From positions 2,046,716 to 2,110,715 of the forward strand of contig MVDH01000001.1 of the NCBI GenBank assembly GCA_003056245.1: DNA of 64,000 nucleotides, written 5' to 3'. This DNA comes from Cellvibrio sp. 79. GTDB lineage: Bacteria > Pseudomonadota > Gammaproteobacteria > Pseudomonadales > Cellvibrionaceae. A program made the position numbers and the translations under genes. This document shows positions 1-64,000 of the stretch, in pieces (the first letter of the stretch is position 1; each line of letters starts with the position of its first letter). Below the pieces are notes generated by a model. That model did not search any database and was not told the origin of the DNA. It saw only the letters and a list, made by a program, of their open reading frames with translations.

Positions 1-36
1 GAGAAAATGATCCTGCATTTACGCTAGCACAAAAAT

Positions 37-885
37 TTATTTGATAACGCCAACATGGTCAAAGGAAGGAATACTCAAGAATTTATCCCAGTGCATCCAC
101 ACCGCAAACGCCTTACCTACGATTGCATCTTCCGATACTGTTCCCCAATCACGGCTGTCCAGGCTGTTATCACGGTTATCACCCATCATAAAATAATGTC
201 CTTCAGGCACTACCCATGAACCACGCACACTCAGATGACCGGGTTGCAAATGCTTGTTTGTCGTGAAGGTTTTATCATCAATAGTTTCAGTGACCGTACG
301 GTAATACGGCGAACCTACCGGCAATTCCGCCAATAATTTCTCCTCAATCACTTTACCATTGATAGTCAGCACATGATTGATGTAAGAGATGTGATCTCCG
401 GGAATACCTATCACACGCTTGATGTAGTAAGTCTCCGGTGCATGCGGTGGGAAAAACACCATTACATCACCACGCTGCGGTTTTCCTACTGGAATAAGCT
501 GTGTGTTAGTGATGGGCTCGCGAATACCGTAAGCAAATTTATTGACCAGAATAAAATCGCCGACTTCTAATGTTGGAATCATCGAACCTGAAGGAATCTG
601 AAAAGGTTCAACCAAAAAAGATCGCAAGAAGAAAACAATAAACAGCACCGGGAAAAACGATTTGGCGTATTCCACCAAAAGCGGTTCGCGGCCCGCAACG
701 CTCCTGGCCTCTTCATAAGCCGCTTTTTGCGGCTCGGTTTCCAATGCAACTCCGCTAAACTGCTTTTCAACAGCAGCAACTTTCTCCTTGCGCGGACGCG
801 CCAATACCAATGCATCAAATAACCACACCAGACCGGTAACGAGCACCGCAAGCGTGAGAATCAGAGGAAGGTTAATACTACTCAT
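37..885 (-). CDS. lepB: Signal peptidase I
   Basis: Inner-membrane serine protease that removes signal peptides from exported proteins. The 282-residue protein has two N-terminal hydrophobic segments (about residues 5-28 and 76-92). The catalytic serine lies in the PSGSM motif (S101), the general-base lysine in YYIKRVIG (K156), and the conserved GDNRDNSLDSR box follows near the C-terminus. The ATG start has a GGAAA ribosome-binding sequence. It lies 24 bases downstream of lepA on the same strand, the usual lepA-lepB operon order in Gammaproteobacteria. Length and motifs are normal for the family, so the assignment is secure. Confidence 0.97.
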   Translation of the reverse strand: MSSINLPLILTLAVLVTGLVWLFDALVLARPRKEKVAAVEKQFSGVALETEPQKAAYEEARSVAGREPLLVEYAKSFFPVLFIVFFLRSFLVEPFQIPSGSMIPTLEVGDFILVNKFAYGIREPITNTQLIPVGKPQRGDVMVFFPPHAPETYYIKRVIGIPGDHISYINHVLTINGKVIEEKLLAELPVGSPYYRTVTETIDDKTFTTNKHLQPGHLSVRGSWVVPEGHYFMMGDNRDNSLDSRDWGTVSEDAIVGKAFAVWMHWDKFLSIPSFDHVGVIK

Positions 886-909
886 CGAGTTTCCTTAATG
901 TGCTATTTA

Positions 910-2709
910 TTAGCTATCTATTTTTAATACCGCAAAGAATGCTGCTTGCGGGATTTCAACACTACCCACTTGCTTCATGCGTTTCTTACCGGCTTTTTGT
1001 TTTTCTAACAGTTTTTTCTTACGAGTGGCGTCGCCACCGTAACATTTTGCAGTTACATCTTTACGCAACGCTTTTACGGTAGAACGTGCAACGATTTGAC
1101 CACCAATTGCCGCCTGGATTGCTACGTCATACATTTGGCGAGGAATCAATTCTTTCATTTTTTCCGTGAGCGAGCGCCCCATGCCATGGGCTTTATCGCG
1201 ATGCACAATAATTGCCAATGCATCAACCTTCTCACTGTTGATCAATACATCAAGACGCACCAGGCTCGCCGCCTGGAAGCGAATGAAACTGTAATCCAGT
1301 GAGGCATAACCACGACTAACTGACTTTAAACGGTCAAAGAAATCAGTCACGACTTCATTCATCGGTAACTCATAGCGCACCCGCACCTGGGAACCGGTAA
1401 ATTGCAAATCTTTTTGCACGCCACGCTTTTCTATACAGAGCGTGATCACGTTACCCAAATGTTCTTGCGGCACCAGGATATTGGCTTCAACAATCGGCTC
1501 GCGCATTTCTTCGATGGAACCCGGGTCTGGTAATTTAGACGGGTTATCAACATAGATAACTTCACCACCACGCTTCACCACTTCAAACACTACTGTTGGA
1601 GCAGTGGTGATGAGGTCGAGATCGTATTCGCGCTCAAGACGTTCTTGAATGATCTCCATGTGCAGCATGCCGAGGAATCCCACACGGAAACCAAAACCCA
1701 GTGCATCTGAACTTTCGGGTTCGTAGAAAAGGGAGGCATCATTCAATGTCAGTTTGGCCAGTGCTTCACGGAAGTCTTCGAAGTCATCGGAACTGATCGG
1801 GAACATGCCAGCGTAAACCTGTGGCTTGATCTTCTGGAAACCTTCCAGTGCTTCAACGTCAGGGGTCTGCGCATGGGTGATGGTATCGCCCACAGGCGCA
1901 CCATGAATATCTTTGATACCGGCAACCACAAAACCCACTTCACCGGCCTTGAGTTCTTTTAACTGGGTGGGCTTGGGGCTGAATACGCCCACACCATCAA
2001 CAATCTGCGCTTTGCCGATAGTTTTCGTAATGATTTTGTCTTTCAATCGCAAGGTGCCCTGTTTTACACGCACCAGCGACACAACACCGAGGTAGTTGTC
2101 GAACCAGGAATCGATAATCAGCGCTTGTAGCGGTGCATCGACATCACCAACCGGGGGCGGCACAAGACGCACCAGCTCTTCCAGTACATCCTCCATACCC
2201 AGGCCTGATTTGGCTGAACAGCGCACAGCTTCAGTGGCATCAATGCCGATAATATCTTCAATTTCCTGTGCGACGCGGTCTGGTTCTGCCTGCGGCAAAT
2301 CCATCTTGTTTAACACGGGAATAACTTCCAGGCCCTGCTCTATTGCGGTATAGCAGTTGGCAACTGACTGGGCTTCTACCCCCTGTCCAGCATCCACTAC
2401 CAGCAATGCACCTTCACACGCCGCCAGCGAGCGTGATACCTCATAGGTGAAGTCCACATGGCCAGGGGTATCAATGAAATTGAGCTGGTAGGTTTTACCA
2501 TCACGTGCTTTGTAATGCAGAGTCACACTGTGGGCTTTAATCGTGATGCCGCGCTCACGTTCCAGATCCATGGAGTCAAGGACTTGCGCTTCCATTTCAC
2601 GGTCACTCAGGCCTCCGCACATCTGGATAAAACGGTCGGCAATGGTGGATTTACCGTGGTCAATATGGGCGATGATGGAAAAGTTGCGGATATGGCTCAG
2701 GTCAGTCAC
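910..2709 (-). CDS. lepA: Elongation factor 4 (back-translocating GTPase LepA)
   Basis: Ribosome-associated translational GTPase that acts on stalled or mis-translocated ribosomes. The 599-residue length is standard. The N-terminus carries the G1 loop AHIDHGKST (about residues 14-22), followed by the G3 motif DTPGHVDF and the G4 motif NKMDLP. The C-terminus holds the LepA-specific domain with the conserved [16 protein letters not shown] stretch. The start codon is GTG, without a strong Shine-Dalgarno sequence; the next residues ([21 protein letters not shown]) match the family N-terminus, which fixes the start. It is the first gene of the lepA-lepB unit. The roughly 325 bases upstream, to the stop of the small secreted protein gene, hold no gene and presumably the promoter. 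Confidence 0.97.
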
Positions 2710-3035
2710 AGGTGCTTAACTACTTTAACAGGTTGGATTTTATCCCCGGAAACAGGGGGGCGATAAGAATGGGCGGCATTCTAGCCTATTTGGGCATCCG
2801 GTGCCATGCGACCCCAACGCCAGATGCTCTATGAGTGAGACTCGTGTTTTTCGAGAAATTACCCGACCTGCAAGGAAATATCGGCGCCGCAACCCGACCT
2901 GAAATCACTCACAATTTGTTACAGACGCCTTCATATTCCTTTTGCACAATAGCTCCACTGCTGCTCAAGCAAATACCCTTTCTGCTTATACCTGTGGATT
3001 ATCGATGCCAGATACCCACAGGTCTTTTTTCGACT
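2710..3035. other. Intergenic region upstream of lepA
   Basis: About 326 bases between the lepA start and the end of the next minus-strand gene. Short open frames exist on the plus strand, but none has a convincing ribosome-binding site or protein-like composition. It presumably contains the lepA promoter; I could not pick out a confident -35/-10 pair. Confidence 0.5.
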
Positions 3036-3506
3036 TTAATCACACTCAAACTGCAAACTTAACTCTATTCGCCCCATTGCCAAACTACGGTAATGCTCGC
3101 CGGTTATTGCAAAACCTTCACCACACTTTTCAAGTGCTTTGGGTAGCAGCCGCAAGCGGACAGCAGGCACGCTTGACCATTGATCAACTGCAGCAGATAG
3201 CGTGAAATTTTTATCGCCACTGTTATCAGTTACTTTACTCTTTTGTAGCGCAGAAGGATTTGCTGCAACTGCAGCTCCATCAACTTCTCGTGCAGGAGAG
3301 CCCGTTTCCAAAACCGCACCCTCTTCGCCTTTTTTAAAGGCTTTTTGTAAAAAGCCATTTAAACCTTTATCGCTGTAGTCGCAATCAGGCTGGTTCACAT
3401 TCATTGAATCGGCCGAATCCACTGCTGCCTCACACTCTTTTTCAGTCTTATCATTTGCCTGTACCGAAAAAGCAACCAACAACATAAGTGCTGCCAAAAA
3501 TTTCAT
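3036..3506 (-). CDS. Small secreted protein of unknown function
   Basis: 156 residues from the ATG at 3506, which follows a GGAGATAG ribosome-binding sequence. The longer in-frame reading to 3605 would run through the porin terminator and is unlikely. The N-terminus MKFLAALMLLVAFSVQA is a clear signal peptide, with likely cleavage after QA. The mature part has several cysteines (in KECEA, QPDCDYSD, EKCGEG and the terminal FECD), consistent with disulfides in the periplasm or outside. The last third (about residues 95-156) is the best-structured segment. No family is recognised. It sits downstream of the porin gene, separated by a terminator, so it is probably transcribed alone. Confidence 0.7.
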   Translation of the reverse strand: MKFLAALMLLVAFSVQANDKTEKECEAAVDSADSMNVNQPDCDYSDKGLNGFLQKAFKKGEEGAVLETGSPAREVDGAAVAANPSALQKSKVTDNSGDKNFTLSAAVDQWSSVPAVRLRLLPKALEKCGEGFAITGEHYRSLAMGRIELSLQFECD

Positions 3507-3565
3507 CGCCACTATCTCCGGAATACTTTTAATTTTCATCGACACAATTAACGTCAAACACAAAC

Positions 3566-3593
3566 AACAAAGGGTGCATAAGCACCCTTTGTT
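3566..3593 (-). terminator. Terminator of the porin gene
   Basis: Perfect 12-base inverted repeat (AACAAAGGGTGC, loop of 4, GCACCCTTTGTT) 27 bases past the porin stop on the minus strand. The following sequence is only moderately T-rich, so this is a probable rather than textbook terminator. Confidence 0.7.
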
Positions 3594-3619
3594 AACAAAT
3601 ATCAATTCAACAGTATGAA

Positions 3620-4582
3620 TTAGAATTTGAAGTCTACACCAACACCAACGTAGGTATCGTCACGCTCTGAAGCACCAACCAATTCATTTTCTACTTTAGT
3701 AGCATAAGAAAATAAAGTAGCAGCTTTAGTCATTTTGTAATCCAGACCGATACTTGCAGCTTCGCCATCCGCCATTCTTACATCAGATTGACCGTATTGA
3801 CCTTTCAGAACCCACTTGTCAGTGATGTTCCAGAGCGCAGATGCCAATGCACCGTCTTCGTCTGCACCGGTATTGTCATTTTCGTATTGCTCAGCCAATA
3901 CGCCTAATTGCACTGGACCGAAATTTACACGCGCAACTGCACGTACCAGGTCAACACCTTCAGCTTCTATATCCTGATCCATCGCAACACCCGCATAAAA
4001 CATTGCACTGGTGTAGCCGAAAGAAGCAGAAATACCATTTCCTGGCTCAGTACCTACAGGATTGTTTTGCTTGAAAGTGCCGTCATTTTCTTCTGTTACA
4101 TAAGCAACAGAACCTGCAAAACCGCCACCGAAAGTTGGAGTGGTGTATTGAACGATGTTGCTAGCGCGAATTTCGCCTTTGAAAATGTGGGTGATATCGC
4201 CTTCCAGGTCATTGAACAGATCAATTTTTTCCTGGGCAACTTTGGTTGGGGTATCGAAATGACCGCCCATGATAGTACCTGCTACACCTTGCAGGCCCAG
4301 ATAAATATTGCGTTGACCGAAAGTTTGTGAACCGTTGGTACCATCATCAACTTCGGTTTGGTATTCAAATTGATAAATAACTTTCAGGCTGGAGTTAACT
4401 TCTTCGCCGCCTTTCACACCAATGCGCGAAGCGTTGCTAACCAATTCCACGCGGCTGTCATCAAGTGCAGCTTCATCAGCGTTTTGAACGGAAACGTTCG
4501 CCTTACCGTAAACAACCACATCAGCAAAAGCTGCTACAGGGAAAAGGGATGCTAATGCCACGGCCAATAAGGTTTTTTTCAT
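3620..4582 (-). CDS. Outer-membrane general porin
   Basis: 320-residue outer-membrane channel of the Gram-negative porin (OmpC/Porin_4-like) family. It has a classical signal peptide (MKKTLLAVALASLFPVAAFA) followed by DVVVYGKANVS, the typical first beta-strand. The protein is acidic, rich in alternating polar and aromatic residues, and ends in VGVDFKF, giving the C-terminal phenylalanine needed for BAM recognition. The ATG has a good upstream AGGAGA. About 300 bases of AT-rich sequence upstream, to the end of the MNIO operon, should hold its promoter. Substrate specificity cannot be read from the sequence. Confidence 0.9.
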   Translation of the reverse strand: MKKTLLAVALASLFPVAAFADVVVYGKANVSVQNADEAALDDSRVELVSNASRIGVKGGEEVNSSLKVIYQFEYQTEVDDGTNGSQTFGQRNIYLGLQGVAGTIMGGHFDTPTKVAQEKIDLFNDLEGDITHIFKGEIRASNIVQYTTPTFGGGFAGSVAYVTEENDGTFKQNNPVGTEPGNGISASFGYTSAMFYAGVAMDQDIEAEGVDLVRAVARVNFGPVQLGVLAEQYENDNTGADEDGALASALWNITDKWVLKGQYGQSDVRMADGEAASIGLDYKMTKAATLFSYATKVENELVGASERDDTYVGVGVDFKF

Positions 4583-4880
4583 GGAGTTGTCTCCTGGGAT
4601 TTTGTGTGTGTGATGCCTAAAAATACAAACATCGATAGGTCAGGTGTTTTTTAAGTGACATTTTTATGTCTACTGGATTGCCATTGTGTGACTATAAAGT
4701 TACAGAAATATGACAATCGAGGGCGTCTTATGACGGGATGGGATTATATAAAGAAAATTAACAAAGTTTTGTGATAAAACTTGGCTTTAAATCAAATATT
4801 CACAATTTTTGCACTCTTTTTGCTCTTTTAATCATATATAGGGCATATATCATCCATAAAAGTGCAATGCAGGATGGATG

Positions 4881-5621
4881 TTACTCAAAATGGCTGATAA
4901 CGCTATCTGTGTACAAGTCCCGCAACAATAACACTGCTTGTTTTTTGAGCTCACCAATATCAGGATGATTTAATTCTGCAGCAATCATTTGCAAATGTTC
5001 ATTAAATGTTCGATCACTTGTTTGCAATAAGAATAATAAGCGCATTGTTAACTGTGTTGCCGCTTTAAAACAAACTTCATCCTCGCGATTGCGATACACC
5101 AATAACCAGGTCGGCCCTACCGGCCACTCAGGATGGTTAGCTGATAATTTCTGTACAGGATATTGGTAAGCAAGACACACAGCCAACGGCGATACCTGCG
5201 GCCGCGAATGTTCCAAATCATCAGGCAATGTTCCCGCATCCGGGATAATTTCGGTGCTTACATCCAGCGCCAGTTCAATCCATTCGTAATGCACTAACTC
5301 TAATAAATAAGCGGGATCCCCCTCACATAGCCCCCGCGTTTGTAACATGTAGTGCACAAATTCATCGCTGATCTGCAAAAAATAAGGTGTTTGGCAATGA
5401 TGCTCCTGAATGAATCTTCTCACTAAACCGTGCCATGATTCATCATTAAGGATTGAGCGGGTGACCGGAAAAACATTGGCAATGAAATTTTCAATGTTGT
5501 TGTAAATCAAATCGCGATAAATATGTAATCGACGAGTTTCTACATTGGCAGGAGCCGGACTATTTTCCGGGGAGCGGAGATAACTCGTAAGCTCTAATTG
5601 CGTTTGCTGGAAAGATTTCAT
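4881..5621 (-). CDS. hvfC: HvfC/BufC-like partner protein (DUF2063)
   Basis: 246 residues with a DUF2063-type N-terminal region (FQQTQLELTSYLRSP, then RRLHIYRDLIYNNIENFIANVFPV), the standard companion of DUF692 enzymes. From the family, this protein binds the precursor peptide and works with the MNIO enzyme during modification. The start ATG overlaps the stop of the upstream DUF692 gene by four bases, indicating translational coupling. It is the last gene of the precursor-enzyme-partner operon. The family is clear; the gene name follows the Haemophilus hvf nomenclature by homology and context only. Confidence 0.85.
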   Translation of the reverse strand: MKSFQQTQLELTSYLRSPENSPAPANVETRRLHIYRDLIYNNIENFIANVFPVTRSILNDESWHGLVRRFIQEHHCQTPYFLQISDEFVHYMLQTRGLCEGDPAYLLELVHYEWIELALDVSTEIIPDAGTLPDDLEHSRPQVSPLAVCLAYQYPVQKLSANHPEWPVGPTWLLVYRNREDEVCFKAATQLTMRLLFLLQTSDRTFNEHLQMIAAELNHPDIGELKKQAVLLLRDLYTDSVISHFE

Positions 5622-6457
5622 AACGCACGCTGCTGGCGAATTTTAATTTCATTTATTTCCGCCAATAATTCGGACAATGGCGGAATATTAAAGTCCCGTT
5701 CCAATAACGTGGGCTTCACACCAAATAATTCGTATGCTTTTTCCAGCAACTGCCACACCGGATCGATCACTGCCATACCATGAGTGTCTACACGGAGATC
5801 ATCAGCCTCATTGTAATGACCGGCTATATGGATATAGGCCGTGCGTTCACCCGGTAAACTTGCCAGAAATTCATAAGGATCATAACGGTGATTAATGCTG
5901 TTGACGTAGATGTTATTTACATCCAGCAACAAAGCGCAATCTGCTTTGCGAATGACTGCATTAATAAATTCACTCTCACTCATTTCCTGCTGTGGTGCGA
6001 AATAATAAGAGGAATTTTCGATAGCAATGCGTTGCCCCAAAATATCCTGCGCCCGCGCAATGCGCTCAGCCACGTAATCAACCGCCTCTGCAGTAAACGG
6101 GATCGGTAGCAAATCGTAAAGCTGCCCCTGATCACTGCAATAACTTAAATGTTCACTGTAATAGCGAATACCGTGCTCACGCATGAGATTTTTTATAGCA
6201 TGGAGCAAATCAGTATTGAGTGGTGCAGGAGAGCCAATTGAAAGGGATAAGCCATGGCATACAAAAGGAAAGCGTTCGGTGTAAGTGCGAAATTGTTTGG
6301 CGAGTCGCCCGCCGACATGAATCCAGTTTTCCGGAGCCACTTCCATAAACTGGATTTGCCCGGGTGATACATCGGCCAACGTTTTCATCAACGTCCGGCG
6401 CAAGCCCAAGCCTGCGCCGGTAACAGCAGCTGAATAATTTACAGCGGCATCAGCCAT
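5618..6457 (-). CDS. hvfB: MNIO-family (DUF692) peptide-modifying iron enzyme
   Basis: 279-residue TIM-barrel enzyme of the multinuclear non-heme iron-dependent oxidative (MNIO, DUF692) family. Family motifs run in order: EVAPENW (39-45), CHGLSLSIG (67-75), SEHLSY (101-106), IAIENSS (144-150), LLLDVNNIY (177-185), HIAGH (210-214), DTHG (224-227) and LLERD (251-255). These supply the His/Asp/Glu iron ligands. Known members convert precursor cysteines into oxazolone/thioamide or related groups that bind copper. The gene starts 5 bases after the precursor gene and overlaps the DUF2063 gene by 4 bases. The exact modification here is inferred from the precursor motif. Confidence 0.92.
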   Translation of the reverse strand: MADAAVNYSAAVTGAGLGLRRTLMKTLADVSPGQIQFMEVAPENWIHVGGRLAKQFRTYTERFPFVCHGLSLSIGSPAPLNTDLLHAIKNLMREHGIRYYSEHLSYCSDQGQLYDLLPIPFTAEAVDYVAERIARAQDILGQRIAIENSSYYFAPQQEMSESEFINAVIRKADCALLLDVNNIYVNSINHRYDPYEFLASLPGERTAYIHIAGHYNEADDLRVDTHGMAVIDPVWQLLEKAYELFGVKPTLLERDFNIPPLSELLAEINEIKIRQQRAL

Positions 6458-6462
6458 AAATA

Positions 6463-6831
6463 TTACTCAGCTTTTTTTGCAGTAGAACTATCGCTCTTTT
6501 CTTTTTTATCAGCACCACATTTGCCTTCACCGCATTTACCTTCGCCTTCAGCTTTTTTGTCGGCGCCGCATTTACCTTCACCGCATTTATGCTCACCATC
6601 CGCTTTTTTATCAGCGCTTGAGCTTTTGTGGTCAGCAGCACACTTCCCTTCACCACATTTATGCTCACCGTCCGATTTAGTTGCGTGGTTGTCAGCCAGG
6701 GTGTAACCAGCATCCAATGTGGTGGTATTAAAGGTGGCATCCGCTGCAGAAGCGATTGGAGCCAGAACTGCTGAAGCAACAAAAGCAGCGCCTACTAAAG
6801 CAGATAAGTTACTCATTTTATTATTCATCAT
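6463..6831 (-). CDS. hvfA: HvfA/bufferin-type cysteine-rich RiPP precursor
   Basis: 122 residues with an N-terminal signal peptide (cleavage predicted near ASA-A, residues 28-30), a conserved GYTLADN leader segment, then a low-complexity core. The core has three copies of a double motif of the type E-x-K-C-G-E-G-K-C, with cysteines at about 59/64, 83/88 and 100/105, separated by Lys/Asp/Ala-rich spacers. This matches the EGKCG repeats of HvfA-like precursors modified by DUF692 enzymes. It has a good GGAG ribosome-binding sequence and is the first gene of the operon. The mature product is probably periplasmic and metal-binding, most likely for copper. A frame on the same strand at 6450-6782 is an overlapping shadow. 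Confidence 0.88.
   Translation of the reverse strand: MMNNKMSNLSALVGAAFVASAVLAPIASAADATFNTTTLDAGYTLADNHATKSDGEHKCGEGKCAADHKSSSADKKADGEHKCGEGKCGADKKAEGEGKCGEGKCGADKKEKSDSSTAKKAE
6520..6680 (-). repeat. Tandem coding repeat in the peptide precursor
   Basis: Three imperfect copies of a unit coding for a paired cysteine motif with a Lys/Asp/Ala-rich spacer, inside hvfA. Repeat number can vary between strains in this kind of precursor. Confidence 0.8.
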
Positions 6832-7114
6832 TAAACTCCGGTTATGTCATATAAATTCAGGGTTGGATAACATTTTGCATCGCACCGCAGGAGCAGACTG
6901 ACCTTAACACAGCCAGTACAACCTCGCTAGCGAGCAGGCAAGAACCGCAGCGATATGCGTTGGTGCGCTATAGATTCACGAATGCCCGACTTGTTACAAC
7001 ACCTACAAATCTTTACCCGTTCCTTTACATTATTAGCAGCAGCCCTATTCCTGAGCCTGCGAGCTTGTAGTTATTCTGAAACTGTTACTTACGGGGCCGT
7101 TATTTCCAGAGCCG

Positions 7115-10100
7115 TTATTGCTGGGACTGTAACAACGCCTGCTCCCATTGTTTATCCAAACGTTTATCCGATACCGGGACCTGGGTTTTTAACGTTTGTG
7201 CGAACAGGGAAATGCGTAATTCCTCAATCCACCAACGATAATCCATTAACTGCGATAACTGTCCCAACCGATAATCTCCTTCCTTCGCCAGATAATCCAC
7301 CAAGCGCTGCCAATGCGGTGCAATTTCCGCTAACTGCAATTTATCTTTTTGCGGATTTAACGCAGCCTTTTCCAAACGCTGCTGGATACCGCGCATATAT
7401 TTGGCGTATTGCTGCAACCATTGTGGCGGCGTTTTATAAACCAGACCGGGATAAAACAGTTGGCTCAACTGTTGGTTGATATCGCTAATGGTATACGCCA
7501 GCATCAGCATATTTTTTTGTTGTTTGAGTTGCTTTTTAATGTCTACCAATAATTTCAAACTGCTAATTAATTGATTGGCTAAATCCTGCGTATACGGAAT
7601 GAGTTTATCTTTAATTGCATTTAACGACGCTTCAAAAGCAGGCTTGGTGCGCGGCAGTTGTTGTTGGTCGTCGACAGCCAGCTGTTTGATGGCCGCCATA
7701 ATTAAATCATCGACCACTTGATCACGGCTGCCAATACTTGCAAGCGTAAGCGCAATCTCCTGACCTTTTAATAGTTCTTTCTGTAAATATTTAACCGTTT
7801 GCCCCAGAGATAAAAACATTAAGCGCGTTAAACCACGCTGGGTAATATCAAGGGCTTGCAGCGGATTATCCAAAACCTGTAGTGACACGCTGGAATTTTT
7901 ATCCACCAATGCCGGATACGCTCGGATACTAATTCCACCACGCGGCAACTGGATTGCTTGTGGCAAGGATTCAAAATCCCAACTTGTAATTCCATCGCGT
8001 TCAATATTGGTCGCCGCAGACTGAATATTTTGTTGCACTTTCTCGCGATATTTTTCACGCAACGAATTTAGATCGCGGCCGCTGGCAATCACTTTGCCTT
8101 TGTCATCCACTACATGGATATTAAAGCGGTAGTAATCATCTACGTTGGTTTCCAACCAGGCTTCTTTGGAAATATCCACGCCGGTGAGCCGTTTTAGTTG
8201 CACCCCCATGGCTTCCGTCAAGGGTTTATTATCCGGCGCCAATACAGCCAATAACTTATCCACCACATCCGGCACCGGAACAAAATGTTTGCGCAAGTTT
8301 TTAGGTAAGGATTTAATCAGCCCGATACATTTCTCGCGCAACATTCCCGGCACCAGCCATTCGAGGCGCTGCTCGGGAACCTGGTGCAATACGCTCATGG
8401 GCACATGAATGCTTACACCATCAAATGGATGATTCGGCTCAAAATGATAACTGAGCGGGAACACCATACCGCGCCATTCCAATTCATTGGGAAATTGTGC
8501 TTCAGTGATATCCCCTGCACCATGGCGCATTAAGGTTTCGCGGGTGATGTACAGTAATTGCGGATTGCCCTGCTCCGCTTTTTTACGCCAGGATTCAAAT
8601 CCGGCGAGGTTAGTGATGTGCTCTGGAATACGCTCATTATAAAAATCAAAAATAACTTGCTCATCCACAACAATATCGCGGCGACGGGATTTTGCTTCCA
8701 ATTCTTCCAACTCCAGCAACAATTGTTGTTGATGGGTATAAAAATCCTTGAAGCCCGCTTGCTGTTGTAAATGTTTGCGTTTGGGATGCTGTGCGTATTG
8801 CCCCTCTACCAACGCCGCACGAATAAAAACTTCGCGCGATTGCGCTGCATCAATATGGCTGTAATTAACCGATTTTTTCTCAACAATCGTTAAACCATAT
8901 AAAGTAATTTTTTCATAGGCCATTACTTGGCCCGCACGCGAATCGTAATGCGGCTCAAAGTGTTGGCGTTTGATTAAATGCTCTGCGGCGGCAATTACCC
9001 ATTCCGGTTCTATTTTCGCAACGGTATGGGCAAATAATTTGGAGGTTTCAATCAGCTCTGCCGCCATTAACCACTTGGGTGTTTTTTTAGCAAGCGATGA
9101 GCCGGGGAAAATAGCAAACTTGCGATTGCGTGCCCCAAGGTACTCGCGCTCTTCATGGTTAAAACCCAGGTTACCCAACAAACCGGTCAGCAATGCTTTA
9201 TGGACGGATTCAAAATTAGCGGGCTCGCTGTTAATGCGGAAGCCAAGATCTTTAATCGCAATACATAATTGGTGATGCACATCGCGCCACTCGCGCAGAC
9301 GCAAGTAAGACAAGAATTCTTTTTTACACAATTTGCGCAACTGGTTTTGCGACAGTTCCTGGCGTTGGGTTTCGAAATAATCCCACAGATTTACATAGCC
9401 GAGAAAATCCGAATGATCCACCCAAAAGCGGCGATGCAGTTGATCGGCCGCTTGTTGTTTTTCTACCGGACGCTCGCGCGGATCTTGCACGGACAGTGCG
9501 CTGGTAATAATTAACAATTCGCGAACGCAGGATTGTTCCTGCGCTGCCAGCAACATACGCGCAAGCCGTGGATCAAGCGGCAATTTGGCAATTTGTTGGC
9601 CAACCGGCGTTAACTGGTTTTTGGTATTTACCGCGTGAAGCTCTTCCAGCAATTTAAAACCATCGCTAATCAAACGATGATCCGGCGCATCGATAAACGG
9701 GAATTTATGGATATCACCCATGCGCAATTGCAGCATTTGTAAAATAACTGCTGCAAGGTTGGTACGCAGGATTTCTGCATCGGTAAATTGCGGGCGCGAA
9801 TTAAAATCTTCTTCGCTGTATAAACGAATACAAATACCTTCTGCCACACGGCCGCAACGGCCTTTACGCTGGTTGGCGCTGGCTTGCGATACAGGTTCAA
9901 TCGGCAAGCGTTGCACTTTTGTGCGATAGGAATAGCGGCTGATACGCGCAAAACCCGGATCAATGACGTAACGAATTCCCGGAACAGTAATCGATGTTTC
10001 TGCAACGTTAGTTGCCAACACAATTCGCCGCCCGGTATGCGCTGCAAATACTTTTTGTTGCTCGGCCAAACTTAACCGCGCATAAAATGGAATGACTTCC

Positions 10101-11077
10101 ATATGGGCGAATTGTGCTTTGCGCAATGCTTCCGCCGCTTCGCGAATTTCGCGTTCGCCACTCAAAAAAACCAGGATGTCGCCGCCGCGCACGCCAGAGC
10201 CGGTTTTTTCATTTGATTCAATTTCGCGTACTGCATCAACAATGGCCGCGTATTGATCCGGCTCTGCATCTTCACCATCGTCATTTTCAAATTCGTACAA
10301 CGGGCGATACCAGACTTCAACCGGATAAGTGCGACCGGAGACCTCAATAATAGGCGCATTATTAAAATGTTCCGAGAAACGCTGAAGGTCGATGGTTGCC
10401 GAAGTGATAATTAATTTTAAATCCGGGCGCTTCGGCAACAGTTGTTTTAAATAACCGAGCAGGAAATCGATATTCAAACTGCGTTCGTGGGCTTCGTCGA
10501 TAATCAGCGTGTCGTATTTATTTAAGAACGGATCGTTCTGGATCTCGGCCAACAAAATCCCGTCAGTCATTACTTTGATTAACGTGTTTTCATTGGACTG
10601 GTCACTGAACCGTACTTGATAACCAACTTTTTCGCCCAGCGTAGTTTTCAATTCTTCCGCGATGCGATTGGCTACTGTATTCGCGGCGATGCGGCGCGGT
10701 TGCGTATGGCCAATCAATCCTTTTACACCGCGCCCAATGCTTAAACAAATTTTGGGAATTTGCGTGGTTTTACCGGAACCGGTTTCACCGGCCAGCACAA
10801 CAACCTGGTTATCGGCAATGATTTTTGCAATCTCTTCGCGCTTTTCACACACCGGCAGCGCGGGGAATTCAATGTGCGCAGGAACCAATTGCTGGCGACG
10901 AGTTACTTCTACTTGCGAGTGCGCGAGCTGTTGTTGCCATTTTTCCAATGCCTGTTCATAAGGTTTTTCGGCGCGCGCCAGTTTTTCTATCTCGCTTAAA
11001 CGGCGGGACAGTTTGTGGAAATCGCGCCCCATCACTTGGGTAATGGATTGTTTGTAACTTGACCAGGGATTAGACAT
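7115..11077 (-). CDS. hrpA: ATP-dependent RNA helicase HrpA
   Basis: 1320-residue DEAH-box helicase, the full length expected for HrpA, implicated in rescue of stalled ribosomes and RNA processing. Visible motifs are Walker A GETGSGKT (97-104), DEAHERS, SATID, and the motif VI region QRKGRCGRV. They are followed by the HA2/OB-fold region and the long HrpA-specific C-terminal domain (DUF3418). The start ATG is followed by MSNPWSSYKQ. It is transcribed alone; the MNIO operon begins about 280 bases downstream on the same strand. A 174-residue plus-strand frame over its 3' end is a shadow. Confidence 0.96.
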   Translation of the reverse strand: MSNPWSSYKQSITQVMGRDFHKLSRRLSEIEKLARAEKPYEQALEKWQQQLAHSQVEVTRRQQLVPAHIEFPALPVCEKREEIAKIIADNQVVVLAGETGSGKTTQIPKICLSIGRGVKGLIGHTQPRRIAANTVANRIAEELKTTLGEKVGYQVRFSDQSNENTLIKVMTDGILLAEIQNDPFLNKYDTLIIDEAHERSLNIDFLLGYLKQLLPKRPDLKLIITSATIDLQRFSEHFNNAPIIEVSGRTYPVEVWYRPLYEFENDDGEDAEPDQYAAIVDAVREIESNEKTGSGVRGGDILVFLSGEREIREAAEALRKAQFAHMEVIPFYARLSLAEQQKVFAAHTGRRIVLATNVAETSITVPGIRYVIDPGFARISRYSYRTKVQRLPIEPVSQASANQRKGRCGRVAEGICIRLYSEEDFNSRPQFTDAEILRTNLAAVILQMLQLRMGDIHKFPFIDAPDHRLISDGFKLLEELHAVNTKNQLTPVGQQIAKLPLDPRLARMLLAAQEQSCVRELLIITSALSVQDPRERPVEKQQAADQLHRRFWVDHSDFLGYVNLWDYFETQRQELSQNQLRKLCKKEFLSYLRLREWRDVHHQLCIAIKDLGFRINSEPANFESVHKALLTGLLGNLGFNHEEREYLGARNRKFAIFPGSSLAKKTPKWLMAAELIETSKLFAHTVAKIEPEWVIAAAEHLIKRQHFEPHYDSRAGQVMAYEKITLYGLTIVEKKSVNYSHIDAAQSREVFIRAALVEGQYAQHPKRKHLQQQAGFKDFYTHQQQLLLELEELEAKSRRRDIVVDEQVIFDFYNERIPEHITNLAGFESWRKKAEQGNPQLLYITRETLMRHGAGDITEAQFPNELEWRGMVFPLSYHFEPNHPFDGVSIHVPMSVLHQVPEQRLEWLVPGMLREKCIGLIKSLPKNLRKHFVPVPDVVDKLLAVLAPDNKPLTEAMGVQLKRLTGVDISKEAWLETNVDDYYRFNIHVVDDKGKVIASGRDLNSLREKYREKVQQNIQSAATNIERDGITSWDFESLPQAIQLPRGGISIRAYPALVDKNSSVSLQVLDNPLQALDITQRGLTRLMFLSLGQTVKYLQKELLKGQEIALTLASIGSRDQVVDDLIMAAIKQLAVDDQQQLPRTKPAFEASLNAIKDKLIPYTQDLANQLISSLKLLVDIKKQLKQQKNMLMLAYTISDINQQLSQLFYPGLVYKTPPQWLQQYAKYMRGIQQRLEKAALNPQKDKLQLAEIAPHWQRLVDYLAKEGDYRLGQLSQLMDYRWWIEELRISLFAQTLKTQVPVSDKRLDKQWEQALLQSQQ

Positions 11078-11757
11078 AGCAACTCTTGATTAACGTAGCT
11101 TTTTATTAACAAAGCTCTTAATTAACGTAACTGTTGGGATTATGACCGCGCTGGACAAAGCAATTTTTTGTAAACAGCATTTATCCGACGAATAAAGTGG
11201 CGGGATGATAGGTAAGCGCCCCCCGCACCGCAAGCATGATATTAAGGAATGCCAAATTTCGTACAGCGCTGTCAATGTCGCGCCAATTTCAGCCGTTGCA
11301 ATTCGGGGTGTACGAGAGAATTTTTTCGAACGCCGAATCTGCTTTTTATCTCGAACCCCGCCCAGCCGTGCCAATGTCATGAAAACAGTCTCATTCACGC
11401 TGCAAATGTGGAGCGCCTTGCATTTTCAGGTTCGAATTTTGGTTGTGCCCGTGAATCCGCGCCTTTTGTAAAAAGTGGGAAGATAAAAAATACCTGCCCA
11501 TAGACCATTTCCCGCATTGGAATTACCAAAAACCGCACGGAAGTCTGGATAAAAAACTACTACATCAACTCGATTGCTCACCATCAAGGTTCTCCAGTCG
11601 ATTCGCTAAAACGGCCAGCCAAGACGTTAAAAGCCCTGTTTCAAGCGAGTAGCCGTCACTGGAAAAACCCGCGCAAAAATCCGTTTATCGACAACACCCC
11701 GGGGTGTTGGAGAGCGTATTCAGGCGTGAAAAATTTAATAACAACGGGCAAAAAAAT
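11078..11757. other. Intergenic region between hrpA and the CAZyme cluster
   Basis: About 680 bases between divergently transcribed genes. It contains small open frames on both strands (for example a 102-residue minus frame at 11090-11398), but they lack ribosome-binding sites and protein-like composition. It should hold the promoters for hrpA and for the plus-strand secreted-enzyme cluster. No RNA gene or repeat was recognised. Confidence 0.5.
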
Positions 11758-14349
11758 ATGACCATCTTCGATCAACAAATTGGCCATCAACCAATTGTTT
11801 TGCACAACCTATCAACGCGCAGCGATATCAGCCGTGTTGTTGCTGTTATTGCAGCCAATCTCCTGTGCATCACCGCGCTATTTGCCGGTGATGCACAAGC
11901 CCAAACCGAAACCTTGCTCTCGCGCAATGTCACCACAACTGCCAGCTCGCAACTGCAAGCGGCAAACCTTGCGGTAGATGGCGATGTGGGTACACGTTGG
12001 GAATCCAACCATGGTGCAAGCCCCGCGTGGCTGCGTCTTGATCTCGGTAATAGCCAACCGCTTACCCGCGCAGTGATTCGTTGGGAAGCTGCTAATGCAG
12101 CTAATTACAGTATCGACGGCTCCACTGATGGCAATAACTGGACAACCATCGCCACCCGCACCGGCGGCGCTTTTGGTGAGCGCACGGATACCGTGAATTT
12201 ATCCGGCAGTTACCGCTATGTGCGAGTCAACAGTACCGCGCGCAGTGCCGGTAACGAATGGGGTTATTCCATCTGGGAAGTTGAGGTTTACGGCAATATC
12301 GACGATGACAGTAGTTTGCCTGCGCCCTGGCGCAATAGTGATATAGGTTCACCCAAGGCCGGCGCGGCAAATCTGGAGGATAATGTTTTTACCACTGCCG
12401 CCAGCGGTGTGGATATCTGGGGAACCGCCGACAGTTTCCATTACGTTTATCAACCGATCACCGGCGATATCACCGCCACCGCGCGAGTGACCTCGGTAGA
12501 TCCGGTAAATCCCTGGGCGAAAGCCGGGTTGATGATCCGCGATGGCCTGAATGCCGATGCCAAAAATGCGTTTGTCGGTATAACCGTCGCCAACGGTGCA
12601 ACCTTCCAGCGCCGCGCGGCGACTGCCTGGACCACGGTCAGCACCAAGCAATCCGGAATTGTCCCGCCTTATTGGGTACGTTTGGTTCGCAGTGGCAATA
12701 ACATCTCCGCCGCGATATCCATTAACGGCACCAGTTGGATGGATCTGGGTAGCGAAAGTATCAGCATGGGCAACCAGGTTTATGTGGGGCTTGCCCACAC
12801 CAGCCATGATCCGGCGCTGGTGGGGTTGGCCACTATCGACCAGGTCAATGTGCGTGATACGCGCGCGAATTTGCCCGCGTTTTGCAATCGCTACCCGCAA
12901 ACCGATGGCTGGCAATCGTCCAAAGTCTGGTACAGCAATGGTCGCCTGACTTACTCGACCGAGGCTAATAACCGCATTCCGGATTACAGTTTTGCGGGTT
13001 ATCGCTACGGTGAACAAGCCCTGCCGAATGTACCGGTGGTAACGACTTTGGGACCAACCAGTGGTGATCAAACGGCGCGTATCCAATCGGCGCTGGACGC
13101 TATCGGCAATCGCACCCCCAACGCCAACGGTCAGCGCGGCACCTTGCAATTATTGCCGGGGCGCTACGAGATTTACGGCATCCTGCGGATTCGCCAAAGT
13201 GGTGTGGTACTGCGCGGGTCGGGTCGCGGAACCAATGCGGCAGTGGATACCATCCTGCATGCGCGCGGCAATAATCCGCACCAGCGCACCGTGGTTATTG
13301 TGGGGACCAATGACAGTTCGCCCTGGGACGCCGGTGCCAGTACCAATGTGACGGATAATTTTGTGGCGGCAGGCAGTTTGAGCGTGAATGTCCAGAATGC
13401 CGCGCTGTTCAGTGTCGGACAAGAAGTCATTATCACTCATCCATCAACCCAAGCCTGGATCAATGCGATTGGCGGCGGCGGTGTCACTACCGGCGCGTGG
13501 GCGGCGGGCAGTAGAGATATTCCTTACGTCCGCAAAGTGACCGCCATTTCCGGCGCGCGTATCACCTTTGATGCACCGCTGTTCAATCATTTGGATCGTT
13601 CGTTGAGCCAGGCCCGTGTGGCCGTGGTAAGCGCGCGCAACCTGATCCGTGAAGCGGGTGTGGAAAACCTGCGTGTGGATATAGAAACCGCAGGCGGCCA
13701 GGATGAAAACCATGCATGGAGCGCTATCGCCGTTACCGGTGCGGAAGACTCCTGGGTGAAAACCGTGGCAACGCGCTACTTCGGTTATGCCGGGGTGAAG
13801 ACCGCTGGGGCCATCCGCATCACTATCGATACCGCCAGCGCGACCAATCCCATTGGCATCCGCACCGGTAGCCGCTTCTATAACTTTGATGTCGATGATT
13901 ACAGCCAGTTGGTGTTGTTCAGCAACTGTGTCGCTGCCGATGGTCGCCACAACTTTATTAGTAACGGCACCATGAGCGCATCCGGCGTGGTCTGGCATCG
14001 CTGCACCAGCATTGGTACCAACGATTCCGAAGGCCATCGCCATTGGTCAACGGGGATGTTGTTTGACGGTATCACCGGCAGCAACCTGAACCTCAAGCTG
14101 TTCAATCGCGGCGATTGGGGCACGCAACATGGATGGGGTCTTGCCCATTCCACAGCCTGGAACAGCCAGGCCACGTTCTTTATCCAGAAACCACCTACTG
14201 CACAGAACTACGGTATTTCCGGGCTGGGCAATAACTCCACCGCTTACAGCTTCCCCGGCGCCATGGGTTATGTGGATATCCGCCCCGGCCAGAAGCTGGT
14301 GCCGGAATCACTCTACGAAGCGCAACTCTGTGACCGTTTAACTCGTTGA
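11758..14349 (+). CDS. Secreted CBM32 / DUF1349-like / beta-helix polysaccharide-active protein
   Basis: 863 residues from the ATG at 11758; the frame can extend to a GTG at 11704, but the shorter start gives a sensible signal peptide ending AQA-Q. Domains in order: an F5/8 type C (CBM32-like) module (about residues 30-163), a concanavalin-like module of the DUF1349 type (about 180-375, with AKAGLMIRDGL and YVGLAHTSHD), and a long right-handed parallel beta-helix of the pectate-lyase superfamily type (about 375-855). The helix begins with a conserved-looking IPDYSFAGYRYGE stretch. The catalytic specificity is unknown; polysaccharide lyase or hydrolase are both possible. It is followed by a terminator and by a GH18 protein with a closely similar N-terminal half. 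Confidence 0.8.
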   Translation: MTIFDQQIGHQPIVLHNLSTRSDISRVVAVIAANLLCITALFAGDAQAQTETLLSRNVTTTASSQLQAANLAVDGDVGTRWESNHGASPAWLRLDLGNSQPLTRAVIRWEAANAANYSIDGSTDGNNWTTIATRTGGAFGERTDTVNLSGSYRYVRVNSTARSAGNEWGYSIWEVEVYGNIDDDSSLPAPWRNSDIGSPKAGAANLEDNVFTTAASGVDIWGTADSFHYVYQPITGDITATARVTSVDPVNPWAKAGLMIRDGLNADAKNAFVGITVANGATFQRRAATAWTTVSTKQSGIVPPYWVRLVRSGNNISAAISINGTSWMDLGSESISMGNQVYVGLAHTSHDPALVGLATIDQVNVRDTRANLPAFCNRYPQTDGWQSSKVWYSNGRLTYSTEANNRIPDYSFAGYRYGEQALPNVPVVTTLGPTSGDQTARIQSALDAIGNRTPNANGQRGTLQLLPGRYEIYGILRIRQSGVVLRGSGRGTNAAVDTILHARGNNPHQRTVVIVGTNDSSPWDAGASTNVTDNFVAAGSLSVNVQNAALFSVGQEVIITHPSTQAWINAIGGGGVTTGAWAAGSRDIPYVRKVTAISGARITFDAPLFNHLDRSLSQARVAVVSARNLIREAGVENLRVDIETAGGQDENHAWSAIAVTGAEDSWVKTVATRYFGYAGVKTAGAIRITIDTASATNPIGIRTGSRFYNFDVDDYSQLVLFSNCVAADGRHNFISNGTMSASGVVWHRCTSIGTNDSEGHRHWSTGMLFDGITGSNLNLKLFNRGDWGTQHGWGLAHSTAWNSQATFFIQKPPTAQNYGISGLGNNSTAYSFPGAMGYVDIRPGQKLVPESLYEAQLCDRLTR

Positions 14350-14361
14350 TTTTCCCCTTTA

Positions 14362-14396
14362 GCTCATCTGGAGTCGTCCCCGGGTGGGCTTTTTTT
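14362..14396 (+). terminator. Rho-independent terminator
   Basis: A 10-pair stem including several G-T pairs (GCTCATCTGG against CCCGGGTGGGC) followed by seven T, 12 bases past the stop of the beta-helix gene. It suggests the two similar genes are separate transcription units, or at least attenuated between them. Confidence 0.65.
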
Positions 14397-14458
14397 CTAC
14401 CGACAAACAGTGGGAGTTCGAATCGCAATGCGCAGCCCCACTGCGAAACAGGAGCATT

Positions 14459-17266
14459 ATGAATCATTTAACCTTTGCAAACCGCGCCTGGTTGCCCGCC
14501 GCTATCGCGTTGGCAATCGGCTTTATCGCCCACCAGAGCAATGCGCAAACTGACACTCTTTTATCGCGCAATGCGGCGACCTTCGCCAGTTCCCAATTCC
14601 AGGCCGCCAGCCTGGCGGTGGATGGGGATTTGGCCAGCCGCTGGGAATCCACCCATGGCGTTGATCCATCCTGGCTAACACTGGACCTGGGCAGCAGCGC
14701 TAACCTCACCCGCGCAGTAATCCGCTGGGAAGCGGCCAACGCAGCCAATTACATCGTACAAGGCTCCAATAACAATTCCACCTGGACCACTATCGCTACA
14801 CGTACCGGCGGCACATTTGGTGAGCGCACCGATAACGTCACCCTCTCCGGCAATTACCGCTATGTGCGGATCAACGGAGCAGCGCGCAGTGCGGGCAATA
14901 GCTGGGGTTACTCCATTTGGGAATTCGATGTTTACGGTACGTCCGGTAATGCTGACCAGGATGGCGACGGTGTCACCGATGCACTCGACCAATGCCCGAA
15001 TACGCCTGCCGGAGTAAACGTCGATAGCAACTGTTGCGAAATCGCCCTGCCCTTGCCCTGGCGCAATGGAGATATAGGTTCGCCACGAGCGGGATTAGCC
15101 AGCCTGAGCGGCGGTGTATTTACCACCGCTGCCAGCGGTACCGATATCTGGAACAACAGCGACAGCTTCCACTACGTGTACCAACCGGTGAATGGCAATG
15201 TCACCATTACCGCGCAAGTCACTTTATTGGATGCGACGAATCCCTGGGCCAAAGCCGGCGTAATGATTCGCGACGGTTTGGGGACGGATGCTAAAAATGC
15301 CCTTATCGCCATTACTCCCGCTAACGGTGTTACGTTCCAGCGCCGTATTGCGACTGCCGGCGTCAGTACCAGTAACCAGCAAGCCGGAGCAGCGCCTTAT
15401 TGGGTGCGCCTGGTACGCTCAGGAAATTCGCTGACCAGTTTCTATTCCACCAACGGCAGCAACTGGACTCAACTCGGCAGCGAAACCATTGCGATGACCA
15501 ACCAGGTTTACGTTGGCCTTGCACATACCAGTCACGATGCCGCACTTACCGGCCTCGCCAAATTTGCCAATGTCAGTGTGCAAACCAGTGCCTGGATTAA
15601 CCGCGATATAGGTACGCCGCTCGCAGGCAGCACCACCGTGTCGGGTTCGACAGTAACCACGCGTGCGGCGGGCGATGATATTTGGAACGAGGCGGATAAT
15701 TTCCATTTTGTGTATCAACCGTTAGCCGGTGACGGTGCATTGGTTGCACAAGTCAGCGCACTAGACGCAACCAATGCCTGGGCCAAAGCCGGTGTAATGA
15801 TTCGCGATGGTCTCGCTGCCAATGCGAAAAATGCGCTGATTGCTGTGACCTCTGCCAATGGCGCTACTTTTCAACGTCGCACCACTGCGGGCGCAATAAG
15901 CACCAGCATTAATCAAGCGGGAATTACCACGCCTTACTGGGTGAAGATCAGTCGCAATGGAAATTTATTGCGCGGATATACATCAGCAAATGGAACCGAT
16001 TGGACGTCGGTAGGCAATGACACTATCAGTTTGGGTTCAGAGGTTTATATCGGCCTCGCCCACACCAGCCACAACACGGCGCAAGTCGGTAACGCAACCT
16101 TTAATCAAGTCGTGTTACAACCGGGCGCAATTTGTTTTTACGAGCAAATTAATTACGGCGGTGCGAGTTTCTGTAGCGGTGTTGCTGCGCAAAATTTTGC
16201 GGCAGGCTGGACCGGGCAAGTCTCGTCAGTAAAAGTTGTCGAGGGTTATTCACTGCGTTTGTACAGCCAGAATAATCAGGGCGGAAGCACAGTCACATTA
16301 ACAACAGATGTCGCCAACCTTGCGCAATTTGGTTTCGATAATCTCGCCAATTCTTTTGCGATTACCAATGGCCAAACCAGCACCAGCCAATACAAAGTTG
16401 TCGGCTATATGCCGGATTGGGCTGGCAGTCCCGAAGCGATCCAGTACAACAAATTAACGCACATCAATTATTCTTTCGCGCTGCCAAACAGCAACGGCAC
16501 TTTGCAAGGAATTTCTACCGCCAGCGCTAATAAATTGCGCTCCATTGTTAACCTCGCCCACGCGCGCGGTGTAAAAGTGGGGATTGCGATTGGCGGTTGG
16601 AACAATGGTAATGATTCCGCGTTTGAAACTCTCGCCACCAATGCCAGCACACGTACCGCTTTTGTGAATAACGTGATTAATTTTGTAAACACTTACAACC
16701 TTGATGGTGTGGATATGGATTGGGAATATCCGGACCCGGGTGTATCCGCAGATCGCTATGCGTTATTGATGCAAGAACTTTCCATCGCATTGCATGCGCG
16801 TGGAAAATATTTAAGTGCGGCGGTGGTTGCATCAGGTGGTACAGGCGCTGGATTAAAAAATGAAGTCTTCGGCTATGTGGATATGCTTAACATCATGGCT
16901 TATGACGGCAATGCAGGTTCAGGTCACTCACCTTATTCCTATGCACAAAGCTCGTTGAATTACTGGTTGAATCGCGGTTTGCCACGCGAAAAAGCAGTGC
17001 TCGGTGTTCCTTACTACGCGCGCCCGAGCTGGCTGGGTTACAACCAGTTAATTGCCAATAACAGCGCAAATATTTGCCGCGATACCAACGGTTCCGATTA
17101 CTGGAATGGCATTCCCACCATTCGCCAGAAAGCGCAACTCGCACGCAATCAGGCGGGTGGAATTATGACGTGGGAATTATCGCAAGACACCAACTCCTCC
17201 AATTCGCTGTTAACCGCGATGTACGAAGCGATCAACGCGTTGCCGCAAACTTACAACTGCAATTAA
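14459..17266 (+). CDS. Secreted multidomain GH18 chitinase-like enzyme
   Basis: 935 residues from the ATG at 14459, preceded by AGGAG; the frame extends further upstream but without support. Signal peptide, with probable cleavage SNA-Q. Domains: CBM32-like (about 30-160), a calcium-binding thrombospondin-3-like linker DQDGDGVTD (about 165-185), two DUF1349-type concanavalin-like modules (about 197-378 and 379-555), a beta/gamma-crystallin-like module (about 557-638), and a GH18 catalytic domain (645-930). The GH18 signature DGVDMDWE spans 749-756, with E756 as the catalytic acid, and the SxGG-equivalent strand reads GIAIGGW. It probably hydrolyses chitin or related N-acetylglucosamine polymers outside the cell. 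Its N-terminal modules are near-duplicates of those in the upstream gene. Confidence 0.9.
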   Translation: MNHLTFANRAWLPAAIALAIGFIAHQSNAQTDTLLSRNAATFASSQFQAASLAVDGDLASRWESTHGVDPSWLTLDLGSSANLTRAVIRWEAANAANYIVQGSNNNSTWTTIATRTGGTFGERTDNVTLSGNYRYVRINGAARSAGNSWGYSIWEFDVYGTSGNADQDGDGVTDALDQCPNTPAGVNVDSNCCEIALPLPWRNGDIGSPRAGLASLSGGVFTTAASGTDIWNNSDSFHYVYQPVNGNVTITAQVTLLDATNPWAKAGVMIRDGLGTDAKNALIAITPANGVTFQRRIATAGVSTSNQQAGAAPYWVRLVRSGNSLTSFYSTNGSNWTQLGSETIAMTNQVYVGLAHTSHDAALTGLAKFANVSVQTSAWINRDIGTPLAGSTTVSGSTVTTRAAGDDIWNEADNFHFVYQPLAGDGALVAQVSALDATNAWAKAGVMIRDGLAANAKNALIAVTSANGATFQRRTTAGAISTSINQAGITTPYWVKISRNGNLLRGYTSANGTDWTSVGNDTISLGSEVYIGLAHTSHNTAQVGNATFNQVVLQPGAICFYEQINYGGASFCSGVAAQNFAAGWTGQVSSVKVVEGYSLRLYSQNNQGGSTVTLTTDVANLAQFGFDNLANSFAITNGQTSTSQYKVVGYMPDWAGSPEAIQYNKLTHINYSFALPNSNGTLQGISTASANKLRSIVNLAHARGVKVGIAIGGWNNGNDSAFETLATNASTRTAFVNNVINFVNTYNLDGVDMDWEYPDPGVSADRYALLMQELSIALHARGKYLSAAVVASGGTGAGLKNEVFGYVDMLNIMAYDGNAGSGHSPYSYAQSSLNYWLNRGLPREKAVLGVPYYARPSWLGYNQLIANNSANICRDTNGSDYWNGIPTIRQKAQLARNQAGGIMTWELSQDTNSSNSLLTAMYEAINALPQTYNCN

Positions 17267-17282
17267 TCCATTCTTCGTTTTA

Positions 17283-17308
17283 CCGGGCACCTTGTGTGCC
17301 CGGTTTTT
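17283..17308 (+). terminator. Rho-independent terminator of the GH18 gene
   Basis: Stem CCGGGCAC/GTGCCCGG with a 5-base loop and five T, 17 bases after the GH18 stop codon. Confidence 0.9.
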
Positions 17309-17376
17309 AATAATAAGAAACACCTGCAAGGGATAGAGACATTCCTGTCACCATCAATGAAAAGGTATTTATCATC

Positions 17377-19051
17377 ATGAAGAAAAATTTATTGAAACGA
17401 TTCGGCATACTTGCTGGATTATTTTTTACTTTGCAACCGGTCGCCCCGGCATGGGCAGTCTCTGCATTTTCACAAATCGAAGCAGAAAATTTCAGTTCAC
17501 AAACGGGAATACAAACTGAAGCAAGTACTGAAGCCGGGCAAAATGTTGGCTGGATTGAAAATGGCGATTATGTGCATTTCACTGCAATAAATTTTGCAGC
17601 AGGCGCAAATTCATTTACCGCTCGAGTTGCGAGCGCTGGCCCCGGTGGAACTATTGAAATCCGTACTGGCTCACCTACCGGAACACTGCGTGGCAGCTGC
17701 AATGTTCCATCCACAGCTGGTTGGCAAAACTGGACCAGCGTTAATTGCCCGATTGCATCGATTACTGGAACACAAGCGCTTTATTTGCGTTTTATTGGAA
17801 TCGGTAGCGGATTGTTTAATCTCAATTGGTTCAGATTTTCTGCACCGCGAACCAGTAGCGATGTGGTGGGAAAAATTACCGTGGGTTATCAAGGCTGGTT
17901 TAATGCACAAGGCGATGGATCACCATTTGGTTGCTGGTTCCATTGGTCAAACAATTGCAACGCGCCAACGCCCGCTATCAATACCAATCGCAATGTGAAA
18001 TTCGAGTTGTATCCAGATACGCGTGAATATTCCAAACTCTATCAATCCAATCTCGCCAACCTTGCCAATGGCACACCCGCGCGTTTATTTTCGTCGTACG
18101 ACCAATCCACGGTGAACAAACATTTTGAATGGATGCAAACCTACAACATTGATACTGCGGCGTTGCAACGCTTCGGCGCTAATATTTCCAGCGCGCCGGA
18201 CGGCTATCGCGATAACCGCGATTCGGTGGCGACCAAAGTAAATCGCCGCAGAGACGCATGCGCGAAAATTTTATGTGATGTATGACATCACCGGTTTAAA
18301 CAGTGATTGGGTTGCGGCGATAAAATCGGATTGGACCAACAATGTCATCAACAAATTACAACTCACCTATTCCAATGCTTATGCGCGGCAGGATGGGAAA
18401 ATTGTTGTGTGTATCTGGGGCCTCGGTTTTACCCACACACCGGGCACCGCAGCGGAAACACTGGAATTAATTAACTGGTTTAAAAACCAGAATATTTATG
18501 TGATTGGTGGCGTGCCTACTTATTGGAGAACCGGTCAGGCAAATTCCGATGCAAAACCCGGCTTCATTGATGCATTCAAAGCACTCAATATGGTTTCGCC
18601 CTGGTTGGTGGGGCGTTTTGATATCAACAGCGTTGATCATTTTAAAAATAATGTATTTCCGGCGGACGTCACGTTTGCACAGCAAAATAATATTGTTTAT
18701 CAACCGGTGCTATTCCCCGGCTTTGCCTGGTCGAATATGTACCCGAATAATCCGCGTAACCAGATAGCACGTGTACATGGCGATTTTATGTGGAAGCAAG
18801 CCCACATTATGAAATCGCTCGGTGTTAACACTACGTACATTGCAATGTTTGATGAATATGATGAAGGTACTGCTATTGCAAAAGGTGCCGAGAATCAATC
18901 CATGGTGCCGACCAACCACTATTTCCTTACATTGGATGCGGATGGTGTTGCCGTATCGGCTGATTTTTATTTGCGCTTGACCAACGACATCGGTCGCTTG
19001 ATGAAAGGAGAAATTCCGTTGACCGCACAACATCCGACGACGCATCAATGA
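17377..19051 (+). pseudogene. Secreted CBM6 / GH71-99-like protein, split by a one-base frameshift
   Basis: Two overlapping frames (17377-18285 and 18275-19051) together encode one protein of about 557 residues. The first part has a signal peptide (ending AWA), a CBM6/35-like module (IEAENF start, about residues 30-150) and the beginning of a GH71/GH99-like barrel (KITVGYQGWFNAQGDG; CWFHWSN). The second continues the barrel directly (FYVMYDITG, VCIWGLGF, YIAMFDEYDEGTAI). Reading continues without loss if one A is removed from the GTAAATC at 18238-18244. Family members act on alpha-mannan or alpha-glucan type substrates; the substrate here is not known. Either a recent inactivating insertion or a sequencing error; the rest of the frame is undecayed. 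Confidence 0.8.
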
Positions 19052-19107
19052 TCTGGTTAAGTAGCGATAGATCTGGATACATATCAATAGTGTTGTAATA
19101 AAAAAAA

Positions 19108-19135
19108 CCGAACTCAAATAAGTTCGGTTTTTTTT
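19108..19135. terminator. Bidirectional terminator
   Basis: Stem CCGAACT/AGTTCGG with a 6-base loop, flanked by A-rich sequence on one side and eight T on the other. It can serve both the plus-strand GH71/99-like gene and the convergent minus-strand JmjC gene. Confidence 0.9.
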
Positions 19136-19164
19136 ATCGGCTGCTAATAAATAATTTAAAAAGC

Positions 19165-20181
19165 TTAACGGTTCAAACGATTAATTAACCAGGCGCGCAA
19201 TTGGCGCGCTTGCAGATCGTCCATTGGCGCAAGTGAGCCTTGTGCCGCCGGCGGAATATTTTCACGGGCAACAGAGGCATCACCAAAAATATAAAAATCA
19301 AATAGCGATTTCCACGCAGCTTTTTCTTTTTCAGGAAGATCGCGAATGCTTAGCATTGCATGCTTGAGCACATTAATTGCTGGCCCCATAAACTTGGGCA
19401 CAGGGCGCCACCAGTAATTCACCAATATATTAAATGTGCTTAGCCCTTCTACATGGTGCCACCACATACTGGGAATGAAAAGCGCATCGCCCTGCTCCAA
19501 ATTGGCAACTTGCCCAGCCGCCATAGCTTCACGGAAGCGCGGAAACTTTTCAAAATCGGGTTTGGCAAAATCCACCAGGCTGATTTGCTGGCCCGCAGGA
19601 TTAAAGTCCAACGGCCCCGGGTAGAGGTTTTCCACTTGTTCCGGTGGAAATACAGTAAAGCGACGTTTACCAACAATACTGCAGGCGAGATTATCCGGCG
19701 CATCGTAATGGCAAGGGATACGGGATTTATTGCCTATCCAGATACTGCCCAACGCATCGGGAAATGGAATCGAAATATTATTTCCTTGCGCACTCATGCC
19801 CGGTAAACACACATCTACTGTGGTTGAGCCAACATAAAATGTGGGCGGTTGCGGATCATTTTTATGGGCGGCAATCAGGTTTAACACTTCATCCAAACGA
19901 ACCCGTTCGCTGCGATAATTAAACCCACTGAGGTCTTCGTTGTAATAATAAAAACCATCGTTTTCCGGGCTGCCGAAAAAAGTACCTACGGTTTTATCCT
20001 CATAAAAGGAACGCAGATAATTAATTGCTTCTTCATCCGAAACCAGCCCTGCCTTTGCTAACGGCCAATTACTCGCCAAACCTTTCAGAATTAAAGGTTG
20101 ATCAGAAGCCAGTAGTTCCGGGGGGATATTGTTAGGGTCTATACCATGGATTTCTTTAACGCGAGTCTTGATGTCGAGCAT
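19165..20181 (-). CDS. Cupin-like / JmjC-domain dioxygenase
   Basis: 338-residue protein of the Cupin_8 (JmjC-like) family of Fe(II)/2-oxoglutarate oxygenases. The iron-binding HxD is visible in CHYDAPDN and the distal histidine in SMWWHHVEG; the fold strands ILKGLASNWPL, SIWIGNKS and GDALFIPSMWW are typical. Related genes in plant-polysaccharide degraders are often near TonB-dependent receptor and CAZyme genes, which fits the neighbourhood. The substrate is unknown; protein or small-molecule hydroxylation is the general activity. The start ATG has only a weak ribosome-binding site. Confidence 0.85.
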   Translation of the reverse strand: MLDIKTRVKEIHGIDPNNIPPELLASDQPLILKGLASNWPLAKAGLVSDEEAINYLRSFYEDKTVGTFFGSPENDGFYYYNEDLSGFNYRSERVRLDEVLNLIAAHKNDPQPPTFYVGSTTVDVCLPGMSAQGNNISIPFPDALGSIWIGNKSRIPCHYDAPDNLACSIVGKRRFTVFPPEQVENLYPGPLDFNPAGQQISLVDFAKPDFEKFPRFREAMAAGQVANLEQGDALFIPSMWWHHVEGLSTFNILVNYWWRPVPKFMGPAINVLKHAMLSIRDLPEKEKAAWKSLFDFYIFGDASVARENIPPAAQGSLAPMDDLQARQLRAWLINRLNR

Positions 20182-20556
20182 GAGAGTCTACTTCGTTTTG
20201 TTATTTAATCAGCCAGCTGCTGGTGCCGAGGCTAGATTTGACCATTAACGGAAGACAAAGACAAATAATTTGGATCAGTTGAACTGAAATCCCGCGCTCT
20301 ACCTTTTACTTATAACCATTTCCATGGTCCTTGCATAAAATGGACTCTGCATAAAAATTTGACTATCGAATAAATGCCCCTTGAATGAATTAACCTCCAG
20401 CGTCTTGAGCCATAAATTAAAAAGCCGTGACCGGATAAACCAGCCACGGCTGCTCACGATACGCACTATCATTTACTCCACTCACAAGATCAACAATCCT
20501 TTACCCATAATATCCTTTCAAAAAATTTACCATCGCTTATCGACTTGCTCAACTTA
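20182..20556. other. Intergenic region
   Basis: About 375 bases upstream of the JmjC gene and downstream of the next minus-strand gene. It contains a probable minus-strand terminator (listed separately) and presumably the JmjC promoter. No gene is supported. Confidence 0.5.
20423..20451 (-). terminator. Terminator of the 20557-21291 gene
   Basis: AGCCGTG/CACGGCT arms, with additional inner pairing, followed on the minus strand by a run of T and A (TTTTTAA). It lies about 105 bases past the stop codon. Confidence 0.65.
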
Positions 20557-21291
20557 TCAGGCATGTCCAATTTGCGTGACTGGTCGCGCTGATTTCACCA
20601 TGCTTTTTTCCCAACAACTAAACATGGTTTCAAAACCGGTAAAGATATCGTCAATCATCTGTTCCATTACCGAATAGCGAAGAACACCTTTTACTTTCTG
20701 CGTTTTTTGTTTTTTGGGTTCTGCAGTATCCAGCCAGCTGCCCATAGTGTGCTCAGACTCTTTGTCATAATGATGCTCACCAAAATAAACCAGCTGATGA
20801 TAAACCCCCATTCGCTTGGTCAACACATTCAAATTTTCGATAAAAGCTGCAAATGCTGCTTCAAGACATTCAACGATAATCAATTTTTCTTGCGCACTTT
20901 TACAATTGTTTATCATTATGACAATGTCATAAATTTGACGGCGAATCGCAGCGCTTTGTGGCGACCAAATTAATTCCAATGCATCGGCAATACGTGGCCC
21001 GCCCCATGCTTGAGCAGATAGTTGTAATTTTTCCAAATCCTGCAAAAACCATAACCAATGATCACCATCTTCACTGCAGTGCTCATTTAGCATATGTTCA
21101 ACAGAATTACTGGGAAAAGGAATTCGTAAATATTCGAGTAAATCCCTGAACCCCAACACAAAAAAGGTCATGTGGGGAACAAAATTAAAAATGGATTTAT
21201 CGGCGGACTCACTCAATCTCAAACGCCGACAAAAGGAATGGTCAGCCAAGTGATTTTTATGATTTTCAATGGATACAAATATATTATGCAT
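20557..21291 (-). CDS. Hypothetical protein, possibly heme-oxygenase-like diiron fold
   Basis: 244-residue, largely helical cytoplasmic protein without a signal peptide. It contains a histidine/acid-rich stretch ENHKNHLADH near the N-terminus and NEHCSEDGDHWLWFLQDLE (about residues 70-88). The spacing of His, Glu and Asp resembles the metal ligands of the heme-oxygenase-like diiron oxidase/oxygenase (HDO) superfamily. This is a pattern-based suggestion, not a confident assignment. The gene stands alone, with a terminator behind it. Confidence 0.6.
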   Translation of the reverse strand: MHNIFVSIENHKNHLADHSFCRRLRLSESADKSIFNFVPHMTFFVLGFRDLLEYLRIPFPSNSVEHMLNEHCSEDGDHWLWFLQDLEKLQLSAQAWGGPRIADALELIWSPQSAAIRRQIYDIVIMINNCKSAQEKLIIVECLEAAFAAFIENLNVLTKRMGVYHQLVYFGEHHYDKESEHTMGSWLDTAEPKKQKTQKVKGVLRYSVMEQMIDDIFTGFETMFSCWEKSMVKSARPVTQIGHA

Positions 21292-21430
21292 TGGAGTTTC
21301 TCCTTATCTGTTATTGAGGGAGCGTCATTTTTTTGAAAAAAACAACGCTCACTTCTGTCACAGCAAAACTCCTTCCAACTTATAATTTTTTTGTAAATTT
21401 TTTACAAATTAATACATCGTGTCGCTTAAA

Positions 21431-23314
21431 TTATTTTTTATTTTCAGGAGACACACCCAGATCATCCAATGCATTTTTAAATTCATCAAAGTGATACGGC
21501 TTACGCAAATAGGCATTTGCGCCGACTTCCAATGCACGAGCCTCATCATTGCCGAATGTAAATGCGCTAATTACCAGAACAGGTACTTTATCGCCATCTG
21601 CGCGAATTTCTTCAACCAGATCCAAACCATTTGCATCAGGTAATTGAACATCCATGAGAATGCAGGCTAAGTGGTTTTTATGCTGTTTATAAAGCACCAT
21701 TGCCTGCGAGCCATCCTCAGCCATACAAAAATCAACAGCGAGTTTTTTTAACATACCGCTGATAACCATGCGATTGACCGGATTATCTTCAACCACTAAT
21801 ACCAAATGATTTTTTTCAGACTCTGAGGTTGCTGTGGTTGGTTCATATTTGACATCGTCAACTTGCGGATGTTCTTCGTTATTTGCCGTCGAGCCATCCG
21901 TTAGCGGCGCACTGGCGATCTGCGCTGCTGGCGACGGAGCAATATATTCCCCCGTAATTCGTTCGACAGGAATTTGGCAACGCACACGCAAGCCTTCATC
22001 GGGTGTTGATTCCAGCTGCAATTGGCCAGACATCAACGTAACCAGTTCGCGCACAATACTCAGCCCCAGTCCCATGCCTGAATGAATGGATTGGACCTCT
22101 TGCGTAAAAGGTAACGCGAGATTCTCCAGACGCTCCGGGGCCACACCTTTGCCATCATCAGCAAGGGTAATGTGCAGGTTTGAATCTACGAGAGACAAAT
22201 CAACAGTCGCAAAAGTACCTTCGCTATGCTTTAACGCGTTATCAATAAGATTGAAACAAATGCGACGAATCTTTAATGCATCAGCATAAATCCACTGCGA
22301 GTGACTTGCATTAACCTGATTAATTAATCGCAACTGCAACGGGCCACTGGAGGCATAGTGATCGAAGACATCATTAACGAGTTGTTGAATACTGATTGCT
22401 TTGGGATAAAGCTTGACCCGCTCTGACTCCAACAGCGAGATAGTGAGTACATTATCGACTATACCAAGCAACTCATTGCTGGAAGCGCGAATATGCTGTA
22501 CCAAATGCTGCTGATCGGGTTTCAACGGCGAATCAAGCAAGAGGTCATTCAACCCCATAATACCGTTAATGGGTGTACGTAAATGATGGCTTACATTTGC
22601 CAAAAATACGGCTTTAGCCCGCAAAGCCTGTTCTGCAACTATCAAGGCTTGCTCGCGTTCAAGCGATGTTTTTTGATGGCTGCTAACCTCATTACGCAAC
22701 TGCAAAGTCAACTCATCTGCAAGAAAATTATTAATAACGCATGGCAGTAAAACACCAAATAACATACTGGTAGCAATTACCAGGCTATAACCAAATATTG
22801 CGGCCTCCGGGATCGGGCGAAAAAAAGGATAATCAATAAAGTGCAAACCGTTAACCAGCAGTACGATGGAAAAGATGCGGACCAAGGTGTGCAGTTGGCT
22901 ATTTTTCAACGCCTTTAACGCAAAACTAACTTGCGGTGCTGCAACGGCAATCGCAAGGGGTAAAGCAATCAGTGAAAAGCCTGCACCAAAAAAATACACG
23001 GCGACACTAACTGTTAATGCCAGAAAGTAAATGCCCCAATAAATACGGAAGGAAAATCGCTGGCGAGTAATAAAACAAAGAATGTGACATAAAAACCAGG
23101 CGGAGACGATATAAGAAGAAAACGCCAGAATACCCGCCAGGGGAGCATCAAGAAGCGCCCCTTGTGCAGCAAAATTAAGTAGCGTACTTGCCCATACTCC
23201 GACTAGTAGCCCAAAAATAAATTGACGATAAATTGCCCATAGCGCAATCGCGACGCAGCCATTGAGCAATAGCAACAGTGGATAAACCCACAATAATGTT
23301 TCCAATGGCCCCAC
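21431..23314 (-). CDS. Hybrid sensor histidine kinase/response regulator
   Basis: 627 residues from the GTG at 23314, which follows GGGGGAA; a longer reading to a TTG at 23362 is possible. The N-terminal ~200 residues are hydrophobic with six or seven membrane segments. They are followed by a short coiled coil, a HisKA domain (VSHHLRTPINGIMGL, phospho-acceptor His), a HATPase_c domain (N box NLIDNALKH, G1 box DDGKGV, then GMGLGLSIV), and a C-terminal receiver domain (VVEDNPVNR; phospho-acceptor Asp in CILMDVQLP; conserved Lys in RKPYHF). It is probably an inner-membrane sensor feeding a phosphorelay. No cognate regulator is adjacent, so the signal and output are unknown. Confidence 0.9.
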   Translation of the reverse strand: MGPLETLLWVYPLLLLLNGCVAIALWAIYRQFIFGLLVGVWASTLLNFAAQGALLDAPLAGILAFSSYIVSAWFLCHILCFITRQRFSFRIYWGIYFLALTVSVAVYFFGAGFSLIALPLAIAVAAPQVSFALKALKNSQLHTLVRIFSIVLLVNGLHFIDYPFFRPIPEAAIFGYSLVIATSMLFGVLLPCVINNFLADELTLQLRNEVSSHQKTSLEREQALIVAEQALRAKAVFLANVSHHLRTPINGIMGLNDLLLDSPLKPDQQHLVQHIRASSNELLGIVDNVLTISLLESERVKLYPKAISIQQLVNDVFDHYASSGPLQLRLINQVNASHSQWIYADALKIRRICFNLIDNALKHSEGTFATVDLSLVDSNLHITLADDGKGVAPERLENLALPFTQEVQSIHSGMGLGLSIVRELVTLMSGQLQLESTPDEGLRVRCQIPVERITGEYIAPSPAAQIASAPLTDGSTANNEEHPQVDDVKYEPTTATSESEKNHLVLVVEDNPVNRMVISGMLKKLAVDFCMAEDGSQAMVLYKQHKNHLACILMDVQLPDANGLDLVEEIRADGDKVPVLVISAFTFGNDEARALEVGANAYLRKPYHFDEFKNALDDLGVSPENKK

Positions 23315-23480
23315 GCCAATTCCCCCGTTAATTCTCAGGGGAAATTTTAGCAGCAGATTCAACCGCCAAGGTTTTTTGTATACAAAAAAACCATTATTGA
23401 ACCCGCTTTACTAACTATTCCTCATAACACGTGATACACATCACAGACGCTTTAAGCGACATAAAATTAATTCACCACTT

Positions 23481-24605
23481 TTAGAGAATTTTTTTTGCTG
23501 ATGGAAGCAACAAGCAAAGGCTGGTAACCAGTAAACCCGCTGAAAATGTCAGGACGCTGACCACAATAAACTTACAATAAGGATTCAATGTTAGAGGCGC
23601 AAACATCACCGAGACTGCCACCAGAATAGGCGCATGAAAAATAAATACACCGTACATCCTGCGCGCGGCCCATGCCGATAAAGGTGTTGGTTTCGCCAGG
23701 AAGCGGCGAAAAAACCAGAGCAAGCCAAGAATGATTCCCCAACCGGTTAGCGGGTCCCAAAAGGCATAGTAGATCGCATTAGTATTCCATCCCCCCTCAA
23801 ACGGACCATCGCCAAATAATTTCATCAATGCAAATGGCAAAGTTGCGATAGCAATTAATGAAATTAACAGCCAGGGCATAGCATATTTTCCATCGATATT
23901 ATCAAGCAACTGGTGTTTGTGAGCTGCGCAACCAGCAAAAAATAAAAAGATATAACAGGGGAAAAATCCTAACTGCAACCAAAGCACTTCACTGCCAACC
24001 GGAATTTTTAGCCGTAGTGCGAATGAAACCAGTCCTAACCCGAGCGCTGCAAACATCAACACAGCAAATCCCGGCAAGCGCTCCGGACTCCAGTGTTTTA
24101 CGGCAATAATTTTATTTATTAATAAATATAGGAATGCAAAAATCAACAGCGCCTCAGCAAACCACAAAGGCCCGGGGCCAAATTGTTTATTTTGAATCAT
24201 CAGCCACCATCGTTCGCCAATCGTTGCCGGTGAATCATAAGCCAATGCAATAGTTAAGGGGGATAGCACAAAAAAATAAAACAACAATGGAACTCCCAAC
24301 CGCAGGAATCGATCCACTAAAAAGTTTGCCGTTGTTTTTCGCTCCAGTGACGCAACCATAAAATAACCGGACAGCAAAAAGAAAAACCCCATAAAAAAGG
24401 ATTGGTCAATTGCATTCAGCATAATGAGGGGAGTCATGCTGGCATTAGGCAGCTCACGCCAATACCATCCACCGGAGCCACCATAAGTAATTGCGGCGTG
24501 GTGCAGGACAACTAAAAAAGTTAACAGGATTCGCAGGTGGTCGAAATGGGCTTGCCGCTGCACTGCTGTCATTGGTGTTGACTCTCCAAAAAGGCTAAAA
24601 CGCAA
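23481..24605 (-). CDS. Membrane acyltransferase (acyltransferase 3 family)
   Basis: 374-residue integral membrane protein with about ten hydrophobic segments, of the acyltransferase_3/OafA-like family. The family signature near the N-terminus is HFDHLRILLTFLVVLHHAA, including the conserved His, and a further motif is FFFLLSGYF. Members transfer acyl groups to carbohydrates or other cell-envelope acceptors; the acceptor here is unknown. Translation may start at the second methionine (12 residues in, MTAVQRQAHF), which fits the family N-terminus slightly better. The neighbours do not indicate a pathway. Confidence 0.85.
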   Translation of the reverse strand: MRFSLFGESTPMTAVQRQAHFDHLRILLTFLVVLHHAAITYGGSGGWYWRELPNASMTPLIMLNAIDQSFFMGFFFLLSGYFMVASLERKTTANFLVDRFLRLGVPLLFYFFVLSPLTIALAYDSPATIGERWWLMIQNKQFGPGPLWFAEALLIFAFLYLLINKIIAVKHWSPERLPGFAVLMFAALGLGLVSFALRLKIPVGSEVLWLQLGFFPCYIFLFFAGCAAHKHQLLDNIDGKYAMPWLLISLIAIATLPFALMKLFGDGPFEGGWNTNAIYYAFWDPLTGWGIILGLLWFFRRFLAKPTPLSAWAARRMYGVFIFHAPILVAVSVMFAPLTLNPYCKFIVVSVLTFSAGLLVTSLCLLLPSAKKIL

Positions 24606-24692
24606 ATTTGCAATAATTGCTTGGATGCAGTTTTAGCCCTGGTGGATTCGGTGCAGATACTATTTATTTTTGTTTAATTTTCGTTGCCGGTT

Positions 24693-25976
24693 TTATTCAT
24701 CGTCCGTTAAATGGCTGGCCAGAACCTTATCAACACGACGGCCATCCATATCGACAATTTCGAATTCCCAGCCGCGTAACTGGATCTTATCGCCTGTTGC
24801 CGGCACACGCCCCATCACCAGCATCATTAAACCATTCAGGGTTTGATAGCTACCTTCTTCCGGTAATTCGTCGATATGCAAGCTATCTTTAAAATCGACA
24901 ATCGAGAGCATACCATCCAGCAGCAAAGAGCCATCATCACGGCGAACGATGTAAGCATCCTCGCCCTCCTCACCAATAAACTCGCCGGTTAATGCGCCGA
25001 GTAGATCCTGTAGCGTAACCAAACCACGCAACTCACCGTATTCATCCACTACAAAAACCATTTGGGTACGCGAGCGCCGGAAGAAATCCAATAATTCCAT
25101 CGCTGTCAATGTTTCGGGAACAGCCTGACAAGGCTTGGCAAGTTCAGCGAGATTTATTTTATCGCCACGAATTGCCGCTGCCAGCAATTCTTTGGCGTTG
25201 ATGACGCCGATCAAATTGTCATTTTGTTTAGTGCAGACGGGGAAACGTGAATGTGGTGATTGCATAACACGTTGATAGTTTTCTTCTGTCGATAATGCGG
25301 TATCGAGATAAATCATATCCGAGCGCGGCACCATCAATGACACTATGTTGCGGTCTTCCAGACGCAACACATTTTTCACCATGGTGTGCTCCTGCGCTTC
25401 CAGGATACCGGTGCTGGAACCTTCATCGAGAATCGCGTGAATATCCTCTTCAGTCACTTGCTGGTTTTGATTGTGATGAAAACCGAGCAAACGCATCAGC
25501 GTACGTGTAGAAGTGGAAAGCAAATGCACAAACGGCTTGGTGGCAATTGCCAGTAATTGCATGGGTTTCGCCATCACACAGGCGATACGCTCGGCACTGA
25601 GTTGGCCGATACGTTTTGGCACCAGTTCACCAACCACAATCGACAAATAAGTCACCACCACAACCACCAGAATAGTGGCGAAGTTATCGCTGAAATGGGT
25701 GGGCACGCCAAAGGTTTGCAACCAGAGCGCAAATGGTTCCGCCAAAATCGATTCACCGAAAATACCGTTCATGATTCCGATTGAGGTGATGCCGATTTGG
25801 ACAGTCGACAGAAATTGCGTGGGATCTTCGGCAAGCTTGAGCGCAATTTGCGCAGAATTGCTGCCTTTATCAGCGAGGATTTGCAGACGTGATTTTTTGG
25901 CGGTAACAATGGCGATTTCTGACATGGCAAACAAGCCATTAAGCAAAATCAAACCCAGTAATATAAAAATTTCCAT
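24693..25976 (-). CDS. CNNM/CorC-family membrane protein (hemolysin C-like)
   Basis: 427 residues: an N-terminal DUF21 (CNNM) transmembrane domain with about four membrane segments (residues 1-190), a pair of CBS domains (about 200-330, with VPRSDMIYLD and VFVVDEYGELRGLVTLQD), and a C-terminal CorC_HlyC domain (about 345-420). Family members are implicated in magnesium or other divalent-cation homeostasis; the older name 'hemolysin' is not a reliable function. Start and length are normal. It is single-gene and divergent from the acyltransferase at 26198. Confidence 0.92.
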   Translation of the reverse strand: MEIFILLGLILLNGLFAMSEIAIVTAKKSRLQILADKGSNSAQIALKLAEDPTQFLSTVQIGITSIGIMNGIFGESILAEPFALWLQTFGVPTHFSDNFATILVVVVVTYLSIVVGELVPKRIGQLSAERIACVMAKPMQLLAIATKPFVHLLSTSTRTLMRLLGFHHNQNQQVTEEDIHAILDEGSSTGILEAQEHTMVKNVLRLEDRNIVSLMVPRSDMIYLDTALSTEENYQRVMQSPHSRFPVCTKQNDNLIGVINAKELLAAAIRGDKINLAELAKPCQAVPETLTAMELLDFFRRSRTQMVFVVDEYGELRGLVTLQDLLGALTGEFIGEEGEDAYIVRRDDGSLLLDGMLSIVDFKDSLHIDELPEEGSYQTLNGLMMLVMGRVPATGDKIQLRGWEFEIVDMDGRRVDKVLASHLTDDE

Positions 25977-26197
25977 GAATTCCTGTGGACTTCATCAATA
26001 AGGGGGGGCTGAGTATACCACTCCAACCGCTTCGGCAAAGTACTGCCAGAGTTAAGCTTTGGTAATCTTAATAAACGGAATTTTTCATAGAAGTATTTAG
26101 TCCTGCCGGTTTTTGCGTCAAGCCCTAGAATTTACAGGTGGACTCAGCCGTCATCGTTGACTGCCGGGATGATCTAAAACCGTTCGAGCAGGACAGG

Positions 26198-27040
26198 ATG
26201 AAAGGAACTATGAGTGCAGAGCATCTGAACAAAGAACTTCTGGAAACAGCTCCACGTAGCCACCAGCGCGGCATTACTGCCAATCCATCCCCAGGTAAAT
26301 CCAGCCTTGCCAGCGATGAAGCCCTCGCAATCAGCAAGCATTTTTCCCAGTATTTGCAGCCGCAAATCGCACTTACGGACGAATATAAACAGGAGGTCTA
26401 TAACCTGCGCCATCAAGTGTATTGCGAGGAGTTGCACTATGAAGACGAAAAATCGGATCATCTCGAATGCGATGAGTTTGATGAGCGCGCCATACATTGT
26501 TGTATTCGTCATTTAGGGTCCGCGCAATTGGCCGGGACGGTACGCTTGATAACCGCCAATAACAATAGCGAGTTATTGCCATTGCAGGAGTTTTGTTCCA
26601 CCGCCCTGACCCACGCGGATCTGCATCCCCAGCGATTTTTACCGCGGCAGATTTGCGAGATATCCCGGCTCGCAGTGCCTGCCGCTTTCCGCAAACGTCA
26701 AACAGACCAATTTGCCGGAGTAGCGACCGGGGCTATTAATGAGTCAACCTTTTCAGTGCAAGAACTGCGCTTCTTTCCTTATATAGCTATCAGCTTATAT
26801 ATGGCAGCCATCGCCATGACCTATAAAACCCGGCGCTTTCATACGTTTGTCATGATGGAACCACGGTTGGCGCGTAGCCTGAATTTTGTGGGCATTCACT
26901 TTCAGCCAATTGGTCCCTGCATTGAGTACCACGGCAAACGAGCGCCCTATTACATCGATTCCCGCACCATCAAATCTGAGCTTTCACCCGGTTACCGTAA
27001 GTTACTCGCAATAGTTCAAACAGCATTGTTCAGCCATTAA
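26198..27040 (+). CDS. PEP-CTERM/exosortase-associated-type N-acyltransferase
   Basis: 280 residues from the ATG at 26198, after AGGACAGG; a second ATG at 26210 after AAAGGA is an equally good start. The core (YKQEVYNLRHQVYCEELHYE, then GTVRLI, QICEISRLAV and a C-terminal PIGPCIEYHGKRAPYYID) matches the acyl-homoserine-lactone-synthase-like GNAT family annotated as 'PEP-CTERM/exosortase system-associated acyltransferase'. These resemble N-acyl amino acid synthases. No exosortase or PEP-CTERM protein is seen in the window, so its product and role are unknown. It ends shortly before the tonB promoter region. Confidence 0.85.
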   Translation: MKGTMSAEHLNKELLETAPRSHQRGITANPSPGKSSLASDEALAISKHFSQYLQPQIALTDEYKQEVYNLRHQVYCEELHYEDEKSDHLECDEFDERAIHCCIRHLGSAQLAGTVRLITANNNSELLPLQEFCSTALTHADLHPQRFLPRQICEISRLAVPAAFRKRQTDQFAGVATGAINESTFSVQELRFFPYIAISLYMAAIAMTYKTRRFHTFVMMEPRLARSLNFVGIHFQPIGPCIEYHGKRAPYYIDSRTIKSELSPGYRKLLAIVQTALFSH

Positions 27041-27114
27041 CGTTGCTATTTGCTAACTTTGCGAATTTTCGCCCAAATCATTAGCTGAAAAAGCATTTTC
27101 ATTGCGTTTGGTAA

Positions 27115-27129
27115 TGAGAAGAATTATCA
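27115..27129 (+). promoter_or_regulatory. Candidate Fur box upstream of tonB
   Basis: TGAGAAG-A-ATTATCA matches the 7-1-7 Fur consensus TGATAAT-n-ATTATCA at 12 of 14 positions and lies inside a longer 19-base palindrome. It is 41 bases before the tonB ATG, as expected for iron repression of tonB-exbB-exbD. Confidence 0.75.
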
Positions 27130-27170
27130 TTGTCACCCAATTTAAACGCCACTGAATTCCTGCCGTCGCA

Positions 27171-27803
27171 ATGCAATCCAAACACGCTCCCTTAAACTCC
27201 TTATTAATTGTCATTGGCATACATGCCGGTGTGCTGGCGGCGATGGTTCTATCACCCACAGCTCCAAAGCCCGAGGTTATTATCCAACCGACAATTCAAG
27301 GGGTGCTAATAGCCGCCCCGGAAGAAGCTCCACCGCCGCCGGAGCCTCCACCACCGCCTCCGCCAGAACCAAAACCGGAGCCGAAACCAACACCAAAACC
27401 GCCGCCCAAGGCACCGCCTTCTGAACGAGCAGTAAAAGCGCCGGAACCACCACCGCCTCTGCCAGTAGAACAACCGGCAGAACCGGTGAAGGAAGCTGAA
27501 CCAACACCGGCACCGGTATTACCACCCAATGCGGATGCCAGCCAATTGAATAACCCGGTTCCGGCTTATCCGGCGCTGTCCAGACGACTGGGTGAAAAAG
27601 GGACCGTGGTATTGGAAATTCTGGTGAAGGCCAATGGCACAGTGGGTGAAGTAAAACTGAAAAATTCGAGTGGCTATAAACGTTTGGATGACGCAGCGAT
27701 TAATGCGATCAAACGCTGGAAATTTATTCCGGCAAGCCAGGCCGGTGTAGCCATCGATTATTGGTACGAAATTCCGTTTGAGTTTGGTTTGCGTCAACGC
27801 TAA
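27171..27803 (+). CDS. tonB: TonB energy-transducing protein
   Basis: 210 residues: one N-terminal membrane anchor (about residues 8-28), a long periplasmic Pro/Glu/Lys-rich spacer (about 50-115), and a C-terminal TonB domain (about 120-210) with SRRLGEKGTVVLEI, LKNSSGYKRLDDAAINAIKRWKF and a final beta-strand. It transmits proton-motive force from ExbB-ExbD to outer-membrane receptors. It is the first gene of a tonB-exbB-exbD operon with a Fur-box candidate just upstream. Minus-strand frames through the proline-rich part are composition artefacts. Confidence 0.95.
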   Translation: MQSKHAPLNSLLIVIGIHAGVLAAMVLSPTAPKPEVIIQPTIQGVLIAAPEEAPPPPEPPPPPPPEPKPEPKPTPKPPPKAPPSERAVKAPEPPPPLPVEQPAEPVKEAEPTPAPVLPPNADASQLNNPVPAYPALSRRLGEKGTVVLEILVKANGTVGEVKLKNSSGYKRLDDAAINAIKRWKFIPASQAGVAIDYWYEIPFEFGLRQR

Positions 27804-27858
27804 TAAATTACGAAGGCGCGTTACGATTTTTACTTATATTGAAAACAACGAGGTTGTT

Positions 27859-28575
27859 ATGGAGTCACCCTACGGTATCGCGTCCCTTTGGGCACAAGGC
27901 GATTTTCTGATTAAAAGTGTTGCCATTATTTTGTTGATTATGTCCATCGCCAGTTGGTGGGTAATTGTGATTCGTGCCTGGGGCTTATGGCGTTTGCGTT
28001 CCTCCGCACATGGCTTGAATGATTTCTGGCATGCGCAAAGTTTTGCAGAAGGTTTGCGCACCCTTGGCGAAGATCGCAATACTCCATTCCGCCACCTGGC
28101 AGAAGAAGGCCAGGCAGCATTGGATCATCACAGTAACCACAAAACCGACTTGCATGGCCACTTGCCTCTTGCTGAATGGCTCACTGCATGCCTGCGCGCG
28201 TCTATTGATGAAAGTGCAGAGCGTTTGCAACGCGGCCTTGCGGTATTGGCGTCTGTTGGTTCAACCGCACCGTTCGTGGGATTGTTCGGTACTGTGTGGG
28301 GAATTTATCACGCACTGGTTGGTATCGGTGTAAGTGGCCAGGCCAGTATCGATAAGGTTGCAGGCCCCGTAGGCGAAGCGTTGATTATGACTGCATTCGG
28401 CTTGGCCGTAGCAATTCCGGCGGTATTGGGTTACAACGCACTCAATCGTGCCAATAAAGGTGTACTCAACAAGCTCAACCGTTTTGCACATCAATTACAT
28501 GCATACTTTATTACCGGTAGCCCAATGCAAAATAAGGGCGCCATTACCAAACTGTCTCCACGCAAAGAGGTATAA
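27859..28575 (+). CDS. exbB: ExbB proton-channel subunit
   Basis: 238 residues from the ATG at 27859, which has an upstream GAGG; the frame extends further upstream but overlaps tonB. It belongs to the MotA/TolQ/ExbB family with three membrane segments and the conserved block LASVGSTAPFVGLFGTVWGI followed by GEALIMTAFGLAVAIPAVLGYN. It forms the pentameric inner-membrane channel that energises TonB. It lies between tonB and exbD in one operon. Confidence 0.96.
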   Translation: MESPYGIASLWAQGDFLIKSVAIILLIMSIASWWVIVIRAWGLWRLRSSAHGLNDFWHAQSFAEGLRTLGEDRNTPFRHLAEEGQAALDHHSNHKTDLHGHLPLAEWLTACLRASIDESAERLQRGLAVLASVGSTAPFVGLFGTVWGIYHALVGIGVSGQASIDKVAGPVGEALIMTAFGLAVAIPAVLGYNALNRANKGVLNKLNRFAHQLHAYFITGSPMQNKGAITKLSPRKEV

Positions 28576-28578
28576 GCC

Positions 28579-28989
28579 ATGGCTTTTGGTGGCGGACTCG
28601 AAGAAGAAGCAGACATAAGCGAAATTAACATGACGCCCCTGGTGGACGTCATGTTAGTACTGCTGATTATTTTTATTATCACCGTACCAGTACTCACCCA
28701 CTCGGTGAAAATTGATTTGCCAAGGGTAGATAACACCCCCAACGAAGTAAAACCGGAAACGATTAATTTATCGGTGAGCGCTGAAGGCAATATTTTCTGG
28801 AACGAAGGGCAAATTACGTTAGAAGAACTGGAAGCACGACTCGATGTAGAATCCAGCAAACAACCACAACCGGAAGTACATATTCGCGGTGATAAAGCTG
28901 TCCCTTATGAACATGTGATAAAAACCATGGCAGCAGTGCAGCGGTCAGGAATTTTAAAATTAGGATTTGTAACAGAACCCGGCAACTAG
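28579..28989 (+). CDS. exbD: ExbD proton-channel subunit
   Basis: 136-residue single-pass membrane protein of the ExbD/TolR family. The family motif INMTPLVDVMLVLLIIF contains the essential aspartate in the membrane segment (PLVDVM). The periplasmic domain follows, with PEVHIRGDKAVPYEHV. It starts three bases after the exbB stop region, with a ribosome-binding site inside the exbB end. The stop codon lies in the loop of the operon terminator. Confidence 0.96.
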   Translation: MAFGGGLEEEADISEINMTPLVDVMLVLLIIFIITVPVLTHSVKIDLPRVDNTPNEVKPETINLSVSAEGNIFWNEGQITLEELEARLDVESSKQPQPEVHIRGDKAVPYEHVIKTMAAVQRSGILKLGFVTEPGN

Positions 28990-29000
28990 CCGGGTTTTTT
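28977..29000 (+). terminator. Terminator of tonB-exbB-exbD
   Basis: Stem ACCCGGC/GCCGGGT followed by six T. The exbD stop codon TAG overlaps the loop and the second arm, and the MATE gene starts five bases after the T run, so the terminator also separates these genes. Confidence 0.85.
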
Positions 29001-29004
29001 ATTT

Positions 29005-30333
29005 ATGGCTAATAACATCATAACCCACAGTTACATAGTGCACCTGGCGATTCCCATTATTCTCGCCAACATGGCCGCACCATTATTAGGCTTGGTCGAT
29101 ACCGCGGTAATTGGCCATACCGGTAACGCAAGTGATCTTGGTGCAATAGCACTAGGCTCACTGGTATTTAATTTTGTGTATTGGGCCTTTGGTTTTTTAC
29201 GTATGGGTACGACCGGTTTTATTTCCCAAGCTGCCGGTGCCGGTGATTATGCGGAAGTGCGCGCAGCGTTTGGACGCGCTTTGTTATTAGGTGGGGTGAT
29301 TGGGCTGCTATTAATTTGCGCACAATATCCGCTTATTCACAGCGCGCTCTGGTTACTCGACGGCAGTAAAAATGTAGAAGAGCAAGTCAAAACGTATTGG
29401 GACATTCGCATTTGGGCTGCACCTGCCACCCTCGCAAGCTACGCCATTATGGGTTGCCTTATCGGATTGGGAAAAACGCGGCAATTACTTTGGCTACAGT
29501 TATTTTTGAATATCACTAACCTGGCCCTCGATATTTTGTTTGTCGCAGGTTTTGACTGGGGAGTACGCGGTATTGCATTAGGGACTCTCATCGCCGAATG
29601 GAGTAGCGCCCTGCTTGGTTTGGTTCTGATATTTAAAAACCTTCGCATACAGCACGAAAAATTTTTGAAGTGGTCACAATTATTAAATCGTAGCGCTATC
29701 GTAAAAACGCTCGGCACCAACGCAGATATTATGTGGCGAACATTATTTTTATTAGGCGGTTTTGCATTTTTTGCCAACCAGGGTGCACGCTTCGGCGACA
29801 ACACACTTGCTGCCAATCATATCTTGCTGCAATTTATTTCGTTCTCGGCTTTTTTCCTGGATGGTTTTGCATTTGCGCTGGAATCTTTGGTAGGAAAAGC
29901 AAAAGGCGCATGTAATCGCGAGTTGTTTGACCGGGTAATTAAAGTCTCTACGCAAATTGCAGCATCGACGGCGGTATTGTTAATGTCGATTATCATCGTC
30001 GGAGGCACAACCGCCATTGCCGGGCTGACCTCGGTAAATGGTATACAAGAAGAAGCCACAAAATTCTTACCCTATGCTGCCATATATGTCGCAGTGTCTT
30101 TTGCAGCTTTTCAACTGGACGGCATATTTATCGGTGCAACCCATAGCCGCGCCATGCGCAATGCATCGTTTTATGCGCTGCTCATATTTCTTACTGGTAG
30201 CTGGATATTAATTCCCCTTCTGGGGAATCACGGACTGTGGACCGCTTTTGTGATTTATGTAATAGCCAGAGCAATCACATTAGGCATTTACCTACCGGAA
30301 TTACGCCGCAGTATTGCTCCGGAATCAACATAA
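29005..30333 (+). CDS. MATE-family efflux transporter (DinF-like)
   Basis: 442-residue membrane protein with twelve predicted membrane segments. The family N-terminus is ILANMAAPLLGLVDTAVIGH, and the second half repeats the fold (residues ~235 onward). The DinF branch of MATE is suggested by GTTGFISQAAGAGD. It probably exports cationic or oxidised small molecules in exchange for sodium or protons; the substrate is unknown. It starts immediately after the exbD terminator and has no strong ribosome-binding site apart from the purine-poor leader. Confidence 0.92.
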   Translation: MANNIITHSYIVHLAIPIILANMAAPLLGLVDTAVIGHTGNASDLGAIALGSLVFNFVYWAFGFLRMGTTGFISQAAGAGDYAEVRAAFGRALLLGGVIGLLLICAQYPLIHSALWLLDGSKNVEEQVKTYWDIRIWAAPATLASYAIMGCLIGLGKTRQLLWLQLFLNITNLALDILFVAGFDWGVRGIALGTLIAEWSSALLGLVLIFKNLRIQHEKFLKWSQLLNRSAIVKTLGTNADIMWRTLFLLGGFAFFANQGARFGDNTLAANHILLQFISFSAFFLDGFAFALESLVGKAKGACNRELFDRVIKVSTQIAASTAVLLMSIIIVGGTTAIAGLTSVNGIQEEATKFLPYAAIYVAVSFAAFQLDGIFIGATHSRAMRNASFYALLIFLTGSWILIPLLGNHGLWTAFVIYVIARAITLGIYLPELRRSIAPEST

Positions 30334-30335
30334 TT

Positions 30336-30662
30336 TTAATTGGTTTTGTGCTGCGCCAAATATTTTTTAGCGAGCGATAAATAGCGTGGAGTCGGACCTA
30401 CATCTTCATAAATCGCATCACCCAATTCATCAGTCGCTACGACTTTAGTTCCCTGGATATAAGGAAAGCTGGCTTCCAGTTGCCCCAAAGCAGCAGATAA
30501 TAACTCACTGATAATTTGTTCTTTTGAACGTTTTGGATACATTTCTGCCAAGGCTTCCAATTTTGCAACATCTTCAACCGCCAAACGCACTTGATAAGTT
30601 TCTTTGGTCAGGTTGCCGTTAGCGTGGCTTTCCCAATGTTCAACTAATTGTTTTAAATACAT
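30336..30662 (-). CDS. Conserved small protein (PA-type 'pilin assembly' annotation)
   Basis: 108 residues from the ATG at 30662, which has GAGGTG upstream; the longer frame to 30749 has no ribosome-binding site. Features include YLKQLVEHWESHANG, a ribbon-helix-helix-like segment LALAEMYPKRSKEQIISELLSAAL, and a C-terminal EDVGPTPRYLSL. Similar small proteins in Pseudomonas carry the annotation 'type 1 pili tip component' or 'pilin assembly protein', without strong evidence. Cytoplasmic, no signal peptide. Function is best left unknown. Confidence 0.75.
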   Translation of the reverse strand: MYLKQLVEHWESHANGNLTKETYQVRLAVEDVAKLEALAEMYPKRSKEQIISELLSAALGQLEASFPYIQGTKVVATDELGDAIYEDVGPTPRYLSLAKKYLAQHKTN

Positions 30663-30891
30663 AAACACCTCAGTATGGTTTACCCGATTTTCGCCTTCAT
30701 TTTCAGTGTAGTTCAATTCATTGGCACGCCAATCGATAACACTCGTCAATGCGGAAATATTTCACACAAGTTTTGTGCCAATCGATACAAGGAAAAAAAT
30801 AATCCGGCGTTACACTGGTTTTGAAAACAGTAGGCTTGTAAATCTGTATCAAGCCTGAATGATTGAGGAATGAAGTTACAAGGAGGGAATC

Positions 30892-31053
30892 ATGAAATTC
30901 CTGTCACACTTCTATCATTTCCAACTACCCCATCGCCTGCAGTTATTGGCAGATTCTGATATCGCCTCCTGGGTATTGGTTTACGCGGTTACCCTATCCT
31001 CACTCGTCGTCTCTTTATTGCTCCTGTTGTCGCCTGGCTACTTCCCGATCTAA
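30892..31053 (+). CDS. 53-residue single-pass membrane protein
   Basis: Small open frame with an excellent AGGAGGG ribosome-binding sequence seven bases before the ATG. The product has a short basic/aromatic N-terminus (MKFLSHFYHF, then LPHRLQLLADSD) and one hydrophobic helix of about 24 residues (WVLVYAVTLSSLVVSLLLLL) near the C-terminus. It probably sits in the inner membrane. It lies 47 bases before the zinc-ribbon protein on the same strand and may be co-transcribed. Unknown function. Confidence 0.6.
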   Translation: MKFLSHFYHFQLPHRLQLLADSDIASWVLVYAVTLSSLVVSLLLLLSPGYFPI

Positions 31054-31100
31054 GCAGTAACCGCTATAGTCAGCCGGGTTTTTAAACAGGAACTGTAACG

Positions 31101-31475
31101 ATGAAAGACGACTTCCCCGACTTGGGTAACAGCGCAGATATTCCCAATTTGGATTTTGAGACGCGCAAACTATTGCAAGATAATAAAACCGAGGCTGATG
31201 ATAACGGTGATCGTATCCGCAAGCTGGAAGACAAGCTCGCCAATTTGTCCCTGGTAACGGAGGCCTTGTGGAACTTGTTGAACACACGTACCCGCCTGAC
31301 CGACGAGGATCTGGCCACAAGTATTAATAATGTTGCCCAAACCCGCAAAGCGCGTGAGGAAAGTAAACTCACTTGTATTAAATGCAAGATGCAAAATTCC
31401 ATAAACCATAAAAAATGTATGTACTGTGGCGGTGAATTGACTGGTCACACCAGCAAGAGTTTGTTTAATTTTTGA
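31101..31475 (+). CDS. Small coiled-coil protein with C-terminal zinc ribbon
   Basis: 124 residues. The N-terminal part is acidic and helical (about residues 20-60, with RIRKLEDKLANLS). The C-terminus carries CIKCKMQNSINHKKCMYCGGE, a four-cysteine zinc-ribbon pattern (CxxC...CxxC, about residues 93-112). An AGGAA ribosome-binding sequence precedes the ATG. Probably cytoplasmic. No family name is recognised; neighbours give no clear role. Confidence 0.75.
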   Translation: MKDDFPDLGNSADIPNLDFETRKLLQDNKTEADDNGDRIRKLEDKLANLSLVTEALWNLLNTRTRLTDEDLATSINNVAQTRKAREESKLTCIKCKMQNSINHKKCMYCGGELTGHTSKSLFNF

Positions 31476-31561
31476 AAAGGAACTGGCCGGGATTAAGGCG
31501 GTTGACTAGTATCCTGACAGCAAAAATAAACTAACAATAACCTCTACTCGAGTTAACCGCT

Positions 31562-32371
31562 ATGAACCTCAAATCCCTTTCCCTGGCTATTGGTTTAATT
31601 CTGGGCCTGAACGCCCAGGCTTATGCAGCAGATACTCCGTTCAAATGGCCCAACGGCGCCAAAGCTGCGGTAAACCTCGCCTACGATGATGCGCTGGACA
31701 GCCAGTTGGATAACGTTATTCCGGCGCTGAACAAATATAAACTCAAGGGGACCTTTTACCTGAATGTAGTCAGCCCTACCCTGGTTACCCGCCTGGAGGA
31801 TTGGCGTAAAGCCGCCAAAGCGGGCCACGAATTGGGTAACCACAGTATTTTTCACCAATGCTCGAAAAGTGGTGCAGGGCGAGAATGGGTTCCGGAAGAT
31901 CGCAACCTCGATAAAATCAGCGTGGTACAAATGCAAGACCAGGTCAAAGTTGCCAATTCATTCTTGCATGCAATTGATGGCAAAACCGAACGCACCTATA
32001 CCCCACCGTGTATCGACCTGAATGCAGGCGGTGCTAATTATGTCGATGGATTGAAAAGCGAATTCGTCGCCATCAAAGCAGTTGGCGGCGGTGTAACTCC
32101 TGATATGAAAACTCTTGACCCTTATCGGGTCGGTGTGGATTTTCCATCCAATGTTACCGGTGCACAACTAATCGCTGTTGTTAAAGAGGCCGCTGCCAAA
32201 GGCACCATGGCTAACTTTACCTTCCACGGTGTTGGCGGGGACCACCTGGTGACCTCCAAAGAAGCTCATGACGAATTGCTGAAATATCTCGCCGACAATA
32301 AAGATATCTACTGGACAGATACCTTTGTCACCATCATGAAATATGTGAAGGAACAACAGGCGAAAAAATAG
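31562..32371 (+). CDS. Secreted polysaccharide deacetylase family protein
   Basis: 269 residues with a signal peptide (ending AYAA) and a NodB-type carbohydrate esterase 4 domain. Motif 1 is VNLAYDDALDSQ, with the catalytic and metal-binding Asp pair; motif 2 is GHELGNHSIFH, with the HxxxH metal ligands; the later strand NFTFHGVGGDH supplies another conserved histidine. It would remove acetyl groups from chitin, xylan or peptidoglycan-like substrates in the periplasm or outside. It is a single gene followed by a strong terminator. Confidence 0.9.
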   Translation: MNLKSLSLAIGLILGLNAQAYAADTPFKWPNGAKAAVNLAYDDALDSQLDNVIPALNKYKLKGTFYLNVVSPTLVTRLEDWRKAAKAGHELGNHSIFHQCSKSGAGREWVPEDRNLDKISVVQMQDQVKVANSFLHAIDGKTERTYTPPCIDLNAGGANYVDGLKSEFVAIKAVGGGVTPDMKTLDPYRVGVDFPSNVTGAQLIAVVKEAAAKGTMANFTFHGVGGDHLVTSKEAHDELLKYLADNKDIYWTDTFVTIMKYVKEQQAKK

Positions 32372-32385
32372 ATTTTCTACGCCCA

Positions 32386-32414
32386 ACAAACCCGGCTTTT
32401 GCCGGGTTTGTTTT
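32386..32414 (+). terminator. Rho-independent terminator of the deacetylase gene
   Basis: Eleven-pair stem ACAAACCCGGC/GCCGGGTTTGT with a four-T loop, followed by TTT. Confidence 0.88.
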
Positions 32415-32464
32415 ATTGAATACTTAAAAGCCGTTAAATACTTAAAATCAGTGCAGGGATAAAA

Positions 32465-32788
32465 ATGCTAGCTGTGGTATTGGAATTTGATGTTATTGAG
32501 GGAAAAGATAAAGAATTCGTTGCGGCATGGACCGAGTGCACTAAAACTATCTACGAAAATTTTGGCAGTCTGGGTTCCCGATTACATACATCCGAAACGG
32601 GTGCTTATATTGCCTATGCGCAATGGCCAAGTATCGAAGCATATGAAAAATCAGGTGACTGGCCAGAACATCTGATTAATGCCAGAGACAAAATGCGCGA
32701 GACTTTAAAAACTGGAAAACCCAAATTGCTTTATAAACTAACAACGGAAATCGATTTACTTAAAAACCAGCAACATCATCATAACTAG
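32465..32788 (+). CDS. Antibiotic-biosynthesis-monooxygenase-like small protein
   Basis: 107 residues with AGGGA just before the ATG. The pattern LAVVLEFDVIEGKDKEFVAAW, then LGSRLHTSETGAYIAYAQWPSIEAYE, is that of the dimeric alpha-beta barrel (ABM/NIPSNAP-like) superfamily. Such proteins act as monooxygenases or in small-molecule or heme handling, but the substrate is unknown. Cytoplasmic. It is isolated between the deacetylase terminator and a convergent gene. Confidence 0.75.
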   Translation: MLAVVLEFDVIEGKDKEFVAAWTECTKTIYENFGSLGSRLHTSETGAYIAYAQWPSIEAYEKSGDWPEHLINARDKMRETLKTGKPKLLYKLTTEIDLLKNQQHHHN

Positions 32789-32801
32789 ATTTTCACTATG
32801 C

Positions 32802-34346
32802 TTATTTATAATCCAGGAAAACATCATTTTTACTGTCCTTAAGCAACTCATTAATCGCTGTATATTGTTTATTGTCATTCAGCGTTGCCAATAGGTTTGA
32901 AAACTGTTGCAGCTTGTGATCAGTGAGTTCGTCCGTAGTTTTATCAACCAGTTTATAATTTATAAATTCACTCACTTCTTTAGTGCCACTTACATTTTGC
33001 TCCACCAGCAAGTTATTTACCTTGTCATCACTCATCGATAATATGCGACTGACATTTCCTTCTCGATGCTCAGTGATGTAACGATAATTAGGGTTGGTAA
33101 CACCCGGACTTTCCAGATCAAGAATTCCTTCAAACCAATTATTGCTTAGCTCATACCGTGATTCCTGTTTAATTAACCGGGTATCCGCATTGGTTTCAAT
33201 ACGGGTTTCTTGTGTGAGATTTAATACAAGGGCCGATGTCTGTGAATAAAATTCACGGTTATGAATTACTTTTGAACGAATAGTCGCAGTGAAATCCGGT
33301 AATCCCGAATCAAATGCTGCCAGTGTAGCATCGGTCGCGGTCTCGGCTTCTGGTGGTGCGGGGCGATTGATAAATTGTGCGAACATGGACTCAAATGCAT
33401 CCAACATAAACCGGCGCGATTTATTATTGGTATCCGCATCGTCTGTCGCTTCGCGAATTAATTTCAAATAAGGTTCCAGCATCCTTACATCAGCGGTGCT
33501 GCTTTCCATCAAAGCATTTAAGTTCGTGGTGATGTCTACCGAATAACCACGCACATCGCTTGCACGCAAGGTTTGGGTTTGTTTTTCTTCGTCGACGCTA
33601 AATTCATAGCTCTGCTCAACAAAATCACCTTTTCCATCCGGTCGGGTAAGCGTGAAGCTAAAACCGCTGATGACGCTGGTATCTATTCCTTTTAAATCGC
33701 GCAATTCGGTGGTGTCGGTACGGAAAAATTCATCTCCCATCTGTCCAAGTTTTTCCGCCAATTCACCCAATGCTTTTTGTTCCGCTTCGGAAAGCGAACC
33801 ATCCACGGTAAATGAAAACTCCAGTGTAGAATTTTCAGTACCAATATTTCGGTTACTTAATTCAATCTTTATCGTATCGCCATCTTTGGTTTTTATATTC
33901 AAATGCACAGATTGGTTATTGGATGATGTTCGAATATCGAAATTGGGAACAGGGCTTTTTACCGCCATTTCCTGGGTAACTTTCATGCGGCGAGCTTCGT
34001 TTTTATACTCGTTTGTCTCACGACTTAAAGAGCCTATCTGGCTAAAAACACCGCCGATACTAAAAGGAGATTTCCCCGCACCAAAGGAATTAAGTGAACT
34101 TAATAGGTTTTGGGAAATTGCAGAAGCTGCCTGACCTCGCGGTTTGTTGTCGCGCAAGCCACTTATATAAACGCTCGCAAGGTCATAACTGCCTGCCGAA
34201 TCCTGCGTTTGCCCTAGCGTTACCTTATCTGCCGTAGAATTATTTGTAGCAGGCGCAAATTCTGCTATCGGAGGTTCTTTAGCTTTATTGCCGGAAGTTG
34301 TTGCGATTAATGGCGATAACAATGTGCTGGCTGCAGTAACTTGCAT
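32802..34346 (-). CDS. Large hypothetical protein
   Basis: 514 residues from the ATG at 34346, which has GGAG six bases upstream; an ATG four codons earlier is possible. It has no signal peptide or membrane segment. The N-terminal ~110 residues are Ser/Ala/Gly-rich and disordered-looking. The rest is predicted to be mixed strand and helix, with long runs of charged residues and repeated FSFTV/FSFTL-type strands (about residues 180-250). Composition resembles cytoplasmic or type III-exported flagellar-associated proteins, but no family is recognised. It is a single gene on the minus strand downstream of the pilus operon. Confidence 0.7.
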   Translation of the reverse strand: MQVTAASTLLSPLIATTSGNKAKEPPIAEFAPATNNSTADKVTLGQTQDSAGSYDLASVYISGLRDNKPRGQAASAISQNLLSSLNSFGAGKSPFSIGGVFSQIGSLSRETNEYKNEARRMKVTQEMAVKSPVPNFDIRTSSNNQSVHLNIKTKDGDTIKIELSNRNIGTENSTLEFSFTVDGSLSEAEQKALGELAEKLGQMGDEFFRTDTTELRDLKGIDTSVISGFSFTLTRPDGKGDFVEQSYEFSVDEEKQTQTLRASDVRGYSVDITTNLNALMESSTADVRMLEPYLKLIREATDDADTNNKSRRFMLDAFESMFAQFINRPAPPEAETATDATLAAFDSGLPDFTATIRSKVIHNREFYSQTSALVLNLTQETRIETNADTRLIKQESRYELSNNWFEGILDLESPGVTNPNYRYITEHREGNVSRILSMSDDKVNNLLVEQNVSGTKEVSEFINYKLVDKTTDELTDHKLQQFSNLLATLNDNKQYTAINELLKDSKNDVFLDYK

Positions 34347-34426
34347 ATCAATCTCCATAGGTATTCCGTTACTATCGGCCGCACTGGCAAAAAATTAAGT
34401 AATTAAAGTGTAAAAAGTTGTAAGCA

Positions 34427-35389
34427 TTAATATTCGATGACCATGCGCACATTATCGGTGTATGTGCCAGCAACAGGTGTAGATTGTCCGGTAGTAATCC
34501 GGACCGGTAAGTTAACAGTTTCGCTCATTCCGGTACCTAAACGATTCAGCGGATTGGTTACACCAAGAATTTGCGTAGTAGAGCTTGGCTGAAAAATTTG
34601 ATAAGCAATGCTTTGGCCCCCTGCTGATTTCAAATAACGGGAACCCGATGTGTAATTATTACCATTATCGGCATAGAGCAAATAATCCTCCTGATTAGTG
34701 CAGCGAATACTTACACTTAATTGCGCTGCAGCTGTATTTTCCAAAAAGCTCACCGAACCAAAATCCACCAGTGTCGGTGTACTGATAAATTCACAACTTT
34801 TACTCACCACCATCGTCATGCTCATAGTTACCGTTGCATTGACTGGTGTATAACCCAGACAAATAATTGCAATACTGACACTAGTACAAATATTGCCATC
34901 CACCGTTAATGTTTGCGTGGCGGTATAAGTGCCTGCACTGGGCCAGAGTGTGGTGGTATTGGTTTTTACATGCAGGGGAATATCGATACGACCGCTCGCA
35001 AGCACACCAAGGCCCAATAAACTGAATCCACTCGGTCCGCCAACACTTTGTCCTTGTGCAGTAATGCCCGGTGTGTAGGTTGAATTGCTGGCAAGTGTAT
35101 AAGAGACGGTGTCAATTCCATTTGAGAGATTTAATGGTTGTTGCGCCGTGTACCTCAACCAGCTGGAAAGACTAAGCAACTGTAAGGTCAAGGCTGATGA
35201 ACACGTTACTGAAAAAGTCGCATCAACAGCGGCGCCGTTAGGCGATATTCCACCAGCAGGAACTGTTTGGCTTGCATTGCTGCCGTAATTAATGGTTGCA
35301 GGAGTTGTCGTTGCACTCGTATTACACACAGCAAATGCTGATGCACTGCAAAACATTAACGATAAAAATAATGCGGTCGGTGTTGTCAT
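34427..35389 (-). CDS. Spore-coat-U-domain tip adhesin of a Csu-type pilus
   Basis: 320 residues with a signal peptide (ending AFA) and two spore coat protein U (SCPU) domains (about residues 20-165 and 175-320). Each has the disulfide-forming cysteines and the terminal beta-strand typical of archaic chaperone-usher subunits; the last residues are YTDNVRMVIEY. A two-domain last subunit corresponds to the CsuE-type tip adhesin of Acinetobacter. The start overlaps the usher stop by four bases. Last gene of the five-gene pilus operon. Confidence 0.85.
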   Translation of the reverse strand: MTTPTALFLSLMFCSASAFAVCNTSATTTPATINYGSNASQTVPAGGISPNGAAVDATFSVTCSSALTLQLLSLSSWLRYTAQQPLNLSNGIDTVSYTLASNSTYTPGITAQGQSVGGPSGFSLLGLGVLASGRIDIPLHVKTNTTTLWPSAGTYTATQTLTVDGNICTSVSIAIICLGYTPVNATVTMSMTMVVSKSCEFISTPTLVDFGSVSFLENTAAAQLSVSIRCTNQEDYLLYADNGNNYTSGSRYLKSAGGQSIAYQIFQPSSTTQILGVTNPLNRLGTGMSETVNLPVRITTGQSTPVAGTYTDNVRMVIEY

Positions 35390-37686
35390 TCATCAACCCC
35401 GGTTACAGGCTGACAAATAATTTTGCCCAAACGCGGTAATGACTCTGTTTGCCCTGGCACTGGACTAACAGAAAGTATGCAATCGCCCTCTTCCCAATAT
35501 AAACGCAACGGCTCGGTCAGTTGCTCGATATAAACTTCGCCATCCCAGCCAACAATAAATTCCTGCTCAACTATATCGGCGGTTAACACTGCGCCAACCG
35601 GCAAAGGTTGTTCATTGATATCGTAAGCATCAATTAACACCGATGCCAAAAATTTAACGGGAAATTGCACATGAATTCCGCCTTTGCGTTGCGGAACAAT
35701 TAATTGTTCTATTGCGCTTATTGAAGCATTGGGCGGCAATTGATCCGGATCTATTGAAATGCGATTTTCCAGATTGCTGTATAAATCCGGCACCAATAAT
35801 TTTCCATTCGCTCCAGTAGTGCCCACTAATTGATTGCCAATCATCACCGGAATGTCAGGTTGTGCTGCATCCACCAACGCAAATGAATCAGTGATAAAAC
35901 GGCCGGGATAAATTTCCCCATCCATTGCAATTAATGCCCCGGTAACTCCACCCGAATATTGTGCACGCTCGGTATTACGCACTACGCTTGCCGATAATTC
36001 ATAATGCCGAGCGCGCCAGTCCATCGCAGCGTAAGCATTTTTTTCTGCTGAATCATCCATCCCCATACGCCATCCCATACCACCCGAATAAGGTGCATTA
36101 GCCATGGCTTGAATTTGTGTGCGCCATGAGCTGTCGATGTCGCGTTGCGAACCCGTGCTAACCTGACCGGTGCGCCCCAATGGGAGACTCAATGCCAGTG
36201 AAAAAATATTGCCTTTTTCACCGTAAAGTTGACGATTAATGTTCGCAAAAAGTGTTAACCCGGAATCAAAATACCGATTCCATGAAAGAGTCGCAAACTC
36301 GCGTGTGCCAGCACTTTGTTCATTAACCCGAAAATACCCCAGATTAAAAGAACCGGTTTGTCGTTGATAAAACGAAAACGCTAATTGCCATTGGGAATCA
36401 CGGACCACGTCGGAATCCAGGTTACCTAAATCGCGATAATTTCCATGACGCTGTAAATAGCGGGCACTCATTCCTATTCGTTGTTGGCTGTAACTGTAGG
36501 CGATTGACTCTTGCCATCCGGTTTGCTGCAAATAATCGCTGGATGTATGCGAATATTCAAACACCCCCCAATTACCTGCCAACAATGAAACACCGGCCCC
36601 GGCCAATTGCAAATCCTGCCCTCCCTGCACCAGAAATTGTGGTGTTAACCAGGAATTTAAACCGTAACGAATACTGCCGCTATATACCGGATCATCTTCG
36701 TAGTGATCAGAAGCAAAACCAAAATCTTCCCGACGAACACCAGCGGTCACATCATAATCCACCAAACCGGGCGCCAGTATTTCACTCGCAATATAAAAAT
36801 TAATTTTCTGTCGTGCCTGCTGCCCCTGAACATTTGTGGTAACAACTTCGGCCACACCAGCGCCCGATAAAATAGGCATAGTGTTAATTGAAAATGGACC
36901 GGGATTTACTTCATCACGCCAACGTAATTGATCATTAATTAATAGATCGACGCTACCTGGCAATGCTGATTCACCAAAAAATTCCGGTAATGGATACGTA
37001 ATTAAATTAGGATCCAATTCATAATCCCTGGCCACACGAATACCAGCCATGCGTACACTACTGCCCCAGTTCGGAGTTGCGTTAATAACATCACCGATCG
37101 TTACGCCCCATAACCCGTCTTGATTATCGTGTTGATAATAGGATTCAAAACGCAGGTAAGATGGACTTTCGCCAATATCATTACCATCGCGGGCAAGTCC
37201 GCGATTTACGGCATAAAAATATTGGTCAAACCAATAAAGCTCATGCCACAAAGATGTTTGGTAAGGCGCGGCCTCTTCATCGATTGCCAGAAAATCATAA
37301 TTAAGGAATGCCCCGGCATCCCGGTGTGCATCAGCAATAGGTTCTGATCTCGCCATAGTAGTTAAACTTTGCATGGGCAACGCACTACCGGGAACCGTCA
37401 ATAACATTTGTTGCAGGGTTTCATCGTACACAACAATTGCGCCAGGAAACTCACCGAGTAACAAACGCTCACCATGAGGAAAATCCAGTTTAATTCCCAG
37501 GGATTTAAGCTCTTCAGTTGAAACCTCCCAATCATTATTTTTTTGTATTACCGCTAAAACCTGGGTGGTATTTTTTCCATTGACAACAAATTCAAGGTAA
37601 AACACGCGCTGTGCCGATGCAGAAGAACAACACACCAGCAACAACATACAAACATATCGTAAACAGCGCTTGTCATTGCGCGGCAA
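35386..37686 (-). CDS. Outer-membrane usher of a Csu-type pilus
   Basis: FimD/PapC-family usher, about 766 residues from the TTG at 37686, which follows GGGAG. A TTG at 37713 and an ATG at 37647 are alternatives. The signal peptide is RYVCMLLLVCCSSASA-Q. An N-terminal domain precedes the beta-barrel (FFGESALPGSVDLLINDQLRW, then the plug and barrel strands) and the C-terminal domain (PVGAVLTADIVEQEFIVGWDGEVYI). It secretes and assembles pilus subunits across the outer membrane. It overlaps the chaperone stop by about 14 bases. Confidence 0.9.
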   Translation of the reverse strand: MPRNDKRCLRYVCMLLLVCCSSASAQRVFYLEFVVNGKNTTQVLAVIQKNNDWEVSTEELKSLGIKLDFPHGERLLLGEFPGAIVVYDETLQQMLLTVPGSALPMQSLTTMARSEPIADAHRDAGAFLNYDFLAIDEEAAPYQTSLWHELYWFDQYFYAVNRGLARDGNDIGESPSYLRFESYYQHDNQDGLWGVTIGDVINATPNWGSSVRMAGIRVARDYELDPNLITYPLPEFFGESALPGSVDLLINDQLRWRDEVNPGPFSINTMPILSGAGVAEVVTTNVQGQQARQKINFYIASEILAPGLVDYDVTAGVRREDFGFASDHYEDDPVYSGSIRYGLNSWLTPQFLVQGGQDLQLAGAGVSLLAGNWGVFEYSHTSSDYLQQTGWQESIAYSYSQQRIGMSARYLQRHGNYRDLGNLDSDVVRDSQWQLAFSFYQRQTGSFNLGYFRVNEQSAGTREFATLSWNRYFDSGLTLFANINRQLYGEKGNIFSLALSLPLGRTGQVSTGSQRDIDSSWRTQIQAMANAPYSGGMGWRMGMDDSAEKNAYAAMDWRARHYELSASVVRNTERAQYSGGVTGALIAMDGEIYPGRFITDSFALVDAAQPDIPVMIGNQLVGTTGANGKLLVPDLYSNLENRISIDPDQLPPNASISAIEQLIVPQRKGGIHVQFPVKFLASVLIDAYDINEQPLPVGAVLTADIVEQEFIVGWDGEVYIEQLTEPLRLYWEEGDCILSVSPVPGQTESLPRLGKIICQPVTGVDE

Positions 37687-38425
37687 TTTCCAGCTCCCGG
37701 CGATCCTGCTCAAATACGATGCGAGCTGTATTATCCTTCAAGGCCGTCCATTGGTTATCATTCAGCGGCCATTGGCGATTTGCGCCAACCAATACGTACC
37801 CCAAGAGCCCCTCACTAATAAGCGTTTCTTTGGTAGCATCACCTTGTACTATTTTTACTTTACTTAAACGCGCATTGAGTTTTCCGCTATTAACAATTTC
37901 CAATGCTTTTTCCGGTTCAGTCACCAAGCGATAACGTAAACCGGTTGCCATTTCATTCTGGCGCTGCAAAATTGTTTTTTGCAGATAATCCTGCGGAACA
38001 CCGACAAAGAGCGGCAAGGAATAGCGCATTTGAAAATTGAGTGCAGAGCCATCCAATTTTGTGCTGACCGGAATTTCATCAATGATGAGACGGTAGCTCA
38101 TCTCTTCAGAAATATTGGTGATAACACCTTTGCGATTGATTACACGAAATACTTGCTGTGCGCCGGGCTTAACAGTCACCAGCGGGGGACTAACTACCAG
38201 ATCGTCTTGCGGTTCATATTGATCACGATTTTCATGCTGTCTCCAGGATAAAACCCGCGCCTGTAAAACCAATTCTTCTTTGGCACTGTTATTTTTTACC
38301 CATACCATGGTGGCGGAGGCGGGAGCGTCGATGCGGGGATTAATTGGCCATACGGCGAGACTGGCTGCATAGGTGTGCAAAGAAAAAAAAGTAATTAACA
38401 ACAATCCAATGCGCAGGCTGCTCAT
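37673..38425 (-). CDS. Periplasmic pilus chaperone (Csu-type)
   Basis: 250 residues from the ATG at 38425; the open frame extends 16 codons upstream, but this start gives the clean signal peptide MSSLRIGLLLITFFSLHTYA. It belongs to the PapD-like chaperone family of the archaic class: SLAVWPINPRIDAP, ATMVWVKNNSAKEELVLQARVLSW, then YRLIIDEIPV, and FQMRYSLPLFVG. It delivers subunits to the usher by donor-strand complementation. It lies between the second pilin and the usher. Confidence 0.88.
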   Translation of the reverse strand: MSSLRIGLLLITFFSLHTYAASLAVWPINPRIDAPASATMVWVKNNSAKEELVLQARVLSWRQHENRDQYEPQDDLVVSPPLVTVKPGAQQVFRVINRKGVITNISEEMSYRLIIDEIPVSTKLDGSALNFQMRYSLPLFVGVPQDYLQKTILQRQNEMATGLRYRLVTEPEKALEIVNSGKLNARLSKVKIVQGDATKETLISEGLLGYVLVGANRQWPLNDNQWTALKDNTARIVFEQDRRELEIAAQ

Positions 38426-38479
38426 AACATTTGTCCATATTCTTTTATTGTTAACTGTGGTGGAAAACCACATCTGCCC

Positions 38480-39001
38480 TCAGTAGCTCAATGTTACTAA
38501 AACCTGATCGCTGTAATTACCATGAGTAGGTGTTGCCTGGACGGGAACACGCCCATATACAGGAAATGTTTTTGTTAAATTATCATTCAACAAAATTGAC
38601 ACGCCAGTAACATCGTCCCACACCGTTGTGCGGGCAGCTGAAGTATAAAGTTGGTAAGTAAGTAGGCTGGTGCCGGTTGTCAGACGCATCTTCCGGTTAT
38701 TTACACCGGTGCCATACAAACCCGCGCCCAATGTAATTTTGGCAGTAGTTCCCGGCGTGCAACGCAATTGAATGCTACCGCTACCCACACCGGTACTAAC
38801 TTCAGTCACACTGTTAGTCGCATAGATGCTACCAAAATTTAAAGTGCCCACATTAACACCATTACTGGCACTACTATTTAGCAAGCACCCATTGACAATC
38901 TGGATACGAATTTGCGTTGCAGTTGCATTGAGTGTTTGATCATTGGCAGACCAAACCGGGAGGGCAAAAAAAATTAAAAAAAACGGTATGCGCCTAGTCA
39001 T
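38480..39001 (-). CDS. Spore-coat-U-domain pilin subunit
   Basis: 173 residues with a signal peptide (ending VWS) and one SCPU domain (about residues 25-173), including GCLLN, IQLRCTPG and the C-terminal strand GNYSDQVLVTLSY. A minor pilin or adaptor by position in the operon. It lies 34 bases after the first pilin and 54 before the chaperone. Confidence 0.85.
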   Translation of the reverse strand: MTRRIPFFLIFFALPVWSANDQTLNATATQIRIQIVNGCLLNSSASNGVNVGTLNFGSIYATNSVTEVSTGVGSGSIQLRCTPGTTAKITLGAGLYGTGVNNRKMRLTTGTSLLTYQLYTSAARTTVWDDVTGVSILLNDNLTKTFPVYGRVPVQATPTHGNYSDQVLVTLSY

Positions 39002-39035
39002 TCATTGACACCTATCGCAGATACTATCGCTATAT

Positions 39036-39572
39036 TTACCAGGTGATAACTACTTGCACGGTATCATTATAAGTGCCAGAGGTGATGCCACTTTGGCCAC
39101 CGGGAATACGGCCGTAAACATTAAAGGTATCCGGTGCACCAGTGGCAGTTGTCGTTAACGGACTCGCATTACTCCAGGGAATTGTACGCGCTGCATTTTG
39201 ATAAAGCGCATAAGAAAGAAGGATGGATGCGTTGCCCGCATTTGCCATCGCACGCGTGCCTCCAGCAAAGTGTTGGCCATTGTCTAATGAAATAGAAAAA
39301 CTGGTTCCACCAGAGCACTCCATTACGATACTGCCGCTGCCATTACCGGTAGTTTGTGCATCTACATTCTGAGCATTAATGGTATTGATGCTGCCAAAAT
39401 TCAACGAGCCAAAATTGACAACGCCCGCAGTAACATTCGAGTTATTAACCTGACAACCTGCTCCAATTATTGCAGTTACTCCCAAGGTGCCATTGACAGT
39501 CGCAGCATGGCTGGATGAAGCAATAAAAAAAATAACAGTGCTCGTTAGTGCCAACAAATATTTCATTTTCAA
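39036..39572 (-). CDS. Spore-coat-U-domain major pilin subunit
   Basis: 178 residues with a signal peptide (ending SHA) and one SCPU domain with GAGCQVNNSNV, GSIVMECSGG and the terminal strand GTYNDTVQVVITW. First gene of the pilus operon, so it is the likely major rod subunit (CsuA/B-like). The upstream ribosome-binding sequence AAGGAG is strong. Confidence 0.87.
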   Translation of the reverse strand: MKMKYLLALTSTVIFFIASSSHAATVNGTLGVTAIIGAGCQVNNSNVTAGVVNFGSLNFGSINTINAQNVDAQTTGNGSGSIVMECSGGTSFSISLDNGQHFAGGTRAMANAGNASILLSYALYQNAARTIPWSNASPLTTTATGAPDTFNVYGRIPGGQSGITSGTYNDTVQVVITW

Positions 39573-40047
39573 AACTCCTTACACATCAAATGATCTTGTC
39601 ACTCCACTAAACATATTAGTTCTATACCAACATACTCGCTTTAGAAAAAAACGCTATTACATGGATATTACACAAGGAATTATTTTTTTCCTCCCGCGTT
39701 TTATACATATTCCAAAATAAGAGCGCCGCAAAAATAACTAAATTTCATTAAAAAATATTTGTCGTTTCGTTCTTCGCATAAATTTTAAATTTATTACTAT
39801 TTTCAGTTATTGATTTTTTCTGTTGCTGTTTTCATAGCAAACTTTGCGTGAGTACATATTAAAAAATTGGAGACCAATCACTCACAAACATTCGCTGTTA
39901 GTTACTGGTTTCAGATAACCAATAATTATTTAACCGATTTTTCCTCCCCTATTGTAAAGAGCGCGTCATCTCCTTGTTCATTAGTGCACTAGCCTGCATC
40001 ACCCCAACCAAAAACAAGAAAAATTCTCATTAGACAAACAATTGCAT

Positions 40048-40076
40048 TGACTCGCCGACGCTCACAAATGATAATT
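40048..40076 (+). promoter_or_regulatory. Sigma-70 promoter of the 40133 gene
   Basis: -35 TTGACT and -10 GATAAT separated by exactly 17 bases, close to consensus. It is 56 bases upstream of the ATG and overlaps a Fur-box candidate. Confidence 0.75.
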
Positions 40077-40084
40077 ACTATCAA
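40070..40084 (+). promoter_or_regulatory. Candidate Fur box over the -10 element
   Basis: TGATAAT-T-ACTATCA matches the Fur 7-1-7 consensus at 13 of 14 positions. It covers the -10 hexamer, so Fur binding would block RNA polymerase. Confidence 0.78.
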
Positions 40085-40132
40085 CTAGCTCGACTTCTTT
40101 ATATATGGAACATTCACCCGGAGGATCTGCCT

Positions 40133-40501
40133 ATGAACACCTGGCTCCTGTCTACTGTAAATGTTGGGATGCTATTGGCTGGCCTGGTCGTTGTAATTAT
40201 CGGCAGCTTACTGTTTTACCGGATCTGGCAACGCCCAGAGCGCAGTCAACCACTGGCAAGCCTTGGCTGGGGAGCGCTGTTATTGATCCATTGGCCGCTC
40301 GGATTGGCTTTGGGGTTTGATCGCGGATGGGCAATTGCAGCTATTTTGCCCGGGTTCATCGCCTTATTATGGATCGGCATGACAACTCCCTGGCAGCAGC
40401 GGAATAAGCAGCACAAACAAAAGCTAACCACAGAGCCCAGGTCAATCATTAACCCTGCGATCACTACTTCTCCACGCTTTAATCAGACGGGTCAATTGTG
40501 A
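40133..40501 (+). CDS. Small membrane protein, probably iron-regulated
   Basis: 122 residues with GGAGG eight bases before the ATG. Three hydrophobic segments (about residues 7-29, 43-60 and 66-84) are followed by a basic cytoplasmic tail rich in Gln/Lys (WQQRNKQHKQKL onward). No family recognised. The near-consensus promoter with an overlapping Fur box strongly suggests induction by iron limitation, so a role in iron or siderophore uptake is plausible but unproven. It is a single gene, 160 bases before mutS. Confidence 0.75.
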   Translation: MNTWLLSTVNVGMLLAGLVVVIIGSLLFYRIWQRPERSQPLASLGWGALLLIHWPLGLALGFDRGWAIAAILPGFIALLWIGMTTPWQQRNKQHKQKLTTEPRSIINPAITTSPRFNQTGQL

Positions 40502-40663
40502 GCGCGGGCTAAGAGCTTGATAGCCGGCCAATGGCCGCAAGTTGCATTTGCATCAACATCTGAATCGAGAATACCGCTAAACACCGTCCAAACATCCTTT
40601 ACCCCCCCCTAAATTCCCGTAGAATGGCGGCCTATTTTTGACTCTGATTACCCGGTTCTACCT

Positions 40664-43324
40664 ATGTCCAGCACCCTCGAAGCCAATGACAGCAACACCC
40701 CCATGATGCAGCAATACCTGCGCATCAAAGCCCAGCATAAAGACGAAATAGTGTTTTATCGAATGGGGGATTTTTACGAACTGTTTTTCGATGACGCTAA
40801 AAAAGCATCCGATATTCTGGATATCACACTTACGGCCCGTGGAAAATCCAACGGCGAACCCATTCCTATGGCAGGAATTCCATTTCACTCAGCCGATGGT
40901 TACCTCGCCAAGCTCGTAAAAGAAGGGATTTCGGTAGCAATCTGTGAGCAGGTCGGCGACCCGGCAACCAGCAAAGGGCCGGTTGAGCGCAAGGTCATGC
41001 GCATCGTTACACCCGGTACCGTGAGCGATGAAGCATTGCTCGATTCACGTCGCGATAATTTATTGGTGGCCTTACACCAATCAGGCGAGACTTTTGGTAT
41101 CGCATCGCTGGATATGGCAAGCGGCCGCTTCCTGGTGCTGGAAGTTGAAGGGCTCGAATCAGCTCTTGGAGAATTACAGCGCTTAAGCCCGGCGGAGTTA
41201 TTAATCAGCGATCACATCACCACACCTTCACTGGTGGAAAATCGCAAAGGTTTGCGCCGTCGCGGCCCGTGGGAATTTGATCTGGAAACCGCCGAGCGCT
41301 TGTTGATCCAGCAATTTGCCACCAAGGACCTCGCTGGTTTTGGTTGCGATCATTTAAAAGCCGCTATTTGTGCCGCCGGTTGTTTATTAAGTTATGCACG
41401 CGAAACCCAGCGCACTGCCCTGCCCCACGTACGCAGCCTCGCCCATGAAAATCGCGATGAAGCAGTGATTATGGATGCAGCGACACGTCGCAATCTCGAA
41501 CTGGATATCAATTTAAATGGCGGTGATGAGCACACACTATTTTCTGTTTTAAATCGCGCCGCAACCAGTATGGGTAGCCGCTTGTTGCGCCGCTGGTTGA
41601 ATCGCCCGTTGCGCGACCTGGATTTATTAATTGGTCGCCAGGAAGCAATTGCCGAATTGCAACACAATTATGCGTTTGAAGTTTTTAACGGAATTTTAAA
41701 ACGTGTTGGCGACATGGAACGTATTTTGGGTCGGTTGGCTTTGCGCTCCGCACGTCCGCGCGACTTATCGCGCTTGTTAATATCGATTGCCACCTATCCC
41801 GAATTGCAAAATGAATTAGCCGGCAAAAAATCACCGCAATTAAAAAATCTCGCGCAGCAAATTTCTACTTTCCCGCAGTTGGTAGATTTGCTTTCGCGCG
41901 CAATTATTGAAAACCCACCAGTGGTAATTCGCGATGGCGGTGTAATTGCAGAGGGTTACGATGCTGAGCTGGATGACCTGCGCAACATTAGCACTAATGC
42001 GGGTCAATATTTACTGGATCTGGAAACACGCGAACGCGAGCGCACCGGCATTCCTACATTAAAAGTAGGTTACAACCGCGTGCACGGATATTTCATTGAA
42101 TTAACATCAGCGCAATCCGAAAAAGCGCCCGCTGATTATATTCGCCGCCAAACACTGAAAAACGCTGAACGCTATATCACGCCCGAATTAAAAGAATTTG
42201 AAGATAAAGCACTCTCTGCCCAAAGCCGTGCATTAGCGCGTGAAAAAGCACTCTATGAAGCATTGATTGATACATTAAATGCACAATTAATTCCGCTACA
42301 AGATTCTGCCAGTGCAGTTGCTGAACTGGATGTGGTTGCAACACTTTCCGAACGCGCCGATGCACTTGGTTTTTGCAAACCGGCACTATCACTCGTCGCG
42401 GGCATTCATATCACCGGTGGTCGTCATCCGGTAGTCGAGCAAGTTACCAGTGCGCCGTTTGTTCCAAACGATCTGGAATTTAAGCCGCAGCGCCACATGT
42501 TGATTATCACTGGCCCGAACATGGGCGGTAAATCGACTTATATGCGGCAAGCAGCATTAATTACCTTGCTTGCACATATCGGCAGTTTCGTCCCCGCACA
42601 AGCAGCAGCGATTGGAATTGTTGACCGTATTTTCACGCGCATCGGATCTTCCGATGACCTCGCCGGTGGTCGCTCTACATTTATGGTGGAGATGACAGAA
42701 ACCGCAAATATTTTGCACAATGCTACTGCGCGCAGTTTAGTGCTGATGGATGAAATCGGTCGCGGTACCAGTACGTTTGATGGATTGTCTTTGGCGTGGG
42801 CTTGCGCAAAACATCTCGCCGAAAAGGTGCGTGCATTTACCTTATTTGCCACCCATTATTTTGAAATCACGACATTACCGGAAACGGTTTCCGGCATCGT
42901 CAACGTACATTTAAACGCGACTGAGCACAAAGATAATATTGTGTTCCTGCACAAAGTGCAGGAAGGCCCCGCCAGCAAAAGTTATGGTTTGCAGGTAGCA
43001 AAATTAGCGGGCATTCCGAATGTTGTGTTGGAAGAAGCGCGGCAACAATTACATTTGCTGGAAAATGGTGAACATCCGCATTCAATTAAATCGGTGGCCT
43101 CGCCCGTCAGCGAACAAACTTTCAATGCGCAAACTGTTATAACTGCACCGGAAAATTCTGTTGCACCGGCAGCAACAGATTCGCCATTGCAATCCGGTTT
43201 ATTTGACACGCTACCAAACCCGGCAATGGATGCATTGCGAAAAATTAATCCGGATAATCTTTCCCCGCGCGAAGCACTTGAGCAGTTGTATCGCTTGAAA
43301 GAACTTTATTCGCGCGGGAAGTAA
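40664..43324 (+). CDS. mutS: DNA mismatch repair protein MutS
   Basis: 886 residues, normal for MutS. The N-terminal mismatch-binding domain has the Phe-x-Glu motif in GDFYELF. The connector and lever domains follow, then the ATPase domain with Walker [11 protein letters not shown], Walker [17 protein letters not shown] and the ATHYFE strand. The start ATG gives [22 protein letters not shown]. It recognises base mismatches and recruits MutL. It is followed by fdxA, a typical gammaproteobacterial arrangement. Confidence 0.98.
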
Positions 43325-43554
43325 TACGAAAATAAAAACGCTTCTGCTTCGTTTGCTGATCGAACAAAGCGCCACTTAAAAAAGAAACGTTCTCAACTGC
43401 AGCTTTTCGCCGCAATTTGGCGCGGTTTTCTCAGGTTATTCACGGCAAAAAGCCTACCCAAACCGGGCCGGGCTGTTTAGAATGCGCGCTCTTGCGCTGT
43501 GCCGTATACCAGTGCGCATTGACTATCGAATTCTGTTACTTGTGGGAGTCTCCT

Positions 43555-43878
43555 ATGACGTTTGTAGTTGGGGAAAATTGCATCAAATGTAAACACACTG
43601 ATTGTGTGGAAGTTTGCCCGGTAGATTGCTTCTATGAAGGCCCCAATTTTCTGGTGATTCACCCGGACGAATGTATTGATTGCGCACTGTGCGAACCGGA
43701 GTGTCCCGTAGGCGCCATCTTCTCTGAAGATGAATTACCGGAAGACCAGGCTGCATTCCTGGAATTAAACGCCGAGCTGGCGCAGGTATGGCCAAACATC
43801 ACCGAGATGAAAGATGCCCCCGCAGACCATGCTGATTGGGACGGTGTCCCGGGAAAGTTGCAGCATCTGCAGCGTTAA
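43555..43878 (+). CDS. fdxA: 7Fe ferredoxin FdxA
   Basis: 107 residues from the ATG at 43555, with GGGAG upstream; the frame is open further upstream without a ribosome-binding site. Cluster-binding cysteines are in [18 protein letters not shown] and [16 protein letters not shown], the pattern of the [3Fe-4S][4Fe-4S] seven-iron ferredoxins. It is a small cytoplasmic electron carrier. A terminator follows. Confidence 0.96.
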
Positions 43879-43900
43879 TCTCAAGAGTCATGCTAAAAAG

Positions 43901-43924
43901 CCGCGCAATGCGCGGTTTTTTTTC
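43901..43924 (+). terminator. Rho-independent terminator of fdxA
   Basis: Stem CCGCGC/GCGCGG with a three-base loop and nine T. Confidence 0.92.
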
Positions 43925-44098
43925 ACCTGTTTTTTTGCAATTGATGAAGCAGCCATAGCCAATATAGTGAAATGGCCAACCGATCACTGGCTATTTTTCC
44001 CCCTGTGCTACACTCAGAAAGGTTTTAATCTGGCCTGAAAATCTGCATCACTTGCAGCACTGATAACAAGCACAACTATCAATAACGAGGAATAAGCC

Positions 44099-44407
44099 AT
44101 GGGGATTAACGATAAGCCTTACAGCGAAAAACGCGATTTTATCCGCATGAAAATCGGCGCCCCCTTAAATGCCAAATTGGCAGCAGAATCACAGACGATT
44201 GAAGGCTTGTGCCTGGATTTGAGCGGCGGAGGCTTGCAAGTAGAAGCCAAACAAACCCTGGCGGTAGGAACTGAAGCTGAGGTAGAAGTCTCCTCCGCTC
44301 ACGGCCATAACCCTACACTTAAAGCCAAAACCCGGGTTGTCCGTGCAACTGTGAATGAAGCTGGTGATCACGTATTAGGCTTGGAAATTATTCAAATATT
44401 GGCTTGA
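44099..44407 (+). CDS. PilZ-domain protein
   Basis: 102 residues forming a single PilZ domain. The RxxxR-type element is KRDFIRMKI near residue 11, and the (D/N)xSxxG element is DLSGGGLQ (about residues 39-46). These bind cyclic di-GMP in the family. The ATG is preceded by a GAGGAA sequence. It probably acts as a stand-alone c-di-GMP effector, perhaps in motility or attachment; the Csu-type pilus genes in the same window are a possible but unproven connection. Confidence 0.9.
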   Translation: MGINDKPYSEKRDFIRMKIGAPLNAKLAAESQTIEGLCLDLSGGGLQVEAKQTLAVGTEAEVEVSSAHGHNPTLKAKTRVVRATVNEAGDHVLGLEIIQILA

Positions 44408-44427
44408 TCCAGCTGGCAGAAACAAAA

Positions 44428-44449
44428 ACGGCTACCTTAAGGTAGCCGT
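44428..44449 (-). terminator. Terminator of mlaA
   Basis: Perfect 22-base palindrome (ACGGCTACCTT and its complement) followed on the minus strand by five T. It may also weakly stop the convergent PilZ transcript. Confidence 0.8.
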
Positions 44450-44494
44450 TAGTGGTCAAGTCTCCCGCAACATCTACATTCCTTGCCCTGCGAT

Positions 44495-45229
44495 TTACTC
44501 GAAATCATCCTCACCGAAATCTTCCGTACCAAAGTCATCACTGACTTTACCGTTATGGATCAAATAATCGCGGCGTTGCAAATACACATCGCGGATAAAC
44601 ACATATTTGTCACCAGTGAGATTTTTCTCCAAAGGTAACAACTCAGCACGGGTATTTAACAGGGATATTCCTTTGACGGTGTTGTCTGTGGGCACATGGT
44701 CGATATAGTTGGTTGGGTCGGTATACCAATCAACGGGTTTACCGAAACCATCGCGTACAGTGCTTGGCCCTAAAAAAGGTAAAACCAGATAAGGCCCTTG
44801 CCCTACCCCCCACACAGCCAGCGTCTGGCCAAAGTCTTCACGCTCATCCGCTGGCAAATTCATGTATTTGGCTACATCCAGCAACCCACCTATTCCCAAC
44901 GTCGTATTGACTAACAAACGACCGGTATCGTGCCCCGCACCTTTAATATCCCCTTGTAGCACCCCGTTAATAACATTGGGGACCTCCAGTACATTCGAGA
45001 AAATATTGGACACCCCTTTTTCCAGCGGATCCGGCATCACAAAGGTATAGCCTCTGGCGAGAGGTTTCAAAAACCAGCGATCCAGCGTGTCATTAAAGCT
45101 GAACATCGCGCGGTTAAAACCTTGCCATGGGTCCGGGTTAGCAGGAGGTTGCTCGTCTTGAGCGAAACTGAATGGTGTTAAGAAGCAAAGGCCTAGGGCC
45201 AGCAAGAGTGGTTTGGTGATAGGTTTCAT
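44495..45229 (-). CDS. mlaA: MlaA-family outer-membrane lipid-asymmetry protein
   Basis: 244 residues from the ATG at 45229, after CAGGGA; the frame extends upstream without support. Family markers are DPWQGFNRAMFSFNDTLDRWFLKPLARGY, then LVNTTLGIGGLLDVA, GVGQGPYLVLPFLGPSTVRDGFG, the helical ring of MlaA. It removes mislocalised phospholipids from the outer leaflet. The signal peptide ends FSFAQ and lacks the lipobox cysteine present in E. coli MlaA. It has an acidic tail (DDFGTEDFGEDDFE). Single gene. Confidence 0.92.
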   Translation of the reverse strand: MKPITKPLLLALGLCFLTPFSFAQDEQPPANPDPWQGFNRAMFSFNDTLDRWFLKPLARGYTFVMPDPLEKGVSNIFSNVLEVPNVINGVLQGDIKGAGHDTGRLLVNTTLGIGGLLDVAKYMNLPADEREDFGQTLAVWGVGQGPYLVLPFLGPSTVRDGFGKPVDWYTDPTNYIDHVPTDNTVKGISLLNTRAELLPLEKNLTGDKYVFIRDVYLQRRDYLIHNGKVSDDFGTEDFGEDDFE

Positions 45230-45448
45230 AAGGTCCCTGGAGTAATAGCGACAGGTTAATACTGTCGGATCCGTCACCAATGGTAACGTCGTAAGCGGTT
45301 CGCCACTTTAGCGAATCGATCCCCGCCGGACAACCATCTTTACCTGTATCACTCTGGCCTCGTTACAAATTGCAACAACCCCCTGAAATATTGCTGACAT
45401 TTTTTCGCAATAAAACCTTCACGAGACTGTCGTCCAAAATTCACATTT

Positions 45449-45463
45449 GTCATCAAAAATGAC
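45449..45463. promoter_or_regulatory. Inverted repeat upstream of the lipoprotein gene
   Basis: Perfect GTCAT-5-ATGAC inverted repeat about 90 bases before the start of the 45552 gene. Nearby sequence has two TGTC elements reminiscent of a degenerate Pho box. A possible operator; weak evidence. Confidence 0.3.
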
Positions 45464-45551
45464 GCCACAAACGCAAAAGCGGATGTAGATCACGAAAACC
45501 GCGCGTTCACGTAATTCCTTTTATCCCTGTGAAAACTGAGAGAGAGACCTC

Positions 45552-47285
45552 ATGAAACTGAAGAATATTTTTGCACTGAATGTGATGGCTGCGGCTCTCG
45601 TGGCTTGTGGTGGTGGTGACGTAAACCTTAACCCATCGGTGACCCCGGCCTCTTCAACTGGCAACGTATCTTCCACACCTGTGGTGAGTTCCAGTTCATC
45701 GGTGAGCAGTTCATCTATCAGCAGCTCATCTGTCAGCAGTTCGTCTGTTGCGGCAGTTGCTTGCGCCAGCTACAGCCAGGGCGGTCAAACTTTCACCGGT
45801 ACCCTCGCCAGCGGCAACTGTACTTACCCGGTCGCTTTCGCATCCAACAGCAAGCAAATTACCGCAAACCTGACCATTCCCGAGTTACCTAACGGCGGCG
45901 TGCATATTTTCGAAGGTTCGATTTTTATTGGTGAAGATGTTACTAAGGCCTTGGCAGAAGGTGGTAAAGCTATTCCGCAAAATGGTGCTGGTGCAACCCT
46001 GACTATTAATGCCGGTGCAAAAATCGCATTCCAACGCGGTGAAGATTATGTACGTATTGCCCGCGGCTCAAAAATTGTTGCTGATGGCACTAAGGACAAG
46101 CCGATTATTTTCTCCGCAGTAAAAGATTTGGTTGAAAAAACCGCAACTATCGCTGATCGCGGTTTGTGGGGCGGACTCCAAATTAACGGTAACGGCCTGA
46201 CCAACAAATGTACCGATACCGAGCGTCTGGCCACTTCCAACAATATACACGCATGCCATATTCTTTCTGAAGGCCTGCCAGGCACTTACGGTGGTAACAA
46301 CAACACTGAAAGTTCAGGTTCCCTTAAATATGTTGTTGTTAAGCACGCTGGCTACAAAGTAGTAGAAGGTAACGAATTAAATGCAATTAACTTCAATGCC
46401 GTTGGCTCAGGCACGGTAGTTGATCATGTTCAATCTTACGCTGCGCAAGATGACGCGTTTGAATGGTTCGGTGGTGCAGTAAATGCTAAACATATCGTTA
46501 GCGTAGGCACTTCTGACGATTCATTCGACTTTACTGAAGGTTATGTAGGCCACATTCAGTACGCATTGTCTGTAGCTCCTACCGGTGTAGGCGGAAACCA
46601 CTGTGTTGAAGCAGACAATGCTGGTAAGGATCGTCTGGATGATTCGACTCCATTAACCAAAGTTCGTATTTCCAATTTAACTTGTGTTACTAACAACATC
46701 GCTAAAAACGGCGGCACCGTTATATCTCCGGATGGTGACTCTCTCGGCTTGTTAATTCGTGAAGGTTTCTTTATCGAACTTTACAACAGTATCGTTACAT
46801 CAAACGCTACAGGCATGAACTCTAAACAACTGTTTATTTTCCATGACACCGAAGGTCCACAAACTATTAAAGCTGCAAACGACGGCTGGTCTGTTGCTAA
46901 AAGCAACCTTTTAGCGGGTACTGGTGGCACAGCACAAACGCTGGTGAACGCTGCCAACGCAGGCTTTACTACTGCCACCTGGTTAGCCAACGCAACCAAT
47001 ACCAACAACGTGGTAGTGACTGCCCCCGCCCAATTACCTGTTAACGTCCTGAAAAATCTGGCCACTAATGACAAAGCTTATTTAACGCTGCCGACTATCA
47101 CCGATGCTGCCTCTGCTGTAATCAACATCACTTTGTTTGATGTAAGCAAGTTGGCTGACCTGGCTCAACCCGCTGTTAATACCGCACCGGTTGCAGGAAC
47201 CAGCACTTTCTTTGTTAACCCGACTCACCTTGGTGCTGCATCTGAAACCAACGATTGGGTGGCTGGCTGGACCGTTGGCCTCTAA
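45552..47285 (+). CDS. Surface lipoprotein with Ser linker and beta-helix-like domain
   Basis: 577 residues with a lipoprotein signal (ALVAC, Cys19), a serine-rich spacer (about residues 34-67), and a large repetitive beta-rich domain. It includes TLTINAGAKIAF, IARGSKIVADGTKDKPIIFSA, RGLWGGLQING and a GLPGTYGG turn. This pattern (KPIIFSA, WGGL, GxYGG) recalls lipoproteins paired with TonB-dependent receptors in Bacteroidetes and marine Gammaproteobacteria; this is from memory and not verified. The lipid anchor and spacer suggest display at the outer membrane. The receptor gene follows after a weak hairpin. Function unknown, probably ligand capture for the receptor. Confidence 0.8.
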   Translation: MKLKNIFALNVMAAALVACGGGDVNLNPSVTPASSTGNVSSTPVVSSSSSVSSSSISSSSVSSSSVAAVACASYSQGGQTFTGTLASGNCTYPVAFASNSKQITANLTIPELPNGGVHIFEGSIFIGEDVTKALAEGGKAIPQNGAGATLTINAGAKIAFQRGEDYVRIARGSKIVADGTKDKPIIFSAVKDLVEKTATIADRGLWGGLQINGNGLTNKCTDTERLATSNNIHACHILSEGLPGTYGGNNNTESSGSLKYVVVKHAGYKVVEGNELNAINFNAVGSGTVVDHVQSYAAQDDAFEWFGGAVNAKHIVSVGTSDDSFDFTEGYVGHIQYALSVAPTGVGGNHCVEADNAGKDRLDDSTPLTKVRISNLTCVTNNIAKNGGTVISPDGDSLGLLIREGFFIELYNSIVTSNATGMNSKQLFIFHDTEGPQTIKAANDGWSVAKSNLLAGTGGTAQTLVNAANAGFTTATWLANATNTNNVVVTAPAQLPVNVLKNLATNDKAYLTLPTITDAASAVINITLFDVSKLADLAQPAVNTAPVAGTSTFFVNPTHLGAASETNDWVAGWTVGL

Positions 47286-47319
47286 TTAATAGCCACAAAC
47301 CAATAGCAATTCCCGACTG

Positions 47320-47340
47320 AGGCGCCTACGGGCGCCTTTG
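47320..47340 (+). terminator. Weak terminator or attenuator between lipoprotein and receptor genes
   Basis: Stem AGGCGCC/GGCGCCT with a four-base loop but only TTG following, so read-through into the receptor gene is likely. Confidence 0.5.
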
Positions 47341-47387
47341 TTACAAGAAGCCTCTTTTTTTTGCCTCGTTGATACAAGGTCTACACC

Positions 47388-50093
47388 ATGCAAACATTAA
47401 CTACCAAGCGTCGCCAGCTTTTTCTGGCTATCACCGCCGCCACATTGGGATTTTGCAATCTCGCTGCCGCGCAAGAAGCAGAAATCAGCGAACCACCAAT
47501 TGACGAAAATGCAGAAGTTATCGATGCACCTGTTGTCGAAGAAATGCTGATTACTGGCCGCCAGCAAACAGCAGCGCAAGCGGTTATCACTGAACGTATT
47601 GAGGATCCATTCGCCGCTGACCTGATGAGTTCAGACCAGCTATCCCGCACTGGTGATTCAACTGTGGCTATCGCATTAAGCCGCGTACCCGGTGTGACCG
47701 TGCTGGATGGAAAATATGTTTATGTGCGTAGTTTAGGTGAGCGTTACTCAAGCACCACATTGAACGGTGCCGCAGTGCCTTCACCAGAACTTACCCGCAA
47801 CGTTTTACCGCTAGATTTGATTCCATCAAGTATTGTTGACACATTGAAAATCCAGAAAGCCTACTCACCGGAACTCGCAGCAAACTTCGGCGGTGGTAGC
47901 GTAGATATTCGCACCAAAGGTGTACCAGAAGAATTTGTTTTCAGCGTATCAATGGGAACCGGCTTGAACTTCGATAGCCAGGATGGTTTGACGCATGCCA
48001 GCCACGGTGAAAAGCATCACATGCCCAGAGCAATCGATAATGCACTGGATATTTATCAAGGTAATTTAAGTGAACAGCAAATGCGCACTTATTACCAACG
48101 TGCCAATCCATCCGTTACACCTGCCCAGCGCGATGCATTTGCTATTGCAGCCAATCGTGATTTATTACTCTCACTGAATCGCGATGTAGAAATTTCTGAA
48201 CGCTCGCTACCGCTCGATTTTTCCGGCAGCCTGGCATTAGGCAACAGTTGGGCGCTCAATGATGATTTTACGTTAGGTGCAGTCGCTAACTTTTCGCAAG
48301 ACACAAAATGGCGCAACAAAGATCAGGAGCAAAAATCATTAGGCTCACCTGATGAACGCAATTCAAAAACTGAACGAACTACTGAAGAAACCCGTCAGGT
48401 TTTGTCAACGAACGTTGGACTGAATTACCTGGAAATGCATAACCTGCAAGCCAGTTTTTATCACATCGAAAATATTCACGATGAAGCGCGTATCAAAAGG
48501 GGTTTTGACGGTAGCACCTACAGTAAAAGTGATGGCAGCCAGTACATCCAATACGATACGCGCATGGAAAATCGCGAATTGGAAGTTGCACAATTAACCG
48601 GTGAACATAAATTCGATCAGTTCAACTCTGACTGGTTGGATACCTTGGTTTTTGATTGGTTTTACTCTGATTCCACGGTAAAAAATGATATTCCCAACCA
48701 TGTCACCGTTGTTGGCGATAACACGTTGGACCCAGCTACCGGTCAAGTAATTAGCACCCAGTTATCACCGCGTGCTGCAATGGCAACCTTTGAATTCCTG
48801 AATCTGGAAGATGACGTTGAGAGCAGTGGTTGGAATGCCAAAGTTCCACTGGTATTTGATCGTTTGAAACTAACACTATCCGGTGGTTTTAATAGCAACA
48901 CAAAATCACGTGAATATTACGGCTACACCATTAATGTGAATGCTACCGGAAATTCGAGCACAGTATTAAATGGCAATGTGAATAATGTGCTTAACAACGC
49001 TCAGGTCAGCAACCTTTCGAATAAATTCGAAGTCAGTGCAGGCGGCGGCTTCGGTACCGAGAGTTACGTTGCCGGTCAAGTTATTGAAGGCGCTTACGGA
49101 ATGTTTGACGCAAACTGGGATGATACCTGGCGTGTAACCGGGGGCGCTCGCAAAGAAACCTTCAAGCAAGGCTTGCTGCCAATCGATCTGTTGAATTACG
49201 ACGGCTCTACACTCGAAGCAACCATGCTTGATATGTACAGACCGGATCAACGCTACGGATTCAAACAAGAAGATTGGTATCCATCACTTGCTGTTACCTA
49301 CATGAACGAAGGTTTCATGAATACCGAAGCGTTCCAAATTCGTTTGAGCGCAAGTGAAACCGTTGTTCGTCCGGATTTGCGCGAAATGTCGGATGTATCG
49401 TATATCGATACCGAACTAGGTATGCGCGTAAGAGGCAATTCTCGTCTTGAATTCTCGGAAATAAAACATTACGACCTGCGTACAGAATGGTTCTTTGAAA
49501 GTGGCAACAACTTGACCGCAACGTTGTTTTATAAAGACATTGCGAATCCAATTGAAAGCACTCGTCAACCGGGTTCAGACGATGACGTAATCCTGACTTT
49601 CGAAAACTCATTAAGCGGTGAAATCTACGGATTGGAATTGGAAGGACTTTATAACTTGGGTGCCGGATTTTTTACCTCGACCAACCTAACCCTAAGCGAA
49701 TCCGAAATTGTTTCACCAGAAGGTATTGGTTACACCAACCCAACACGTCCAATGACAGGCCAATCAGAATACGTACTTAACACGCAACTGGGTTTTGACT
49801 CTGAAGATGGCAAGCACAGCGCATCACTGGTTTATAATTTGTTTGGTGAGCGTTTGTTCTTCGCCGCCAAAGGTATCGGTGCACATCAGGATGCTTACGA
49901 AAAACCATTCAACTCACTGGATTTAACCTATTCCTGGTACACAACCGACAATCTCACCACCAAAGTGAAACTCGGTAACATTCTCAACGAAGAACGTGTA
50001 TTTGAACAGGTAAATAGCGAAGGCGAGAATGTTGAAATTATTAAGCAACAAGTAGGAACCAGTTTCAGCCTGGACGTGAAATATACCTACTAG
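47388..50093 (+). CDS. TonB-dependent outer-membrane receptor
   Basis: 901 residues: a signal peptide (ending AAA-Q), a short acidic extension, a TonB-box-like EEMLITG (about residues 52-58), a plug domain with VPGVTVLDGKYVYVRSLGERYSSTTLNGA and the gate region ELAANFGGGSVDIRTKG, then a 22-strand barrel ending VKYTY. It imports a ligand across the outer membrane using TonB-ExbB-ExbD energy. The plug signature RSLGERYSSTTLNG marks a widespread receptor subfamily often paired with a lipoprotein like the upstream one. The ligand is unknown; the adjacent Pho-box-like sites raise phosphate compounds as one possibility. Confidence 0.92.
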   Translation: MQTLTTKRRQLFLAITAATLGFCNLAAAQEAEISEPPIDENAEVIDAPVVEEMLITGRQQTAAQAVITERIEDPFAADLMSSDQLSRTGDSTVAIALSRVPGVTVLDGKYVYVRSLGERYSSTTLNGAAVPSPELTRNVLPLDLIPSSIVDTLKIQKAYSPELAANFGGGSVDIRTKGVPEEFVFSVSMGTGLNFDSQDGLTHASHGEKHHMPRAIDNALDIYQGNLSEQQMRTYYQRANPSVTPAQRDAFAIAANRDLLLSLNRDVEISERSLPLDFSGSLALGNSWALNDDFTLGAVANFSQDTKWRNKDQEQKSLGSPDERNSKTERTTEETRQVLSTNVGLNYLEMHNLQASFYHIENIHDEARIKRGFDGSTYSKSDGSQYIQYDTRMENRELEVAQLTGEHKFDQFNSDWLDTLVFDWFYSDSTVKNDIPNHVTVVGDNTLDPATGQVISTQLSPRAAMATFEFLNLEDDVESSGWNAKVPLVFDRLKLTLSGGFNSNTKSREYYGYTINVNATGNSSTVLNGNVNNVLNNAQVSNLSNKFEVSAGGGFGTESYVAGQVIEGAYGMFDANWDDTWRVTGGARKETFKQGLLPIDLLNYDGSTLEATMLDMYRPDQRYGFKQEDWYPSLAVTYMNEGFMNTEAFQIRLSASETVVRPDLREMSDVSYIDTELGMRVRGNSRLEFSEIKHYDLRTEWFFESGNNLTATLFYKDIANPIESTRQPGSDDDVILTFENSLSGEIYGLELEGLYNLGAGFFTSTNLTLSESEIVSPEGIGYTNPTRPMTGQSEYVLNTQLGFDSEDGKHSASLVYNLFGERLFFAAKGIGAHQDAYEKPFNSLDLTYSWYTTDNLTTKVKLGNILNEERVFEQVNSEGENVEIIKQQVGTSFSLDVKYTY

Positions 50094-50130
50094 AAATCAT
50101 ATTGATCGAATTGGAATTCATTCCATCGCG

Positions 50131-50155
50131 AGCCACCTTCGGGTGGCTTTTTTTT
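50131..50155 (+). terminator. Rho-independent terminator of the receptor gene
   Basis: Stem AGCCACC/GGTGGCT with a four-base loop followed by eight T. Confidence 0.92.
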
Positions 50156-50287
50156 GGAGCAGAGAAAATCCGGAAAAGGCATTGCAGTTATACAATTGGC
50201 TGGACAACCGGCCCAAAACAAATCAAGGCTTATAAAATTGCCGTAAAGAACTAAAAATTATTAACTTTTGCCTACTTAAACGCGCGG

Positions 50288-50309
50288 TTGTCACAAACTA
50301 TTCATAATA
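50288..50309 (+). promoter_or_regulatory. Pho-box-like element
   Basis: Two adjacent 11-base half-sites, TTGTCACAAAC and TATTCATAATA, resemble the PhoB consensus CTGTCATAAA repeat, the first well and the second partially. It lies about 95 bases before the ATG of the next gene. Suggestive only. Confidence 0.4.
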
Positions 50310-50405
50310 GTGTGCTAGGTCGAGTGCTACTCTGACATTGAAATCGGAAATCGATGACCCACGAGGGTGCAGGTTGCCGTTTATTGATTCACGAGGAGCA
50401 CAACA

Positions 50406-51131
50406 ATGATTAACAAAACTCTTAAAAATCTGATTCATTCATTGGCAATTTTAGCCGCTGCCGCCCCATTTGCGAGCCAGGCTGCGGCTTATGCCCCTGC
50501 AACATTCGGCAATGCATTGGAAACCCTGAAAAAACAAATCACCCTGCCCGGTTCTTTTGGTGAGGGCGTAAAAACAGTGGCGGTTTACTGTCAAGCAGAT
50601 GTAATGACCAGCGGCAACATCAATGCAGTCACCTGTTATGAAAATAACCCTGTGGTGTCTATGCAAAAAGTGACTGAATCTGCACTGAAGTCAGCAACGT
50701 TCGAGCCAGCCACGATTGATAACAAAACCGTACCGGTGAGAATGCAACTGCGCGTTGTCTATTCACTTGGCGGCACGCAAGCGCCGATTGTACTGCTGCC
50801 AAATCTCGGCACATTGCAAGCGCAATACGGTACGAACTATTACGCACCGCAAGAACGTTTGGACACCAGTGACTGGTACGCAAACTACACATCCAATGAA
50901 CGTGGGAATGGAAAATTATTTTTTGCCGAAGGCAAGATGACCCGCGTAATGGCTAATATTGAAACCAATGGCAAGGTGGAAACCGTCAGCACAATCGAAG
51001 CCGCATTACGTAAACAAGCCGATGCTGCCAATATTGAAGCTGCGCTGAAAAAATCCAATTTTATTCCTGGCTTTGTAGAGAACAAGCCTACTGCGATGCA
51101 CTATATTGCGGTAGTAAATTATCAAAAATAG
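50406..51131 (+). CDS. Periplasmic TonB-C-domain-like protein
   Basis: 241 residues with a signal peptide (ending ASQAAA) and a strong GAGGAG ribosome-binding sequence. The segment VAVYCQADVMTSGNINAVTCYE, then VTESALKSATFEPATIDNKTVPVRMQLRVVYS (about residues 58-120), resembles a TonB C-terminal domain. A second weaker copy may be present in the last 80 residues (VETVSTIEAALRKQ; LKKSNFIPGFVENKPTAMHYIAVVNY). Unlike real TonB, it lacks a retained membrane anchor. It follows the receptor gene and is probably functionally linked to it. Exact role unknown. Confidence 0.75.
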   Translation: MINKTLKNLIHSLAILAAAAPFASQAAAYAPATFGNALETLKKQITLPGSFGEGVKTVAVYCQADVMTSGNINAVTCYENNPVVSMQKVTESALKSATFEPATIDNKTVPVRMQLRVVYSLGGTQAPIVLLPNLGTLQAQYGTNYYAPQERLDTSDWYANYTSNERGNGKLFFAEGKMTRVMANIETNGKVETVSTIEAALRKQADAANIEAALKKSNFIPGFVENKPTAMHYIAVVNYQK

Positions 51132-51153
51132 ATAACACTTGAATAAAAACTAA

Positions 51154-51181
51154 AAATCCCACCTATGTGGGATTTTTTTTT
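51154..51181. terminator. Bidirectional terminator
   Basis: Stem ATCCCAC/GTGGGAT with a four-base loop and nine T on the plus strand; on the minus strand it is followed by TTTTTAG. It serves the convergent genes on both sides. Confidence 0.88.
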
Positions 51182-51194
51182 GCTATTTGAAAAA

Positions 51195-51494
51195 TTACCT
51201 ACGGGTTAAATTATTGGTATACAGAAAATAAATAATCGTTCCAACCACCGGTAACAGATACCATAAATAAGCACTCGCTCCAGCATCATTGCGGTAAAGC
51301 ACAATGACGATTCCGGCACTGATCACACACAACGCGGGCAACAGATAAAGCGATAAATCCAAAATCGCCGATTGCATTGGCTTGAGCGAATTTCCATTTG
51401 CATAACCGCCACCGGCAAAGGCCGCCAACATAAATAAGAAAAATGCGAAGCATAATTGTGCGAATGTTCCAATAACTACCCATAACAACGACAT
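51195..51494 (-). CDS. Small membrane protein of unknown function
   Basis: 99 residues from the ATG at 51494; a GAGGGG lies 12 bases upstream, rather distant. Three hydrophobic segments (about residues 3-28, 42-63 and 70-90) with a glycine-rich loop FAGGGYANGNS between the first two. Inner-membrane protein. No family is recognised. An overlapping frame at 51286-51648 is a shadow. Confidence 0.6.
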   Translation of the reverse strand: MSLLWVVIGTFAQLCFAFFLFMLAAFAGGGYANGNSLKPMQSAILDLSLYLLPALCVISAGIVIVLYRNDAGASAYLWYLLPVVGTIIYFLYTNNLTRR

Positions 51495-51720
51495 GTAAAT
51501 GTATTCCCCTCTGTTCAAAAAACAACTCATGAATCAATAATTCGGCCACCGAGCCTATGAAAAATTCCCTGTCTTCTTCAATCTCAATATAAACAGAGAA
51601 TATAAGGCAAACTAGAGATATTAGATAACCAACACGAGCAAAATACAAAACAACTCACAATTTTATATATAACTTCATGCTTTGCGACACACTTTCCGGT
51701 ATTTGACGTTAAGCAAAAAT

Positions 51721-51741
51721 TAAGGCGGCCACGCCGCCTTA
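51721..51741 (-). terminator. Terminator of the 51769-52254 gene
   Basis: Nine-pair stem TAAGGCGGC/GCCGCCTTA with a three-base loop, followed on the minus strand by ATTTTTG. Confidence 0.85.
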
Positions 51742-51768
51742 TTTGAATTGATTGCGAATCCTAAGACT

Positions 51769-52254
51769 TCATCCACGGCGAGCCTTTTCAATGGCAGCCA
51801 CATCAATTTTGCGCATTGTCATCATCGAGTCAAAAGCGCGCTTGGCAACAGCGGGATCTTTGTCCGTTATGGCTTGAATGAGTATGATCGGCGTAATCTG
51901 CCAGGATAAACCCCATTTGTCCTTGCACCATCCACATTCACTCTCCTGGCCACCATTATTAACTATCGCATTCCAGTAACGGTCAGTCTCCGCCTGATCT
52001 TTGGTTGCAATTTGAAATGAAAAAGCTTCAGACTGTTTGAATACAGGTCCTCCATTAAGACCGATACACGGAATACCTAACACTGTGAAATCCACAGTTA
52101 ACACATCACCTTGTTTTCCCGATGGATAATCGCCCGGTGCCAGATTAACAGCAGTCACAAATGAATCCGGAAATGTTTCTGCATAAAAGCGCGCTGCTTC
52201 TTCAGCATCACGGTCATACCAAAGACAGATTGTATTTTTTGCTGGATTGGTCAT
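51769..52254 (-). CDS. VOC-superfamily protein (PhnB-like)
   Basis: 161 residues of the 3-demethylubiquinone-methyltransferase-like/PhnB branch of the vicinal-oxygen-chelate superfamily: TICLWYDRDAEEAARFYAETFPDS, then VLTVDFTVLGIPCIGLNGGP, and GWCKDKWGLSWQITP. AAGGAGAC precedes the ATG. Despite the historical name, no methyltransferase activity is implied. It lies in a small cluster with an SRPBCC protein and another VOC protein, a grouping common in environmental bacteria. Function unknown. Confidence 0.9.
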   Translation of the reverse strand: MTNPAKNTICLWYDRDAEEAARFYAETFPDSFVTAVNLAPGDYPSGKQGDVLTVDFTVLGIPCIGLNGGPVFKQSEAFSFQIATKDQAETDRYWNAIVNNGGQESECGWCKDKWGLSWQITPIILIQAITDKDPAVAKRAFDSMMTMRKIDVAAIEKARRG

Positions 52255-52306
52255 ATCACGTCTCCTTAAAAATATATTGTGGTGTCGCCATGTGGTTCCC
52301 TGGTAT

Positions 52307-52756
52307 TTATTCCGGAATTTCCGGCTCTACCAATTTCGCCAAAAACTGTAACGATTCCTGCCAGCCGAGGTAGCAGCCATCCGCCGGAATAAATTCAGGA
52401 ATACCTTCTTGTTTTATTTTAATTTCTACACCGCAAGATACAGGTGTGATGTCCACCGTTGTCCGCATTTCACCGGGCATGTTGGGGTCGTCAAATGTAG
52501 CGGTGTACGATAGATGTTTATGAGGTATTAGCGCCACATAAGTACCACCAAATGAATGGCTGTTCCCGGTAGTGAAATTGGTGAATGACATCTTATATGA
52601 GCCCCCTACTTTCGCTTCCAGGTGATAAACTTTTGCGGTATAACCGCAGGGCGGCAGCCATCTGGCGAATGCATCGGCATCCGTGAAAGCGCGGTATAGT
52701 TTTTCCGGTGTAGTGCGAAGCACACGATGAAAATGTACGCTATTAGTCGTCATCAT
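52307..52756 (-). CDS. SRPBCC (AHSA1-type) family protein
   Basis: 149 residues with the family start VHFHRVLRTTPEKLYRAFTDADAFARWLPP and the C-terminal helix CYLGWQESLQFLAKLVEPEI. It is a START/Bet v1-like fold with a hydrophobic ligand cavity. AGGAG precedes the ATG pair. It lies 52 bases upstream of the PhnB-like gene on the same strand and is probably co-transcribed. Ligand unknown. Confidence 0.9.
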   Translation of the reverse strand: MMTTNSVHFHRVLRTTPEKLYRAFTDADAFARWLPPCGYTAKVYHLEAKVGGSYKMSFTNFTTGNSHSFGGTYVALIPHKHLSYTATFDDPNMPGEMRTTVDITPVSCGVEIKIKQEGIPEFIPADGCYLGWQESLQFLAKLVEPEIPE

Positions 52757-53201
52757 AAATCTCCTATATAAGTAAAAAAATAGTTAACCATAACGCTGGT
52801 ACTTAATAGTCGATTGAAAAAACGGTTTTCGACATCTTTCCAAAAAAATTTATAGCAGGGTTTCTTATAGGTGCGGGCATCCTCAAAATAGTTCCCATAG
52901 GAATAGCCAATGGCCTTTATAAGCGTGGCTATCAAGGAAGCTTGGCTATTGCATACGCCACAACAGGAAGCAAAAAAAAAGCCAACGCCTAAAACCGTTG
53001 GCTATCTCGAATAATGACAGGCGAGTAAACACCACGGTTTCTGGCACGGCTTTACTATCGGGATTAAGCATTAAATAACTCGCTGTATCTTTAGCTTTGC
53101 GCAATTGGATAGCAGCACCAACTGCGCGAATATTTTGATAGAAATCGCCCACAACATTCCGCAGCTGAGGTTCAAAAAATTATAAGTATGATGGGGGTTA
53201 T
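52757..53201. other. Intergenic region with a minus-strand terminator and possible gene remnant
   Basis: About 445 bases between SRPBCC and VOC genes. It has a strong minus-strand hairpin with nine T at 52972-53003. Minus-strand frames at 52753-52935 and 52946-53152 lie here. The second (GTG start, MGDFYQNIRAVGAA) has protein-like composition in its first 50 residues but runs through the terminator, so it may be a decayed gene. Confidence 0.45.
52972..53003 (-). terminator. Rho-independent terminator (minus strand)
   Basis: Stem AGCCAACG/CGTTGGCT with an eight-base loop followed on the minus strand by nine T. No intact gene is clearly assigned to it. Confidence 0.75.
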
Positions 53202-53597
53202 TTACCCTGCATAAGTCTCCCGCTCAAACTCAATCAAACAAAACCCGTTACCGAAAGGATCAGAAAAAGTAATGCATTTGGATTCTCGCCACTCACCGCA
53301 TTCTGATTCGATACTTGCTCCTGCGCTGACGGCACGTTCAGTTGCTTGCCAGATATCATCGACCACAACATCAAAATGAACCGGGGTCCAATGCCGTTGG
53401 TAATGGCGGATTTCCGGAGAATATTTTGAACAGGTAGAGCCCTCATCTTTTTCCAACAAGTAAATCGTTGACGATGCGCCTTTTAGCTCGGCTACATCAT
53501 CGTCTAACATTCTACTCAATGTAAGCTCAAACGCCGTGCAATAAAAATCGATTGCCGGTTGCAACGCTGGCACATCGATATTAATTAATAAGTTCAT
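53202..53597 (-). CDS. VOC-family (glyoxalase/bleomycin-resistance-like) protein
   Basis: 131 residues of the VOC superfamily: LINIDVPALQPAIDFYCTAFEL, then WTPVHFDVVVDDI and ITFSDPFGNGFCLIEFE, with the metal-ligand histidine and final glutamate in usual positions. GGGGATG precedes the start. Substrate unknown. Confidence 0.88.
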   Translation of the reverse strand: MNLLINIDVPALQPAIDFYCTAFELTLSRMLDDDVAELKGASSTIYLLEKDEGSTCSKYSPEIRHYQRHWTPVHFDVVVDDIWQATERAVSAGASIESECGEWRESKCITFSDPFGNGFCLIEFERETYAG

Positions 53598-53695
53598 CGT
53601 TCATCCCCGGATTTTTAGCGTTAAATTACACAATCAATTTCTTTATTGACCGTCGATAACACAAAAAATCCACTTACATTTTCAACCGAAATAAA

Positions 53696-53717
53696 AAAGG
53701 CGGCAAAAGCCGCCTTT
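53696..53717 (-). terminator. Terminator of the GH16 gene
   Basis: Nine-pair stem AAAGGCGGC/GCCGCCTTT with a four-base loop, followed on the minus strand by TTTTTTAT. Confidence 0.9.
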
Positions 53718-53737
53718 AATCTACAACATAGACAGGA

Positions 53738-56020
53738 TTAATACACTTCAAAATCCCACAACGAATAACCGTAACCAGTACCGCGCGCAGTGCCATTAAT
53801 ACGTACATAGCGGCCTGAACCACTTACCGTTAAATCATCAATTGCACCATCGCCATTGGTAACTGTGTGGATGGTCGTCCAGGTCACATTATCGGTTGAT
53901 GTTTGCACCTGATAATTTTTACCGAACGCCCCCTCCCAATTCAGTTTTACGCGGCTGATGCTTTGCACTGAACCGAGATCCACGTTAATCCATTGCGGAT
54001 CACTCCATTGGCTTGCCCAGCGGGTATTGTTATTTCCATCTACCGCTTGCGCTGCATTCCATGCAGCACCTTCATCGCTGGAAGCCGTTACGGGTTTATT
54101 CAACGCTTTATTCGTGGTTGTTGGCGGAGTAATTCCACCGCCGCCATACACTTCAAAATCAAATAATGAATAACCATAACCGGTTCCGCGTTGTGTACCG
54201 TTTAAACGTACATAACGGCCAGTGCCTGTTGCAGCAATGTCATCCACACCACCGTCACCGGTGGTGGTGGAATAAATAGTGGTCCAATTTACTTTGTCAT
54301 CCGATACCTGGATTTGATAGGACTTGCCGTAAGCCGCTTCCCATTTTAATAACACGCGGTTAATTGATTTGCTGCTACCCAGATCCACATAAATCCATTG
54401 CGCATCGGTCCATTGGCTCGCCCAACGTGAATTGGTGTTGCCATCTACTGCATGTGTTGCAGACATGCCATCATTTTCTGATGAAGATGCAACGGCTGTT
54501 TTATTTAACGCGAGATTGGTGCTGTCCTCTGGTGGATTTGGTGTGGTTGGTGGCAGCACCGGTGGCTTACCGCCACCTAATGAATACACACGCACCCAGT
54601 CAATTAACGTCGATACTGGAAATACCGCTTCAGGAACAATTCCGCCACCGTAAGTGAAACCGGATTGACCACCCACACCCGAACTTAAAATCAAATACAT
54701 TTGGTGCTCGAACGGATGCCATTCAGAAAAGTGATTGGAATATTCTGAAACGTAAGTGCGTTTTCCGTTGCGAATTTCCGTGCGCGCCGCATCACCGCCA
54801 TCTGCTGGAGGAAATGCGCCGCCGTCATTTAAATAATGGATGTGATACACATTGCCATCGACATAAAATTCGATACGATCGTTGTGCCAATTAACACCGT
54901 ACGTATGCCAACCCCAGCTTCCTGCATTTTGATCATTCGCTGCCGGCGGATAATTGCCGTAACCGGGGTTACGCAAATTACTGCTCCAGCGTGTAGACGT
55001 TTGACCATCCACTGCATTTACTGCGGCAAGATCCGGTGCTTGCAAAGAAGAAACAGTAACCGGGCGATTCAATGCGAGATTGGTACCCGCAGAATTTTTA
55101 ATTTCAAATTCAAACAGAGAATAACTCCATTCAGTCGCGCGCTCGGTGCCATACAGTCGCACATAACGACCATTGCCATTTGCGTTGATAAGATCAATAC
55201 CGCCATCACCCGTCGTGGTGGAATAAACATCAGTCCAATTTAACTGATCATTGGACGTTTGAATTTTATACGTTTTTCCGTAAGCACCTTCCCAATTTAA
55301 TACGACCTGGTTAAACGCTTGCGCACTGCCTAAATCTACTTGAATCCACTCGGGTTCATCAGGGCCTTGTTTATCTTTGAAGCTGTAATAACCACCGAGA
55401 TGGCCGTGGTTCCAATCCTGATATGCATTATTTTCCCAGAACCAGGCGTAGTGTACGGTACCTAAATTATGAAATGGAATTGAACCAACATATTCCATAA
55501 TGTCCACTTCGCCACCTTGCGGCCACATCAAGTGATCTTCACCCGCTGGAATTTCGTTAGGCATCATCCAGAACGCAAAGCCCTGCCCCTGGTATTTCAC
55601 ATCCTTTGCCCATACGCGTGCTTCAATTTTATAACCGGGGCCGAAAGCGACTTTACCGGCGGTGTTAATACGACCACTGGTGTAATCTTTATCGATGTAA
55701 AATTCCTTGCGTGTGGTGATAGACAAAGCACCGCCATCAGCGCCCGCAATTCCCTGTTTAATACTGATGTTTTCCGGGCGATCTGTGGCGCGGTCTAATT
55801 GTCCGGTACCCCAATCACCATTAATGCCGGTACCGGTTTCGATATTCCACGCGTCCAAATCAAGTTGGGTACCATTAAATTCATCGCTCCATATTAACGT
55901 TTGCGCGAAAGTATTCATCGCACCAAATGTTGATAGTGCAATAGCCAATGGCAATAAACGTCGAGTGTAGTTTTTCAAACGGGGCTGGATAAGGTTGGTC
56001 TGTTTCGAATTATTGTTCAT
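53738..56020 (-). CDS. Secreted GH16 beta-glucanase with an internal and two C-terminal CBM32 modules
   Basis: 760 residues. Signal peptide ending TFAQ (about residue 40). The GH16 catalytic domain starts IWSDEFNG and carries the catalytic motif EVDIME (171-176; E171 nucleophile, E176 acid/base), followed by GTVHYAWFW. At about residue 218 it is interrupted by a discoidin (CBM32-like) sequence with its halves swapped: EWIQVDLGS...FEFEI first, then NLALNRPV...TRWSS. The GH16 domain resumes near 362 (SWGWHTYGVNWHNDRIEFYVDG) to 480. After a Pro/Gly linker come two normally ordered CBM32 modules (501-625 and 638-760). It probably hydrolyses beta-1,3- or mixed-linkage glucans outside the cell. AGGA precedes the ATG. 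The permuted insert is unusual. Confidence 0.9.
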   Translation of the reverse strand: MNNNSKQTNLIQPRLKNYTRRLLPLAIALSTFGAMNTFAQTLIWSDEFNGTQLDLDAWNIETGTGINGDWGTGQLDRATDRPENISIKQGIAGADGGALSITTRKEFYIDKDYTSGRINTAGKVAFGPGYKIEARVWAKDVKYQGQGFAFWMMPNEIPAGEDHLMWPQGGEVDIMEYVGSIPFHNLGTVHYAWFWENNAYQDWNHGHLGGYYSFKDKQGPDEPEWIQVDLGSAQAFNQVVLNWEGAYGKTYKIQTSNDQLNWTDVYSTTTGDGGIDLINANGNGRYVRLYGTERATEWSYSLFEFEIKNSAGTNLALNRPVTVSSLQAPDLAAVNAVDGQTSTRWSSNLRNPGYGNYPPAANDQNAGSWGWHTYGVNWHNDRIEFYVDGNVYHIHYLNDGGAFPPADGGDAARTEIRNGKRTYVSEYSNHFSEWHPFEHQMYLILSSGVGGQSGFTYGGGIVPEAVFPVSTLIDWVRVYSLGGGKPPVLPPTTPNPPEDSTNLALNKTAVASSSENDGMSATHAVDGNTNSRWASQWTDAQWIYVDLGSSKSINRVLLKWEAAYGKSYQIQVSDDKVNWTTIYSTTTGDGGVDDIAATGTGRYVRLNGTQRGTGYGYSLFDFEVYGGGGITPPTTTNKALNKPVTASSDEGAAWNAAQAVDGNNNTRWASQWSDPQWINVDLGSVQSISRVKLNWEGAFGKNYQVQTSTDNVTWTTIHTVTNGDGAIDDLTVSGSGRYVRINGTARGTGYGYSLWDFEVY

Positions 56021-56377
56021 CTTATATTCCTGCAGTCATTTTTGGTCTTGTAGTGACAGGGTAAAACCCCGCCTCAGTGCATCAACATCTGTCATTGTTG
56101 AATCGCAAAAATTGTGCAAGTTAAAAAGCAATTGAAAGTTCGACCAGCAGCACCGAACGTAAAAAAAAGCGTTCGCTTAATTACAATAAGAAATACTTGT
56201 TAAATAATTAGAGGCTGCTCACAAAAGCAATGAGGGACAAATCAACTTAATAAAAGGAACGCGTACTTAAACAACGGATGAAAACAGCAAGCGAAATAAA
56301 TAAAAAAGGGAGCCCGAAGGCTCCCGAGGGGATAGCTCAATCGATAAACGACTTGCTAAACAGCACGAGAAAAAGCA
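56021..56377. other. Intergenic region upstream of the GH16 gene
   Basis: About 357 bases containing the GH5 terminator at 56302-56325 and, nearer the GH16 start, an AT-rich stretch that should carry its promoter. No gene supported. Confidence 0.5.
56302..56325 (-). terminator. Terminator of the GH5 gene
   Basis: Stem GGGAGCC/GGCTCCC with a CGAA loop followed on the minus strand by six T. Confidence 0.9.
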
Positions 56378-58147
56378 TCAAGGGTGTAACACTAACGAGT
56401 GGAGATTATACGCTCCTGCTTTTGAGTAAATCCGTAACTTGTTGGCACCTTGTGACAATTTGACATCTGAAATTGTTACTGATTGGTAATTTTGTGATGC
56501 AGGTACATTTACGTCTGTATTTAAATTTTGATTATTCACATCCACATTAATTTTGCCGCCTTCAACTGACGCCTTAACAACGACAGCCAATTCATAAGTG
56601 CCAGCTTCATCCACGTGTAACGTATATTCCAACCATTCATCTGTCTCAAAATGAGTAACCACATAAGATTTTTTTGTCACATCAAATTCAATATCAACGC
56701 CTTCATTGCGATAAGTAGTGCCACGATTCCATGGCGTGCGCTCTTTACCGGTAGCGACGTGGTAATTTGCAGAATCCTTATCCCAATACGCGATACCACT
56801 GCGCCCCATATCAAAATCTACGGCCAACACAGTTGCACCGGATTTTTTAATACGGTGAATTTTATAAGGCACGCTGGCATGTGAATAAGGTTGGCGAAAC
56901 ATAGCATCAATCACTTCCGGGTGAATTTGATTATTCTCAAAACGAATATCTTCAGCTAATTGCAACAACGCTTTTTTTGCAAAAGCTGCAGATGGTTTTT
57001 CAACCTTACCATTCAAATAATCGATAACTTTTACATAGTCCGCGTTAGGTTTTACTTCCAATGGATTATTAAACCCAAGTTTTTTCAATGGCCACCAGGC
57101 CCAACCAATGTCTTGTGATTCCACCAACTCAATCGCATCAGTAAACCATAGATTGGAATTCTCGCCCGACTCACCCAACCAGATCGGCATGTTATATTTT
57201 TCACGCAATGCTAAATGGCCACTAATATCTGCCACGGTGTTGTTGTTCCAGTATTTGTGGAAACTCAGCACCAGGTTTTTGTTTTCTTCCGGTTTATCCC
57301 ATAAGGGCAAAATGCCAGCGTAATTATTGCCCCAGCAATTGCCTTCAATAATCACAATGTGTTTGTTATCCACTTCACGAATGGCGTTGGTGACATCCTG
57401 CAATAATTTTTTCAGCGGCGCGTTTTTGGTTTCTTTGCAGCCGTTTTTATCCGCTGCATTTTCAAAGCCCCAGTTGGGCTCATTGATAATATCGTAAGCG
57501 CCTATTGTCGGCTCATCCGCGTAGCGCTGCGCCAGTTTGCGCCAGAGTGCGATCATTTTTTGCTGGTTGGCTTCGCTTTGCCAAAGGGATGGGGTGTTCG
57601 GGTTGCGATCAGAAATCGCAAAATCATTGCCCTGCCCGCCAGGCGCCGCATGTAAGTCCAGAATTACATACATATTATTGGCTTTGGCCCAGGCGATTAA
57701 TTGATCGGTCATGGTAAAACCCTGTTCGAGCCAGGTGTTCTGGCCAGCGACGGGTTCTTGCTCAATGGGTAAGGTGTAAAGGTTGAAATGCATGGGCAAG
57801 CGCACTGAATTAAATCCCCATTGTGCCATCGCATCGATATCAGCCTTGGTTGTGTGGTTGGCAAGCCAGGCTTTATAGAATTCATCGGTCGCTTCTTTAC
57901 CCGCCAGCTCTTCAAATTTTGTACGCATCACATGCTGCTGCCCCAGATTGCCCAGCTTGAGCATGTAACCTTCTTGCAGCATCCACCCGCCCAGGCCCAT
58001 ACCGCGCAGCAGAACTTTTTCACCCTGCTCGTTCACGATGTAATGACCTTCGGTGCGCAAAAAACTTTGCGCATTAGCGATACTGGTGGCGAGACTGAAA
58101 CCGAGGAGAACAATAGATTGAAGAAGTGTGGACTTAATCGATTTCAC
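56378..58147 (-). CDS. Secreted GH5 glycoside hydrolase with C-terminal CBM6-like module
   Basis: 589 residues from a GTG preceded by GAGG. Signal peptide ends ANAQ. The GH5 barrel covers about residues 28-385: LLRGMGLGGWMLQEGYM, the INEPN motif with acid/base E223, and the nucleophile in WLGESGE (E326). A mid-region of about 60 residues follows, then a CBM6-like beta-sandwich (about 445-589) beginning DMGRSGIAYWDKD. The N-terminal GGWM pattern is typical of GH5 exo-/endo-glucanases acting on beta-glucans. It sits between GH16 and a divergent membrane AraC regulator, so beta-glucan is the likely substrate. Confidence 0.9.
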   Translation of the reverse strand: MKSIKSTLLQSIVLLGFSLATSIANAQSFLRTEGHYIVNEQGEKVLLRGMGLGGWMLQEGYMLKLGNLGQQHVMRTKFEELAGKEATDEFYKAWLANHTTKADIDAMAQWGFNSVRLPMHFNLYTLPIEQEPVAGQNTWLEQGFTMTDQLIAWAKANNMYVILDLHAAPGGQGNDFAISDRNPNTPSLWQSEANQQKMIALWRKLAQRYADEPTIGAYDIINEPNWGFENAADKNGCKETKNAPLKKLLQDVTNAIREVDNKHIVIIEGNCWGNNYAGILPLWDKPEENKNLVLSFHKYWNNNTVADISGHLALREKYNMPIWLGESGENSNLWFTDAIELVESQDIGWAWWPLKKLGFNNPLEVKPNADYVKVIDYLNGKVEKPSAAFAKKALLQLAEDIRFENNQIHPEVIDAMFRQPYSHASVPYKIHRIKKSGATVLAVDFDMGRSGIAYWDKDSANYHVATGKERTPWNRGTTYRNEGVDIEFDVTKKSYVVTHFETDEWLEYTLHVDEAGTYELAVVVKASVEGGKINVDVNNQNLNTDVNVPASQNYQSVTISDVKLSQGANKLRIYSKAGAYNLHSLVLHP

Positions 58148-58528
58148 AGAAAAACCTCTTATGTAATTTATTGTCCCCTTACCGGATTAATTTATTGTGT
58201 AAGGGATTTTTGTGAGGCTAGTCTAGGTATTAATGTGCAAATAAGCGTTCGAATAAAGCCCAGGCGAACGCATTCACCTCCCAGTTTTGACATACTGTAT
58301 TGCCAGAAACTGGTACCACGGGAAAAAATAACCGCATAAACAAGGGTTTAACGGATTTGCGGAAAAAATATCCAGCGGTAAAGATTTGTCATCTCCGATA
58401 TTGAATGGACAATAATAGCGAAATGATTTGTGCGGCAATTTTCTATCCGCAGCAGGCGATTGTTCTATACTCAATTGCACCGCATGCGGTCCTAACTATA
58501 ACGATAACCAACCTGATCACCGGTCAAC
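58148..58528. other. Divergent promoter region between GH5 and AraC genes
   Basis: About 380 bases between divergent genes. It contains a CCCTTAC/GTAAGGG inverted repeat at 58176-58205 close to the GH5 start, a plausible regulator-binding site. No gene supported. Confidence 0.5.
58176..58205. promoter_or_regulatory. Inverted repeat upstream of the GH5 gene
   Basis: Seven-base arms CCCTTAC and GTAAGGG separated by 16 bases, 29 bases upstream of the GH5 start codon. Could be an operator for the adjacent AraC-family protein; not established. Confidence 0.35.
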
Positions 58529-59692
58529 ATGAACGAAACTATTTTTAATATCCACGACTTGGTCCTGATGATGACCGCCGTGCAGTGTGCCTGCTTTGCA
58601 GTGCTGCTACTTGTTACTAATCCACCACAAAATAAAAGCAATTATTTCCTGGCGGCATTTTTGCTCGCCCACGCCTTTATCCCCATCCATGAATTGGTGC
58701 TGTGGGGCGCCGATTTCAAAATGATCGCGCTCGATAATTATCCGCGTTTGTTTTTGTGGATTGGTTTTGGCTATTACGTGGATGCGGTCCTGCTTTATCT
58801 TTATATCAAATCATTGGTGTACCAGGATTTCACCCTGCGCAAACGTGATGGGCTACACCTGATTCCTCTCGGATTCTTTGCCTTGTTCCTCGGCCTGACG
58901 TTTTATAACCACAGCCTGCAAGAACGCATTATGCTGATTGATGACGATATTTATATGTACAGCCCGGCGTATTTGATTGTGGATTTTTTATGCAAGGCCG
59001 CGCGTATCGGTTATTGCGTTGCGTGTTTGTGGCTGATTGCAAAATATCGCGACCAATTAAAAACTACTCACTCCAATATCGAGCGCGTGGATATTCGCTG
59101 GTTGGTATCGCTGGTAATCGGCTTCCTGATTATTGTGGTAACCGAAGCCTCACTCGCCTGTGCAAAAATCCTGCATTTGTTTATCGGCTTCCACCCACAT
59201 TGGTTCGAAATCATTGGCCTCACCGGATATTACGTAGTGTTTGTATTGGTACTCGCACTGGTATTTACCAGCATGCGTTATTTCTCCGGTTTTATCGCCG
59301 TCAATCAAAAAGACTTGAACAAAAAACCGGTTGAAGAAAAATTACTCAATACCGGTTTCGCCGAACGCATCGACGCCGCCATGCGCGAACACAAACCACA
59401 CCTGCAACCGGATTTAACTTTGGATATGCTGGCAGAAACACTGGATATTCCCGCACGCGATTTATCATTGGTTTTCAATCGCCATTTCGATAGCAATTTC
59501 TACGAATTTATTAACCGCTATCGCATCGAGGAAGCTCAAAAAATGCTCGCCGATCCAAAACATAAAACCAAAACGATCACCCATATTTATCTGGATGCGG
59601 GTTTCAACAGCAAATCGGTATTCAATACTTTTTTCAAGAAACACGTGGGGCAAACCCCATCGGAATATCGTCAGGCACATTTGCCGCAGTAG
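58529..59692 (+). CDS. Membrane-bound AraC-family transcriptional regulator
   Basis: 387 residues: seven hydrophobic segments in the first ~260 residues, then a C-terminal AraC-type helix-turn-helix domain (about 288-385). The first helix-turn-helix is LTLDMLAETLDIPARDLSLVFN, the second ITHIYLDAGFNSKSVFNTFFKKHVGQTPSEYR. A membrane sensor fused to AraC is common in polysaccharide degraders. Divergent orientation from the GH5 gene and proximity to GH16 suggest it controls this glucan locus, responding to an envelope or sugar signal. Inference from context only. Confidence 0.9.
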   Translation: MNETIFNIHDLVLMMTAVQCACFAVLLLVTNPPQNKSNYFLAAFLLAHAFIPIHELVLWGADFKMIALDNYPRLFLWIGFGYYVDAVLLYLYIKSLVYQDFTLRKRDGLHLIPLGFFALFLGLTFYNHSLQERIMLIDDDIYMYSPAYLIVDFLCKAARIGYCVACLWLIAKYRDQLKTTHSNIERVDIRWLVSLVIGFLIIVVTEASLACAKILHLFIGFHPHWFEIIGLTGYYVVFVLVLALVFTSMRYFSGFIAVNQKDLNKKPVEEKLLNTGFAERIDAAMREHKPHLQPDLTLDMLAETLDIPARDLSLVFNRHFDSNFYEFINRYRIEEAQKMLADPKHKTKTITHIYLDAGFNSKSVFNTFFKKHVGQTPSEYRQAHLPQ

Positions 59693-59758
59693 CAGCGAAT
59701 GTGCTTTTCTTTGACAACCCTCCCACAACCCATTAAGGTTCACTCCACTAGAAACATA

Positions 59759-59787
59759 CACGGTCTCCGCAACCGTGAACTTTTTTT
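59759..59787 (+). terminator. Terminator of the AraC-type gene
   Basis: Stem CACGGT/ACCGTG with a seven-base loop, then AAC and seven T. Confidence 0.65.
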
Positions 59788-59799
59788 GCGATTTTCAAC

Positions 59800-59935
59800 A
59801 TTCGTAGGAAAAGTGGCGCCCGCCATTTGGCCGGGTGGAGAGGCGTAATAGAAAACCCGCAAGGGGAATATGCCCGGAGCCCTGTATGTGCTCTAGTTGA
59901 CACCCGGCTTCCAGCCACTAACTGGAAGCCGTTAA
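59800..59935 (+). ncRNA. Possible structured leader RNA
   Basis: The stretch between the AraC terminator and the small gene at 59960 is GC-rich and can fold into several hairpins. These include a ten-pair stem CGGCTTCCAG/CTGGAAGCCG (59905-59931) and a bulged CCCGCCA/TGGCCGGG stem (59827-59846 region). No T run follows the last stem. It does not match a riboswitch class I can name. Speculative. Confidence 0.3.
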
Positions 59936-59959
59936 CTTAAAACATACAAGAGTCTCATC

Positions 59960-60218
59960 ATGAACAATTCAAATACATCGGACGTATCCGAAAATCCCCC
60001 TCCAAACATTAGAAAAGAACTCGTACAACTGTGCGACTCCTATCGCGAATTCCAATTATTGTGCGTTTTATTGCCAATCCACCAGCGTAATGCTCCGCCG
60101 CTTTGCCTATGACCTTGATGCGGATTGCACCGAAGGTATTGAGCGCTTTGCGCAATTGGTGGTTGATAAATCGGATGAGATTGATGCGCGGTTAAAACGT
60201 GTGTTGGATAAGGTTTAA
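59960..60218 (+). pseudogene. Small gene split by a one-base frameshift
   Basis: The ATG frame encodes MNNSNTSDVSENPPPN and then IRKELVQLCDSYREFQ before running to an early stop at about 60109. Another frame from about 60057 reads YCAFYCQSTSVMLRRFAYDLDAD, then CTEGIERFAQ through to a stop at 60218. Removing one T at 60056-60057 joins both into an acidic, helical protein of about 85 residues. The intact part looks protein-like, so this is either a fresh mutation or a sequencing error. No family recognised; no signal peptide. Confidence 0.6.
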
Positions 60219-60411
60219 TCTTGCCCTTCCCTCCTTTAAAAAGGAGAGAAGCTGTACTGCCATACTTATTTGCGCAACTCGTAACAATAGTTGCAACATC
60301 TGTCCCACATGAAGTGAACTACTAGAATGCGTTTCGAGTGGACTCAACACGCGACATTAATTTTTTGATTTCATACGATAAACACGAAAATTTTTGTTAC
60401 AAGGATCTCTA

Positions 60412-60548
60412 ATGAACGACAAAAAAAACCTGATGTCGGAAGCGACGAGCACTGGGAATGGGTACGTAAGAGAGCAGAGGCCAGATCCAAACAATGTGAA
60501 AACATTAGCGGTGATGGTTTCGATGACGCAGGACTAATTGCAGGCTGA
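60412..60548 (+). pseudogene. Very small gene with a frameshift in an A8 tract
   Basis: The ATG is preceded by AAGGA. After MNDKK the frame passes through eight A and becomes low-quality. The frame one base over reads PDVGSDEHWEWVRKRAEARS and then KQCENISGDGFDDAGLIAG to a stop at 60548, which looks protein-like. Nine (or six) A would restore a continuous protein of about 45 residues. A slippage-prone tract next to the start codon could give phase variation, or it is a homopolymer sequencing error. Confidence 0.5.
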
Positions 60549-60557
60549 GAGAAATCA

Positions 60558-60662
60558 ATGTCTTCTACAGATGCAGAAGAGTTCCCCAATGAACTGGAAG
60601 AATACAAACCGGAAGAGCGCAAGCCTAAGCTAGTCAAACCTCCTCCAAAGAAAGAATCATGA
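60558..60662 (+). CDS. 34-residue acidic/proline-rich peptide
   Basis: Starts nine bases after the stop of the preceding small gene, with GAGAGAA upstream. The product is Glu-rich (MSSTDAEEFPNELEEYKPEE) and then Lys/Pro-rich. It may be the second gene of a tiny operon. No family recognised. Confidence 0.4.
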   Translation: MSSTDAEEFPNELEEYKPEERKPKLVKPPPKKES

Positions 60663-60693
60663 ACGTTGATAAAATAAGTTGTAATAGTCGCGA

Positions 60694-60733
60694 CTAAATC
60701 TGACATTTCAGCATGAGGAAATGCCAGATTTAG
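60694..60733. repeat. Long inverted repeat
   Basis: Sixteen-base arms (CTAAATCTGACATTTC and GAAATGCCAGATTTAG) with one mismatch and an eight-base loop, between convergent genes. No T run follows on either strand, so it is not a standard terminator, though it may still stop transcription. Confidence 0.6.
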
Positions 60734-60755
60734 CCGCAACTAGCACATGTAAATT

Positions 60756-61277
60756 TTATAAAACCTCAACAACCACATTCTCATTTGCTTTCAACGAAAC
60801 CCGTCTCATCACGGCACCACCATCGTCTACCCCGGCTTCATTTTTCCAGATAATAAAAAATATCACGTAGTATTCACCAACAGGTAAATCCTTAAATGAA
60901 AATTGGTTTTTTTCATCGCATTTGGATTTTCTAACCAGTTCATGGTATTCCACAGGGTCCGGGGTGAATTTGGGCGGGTTATTTTTCATTAACACTTGCC
61001 CTTGAGAGTTATTACCGTAAATATTCAGAATGCGTTCGTTGGAATAGCCAGCAACAGGTAATAATTCCACGCCAAAACCAGCGCAGCCTTTTTTTTCCTT
61101 TTCGTTTAATTGTAAAAATGCAGAACCGCTGATGCTGGAGTTACCAGCAGATTGAATCCACTTTATTTCGTCGGCGTTAAATGGAGTTTTTACCTGCACG
61201 GGACCAGCGGCTTGCGAACAAACCGAAAAAAGGCCAGTAAGCATTGCTGTCATTATTGTGAGTTTAAGCTGCCTCAT
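60756..61277 (-). CDS. Secreted protein of unknown function
   Basis: 173 residues with a signal peptide (ending SQAA). The mature part contains ISGSAFLQLNEKEKKGCAGFGVELLP and a later FKDLPVGEYYVIFFIIW strand, a layout like carboxypeptidase-regulatory-like (transthyretin-type) beta-sandwich domains. Two cysteines (in KKGCAG and KSKCDEK) might form a disulfide. Probably periplasmic or surface. Family assignment is tentative. Confidence 0.7.
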   Translation of the reverse strand: MRQLKLTIMTAMLTGLFSVCSQAAGPVQVKTPFNADEIKWIQSAGNSSISGSAFLQLNEKEKKGCAGFGVELLPVAGYSNERILNIYGNNSQGQVLMKNNPPKFTPDPVEYHELVRKSKCDEKNQFSFKDLPVGEYYVIFFIIWKNEAGVDDGGAVMRRVSLKANENVVVEVL

Positions 61278-61340
61278 TGTTGATTGTCCTTTAATTATTA
61301 AATTGAACTGTGCGATAAATAGCGAGCGGATTAATGTACC

Positions 61341-61652
61341 TCAAACTTCACTTTTCCATTTATTCATTTCCTCCTGAATAAAATAACTAACAAGATCACT
61401 GTAAAGCTTTTCGATCACATCAGGATTTAGCCCTTGCGCAGCAGCCCATTCGCGGCGCTGCAATAACATCGCTTTAAAACGTTCGGGCGCGCGCACAGCA
61501 GTTTCAGAAGTTTTGAATTTTGCAGCGGCCTGGACATATTGATAACGCTGGCCAATCAGTTTGATAATCGCTGCATCAAGCAGATCAATTTCTGCCCTGA
61601 TATCTGCCATGTTTTCACAGGCGCCGGGTGAAAGTTTGTTGGTGATTTCCAT
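61341..61652 (-). CDS. Chorismate mutase / isochorismate-pyruvate lyase-like (AroQ fold)
   Basis: 103 residues with AGGGA before the ATG. The AroQ helical pattern is visible: MADIRAEIDLLDAAIIKLIGQRYQYVQAAAKFK, then VRAPERFKAMLLQRREWAAAQGLNPDVIEKLYSDLVSYFIQEEM. The sequence resembles PchB (isochorismate-pyruvate lyase) as much as monofunctional chorismate mutase; active-site residues cannot distinguish them by eye. No salicylate or siderophore genes are adjacent, so its pathway is uncertain. Confidence 0.88.
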   Translation of the reverse strand: MEITNKLSPGACENMADIRAEIDLLDAAIIKLIGQRYQYVQAAAKFKTSETAVRAPERFKAMLLQRREWAAAQGLNPDVIEKLYSDLVSYFIQEEMNKWKSEV

Positions 61653-61725
61653 TGAAAATTCCCTTGTATTGTTGGGTACGCGGGCACCAACTTACAAAAG
61701 TACCAGTGTATGGTCAATGATTGGC

Positions 61726-61758
61726 AAAAAAAAACCGCACAAGGCTTCCCTTGTGCGG
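61726..61758 (-). terminator. Terminator of the GH128 gene
   Basis: Ten-pair stem CCGCACAAGG/CCTTGTGCGG with a four-base loop followed on the minus strand by nine T. Confidence 0.93.
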
Positions 61759-61792
61759 TTTGGATGGTGCAAGGTTGCAAATGTATTGCGGA

Positions 61793-64000
61793 TTAATAGA
61801 CTTCAAAATCCCACAATGAAATTCCGTAACCGTTAGCGCGAGTTACGCCGAGGATACGCACGTAACGGCCCGTGCCGGAAACCGCTTGATCATCCACATC
61901 GCCATCACTGTTAAGTTCAGACTTTATGGTTGTCCAGGTAGTTGCGTTATCGGAAACCTGGATGTTGTAGGCTTTCGCGTAAGCGCCTTCCCATTTCAAC
62001 TTCACACGGCTGATGGTTTTGCTGCTACCGAGGTCTACGTAAATCCATTGGTTATCGATAAATTGACTGGCCCAACGCGTTGCAGTGTTGCCATCAACCG
62101 CTTGTGGTGCAGAGTTGCCACCCCACTCGTCTGATGATGCAACTGCCGTGCGATTCAATGCAAGATTCACATTACCAGCGGTGCTGCTTGCTACAGAACT
62201 GCTTGCCACACTGCTGGAACTTTTTGATGAGCTTGACGCGACCGCGATATTGTTCACTTGGAAGTCATACAGTGAATAACCGTAACCAGTTCCGCGCTCA
62301 GTACCATACACACGCACGTAACGGCCAGTACCGGAAACATTTAACACTTCACGACCACCAACACCGGTTGTGGTTTGGAAAATAGTTGTCCAGCTCGTAC
62401 CGTTAGTCGATGTTTGGATTGAGTAGCTTTTGCCATAAGCCGATTCCCACTGCAATACGATTTGATTGAAGCTGTGGCTCGCGCCCAGATCCACCATAAT
62501 CCATTGCGGATCAGCAGAAATACTCGCCCAACGTGTTGTTGTGCTCGCATCGGTTGCGTTTGCTGCTGCCCATGCTTCGCCTTCAGTCGTCGATGCAACT
62601 GTTGGACGATTCAGTGCGAGATTTCCAAACGGCGTCACCACAACACTGCTTGAGGAGCTCACAGCAGATGATGAGGATTTGGAAGAACTCACAACAGAGC
62701 TTGATGAGCTTTTTACTGACGAGCTGCTCGAGCTTTTACTGGATGAGCTAACAGTAACACTGCTCGAACTTCTGCTTGATGAGCTGATGACAACGCTACT
62801 TGAACTTCTTGACGAAGACGTAGCAACGCTGGAACTGCTTGCTGATGCGACAGTAAATTTCACCCAGTTCACATTGATTGCTTGATTAAATACCAAACGC
62901 AATTTGTGCGCGCCTGCTGTCAATGCGAGTTGAGAATTTACCGTAGCCCAGGTTTGCAATCCGCCGGTTGATGAAACATTGATTACCGCTTTTTGCACAC
63001 CGTCCACCAACACATTGATAGTGCCTGATGCTTCGCTAGCAACACGCAAACTCAAATCATAATTTGCAGCAGAACCGGTCACGTTGTATTCCACCCACTC
63101 GCCGGCAGCTACATCACTCAGGTTGAGGAAACCGGAAACGTCTTTGGTTTCTTCTACACGAATACCATTACGGGTTGCGTAATTTTCTGCTTGTACCAGT
63201 TTAGGTAAAGTGTGAACGCTGGTATCGCCATGCACCGGCATATTGACATAAATATTGCCGAGTTCAGCCAGCACACCAGATTGGCGATAATCAAACAAAC
63301 CATTGAACGGATGACCATTGCGACGACCAGTGAACCATGCATAGCGTTGCATATCCGCATTGTTTTCAAATGAATCCACCACTTGAATCAGCATGCGTTT
63401 TTGATCGTCCAACGTTTTTACGGTTTCCCACGCGGAGAATTCGGTCATCCAGACGGGCTTGCCGTATTTTTTAAATTCATTCACATACCACTCAACGCCA
63501 TTTACATCGGGCATGTAAGCGTGGATAGAAATTGCATCCACTTTACAGGTTGGGCAGAGACGGAAGAAATCATCGAAGTAATCGAACGGGCTGTAATAGG
63601 TAGTACCATTTTCCGTTACGCAATTACCGCAATAGTTCATCGCCACGCTGACAATTTTCAAACCAAATTCATTGGCGATTGCTTCCAGGCGCGGCCACTG
63701 TGCAACGGCTTGCGATGGCGTCATGTTCGCCTGATCGATAAAGTTTGGTTCGTTAAACGCGAGGATATATTTCACATCCGGATGTGCGGCGATATAAGCA
63801 CGCATCGCTTGATCGTTGAAATTTCCGTTCCATGCCATGGGTACAAATTCAACACCGTATTGTTGGTAAACATCTTTTACCGCGAGGTCCGGGCTGTGGC
63901 TCCAGTTGTACCACCAGCTGATGCCTTTGGAAATTACTGCAAGATCTTCTACCGAATGAGTGCCGTAACCCAAACCGCGCTTTTTACTTTTGCCGGCTTT
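61793..64000 (-). CDS. Secreted GH128 beta-1,3-glucanase with CBM6, Ser linkers and two CBM32 modules (5' end outside window)
   Basis: The frame stays open to the window end, so the N-terminus (signal peptide) is missing. The visible part starts KAGKSKKRGLGYGTHSVEDL and continues GISWWYNWSHSPDL, the GH128 beginning. The catalytic residues are in LAFNEPNF (acid/base) and VWMTEFSAW (nucleophile). A CBM6-like module follows (QAENYATRNGIRVEE...), then a long poly-serine linker, a CBM32 module, a second short Ser linker, and a final CBM32 ending SLWDFEVY. GH128 members cleave beta-1,3-glucan. It is preceded downstream by a strong terminator. It complements the GH16 and GH5 enzymes of the neighbouring locus. 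Confidence 0.9.
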   Translation of the reverse strand, partial: KAGKSKKRGLGYGTHSVEDLAVISKGISWWYNWSHSPDLAVKDVYQQYGVEFVPMAWNGNFNDQAMRAYIAAHPDVKYILAFNEPNFIDQANMTPSQAVAQWPRLEAIANEFGLKIVSVAMNYCGNCVTENGTTYYSPFDYFDDFFRLCPTCKVDAISIHAYMPDVNGVEWYVNEFKKYGKPVWMTEFSAWETVKTLDDQKRMLIQVVDSFENNADMQRYAWFTGRRNGHPFNGLFDYRQSGVLAELGNIYVNMPVHGDTSVHTLPKLVQAENYATRNGIRVEETKDVSGFLNLSDVAAGEWVEYNVTGSAANYDLSLRVASEASGTINVLVDGVQKAVINVSSTGGLQTWATVNSQLALTAGAHKLRLVFNQAINVNWVKFTVASASSSSVATSSSRSSSSVVISSSSRSSSSVTVSSSSKSSSSSSVKSSSSSVVSSSKSSSSAVSSSSSVVVTPFGNLALNRPTVASTTEGEAWAAANATDASTTTRWASISADPQWIMVDLGASHSFNQIVLQWESAYGKSYSIQTSTNGTSWTTIFQTTTGVGGREVLNVSGTGRYVRVYGTERGTGYGYSLYDFQVNNIAVASSSSKSSSSVASSSVASSTAGNVNLALNRTAVASSDEWGGNSAPQAVDGNTATRWASQFIDNQWIYVDLGSSKTISRVKLKWEGAYAKAYNIQVSDNATTWTTIKSELNSDGDVDDQAVSGTGRYVRILGVTRANGYGISLWDFEVY
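62637..62850 (-). repeat. Poly-serine linker repeat
   Basis: Low-complexity stretch coding for about 70 residues of mainly Ser with Val, Arg, Lys and Thr, joining CBM6 and CBM32 of the GH128 protein. Such linkers are characteristic of Cellvibrio-type secreted enzymes and are recombination-prone at the DNA level. Confidence 0.85.

Follow-up and report, generated by a model that had tools for sequence, protein, structure and literature searches.

A putative beta-1,3-glucan hydrolase of Cellvibrio carries a predicted circularly permuted CBM32 module within its GH16 catalytic domain

A gene on the minus strand of the window, by which we mean the whole 64,000-nucleotide stretch of Cellvibrio sp. 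79 DNA that was analysed, encodes a protein whose GH16 catalytic domain is almost certainly interrupted by a complete CBM32 module with its halves in swapped order, an anatomy that comes near the limit of certainty for sequence data. The original prediction of a circularly permuted CBM32 within GH16 is supported by the order of profile matches, by comparison with a CBM32 of solved structure, by the clean empty site of insert-less orthologues and by the insert's presence in all eight orthologues found in the family. Domain insertion and circular permutation are each known; here they are combined in a natural CBM.

Results

Anatomy of the GH16 protein

The gene and its predicted parts are as follows:

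53738..56020, minus strand: whole gene, 760 amino acids, with GH16, the inserted permuted CBM32 and two normal-order CBM32 modules
55358..55906, minus strand: first part of the GH16 catalytic domain (amino acids 39–221), with the GGEVDIMEY catalytic motif and the TVHYAWFW strand
55082..55357, minus strand: first piece of the insert, matching the C-terminal part of CBM32 (amino acids 222–313, including a six-residue bridge), by profile order, 4zy9 and half-order scores
54980..55081, minus strand: second piece of the insert, matching the N-terminal part of CBM32 (amino acids 314–347, NLALNRPV to TRWSS), by the same three comparisons
54578..54979, minus strand: joint NLRN and second part of GH16 (approximately amino acids 348–481; GH16 proper from PGYGNYPP, amino acid 352), by Pfam and alignment
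54146..54517, minus strand: tail CBM32 module m1, normal order (amino acids 502–625), by Pfam and profile order
53741..54112, minus strand: tail CBM32 module m2, normal order (amino acids 637–760), by Pfam and profile order

The N-terminus is of the signal type, as judged by eye. Pfam divides the GH16 match into two stretches and finds three F5/8C (CBM32-type) stretches; PF00722 (GH16, a family of enzymes that cleave beta-glucans) scores 45.2 bits against a gathering cut-off of 22. The GH16 ExDxxE motif and its histidine (E133, D135, E138 and H152 in alignment numbering) are constant in 21 of 21 aligned rows, and the nearest solved relatives of the GH16 part are laminarinases. We regard the protein as a putative beta-1,3-glucan hydrolase, the substrate being the presumed part of this assignment. 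Three GH16 laminarinases, ULam111 (5wut), PfLamA (2vy0) and TmLam (3azx), align with it over the catalytic motif and later strands; unlike the window protein, however, their chains of 235–272 residues are too short for an inserted domain.

The interval first assigned to the insert (54941..55369) does give a CBM32-type match by itself, with 79 bits against PF22633 (cut-off 27.8) and 76.4 bits against PF00754 (cut-off 28.2), although the module bounds lie at about amino acids 222–347 (nucleotides 54980–55357) and not at 218–360. Its length had been put at about 143 residues, whereas the protein has about 127 residues more than its insert-less orthologues; and GH16, thought to restart at about residue 362, really does so at about residue 352 with PGYGNYPP, which is present in the insert-less orthologues too. 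The swapped halves are indeed joined by a linker, of six residues here where five had been proposed, and of about five in other genera.

The insert matches CBM32 in swapped order

Order was assessed with two profiles, one made from the tail modules of the eight orthologues (124 positions) and the other from 136 modules; the profile-scan scripts count residues from the upstream stop, which equals ATG numbering plus 5. Against the normal CBM32 profile, amino acids 222–307 match positions 38–123 and are followed by amino acids 314–351/352, which match positions 1–38/39. The two matches (38–123 and 1–39 of 124) fit together with almost no gap or overlap and the module is whole. Such complementary profile pieces are those of a circular permutant and argue for a swapped order; the insert thus departs from the linear order of CBM32/F5-8C modules in having its C-terminal part first. 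The two downstream CBM32 modules are in normal order, as claimed earlier. The N-terminal part of the insert scores 33.6 bits, a value reached by none of 4938 reported shuffles.

As a reference from outside the gene's own family, the solved CBM32 4zy9 was compared with the insert by phmmer: insert residues 1–86 match chain 46–135 (94.7 bits) and insert residues 93–126 match chain 8–41 (18.4 bits, weak if taken alone), so that together the matches leave out only chain 42–45 within chain 8–135. When the halves were re-set to normal order, the global score rose from 269 to 376.5 against one tail module and from 241 to 349.5 against the other, and each half outscored all 500 shuffles in the comparison with either of them.

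Since many matches in related proteins span both halves in one piece, we suspected a tandem artefact, in which the C-terminal part of one module is read together with the N-terminal part of the next, and this was rejected. A module scan of the window and of a sample of loci among the matches listed, with 18 duplicate loci removed (some modules are still counted twice in overlapping loci), gave 163 full normal-order modules in 74 open reading frames and 30 odd pieces. Sixteen of these pieces come from the eight GH16 genes (two each), 10 lie at locus ends, where they are not judgeable, and four belong to a GH38 protein described below.

Distribution and origin of the insert

The gene was found over practically the full query length in 8 of 144 family genomes and 3 of 32 genera, namely four genomes in Cellvibrio, three in g22 (which includes Microbulbifer mangrovi) and one in g28; the insert is at the identical place in all eight (L039, L040 and L041 duplicate L010, L011 and L014 and were counted once). 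The L015 orthologue (L074 7964–9859, minus strand, G080) has a single tail CBM32 and keeps the insert. A pattern-based scan of one genome per species (84,980 species) gave 24 loci: three with the insert (Cellvibrio mixtus J3-8, a Gammaproteobacteria MAG and Microbulbifer mangrovi DD-13), all repeating genomes of the family search; 14 from Bacteroidota without it; and seven distant matches. The Bacteroidota orthologues (L042–L055) have neither insert nor CBM32 tail, and are 58–67% identical to the window protein over GH16 (13 aligned). Their empty site aligns as QVPSPSD|PGYGGYPP against QGPDEPEW...TRWSSNLRNPGYGNYPP in the insert-bearing proteins. L054, which contains unread bases, is omitted from this alignment and from the tree, and is also insert-less in a separate comparison.

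No insert-less orthologue was found among the genomes sampled from the organism's own order, of which 4 of 390 have the gene (E 1e-30), or from its own class, of which 1 of 369 has it (E 1e-40), each of these with an insert-sized break; the four gene-positive genomes of the order sample all belong to the family. There was no match to the query in the phage collection, and among plasmid records the 87 that match are all below 60% identity, none with 80% query coverage.

The search for homologues and the phylogeny that had been proposed along with the prediction thus recover the same insert in eight genes of three genera and one change on the GH16-core tree. In this tree, which was built without the insert columns (eight insert-bearing, 13 empty and four outgroup sequences), presence of the insert switches once, with support of 74/99 and in 100% of 200 bootstrap trees; inner forks are poorly resolved and the single-change branch alone gives no direction of gain or loss. 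Because the insert-less form is continuous and spread over the Bacteroidota, the simple reading is that the gammaproteobacterial line gained the insert once, and we infer a single origin of the insert in the ancestor of the Cellvibrio, g22 and g28 copies. The patchy presence of the GH16 gene and its near kin in the Bacteroidota suggest in addition that the gene itself was probably transferred between phyla, from Bacteroidota.

The protein's own tail, the neighbouring gene and another tandem were weighed as candidate sources of the insert. In a tree of the C-terminal part made by a quick method (72 rows and 86 columns, which are few), the eight inserts form one group (SH-aLRT 91) that adjoins six modules (SH-aLRT 86), one from the neighbouring gene (L004) and five from large proteins of other Cellvibrio genomes. 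By pairwise scores of this part, tail module m1 and several others are about equal, and identity to several related modules is about 60%; the best matches to the N-terminal part are in g22 genes. Related proteins carry tandem CBM32 modules with linkers down to four residues.

Selection and conservation

The insert is under purifying selection. Its dN/dS is 0.033–0.052 in three Cellvibrio pairs and 0.066–0.089 in three g22 pairs, rough figures given a dS of 0.7–1.8 within genera that is mostly saturated between them. The corresponding values are 0.030–0.070 and 0.095–0.181 for the tail modules, where finite, and 0.006–0.031 and 0.024–0.096 for the GH16 parts. Invariant columns number 66 of 127 in the insert (eight genes), 52 of 124 in m2 (eight rows) and 43 in m1 (seven rows, L015 having a single tail module). 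Between genera (three pairs) the insert is 63.5–68.3% identical, compared with 46.8–54.0% for m1, 56.9–66.1% for m2, 80.2–85.7% for the first GH16 part and 67.7–72.9% for the second, the insert being closer than either tail module in all three pairs. Within Cellvibrio it shows no advantage over the tail modules (90.6–95.3%, against 91.1–95.2% for m1 and 93.5–95.2% for m2). Over all nine pairs compared, within and between genera, both GH16 parts are closer than the insert.

The joints GPDEP and NLRN, which are part of neither the empty site nor the loop of a normal module, have seven of nine residues constant across the eight genes with no change of length (by eye). In wider windows, which also include conserved residues of CBM32 and of GH16, 11 of 15 and 15 of 17 columns are invariant. 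Invariant columns number 4 of 14 in the bridge that closes the old termini and none in the linker to the tail, which varies from 6 to 21 residues.

Binding end of the insert

The loop straight after the RW motif (DD1/DD2 position 36) is one that we take to be a ligand loop, and the insert is opened near profile position 38. The ligand loops of CBM32 are grouped on the apex or edge of its sandwich fold (PMC5291390, PMC3313936); in AlyQ the N- and C-terminal ends of CBM32 are hydrogen-bonded to each other (PMC5651945), and in DDR1 the ligand loops lie on the side opposite the next domain (PMC3320712). Opening in a binding-end loop implies that the module would be held to GH16 by that end, the reverse of a normal CBM32, and the inserted CBM32 therefore looks inverted relative to the usual attachment, its sugar-binding end turned toward the enzyme.

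Of the positions that we assume to be usual for ligands in CBM32 (14, 31, 36, 60 and 116), Arg31, Glu60 and Tyr116 are retained in all eight inserts. At position 14, in contrast, all eight inserts have Gln, where all 15 tail modules and 90 of 110 distinct normal modules have Glu (9 of the 110 have Gln); at position 36 all eight inserts have Leu, where 81 of the 110 have F, W or Y. These two replacements indicate that sugar binding by the insert may be altered or lost, and from the aligned residues its apex looks rebuilt in a uniform manner. A predicted structural metal site, AVDG..STRW, is constant in 8 of 8 inserts, and its Asp25 and Thr30 occur in 110 and 93 of 110 normal modules respectively; we equate these residues with D209 and T214 of AlyQ, whose Asp and Thr side chains form the structural metal site of that module (PMC5651945).

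Conservation of the apex was counted over positions 11–17, 29–41, 57–63 and 108–117. These windows were chosen from DD1/DD2 residue numbers as we assume them to be. The insert has 27 of 34 invariant columns in the apex against 37 of 86 elsewhere (ratio 1.85), m1 has 18 of 37 against 25 of 87 (seven rows, ratio 1.69) and m2 has 22 of 37 against 30 of 87 (ratio 1.72). We had considered apex conservation as proof of docking and withdrew it, the nearly equal ratio in the tail modules marking it as a general habit of CBM32 and making docking somewhat less likely than we had first judged.

Place of the insert within GH16

In the part of the ULam111 paper used here, strand b8 carries catalytic residues, b9 (131–137) ends at the catalytic His137, and b10 and b11 comprise residues 148–152 and 161–167 (PMC5595797). 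By profile alignment TVH of the window protein falls at b9 and HTYGVNW at b11, which places the insert in the b9–b11 connection, most likely after b10. Read from the strand names in that paper and not from a superposition, this place would be the acceptor-side rim of the cleft. The extra loop of ZgLamA was also considered as the site and set aside, since the residue numbers in the same part of the paper, taken without alignment, would put that loop elsewhere (PMC5595797).

A candidate second case in a GH38 mannosidase

The same genome encodes, outside the window, a GH38 alpha-mannosidase of 1463 amino acids (L071 530–4918, minus strand; G000:C1:2206000-2212000) with an interrupted C-terminal domain. 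Compared with Ams1 (6lz1), its flanks nearly meet (chain 860 and 864) and the query has 158 extra residues. This stretch, at about amino acids 653–810, holds a CBM32 C-terminal part (profile 31–121, 50.2 bits) followed by an N-terminal part, NVALRKSV...AVDG, so that the module would be opened near profile position 29, compared with position 38 in GH16. By BLAST both pieces align in one stretch with the GH16 insert (35.9% identity, E 3e-13). The N-terminal part is weak, scoring -1.1 bits in the whole protein; the isolated fragment gives 6.8 bits with the broader profile, a score that 3 of 4941 reported shuffles reached. Searches of 144 family genomes and of 398 phylum genomes each found the insert in a single genome (E 1e-25 or better), its own, and plasmid-borne mannosidases among the first listed matches span both flanks with stretches too short for it. 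We regard this putative swapped CBM32, seen in just one of the genomes searched, as a weaker case than that of GH16.

Neighbouring genes and related systems

Two further enzymes lie beside the GH16 gene:

56378..58147, minus strand: GH5-type enzyme with a C-terminal CBM6/35-type module
61793..64000, minus strand: protein cut by the window end, with GH16, PKD, Glyco_hydro_cc (which we take to be GH128-type), CBM6 and two CBM32; the whole protein (L072 1012–5421) has 1470 amino acids and two catalytic domains

The first CBM32 of the 1470-amino-acid protein is in the group adjoining the inserts in the C-terminal-part tree, and the cluster also has an AraC-type regulator. In G094 and M. mangrovi the GH16 gene adjoins a large gene whose protein has the same make-up by Pfam; in G080 its neighbour is a large CBM32-bearing open reading frame, in G027 one lies 6 kb off, and in G136 none was found within about 7 kb of it. 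Elsewhere in the window two adjoining large proteins (11704–14349 and 14384–17266, both plus strand) each have a CBM32-type module and a match to DUF1349, which is below cut-off in the former; the latter has a GH18 domain.

Among solved structures, the insert and a tail module are most closely related to the CBM32 modules 4zxe, 4zy9 and 4zz5 (glucanase/chitosanase), which we take to be the Paenibacillus DD1/DD2 modules. They are in normal order and tethered by their termini, whereas the insert is swapped, has Gln14 for Glu14 and has no counterpart of 4zy9 chain 42–45. Accessory domains inserted in catalytic domains of other folds include CBM58 of SusG and CBM35 of CITase. The permuted beta-lactamase inserted into maltose-binding protein in engineered switches is likewise a permuted domain in a host, although that is man-made; in the natural case described here it is the binding domain that has been inserted. 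An accessory domain likewise interrupts the catalytic domain in the I-domain of the RgNanH sialidase (PMC4747158) and in CE20 esterases (PMC12313940), in other host folds and with swapped order unmentioned in the parts of these papers that we cite. In the cited part of its paper, the engineered starch-binding permutant CP90 of RoCBM21 likewise has new CBM termini, with altered selectivity and increased affinity, but is man-made, belongs to another CBM family and is not inserted in an enzyme (PMC3511584). Among the titles and abstract starts listed from a library of open-licence papers we found no description of a GH16 enzyme with an inserted CBM32, in agreement with the expectation of the original prediction, nor of a natural permuted CBM32.

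Discussion

We propose, tentatively, a reading that may be right and is the likeliest of those weighed here: that the insert's rebuilt apex packs against the cleft rim and offers the glucan chain an additional, fixed surface, the fold, docking, joint surface and substrate all being predicted. A permuted CBM32 would have been inserted a single time into the segment that connects two GH16 strands, in the common ancestor of the three genera's copies, possibly as a piece cut out of register from a CBM32 tandem, consisting of a C-terminal part, a short linker and the N-terminal part of the next module. Opened in a binding-end loop, the module would be fixed to GH16 by its binding end instead of its usual base; this end would form one joint surface with GH16, and the insert would provide the beta-1,3-glucan chain with an additional wall or subsite, fixed in place, and would not act as a freely swinging targeting module, targeting being done by the tail CBM32s. 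A fixed joint surface is favoured because the joints are conserved while the bridge and the tail linker are variable; the GH16/GH128-type and GH5-type neighbours fit the use of beta-1,3-glucan.

A complete module that retains Arg31, Glu60 and Tyr116 might instead be an autonomous glucan-binding CBM, tethered in a loop by chance, that attaches to another segment of the chain and holds the enzyme to insoluble substrate. We find this doubtful in view of the loss of the usual aromatic 36 and Glu14, and because the joints are conserved, whereas a free tether should be as variable as the linker to the tail. Those changed ligand positions, and the conserved joints expected of any fixed interface, would also suit a structural clamp that only stabilises the GH16 fold or covers a loop, with no substrate contact; it is an unlikely explanation given that the Bacteroidota orthologues exist without an insert and that Arg31, Glu60 and Tyr116 are still invariant.

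The short linkers of related tandem CBM32s, the approximately 60% identity of the C-terminal part to several related modules and the lack of better conservation than the tail within Cellvibrio could each be expected of a neutral accident, in which CBM32 repeats recombined out of register with a GH16 loop and the product was tolerated as the module termini adjoin. Such an origin without function is very unlikely, however, since the insert is kept in all eight genes, even in L015 with its one tail module, has a low dN/dS and is more alike between genera than m1 and m2. An assembly error or misjoined reads, in favour of which we found nothing, can hardly be credited at all: the junctions are identical in eight genomes of three genera, and inserts that are 63.5–95.3% identical (nine pairs) do not come from a single shared error.

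Given the GH38 protein, we also considered whether order swapping is a recurrent natural means of turning a CBM32 round so that its binding end faces the enzyme, and judge it improbable; if true, glycan binding at the joint can couple to the catalytic cleft, in a natural counterpart of man-made insertion switches. CBMs are usually pictured as beads on a string. The inserted permuted CBM32 would be a ready template for enzyme engineering, and a permuted CBM inside a catalytic domain in three genera, with insert-less orthologues for comparison, would constitute a natural experiment on the orientation of binding domains in glycan attack.
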